6,897 nt of DNA from Treponema sp. (GTDB lineage Bacteria > Spirochaetota > Spirochaetia > Treponematales > Breznakiellaceae): contig JAIRSD010000192.1 in the NCBI GenBank assembly GCA_031255615.1, positions 1 to 6,897 of the forward strand, read 5' to 3'. Below the pieces are notes generated by a model, which worked only from the letters and a program-made list of their open reading frames with translations, had not been told where the DNA came from and did not search any database. A program made the position numbers and the translations under genes. Of this stretch, positions 1 through 6,897 are shown piece by piece (within the stretch, counting starts at the first letter, position 1; every line of letters begins with the position of its first letter).

Positions 1-49
1 AGCCCTTGCACAGTTCCCGGTCGATGATCACCTTTCCTCTTTTTGCCAT
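1..49 (-). CDS. Ferredoxin-type 4Fe-4S subunit, N-terminal fragment (KorD-like)
   Basis: Only the first 16 codons are present; the gene runs off the left end. The visible peptide is MAKRGKVIIDRELCKG, with the next codon starting with T (Cys, Trp or another). A basic start followed by VIID-x-x-x-CKG is the usual opening of small 4Fe-4S proteins in which CKGC begins the first cluster-binding CxxCxxCxxxC motif. It closely resembles delta subunits of 2-oxoacid:ferredoxin oxidoreductases (KorD/VorD type), which pass electrons from the thiamine enzyme to ferredoxin in the cytoplasm. The start is supported by a Shine-Dalgarno AGAGGAAG (minus strand, 62-55), 5 nt before the ATG. The family role comes from this short peptide alone; a generic ferredoxin is the alternative. 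KorABC partner genes would be expected to the left of the window. Confidence 0.7.
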   Translation of the reverse strand, partial: MAKRGKVIIDRELCKG

Positions 50-81
50 GGAGACTTCCTCTCATATTGTAGTATCCCGTT

Positions 82-110
82 ATTTTAGTAGTCTGGGGCC
101 GGTGTGGGAA
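82..110 (-). promoter_or_regulatory. Candidate promoter of the ferredoxin-type gene
   Basis: On the minus strand, TTCCCA (110-105) and TAAAAT (87-82) are 17 nt apart, matching the sigma70-type consensus at 4/6 and 5/6 positions. The predicted start near 75 gives a leader of about 26 nt that contains the Shine-Dalgarno. A second -10-like hexamer, TACAAT (71-66), is less likely because its start would fall inside the Shine-Dalgarno. Confidence 0.4.
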
Positions 111-158
111 GGGCGCGCACTGCGCCACGTTAAATCTAACCCTGGGGATATACTAGCG

Positions 159-358
159 CCTTGCTTCCCCTAAACCGCCGGATAAGCGAAAGAACAGGGA
201 ACAGGAAGATAAACCACGAAGGGGCACCAAGGAACACAAAGGAACACGAAGGAATGAAAAGGCGCCTCCAATCCCTGTCTTCGTGCGCCTTCTTCGCCTT
301 AGTGGTAAATTTCTTCCGTCCGCATATCTGATTTTTTAGGCTAAGCGGCCTGCGAATA
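159..358. repeat. Tandem unit 1, imperfect long hairpin with five decamers
   Basis: The left arm holds five consecutive 10-mers at 213-262: ACCACGAAGG, GGCACCAAGG, AACACAAAGG, AACACGAAGG and AATGAAAAGG. The right arm (about 279-306) has the same motif inverted, ending CCTTAGTGGT, the reverse of ACCACTAAGG. The unit can therefore fold on itself, with a loop around GCGCCTCCAATCCC. Similar ACCACGAAGG-type hairpins are, to my recollection, dispersed in many environmental bacterial genomes; I know of no established function. Confidence 0.88.
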
Positions 359-567
359 CCTTGCTTCCCCTAAACCGCCGGATAAGCGAAAGAACCGGGA
401 ACAGGAAGATAAACCACAAAGGGGCACCAAGGCGAACTACGGCTCGCCAGGAACACGAAGGAATGAAAAGGCGCCACCAGTTCCCGCTTTCGTGCGCCTT
501 CTTCGCCCTGGTGGTAAATTTCTTCCGTCCGTATATCCGATCTTTTAGGTTAAGCGGCCTGTGAATA
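359..567. repeat. Tandem unit 2, decamer replaced by a small palindrome
   Basis: This unit matches unit 1 except that the third decamer (AACACAAAGG) is replaced by a 19-nt block at 433-451. The block creates a small inverted repeat, GGCGA (431-435) with TCGCC (444-448). This one change explains the 9-bp longer period. Decamers at 413-422, 423-432, 452-461 and 462-471 are kept in register, and the inverted right arm is also kept (CCCTGGTGGT in place of CCTTAGTGGT). Confidence 0.88.
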
Positions 568-754
568 CCTTACTTCCCCTAAACCGCTGGATAAGCGAAA
601 GAACCGGGAGCAGGAAGATAAACCACGAAGGAACACAAAGGTACACGAAGGAATGAAAAGGCGCCTCCAATCCCTGTCTTCGTGCGCCTTCTTCGCCTTA
701 GTGGTAAATTTCTTCCGTCCATATATCCGAATTTTTAGGCCAGGCGGCCTGCGG
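568..754. repeat. Tandem unit 3, one decamer shorter
   Basis: The central tract has four decamers at 622-661 (ACCACGAAGG, AACACAAAGG, TACACGAAGG, AATGAAAAGG). It lacks the GGCACCAAGG step of units 1 and 2, an exact 10-bp loss. The unit end GCGGCCTGCG runs straight into the palindrome at 755, with no AATA spacer as seen after units 1 and 2. Confidence 0.88.
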
Positions 755-788
755 GAGTTGTTCAGAAACTGAAGTTTCAGAACAACTC
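755..788. repeat. 34-bp palindrome, GTTGTTC family copy A
   Basis: Left arm GAGTTGTTCAGAAACT and right arm AGTTTCAGAACAACTC are 16 bp each, with one mismatch and a 2-nt centre. A related palindrome occurs at 3927-3958, so this is a dispersed repeat. It starts 2 nt past the stop codon of the minus-strand giant gene. It could stop transcription or protect the mRNA 3' end, but no T tract follows on the minus strand, so it is not a classical intrinsic terminator. Confidence 0.9.
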
Positions 789-790
789 TA

Positions 791-3607
791 CTAAATAAGG
801 CGGTGTTTCCGGGCGGCCATGCTGAGGGCGCCGTTCCAGCGGGGCTGGGTAAGATAGGTCTGTCTGGCTTTGATATCGTTTATCCGGCTGGCCCTTCGCT
901 GGAGTTGTTTGAAGGCCATGCTGATGGCGGTATTCATATCGACCTGGGGGGCGCCGGATTCCTGGAGCACCTGGTACCAGGCGTAGTAGTAGAAGGAGTC
1001 CCAGGGGTCCGCGTCCGAGAGCCGCTCGTCCCGCAGGGCCCGCTGCATGATTCCGAGGGCCTCGGCCCTGCCCTTTGGGGAGCTCCGGCAGAGGGACAGG
1101 GCGTAGTAGACGGCGGCCATGCGGCCCCAGATTTCCCGCGGGGGGAGGAGGAGGAGTTCGCACTGGCTGAAGCCGCTGCGCCAGTCCGGCTGCTCGGTGT
1201 AGATGAAGAGTTCGTCGGGCAGGGTTTCGGAGAGGGCGGCGGCCAGATCCCCGGCCAGATCCGCGGCCAGGGAATAATCGCCCGCCAGGTAGGCGCCTTC
1301 GACTTTGAATAGTTCCGCGTCGATGTTTCCGCCGGGGCCGGGCAGGAAGGAGGTCTGGGAATATATCCGGGCCCGGTACGCCCAGGCTTCCAGGAGGGAC
1401 ATTTTTTCCGGCGAGGGATTCCCCGCGGGGCTGCCGGCGATGTCCTGGAAAAATTGCAGGGCGTCCTGGTAAAAGCCGAGATCGAAGGCGAGTTTGCCGC
1501 GGAAAAAACGGGCCCGATCCGCCCATTCCATCAGGCCGGCCTTTTTCGCCTGAATTTCCGCGGCCTCCGCGGACTGCTGGGCCTGGGAAATATTGCCGTG
1601 AAGGAACTGTACCGCCGCGTCGTAAAAAAGAGCCAGGGGCAGTTCTTCGTAATTGCCGAATTTCTCCGCGTTTTCCACGGCGAATCCGGCGTACTCCACG
1701 GTTTCCCCCATCCGCTGTTTGAAGATGTTTACCAGGGAAAGGAGGCGGTTCGACTGGGCAAGGCCGGACCAGGGGGCGTTCTGGCTGAGGAGGAAGGCTT
1801 CTCTAACGGCGTCTTGGGCGGAATCTGCGTCCCGGATTCCCAGGAAATAGGCCCCGATGTTGGCCAGGGTCTGGGCTTTGAAGGGAGGGTATATCCGGTC
1901 CTCCACCAGGCCGCAGCGGAAGGCTTCCTTGATGTCCTCTTTGTTTCCGGCCAGGAGGGCCCGAAAGCCGTGGATGAGGAATTCTACGGTCAGGGCCCGC
2001 TGGGGGCCCACGATGGATTCCAGCCTTCCCGTTTTGCGGGCCTCCTCAAAACCGGCGGGATAGCCCTTGGCCATATCCATGACGATGGATTTAAGGATCA
2101 GTTCATCCCCCCTCTTGATGGTTTCGAATACCGCCGCCCCCCCGTCCAGGGCCGCCAGAGCGTCCAGTAGGGGGAAGCAGGGATGGATGAGCCGGGCGAA
2201 AACCCAGTCCAGGAGCCGGTTCCGCACCATCCGCCGGACGAGGGCCTTCCGCTCGCCCAAGATGGACTCGGCCTGGGGGAGGAAATCTTTGATCCGGGGC
2301 CGGGGATCCTGGGGGTTGTCCACCAGACCGGCATTGATAAGCATATCCAGGGCCCGGATGATAGTCCTGGAGGATTTACCCCCTTCGGCCAGGAGCTGGG
2401 GGAACATATAGCCGGGAAAATAGCGGCCCAGCAGGGTAAAGGCGTAACAGATCTCCCAAAGATCCCGGGACATGTCCGGGCTGAAGCCGCCCCCTGCCCC
2501 TTCCCGCCGGATGATCCGGTGGAAAATCTGGTCCCAGGACGGATCTACCGGCGCCCCGCCGGGGGAGGCGGTGCCGTAAATTTCCAGGGGGGGCCGGGAG
2601 GAATCGGCGGCGTGCCGGGATGCGTAGGGGGCCAGGACCTCTTGCACAATCCGGGCGGTCCCTTCCGCAGCCTTGTCGATGTTTTCCAGGATAAGGACGG
2701 CCCGGAGCTTTTGGCCCCCGGCGGCCCTGGTGTAGGCCGCCAGGAGCAGACTGAAAAAACGCCGCGCCATGTTGAACCGGAGGGGAGGGAATTCCCCCTG
2801 GAGCCGGTCCTGGAAAAGGGTCTCCCGCAGAAACTCCAGTTCTTCCCCGGCATCCTCCGCCTGATCCCCCGCCATTGAACCGGCGGCATCCGCGAGGAAG
2901 CGGTGGATCTCCGGACTGTATGCGTCGAGAAGGGCGGCCGGCCCCCGGCCGGCAGCGGCGGCGATCCCCGAACCGAAGTGGACCGCCAGGGGAGGGGCGC
3001 CGCCGCCGGCGAATTCGTAAAGCCCCGCCCGTTTCCCGAAAAATTCCGGCCCGGTAACCAGGGTGTTCCCCCCCCTTCCCTGTTTTAAACTCCTGACGAT
3101 GTCGGATCGCCGGGACTGTTCCGCCTCGACGGAAAGGGGGGCCCGCAGACCCTCCAGGGGCTTGCGGACGCTGATACGGGAAAAGGCCCCGGCCCCGTCC
3201 GGCAGGGAGGACGAATCGACGGGGGCTTCAAAAAGGAGGTAATAGGACAGGAGCTCCCTGCTTTTCTCATCGCAGTAGATCCCGGCCCGCCCGGGGGAAG
3301 ACAGGCAGCGGCAGATCCGTTCCCCGTCTTCGGGTATGTCCCTGCCGATCAGCAGGGCGTAGCCGAACAACTCATCGGCCCGGGATTCCACATAATCCAT
3401 GACGGCGTCTATACAATCGAGCATGTCCAGGCCAAGCCCTATGGCGGCCTCATTAAAAACGGCCCCCACCATGCGGTGTTCAGGTTTTTCTACGCCGCCG
3501 GCCTCCCGTATGAGCGCCAATACCCGGTCTTCCAGGGCCTCCACCACCCGGGGATTGGTACGGCGAAGCTGGGATCTAAAGCGTAGAAAAAACAAAAACC
3601 GAATCAT
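791..3607 (-). CDS. 938-residue STAND-like protein with degenerate P-loop and helical C-terminal repeats
   Basis: I do not recognise a named family. Residues 1-130 are a compact region whose end (GIYCDEKSRELL at 109-120, then YYLLFEAP) resembles the tail of class III nucleotidyl cyclase domains; catalytic aspartates are not evident, so any cyclase origin is speculative. Residues 182-196 (TLVTGPEFFGKRAGL) look like a Walker A loop with Arg in place of the usual Ser/Thr. Residues 303-313 (AVLILENIDKA) look like Walker B with an altered acidic end. From about 540 to 900 the protein is helix-rich with TPR-like pairs (for example 655-725). There is no signal peptide or convincing membrane segment, so it is probably cytoplasmic. 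The layout suggests a signalling or scaffold STAND-type protein, perhaps unable to hydrolyse NTP. The ATG at 3607 has no Shine-Dalgarno; Met46 or Met62 are alternative starts. Repeat arrays flank it on both sides. Confidence 0.85.
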   Translation of the reverse strand: MIRFLFFLRFRSQLRRTNPRVVEALEDRVLALIREAGGVEKPEHRMVGAVFNEAAIGLGLDMLDCIDAVMDYVESRADELFGYALLIGRDIPEDGERICRCLSSPGRAGIYCDEKSRELLSYYLLFEAPVDSSSLPDGAGAFSRISVRKPLEGLRAPLSVEAEQSRRSDIVRSLKQGRGGNTLVTGPEFFGKRAGLYEFAGGGAPPLAVHFGSGIAAAAGRGPAALLDAYSPEIHRFLADAAGSMAGDQAEDAGEELEFLRETLFQDRLQGEFPPLRFNMARRFFSLLLAAYTRAAGGQKLRAVLILENIDKAAEGTARIVQEVLAPYASRHAADSSRPPLEIYGTASPGGAPVDPSWDQIFHRIIRREGAGGGFSPDMSRDLWEICYAFTLLGRYFPGYMFPQLLAEGGKSSRTIIRALDMLINAGLVDNPQDPRPRIKDFLPQAESILGERKALVRRMVRNRLLDWVFARLIHPCFPLLDALAALDGGAAVFETIKRGDELILKSIVMDMAKGYPAGFEEARKTGRLESIVGPQRALTVEFLIHGFRALLAGNKEDIKEAFRCGLVEDRIYPPFKAQTLANIGAYFLGIRDADSAQDAVREAFLLSQNAPWSGLAQSNRLLSLVNIFKQRMGETVEYAGFAVENAEKFGNYEELPLALFYDAAVQFLHGNISQAQQSAEAAEIQAKKAGLMEWADRARFFRGKLAFDLGFYQDALQFFQDIAGSPAGNPSPEKMSLLEAWAYRARIYSQTSFLPGPGGNIDAELFKVEGAYLAGDYSLAADLAGDLAAALSETLPDELFIYTEQPDWRSGFSQCELLLLPPREIWGRMAAVYYALSLCRSSPKGRAEALGIMQRALRDERLSDADPWDSFYYYAWYQVLQESGAPQVDMNTAISMAFKQLQRRASRINDIKARQTYLTQPRWNGALSMAARKHRLI

Positions 3608-3615
3608 ATAACACC

Positions 3616-3621
3616 AGTATA
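3616..3621 (-). promoter_or_regulatory. Candidate -10 element of the 938-residue gene, near-leaderless
   Basis: TATACT on the minus strand ends 8 nt before the ATG at 3607, so transcription would begin at or next to the start codon. This agrees with the absence of a Shine-Dalgarno there. No good -35 is visible at 16-18 nt upstream, which makes the call weak. Confidence 0.35.
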
Positions 3622-3700
3622 TTACAGCGTCTCTTAGTTTACCCCTCCGTTATCATTGATGAAAGCCTCGCCGGGAATGTCTCAGTGTTCTTATTTTTAT

Positions 3701-3866
3701 GGGCGCATCCCCGCCTGCGGCGGGGACCGGGCTATCCGCTTAAATCTTTTGCCTGGCCCCGCCAGGCAAAAGATACCGCTTCTATCCCTTGCGCGGGCGC
3801 AAGCCGGCCGGCTTGCGCCTTTCGCTGTGCCCCGCCCTTCCCGGCCTGGCTCAGGGGCGGCGGGGG
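3701..3866 (+). repeat. Modular four-hairpin element, copy L
   Basis: The order is: linker GGGCGCA, hairpin H1 (3708-3726, 8-bp stem), linker CCGGGCTATCCGCT, hairpin H2 (3744-3774, perfect 14-bp stem, loop CCC), linker CCGCTTCTATCCCTTGCGCG, hairpin H3 (3796-3819, perfect 24-bp palindrome GGCGCAAGCCGG/CCGGCTTGCGCC), a short CTTT-rich linker, and a weaker H4 (CCCCGCC at 3830 with GGCGGGG at 3859). The linkers match copy R at 3980-4133 read on the other strand, while the stems differ. Open frames through this block are by-products of its composition: the same peptide, ARARDRSGI, appears from both copies on opposite strands. I cannot name a family. Confidence 0.88.
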
Positions 3867-3926
3867 GTATCCTTAAAGCCGGTGCGCGGAACGCCGACAT
3901 TGGACTTGTTCAATACCCCGGTTGGC

Positions 3927-3958
3927 TGTTGTTCGGAAACCGAGCTTTCCGAACAACA
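3927..3958. repeat. 32-bp palindrome, GTTGTTC family copy B
   Basis: GTTGTTCGGAAA pairs with TTTCCGAACAAC around a short centre (CCGAGC). Compared with 755-788 the shared pattern is GTTGTTC-R-GAAAC-Y-GA, then TTTC-M-GAACAAC, and both copies continue with CTA plus T at the right edge (CTACT and CTATT). It lies in the spacer between the two modular elements. It is not attached to a coding end here, which argues against a purely terminator role. Confidence 0.88.
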
Positions 3959-3979
3959 CTATTGCGGATAAATTCCTCA

Positions 3980-4133
3980 CGTTGCCGCGCCGCGGGCGCG
4001 GCAACGCAAAAGGCGAAAGCCGCGCCCGGCGCGGCTTTCGCCCGCGCAAGGGATAGAAGCGGAATAAAAACCCGCGGGGTTTTTATTAGAGCGGATAGCC
4101 CGGTCCCCGGCGCGGAGCGCCGGGGATGCGCCC
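3980..4133 (-). repeat. Modular four-hairpin element, copy R (inverted)
   Basis: Read on the minus strand it has the same linkers as copy L, in the same order. H1 is 4104-4126 (CCCCGGCGC/GCGCCGGGG core, loop GGA). Next comes CCGGGCTATCCGCT, then H2 at 4063-4087 (AATAAAAACCC paired with GGGTTTTTATT), then the identical 20-nt linker CCGCTTCTATCCCTTGCGCG. H3 is 4012-4042 (15-bp perfect arms GGCGAAAGCCGCGCC) and H4 is 3980-4006 (12-bp perfect arms CGTTGCCGCGCC, loop GCG). H2 and H4 share essentially no stem sequence with copy L, yet both fold. It ends about 120 bp before the OTC start codon. Confidence 0.88.
4063..4087. terminator. Bidirectional terminator-like hairpin (H2 of copy R)
   Basis: An 11-bp perfect stem (AATAAAAACCC/GGGTTTTTATT) with a 3-nt loop ends in T5 on the plus strand and, on the minus strand, likewise in T5. 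The GC part is only 3 bp, so termination may be weak. The corresponding hairpin of copy L has a GC-rich core and shorter T tract, so termination is not a conserved property of the element. Confidence 0.4.
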
Positions 4134-4200
4134 AAAAGGAACTCGATACCCGGCCCGCGCTAAATCGAAGGCCGCCGCGTTTGCTGATTCTCCCGGGATC

Positions 4201-4230
4201 TTGTTATTCCCAAGGCGGGCATGGTAAATT
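4201..4230 (+). promoter_or_regulatory. Candidate promoter of the OTC gene
   Basis: TTGTTA (4201-4206) is 18 nt from TAAATT (4225-4230), which is preceded by TGG, giving an extended -10 (TGnTAAATT). The predicted start near 4237 leaves a short leader containing the Shine-Dalgarno AAAGGGGG (4241-4248), 4 nt before the ATG. No recognisable arginine operator was seen. Confidence 0.45.
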
Positions 4231-4252
4231 TGGCCTCTACAAAGGGGGCGCT

Positions 4253-5206
4253 ATGGCCGCGGAGAATTTTAAGGGCAGATCCCTTCTGACATGGCTGGAC
4301 TATTCGGCGGAGGAGATCCGGTATCTGCTGGATCTGTCCCGGCGGGTGAAGGAGGAGGCGAAGAAGGGGGGCGTCAGGCGCCGTTTTAGCGGCAAAACTC
4401 TGGCCCTGATTTTTGAAAAGCGTTCTACCCGGACCCGCTGCGCCTTTGAAACGGCCTTTGGCGAGGAGGGGGGGCATCCGGTGTTCCTTTCTTCCCAGGA
4501 TATTCATCTGGGGCTTAAGGAGTCTCTGGAGGACACCGCCCGGGTGCTGGGGCGCATGTTCAGCGCTATTCAATTCCGGGGTTTTAAGCAGTCAACGGCG
4601 GAGATTCTCAGCCGCTATGCCGGCGTGCCGGTGTACAACGGTCTTACCGATTCCTTCCATCCTACCCAGGTGTTGGCGGATCTGCAAACCCTGGAGGAGA
4701 ATTTTGGGGATTGCGCGGGGAAAAAGCTCTGTTTTGTGGGGGACGGACGGAACAATGTGGCCCGTTCCCTCATCGTCATCTGCGCCAAGATGGGGGTCAA
4801 CTTTACGGTGGTGACGCCGCCGGAGCTTAACCCGGATCAGGCGCTGCTGGATCTGTGCGAACCGCTGGCCCGTTCTTCGGGGGCTGAAATTCGGATAAGC
4901 AAGGATCTGGCGGAGGTGCGGGGGGCCCACGCCCTTTACACCGATGTCTGGACTTCCATGGGGGAGGAGGCGCGGCAGGAGGAGCGGAAGCGGCTTCTGC
5001 GGCCCTACCAGGTGGACCAGGCCCTGATGGACAGGACCGGCAGAAAGGAAAGCATCTTTATGCACTGTCTTCCGGCGGTAAAAGGGGAGGAGGTTGTCGC
5101 GGCGGTGCTGGACGGCCCCCAAAGCCGGGCCTGGGACGAGGCGGAGAACCGGAAGCATACGATTAAAGCCATTATGCTTGCCACCCTGGGCGGGGAGGAC
5201 GGATAG
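4253..5206 (+). CDS. argF: Ornithine carbamoyltransferase
   Basis: A 317-residue protein of normal family length. It transfers the carbamoyl group from carbamoyl phosphate to ornithine, giving citrulline and phosphate in the cytoplasm; the trimer is the usual active form. Carbamoyl-phosphate motifs are STRTR (58-62), FRGF with Arg109, and HPTQ (136-139). The ornithine side is shown by GDGRNN (163-168), DVWTSMG (231-237) and the HCLP loop (271-274) with the catalytic Cys272; the C-terminal DEAENR ends at Arg300. All key residues are present. The ATG at 4253 is chosen because it has a Shine-Dalgarno (AAAGGGGG) and the family's usual start. An in-frame extension upstream to 3656 exists only because the repeat element lacks stops there. 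Whether the role is arginine synthesis (argF) or citrulline breakdown with arginine deiminase (arcB) cannot be decided from the window; no other arg or arc gene is adjacent. Confidence 0.96.
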   Translation: MAAENFKGRSLLTWLDYSAEEIRYLLDLSRRVKEEAKKGGVRRRFSGKTLALIFEKRSTRTRCAFETAFGEEGGHPVFLSSQDIHLGLKESLEDTARVLGRMFSAIQFRGFKQSTAEILSRYAGVPVYNGLTDSFHPTQVLADLQTLEENFGDCAGKKLCFVGDGRNNVARSLIVICAKMGVNFTVVTPPELNPDQALLDLCEPLARSSGAEIRISKDLAEVRGAHALYTDVWTSMGEEARQEERKRLLRPYQVDQALMDRTGRKESIFMHCLPAVKGEEVVAAVLDGPQSRAWDEAENRKHTIKAIMLATLGGEDG

Positions 5207-5215
5207 GCGCTTTAG

Positions 5216-5249
5216 GGGCCGGCGGCGTTTTTTGCGGGCCCGGTTTTTT
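5216..5249 (+). terminator. Possible intrinsic terminator after argF
   Basis: GGGCC (5216-5220) can pair with GGCCC (5237-5241), with two further inner pairs after a mismatch, and GG plus a T6 tract follows (5244-5249). It begins 10 nt after the argF stop. The stem is short and contains its own T6 in the loop, so the call is tentative. Confidence 0.35.
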
Positions 5250-5271
5250 GCGGCTGCTCCGTAAAAACCGG
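5240..5271. repeat. Inverted repeat downstream of argF
   Basis: CCGGTTTTT (5240-5248) pairs with AAAAACCGG (5263-5271). After a bulged T, GCGG pairs with CCGT (one wobble), giving about 13 bp. It overlaps the T tract of the possible terminator, so the two structures are mutually exclusive. The rest of the gap up to 5357 shows only a short GCCGCG/CGCGGC stem (5284-5302) and a third T6 tract at 5347-5352. Confidence 0.6.
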
Positions 5272-5357
5272 ACTGTCCAGGCGGCCGCGCTCCGTCCGCG
5301 GCATAATTTACGCGGAGTCTGCTCAATGGGGAACCGCCGGGGCCCGTTTTTTCACCC

Positions 5358-5387
5358 TTGCGTTGGGGCGGGGCTGGCTATTATACT
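5358..5387 (+). promoter_or_regulatory. Candidate promoter for the exported-protein/NrnA transcript
   Basis: TTGCGT (5358-5363) and TATACT (5382-5387) are 18 nt apart. The predicted start near 5394 gives a leader of roughly 93 nt before the GTG at 5487. No known riboswitch fold was recognised in the leader. Confidence 0.4.
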
Positions 5388-5486
5388 GAGAAGGGTTTCC
5401 TCAACATCCTGGCTGTCGATTCCGAAATCCGGGACGCTTTGGGATCCCATTTAGTTGCTCATATTTTCAGGAATTGGAGGATCACG

Positions 5487-5912
5487 GTGAAGAAGATCTT
5501 TTTTGTCCTCATAGTTCTGGCTGTTGTGCAGATTGCGCCCCTGACCGCCCAGGAAGACCCCCCGGCAGGGCAGGGGTATTATTATTTCAACGCGCCGATA
5601 GATCGGGTGTATCCCTACCGCAAGGGATATGTGGTTAAGTACCGCAAGACGGCCTCCCAGGATGTGGGAACCCTCTACCTGCCCCGGGAATGGTTTGTCA
5701 CCGCCGCCGGCAGGGGGGAGCTGATCTTTTTGGCGCCCGGTCCCAAGTGGCCCTATGTGTCGGTCTTTTACAACGAAGGCAAGTTTAGCCATATCAGGCT
5801 CTATCTGCGGCAGGACAGGGGCCACGAGACCTGGGGCAACATTCCCCAGAACGTAAACCTGGATGAGTTTTTTGACAATGTCAGCGAAGAAGACTTCCGG
5901 CTTGAATTTTAG
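5487..5912 (+). CDS. Small exported protein of unknown function
   Basis: A 141-residue protein starting at GTG (5487), chosen because GGAGG (5476-5480) lies 6 nt upstream and the reading from there opens with a clear signal peptide. Two lysines (MKK) are followed by a hydrophobic stretch (residues 4-17), and a likely signal peptidase I cut comes after LTA (residue 21). There is no lipobox cysteine. The mature part, about 120 residues, is rich in aromatic residues (GYYYFNAP at 29-36, VYPYRKGYVVKYRK) and probably beta-rich, with an acidic C-terminus ending EEDFRLEF; there are no cysteines. It would be periplasmic or secreted. I do not recognise the family. It is the first gene of a probable two-gene transcript, with 33 nt to the DHH gene. 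Exported and cytoplasmic products side by side suggest shared expression rather than direct contact. Confidence 0.85.
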   Translation: MKKIFFVLIVLAVVQIAPLTAQEDPPAGQGYYYFNAPIDRVYPYRKGYVVKYRKTASQDVGTLYLPREWFVTAAGRGELIFLAPGPKWPYVSVFYNEGKFSHIRLYLRQDRGHETWGNIPQNVNLDEFFDNVSEEDFRLEF

Positions 5913-5944
5913 GCTCCCCGTTCCGCCGATTCCGGCGGGGGAGC
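5913..5944 (+). promoter_or_regulatory. Intergenic hairpin covering the nrnA-like Shine-Dalgarno
   Basis: GCTCCCC (5913-5919) pairs with GGGGAGC (5938-5944), and alternative inner CCGCC/GGCGG pairing is possible. The right arm is the only purine-rich ribosome-binding sequence before the ATG at 5946. The hairpin begins directly after the upstream stop codon, so ribosomes ending there would open it, which suggests translational coupling. Confidence 0.6.
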
Positions 5945-5945
5945 A

Positions 5946-6897
5946 ATGACCGGGCCGGTCCCGGTTCCCCGGGCCTTGATTGATTTTATTGAAACCGGCG
6001 GCAAATTCCTTGTCGCCGGACACAAAGAGCCCGATGGAGACTGCGTGGGAAGCGCGTTGGCCCTCTGCTCCGTTCTTGGGCGGCTGGGGAAGGAGGCGAT
6101 TCCCTGTTCCGCGGGTCCCTTCAAACGAGTTGAAATTAAACCCTACGAAGATCGTTTCACCGCCGCTCCAAGCGAGGAGGATCGCCGGGATGCCCGGGTG
6201 ATCATTATCGATTGTTCTTCCCCGGAACGGACCGGGGATCTGGAAGGCCGTTTGACGGATCTTCCCCTGGCCGTTATCGATCACCACAGCCGCCGCAGCA
6301 TCGAGTTCCCCGCCGGGAAGGGGGCCGTTCTTTTTGTGGATCCCCAGGCTCCTTCGGTCACCTTTATGATCCTGGCCCTGATTGAAGCCCTGGGGCAGAG
6401 TCCCACCCGGGAGGAAGCGGAGTATCTTCTTTTCGGCCTCTGCACCGATACGGGTTTCTTCCGCCATGTTGACGAGGCGGGGGCGGAGGTTTTTTCCTCC
6501 GCCGGCAGGATGGTTCAGGCCGGGGCGAGCCCGAAAAAGATCTTTAACGCCATTAACGGGGGCAAAAGTTTTAATTCCCGAATCCTTTTGGGGATTCAGT
6601 TGTCCCGGGCGGAAGAATACTTTGGGGGGAGGCTTATCTGCACCAGCGAGGAGTACGAAGAAACCCAGCGATTCGGTCTGGAGGGCCGGGACTCCGACAG
6701 CCTCTACCAGATTCTCCTGGCCGCGGCGAATGTGGAGGCAATCGCGGTGGTCAGGCAGGAGACGCCGGAAAAATGCACCGTGGGGTTCCGGTCCCGCGAC
6801 TGGGTGGATGTGGCGGCCATTGCCGCGGAATTTGGCGGCGGGGGCCATAAAAACGCCGCCGGTTTTGCCGCCGACGCCCGGATTGCCGATCTAAAAC
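5946..6897 (+). CDS. nrnA: DHH/DHHA1 phosphoesterase, NrnA-like, C-terminus cut by the window
   Basis: 317 codons are visible, and NrnA proteins are usually about 310-330 residues, so only the tail is missing. Motif I is HKEPDGD (His26, Asp30, Asp32), motif II IIIDCSSPERTG (Asp89), motif III IDHHSRR (Asp112-His113-His114), and motif IV GLCTDTGFFRH (Asp168). These are the metal ligands of DHH hydrolases, normally Mn2+. The C-terminal DHHA1 substrate site has the GGGGHKNAAGF motif (297-307). NrnA degrades 2-5 nt RNA fragments and dephosphorylates pAp to AMP in the cytoplasm. The start at 5946 is supported by GGGGGAG just upstream and by the position of motif I near residue 26, as in the family. 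A c-di-AMP/pApA-type DHH enzyme without membrane or PAS parts is the alternative. It is probably co-transcribed with the exported-protein gene. Confidence 0.93.
   Translation, partial: MTGPVPVPRALIDFIETGGKFLVAGHKEPDGDCVGSALALCSVLGRLGKEAIPCSAGPFKRVEIKPYEDRFTAAPSEEDRRDARVIIIDCSSPERTGDLEGRLTDLPLAVIDHHSRRSIEFPAGKGAVLFVDPQAPSVTFMILALIEALGQSPTREEAEYLLFGLCTDTGFFRHVDEAGAEVFSSAGRMVQAGASPKKIFNAINGGKSFNSRILLGIQLSRAEEYFGGRLICTSEEYEETQRFGLEGRDSDSLYQILLAAANVEAIAVVRQETPEKCTVGFRSRDWVDVAAIAAEFGGGGHKNAAGFAADARIADLK

What the first reader, a model, noticed from the sequence alone, without database searches (positions are those of the whole stretch)
3701..4133. Pair of modular elements: constant linkers, variable but paired hairpins
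Two ~155-165 bp elements in inverted orientation share a linker of 14 nt (CCGGGCTATCCGCT) and one of 20 nt (CCGCTTCTATCCCTTGCGCG) without a mismatch, plus a GGGCGCA start and a TTT-containing linker. Between the linkers are hairpins H1-H4 in the same order, but with changed stem sequences. This is the reverse of ordinary decay, where stems and linkers drift alike. It implies either selection for structure or a mechanism that swaps or rewrites palindromes. I have a vague memory of similar GGATAGAAGCGG/AGCGGATAGCCCGG modules in other bacteria, but I cannot name a described family.
Basis: seen in the sequence. Interest (0 to 1): 0.85.

Follow-up and report, generated by a model that had tools for sequence, protein, structure and literature searches.

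The report
Mosaic folding repeats with exchangeable hairpins
Two copies of a scattered bacterial repeat keep the same short linkers while their hairpins differ; it is an enlarged relative of a catalogued "RNA" called Flavo-1, and some of its hairpin loops hint that the working form may be a folded single strand of DNA rather than RNA.

Summary
Both elements carry the core of Rfam Flavo-1 (RF01705): element A (minus strand) scores 42.0 bits, at the cut-off; element B (plus strand) 31.4. Outside the Rfam model lie a closing stem P1 and a hairpin H1, giving a three-way junction. The ~95-nt unit recurs in Bacteroidota and termite-gut spirochaetes, up to 78 exact copies in a 1.7-Mb draft genome. 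Stems covary: 7-bp perfect stems in 159 of 208 distinct H2 and 126 of 162 distinct H1, against 4% and 3% with swapped halves. Copies within a genome carry different combinations of hairpins. The 433-bp pair lies in a gap that holds no element in 13 relatives. Orientation to genes is unbiased. GNA is the commonest H1 loop class, 58 of 181 distinct H1 against 6 of its complement. DNA energies favour this strand of H1; RNA energies do not in spirochaetes. H2 shows no DNA bias. Best reading: a mosaic, structure-recognised mobile repeat, possibly acting as folded single-stranded DNA; no mobilising enzyme was found.

The parts
3701..3794 (-). Element A, complete three-way-junction unit (3' tail CC 3701-3702, P1' to P1)
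   Evidence: (Flavo-1 42.0 bits at 3803-3721 minus)
3703..3707 (-). Element A P1' (TGCGC), pairs with P1 at 3790-3794
3708..3727 (-). Element A hairpin H1, loop C(GCA)G
3728..3740 (-). Element A linker L2 (AGCGGATAGCCCG)
3741..3775 (-). Element A hairpin H2
3776..3789 (-). Element A linker L1 (AGGGATAGAAGCGG)
3790..3794 (-). Element A P1 (GCGCA)
3796..3819 (-). Upstream hairpin H3 of element A, likely an exchangeable module
3830..3865 (.). Imperfect hairpin H4 beside element A; membership unproven
   Evidence: sequence only
3866..3979 (.). Middle of the insertion, not shared by the two elements, holding a GTTGTTCGGAAA hairpin at 3927-3958
3980..4006 (+). Hairpin H4 beside element B; membership unproven
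4012..4042 (+). Upstream hairpin H3 of element B
4044..4133 (+). Element B, complete three-way-junction unit
   Evidence: (Flavo-1 31.4 bits at 4035-4109 plus)
4044..4048 (+). Element B P1 (GCGCA), pairs with P1' at 4127-4131
4049..4062 (+). Element B linker L1
4063..4089 (+). Element B hairpin H2
4090..4102 (+). Element B linker L2
4103..4126 (+). Element B hairpin H1, loop C(GGA)G
4127..4133 (+). Element B P1' and CC tail

Best explanation
Each element is a copy of a ~95-nt dispersed repeat built on the Flavo-1 core. SHOWN (by sequence and computed folds): one strand can fold into a three-way junction. Stem P1 closes it; one arm holds the two near-constant linkers paired through G.A-rich internal loops and topped by variable hairpin H2; the other arm is variable hairpin H1. 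The stems covary, copies in one genome carry different combinations of hairpins, and sites with and without the element exist between species. INFERRED: the repeat is mobile, modules are exchanged by recombination, and a trans-acting protein recognises the constant core and the shape, so hairpin sequence is free to change as long as it pairs. POSSIBLE, NOT PROVED: the recognised form is single-stranded DNA of the Flavo-1 strand, as is known or recalled for REP elements, IS200/IS605 ends and integron attC sites. The window holds two such copies, head to head, between the argF gene and the 938-aa gene.
For: Flavo-1 match. P1 partner followed by C in 125 of 147 elements, 23% with swapped P1. H2 and H1 covariation; core pair N7-T7' is A-T 208, T-A 24, G-C 1, with no mispair in 233. 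Copies per genome 66, 78, 46, 30 in four drafts, reversed-pattern control 0. Patchy presence, exact pattern in 49 of 195 genomes of one family. No orientation bias to genes among 85 placed elements, ++31 --24 +-16 -+14. Element-free argF gap in 13 relatives. One Flavobacterium locus: 9 of 30 filled by pattern, 11 of 30 with a 112-124 nt gap and no element. Sharp ends in two phyla. Hairpin combinations in G001 (41, by eye). Similar ~190-bp copies in G012, six at 87-95% identity. Loops over H1, H2, H3: GNA 85, TNC 14 of 363; terminator-like hairpins in the same loci: GNA 1, TNC 5 of 159. H1 as DNA: the Flavo-1 strand is more stable in 165 of 179; as RNA, in 69 of 183. Short Bacteroidota H1 (up to 16 nt): 15 of 19 have a GNA loop. 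GNA-loop DNA mini-hairpins are reported as extraordinarily stable (PMC4686876, passages seen).
Against: No mobilising enzyme found: Y1_Tnp in 6 of 10 copy-rich and 8 of 14 copy-free genomes; reverse transcriptase in 2 of 10 and 5 of 14. No target duplication or exact empty site resolved. Two thirds of H1 loops are not GNA (123 of 181). H2 does not favour DNA (83 of 178) and slightly favours RNA (116 of 184). In Bacteroidota the RNA energies of H1 also favour the same strand, 34 of 43. GNRA and TNCG loops are as rare in the terminator-like control (3 and 2 of 159) as in the elements (10 and 1 of 363), so their rarity does not argue against RNA. G.T exceeds A.C on that strand (cells: H1 19:4; simple H2 8:3), which fits RNA as well as DNA; the first count, with conserved C.A mispairs of H2 kept in, gave A.C 60 against G.T 14 for H2. 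Among the orthologous copies L199 has a C.A mispair and L198 a T.G pair in the core (61, by eye), so not every change is compensated. Orthologous copies kept better than their flanks suggest a host function or gene conversion rather than plain selfish DNA.
Confidence: 0.48

Rival explanations
1. It is a family of small RNA genes or RNA regulatory elements, as Rfam files Flavo-1, with stems drifting under selection for RNA structure.
For: Rfam type 'Gene; sRNA'. Weinberg 2010 table: probably RNA, probably not cis-regulatory. G.T exceeds A.C. Full RNA fold favours the Flavo-1 strand in 199 of 216 (the DNA fold in 212 of 215). H2 favours RNA slightly. In F. psychrophilum several 5' transcribed regions coincide with Flavo-1 hits.
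Against: H1 loops and, in spirochaetes, H1 energies point to DNA. Orientation is random to genes. The same F. psychrophilum paper reports hits indistinctly sense or antisense and many outside transcribed regions (PMC9723704, passage). Dozens of copies with varied hairpin combinations are unusual for an sRNA.
Confidence: 0.27
2. A host-maintained chromosomal site (protein-binding or topology site, BIME-like), dispersed long ago and kept by selection or gene conversion, with little present mobility.
For: Seven orthologous copies 86% identical on average against 56% and 50% in the flanks and 80% in the coding tail. Paired changes at orthologous copies L189 and L191 (35, by eye).
Against: Patchy distribution, similar copies at several sites of G012, element pair absent at this locus in 13 relatives.
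Confidence: 0.18
3. Hairpins are rewritten by replication template switching (quasi-palindrome correction), so perfect stems need no selection.
For: Many stems are near-perfect palindromes.
Against: I would expect this process to treat both strands alike, yet G.T against A.C and GNA against TNC are strand-biased. It does not explain paired changes within the linker core.
Confidence: 0.05

Closest known systems
Flavo-1 RNA, Rfam RF01705 (Weinberg et al. 2010)
   Same: Core GAUNGAAGCGG - hairpin - AGCGGANAGC with the same internal loops; 42.0 and 31.4 bits; Flavobacterium genome G007 carries both types.
   Different: Canonical Flavobacterium copies have the outer pairs reversed (CCCCGAU / AGCGGG against AGGGAU / AGCCCG), and in the 30 shown I saw no H1 hairpin (by eye). 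The Rfam model lacks P1 and H1. The taxon listed in the paper is Bacteroidetes.
REP / BIME / REPIN elements with TnpA-REP (RAYT)
   Same: High copy number, intergenic, palindromic, mosaic, folded single-strand form recognised (PMC8266576, passages), opposite-orientation pairs (PMC2817692, listing).
   Different: No GTAG in the constant parts, the unit is a three-way junction, and Y1_Tnp does not track copy number.
Integron attC sites
   Same: Recognition by folded shape with variable stems (recalled, no call).
   Different: No integrase link sought; scattered intergenic sites rather than cassette arrays.
STAXI motif (Weinberg 2010)
   Same: A catalogued motif for which folded single-stranded DNA was considered (passage).
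   Different: UUCG loops argued for RNA there; here GNA loops argue for DNA.

Membership tests
Flavo-1 (RF01705) | Covariance-model score at or above the gathering score of 42 | tested here: inconclusive
   A is printed as 42.0 bits and B as 31.4 bits with E 1.1e-4 in the E-value scan; the gathering scan of the whole window listed neither
Flavo-1 (RF01705) | Core linkers pairing through conserved internal loops | tested here: met
   alignments; core pairs
Flavo-1 (RF01705) | Found in Bacteroidetes | tested here: met
   RF01705 in 57 of 395 Bacteroidota genomes at E<=0.001 (46 over the cut-off), 0 of 14 controls; this variant in both Bacteroidota and spirochaetes
Flavo-1 (RF01705) | Functions as an RNA | not testable with these tools
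   no transcript data here; H1 loops point away from RNA, H2 does not
REP/BIME | GTAG tetranucleotide at the hairpin foot | tested here: not met
   absent from P1, L1 and L2 on either strand, by reading the constant positions
REP/BIME | Associated HuH Y1 transposase (RAYT) | tested here: not met
   Y1_Tnp in 6 of 10 copy-rich and 8 of 14 copy-free genomes; draft genomes, so absence is soft
REP/BIME | High-copy intergenic mosaic repeats | tested here: met
Integron attC | Cassette array with IntI integrase | not tested
   no search made

The most novel reading that the evidence does not exclude
The three-way-junction Flavo-1 elements, filed as small RNA, are mobile elements that work as folded single-stranded DNA. 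They are spread by an undescribed recombinase or transposase that reads a constant G.A-rich core and accepts any hairpins, so that copies become mosaics of interchangeable hairpin modules.
Probability: 0.33. Interest if true: 0.8.

Novelty: new variant of a known kind. Interest (0 to 1): 0.57.

Why it matters
A 2010 'RNA' family with no known function would gain a full architecture (closing stem, extra hairpin, sharp ends), a second phylum and a testable mechanism. If it is folded single-stranded DNA, it is a new kind of structure-read repeat not tied to the known REP transposase, and a warning that covariation alone does not prove RNA. Hairpin exchange around constant linkers is also a clean system for asking how palindromes change inside genomes.

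Tried and rejected
Cis-regulatory leader of argF: judged unlikely for this locus, because a promoter-like stretch shared with several relatives (CTTGTTATT...ATGGTAAATT, by eye) lies downstream of element B, and orientation is random across loci. Linked mobility gene beside the element: no recurrent neighbour among 849 ORFs; the largest cluster (13 ORFs, 12 loci) looks like ABC-transporter ATPases by eye. RAYT/Y1 and reverse transcriptase as universal mobilisers: no association. Y2_Tnp: 0 of 24, but all controls were silent, so nothing is learned. Plasmid and phage similarity: 40 plasmid and 4 phage records with short matches, best E 2e-4; several lie at the ends of Rhodococcus plasmids and cover only about window 4089-4132 (L2 and H1); judged chance between palindromes, not followed. 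Skipping-rope RNA, recalled as a lead: not among the Rfam matches, nothing useful in papers. Replication-strand bias: the pattern gave 2, 3 and 2 copies in three genomes, too few; the strands in the capped list were looked at by eye without a clear result. Class of the Clostridiales draft: 1 of 391 genomes, the seed itself, a termite-gut draft, possibly mis-binned or a transfer. Searches for linker letters in print, for RF01705 (54), Flavo-1 (16) and by topic found no functional account; the library is open-access only.

P1 statistics were not selected for P1 but allow G.T pairs, as does their control; four of 151 elements lacked flank and were left out. The 216 and 233 complete elements were selected for a perfect P1, and one search counts only hairpins of 16 nt or more. 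Copies within a genome are not independent. DNA energy tables reward GNA loops, so searches are not independent evidence. The loop controls use other stem limits than the elements. In one search, of 30 loci (L188 being the query genome) 9 are filled and 11 empty; L192, L193 and L195 hold interrupted elements and L215 a remnant (by eye); L194, L197, L200, L202, L216 and L217 hold other sequence. One search used seven of the nine filled loci.

Full report
OBSERVATION. The two-linker pattern occurs twice in the window and in none of 200 shuffles. Read on the strand used by Rfam, each element is 5'-P1(GCGCA)-L1(AGGGATAGAAGCGG)-H2-L2(AGCGGATAGCCCG)-H1-P1'(TGCGC)-CC. Element A is on the minus strand (3701-3794), element B on the plus strand (4044-4133). 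Both fold into a three-way junction with DNA and with RNA parameters, z from -4.2 to -6.3 on the Flavo-1 strand; the opposite strand folds less well but also strongly, z from -3.5 to -5.6.

NAME. A scan of Rfam at its own cut-offs found nothing. With an E-value limit, both elements match Flavo-1, RF01705: 42.0 bits (cut-off 42) and 31.4 bits. Five of the six viral contigs that carry the same linkers also match below the cut-off, with E from 0.0004 to 0.37. The Rfam model covers the linkers and H2; P1 and H1 lie outside it. Canonical copies in Flavobacterium are numerous, 129, 68, 122 and 65 matches among 150 candidates scored in each of four genomes. They have the outer pairs reversed, and in the 30 shown I saw no H1 hairpin (by eye).

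SPREAD. Of 12 genomes searched whole, 11 had exact matches: 66, 78, 46 and 30 in four spirochaete drafts and 1 to 3 in the other seven; the reversed pattern gave 0. In one spirochaete family 49 of 195 genomes have 1 to 66 exact copies. RF01705 is found in 57 of 395 Bacteroidota genomes, 46 over the cut-off, and 0 of 14 control genomes. In the class of the Clostridiales draft only that genome itself, 1 of 391, matched. Six stretches among the viral contigs matched.

STRUCTURE AND COVARIATION. In 147 elements not selected for it, the five bases before L1 find a partner (G.T allowed) followed by C in 125; after dealing P1 to other elements the figure is 23%. Eighteen distinct fully Watson-Crick P1 pairs occur. 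Among 233 complete elements (selected for a perfect P1), 159 of 208 distinct H2 and 126 of 162 distinct H1 of 16 nt or more have a perfect stem of 7 bp or more, against 4.2% and 3.3% when halves are swapped. The core pair at position 7 is A-T in 208, T-A in 24 and G-C in 1; the other core pairs hardly vary, with one to two unpaired or wobble exceptions at three of them. A relaxed scan shows further paired linker changes, such as GAAGCGG/AGCG to GGAGGGG/CCCG (by eye).

MODULES. In genome G001 the same H2 types occur with several H1 types and several upstream hairpins (by eye). In G012 a unit of up to ~190 bp, the element plus an upstream module, recurs at six other places at 87-95% identity and at a seventh, with an insertion, at 75%. 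Ends are sharp in both phyla: conservation starts at the first base of P1 and fades after GCGCCC-AAA; in G001 weaker conservation runs further on both sides.

SITES. The 938-aa gene has a match in 174 of 195 genomes of the family. In 14 of the 30 fetched loci argF is also found beside it. In the 13 of these that I cut out, the distance between fixed points is 121-363 nt; no element was found in any of the 30 loci; in the window the distance is 694 nt. A promoter-like stretch before argF, shared with several relatives by eye, lies downstream of element B. At one Flavobacterium locus, 9 of 30 loci carry the element by pattern and 11 of 30 have a gap of 112-124 nt without it. In seven filled orthologues the element is 86% identical on average, its flanks 56% and 50%, and the end of the upstream gene 80%. 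Two of these show paired core changes (L189, L191), but L198 has a T.G and L199 a C.A combination. So presence varies between species, but once present the element is kept better than its surroundings. Orientation relative to mechanical ORFs is unbiased among 85 placed elements; 38 lay inside mechanical ORFs and 28 near contig ends and were left out. Of seven pairs closer than 600 bp, six are divergent like the window's and one is tandem; of three at 600-1500 bp, one is divergent and two convergent. The numbers are small.

DNA OR RNA. Terminal loops on the Flavo-1 strand are GNA in 85 and TNC, its complement, in 14 of 363 over H1, H2 and H3; GNRA 10 and TNCG 1. Unoriented hairpins elsewhere in the same loci show GNA 15 and TNC 14 of 348. 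Oriented terminator-like hairpins show GNA 1, TNC 5, GNRA 3 and TNCG 2 of 159. So GNA is enriched and strand-biased, while GNRA and TNCG are rare in both and say nothing. Both phyla show the H1 bias, 17:2 and 41:4; GNA makes up 58 of 181 distinct H1, and 15 of 19 short Bacteroidota H1. As DNA, H1 is more stable on this strand in 165 of 179; as RNA only in 69 of 183. By distinct H1, spirochaetes give 105 of 115 as DNA and 40 of 116 as RNA; Bacteroidota give 38 of 42 and 34 of 43. GNA or GNNA loops with at least two G-C pairs are reported to make extraordinarily stable DNA mini-hairpins (PMC4686876, passages). Weinberg et al. used the mirror argument, UUCG loops, to prefer RNA for another motif (PMC2864571, passage). 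Against this, H2 shows no DNA bias and a slight RNA bias. G.T over A.C (cells 19:4 in H1; 8:3 in simple H2) shows a single-strand preference but not which nucleic acid. H2 types with a conserved C.A mispair were left out of that count; with them in, the first count was A.C 60 to G.T 14.

KNOWN WORK. Weinberg 2010 lists Flavo-1 as probably RNA, probably not cis-regulatory, in Bacteroidetes (passages only, supplements not available). A Flavobacterium psychrophilum transcriptome paper found several hits in 5' transcribed regions, but sense and antisense alike, many outside transcribed regions, with no real clue to function (passage). A review lists it among abundant sRNA families without a function (PMC9029176, passages). 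I found no report of the three-way junction, the spirochaete copies or a DNA role in searches of an open-access library.

CONCLUSION. The finding is real. It is an enlarged variant of a known, unexplained motif, dispersed as a mosaic repeat. The step from there to folded single-stranded DNA moved by an unknown enzyme is inference: about one chance in two for the mobile-repeat reading and one in three for its boldest form.

Noticed in passing
window 159-753: Three direct copies of a ~190-209 bp unit (CCTTGCTTCCCCTAAACCGCC ... CACGAAGG); over a 130-nt part two copies are 82% and 94% identical to the first.
   Followed up: partly
window 755-788 and 3927-3958: Two hairpins with constant GTTGTTC...GAACAAC ends and changed inner stems, the same constant/variable pattern on a small scale; the half-site GTTGTTCNGAAAC is in 9 of 394 loci.
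   Followed up: partly
L255, L044, L375-L382 (G002, G012): A second linker-and-hairpin module upstream of the element, roughly CTGGTCGCAAT-hairpin-ATTGCTGCTCGCCC, also with changed hairpins (by eye).
   Followed up: partly
H2 of many elements (for example AAATCCCGCAG...GAGGAATT): A recurrent C.A mispair near the base of H2 in several hairpin types, absent in others.
   Followed up: partly
L192, L193, L195: Flavobacterium copies in which an extra hairpin sequence sits inside linker 1, between AGGGAT and AAGYGG (by eye).
   Followed up: no
genome G017: 46 Y1_Tnp matches in one 2.5-Mb spirochaete genome that has no exact copy of this element.
   Followed up: no
close element pairs: L019, L035, L087, L095, L236, window: Six of seven pairs under 600 bp are head to head.
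   Followed up: partly
window 791-3607 (minus): 938-aa protein with no Pfam match, matched in 174 of 195 genomes of the family, with argF beside it in 14 of 30 fetched loci.
   Followed up: partly
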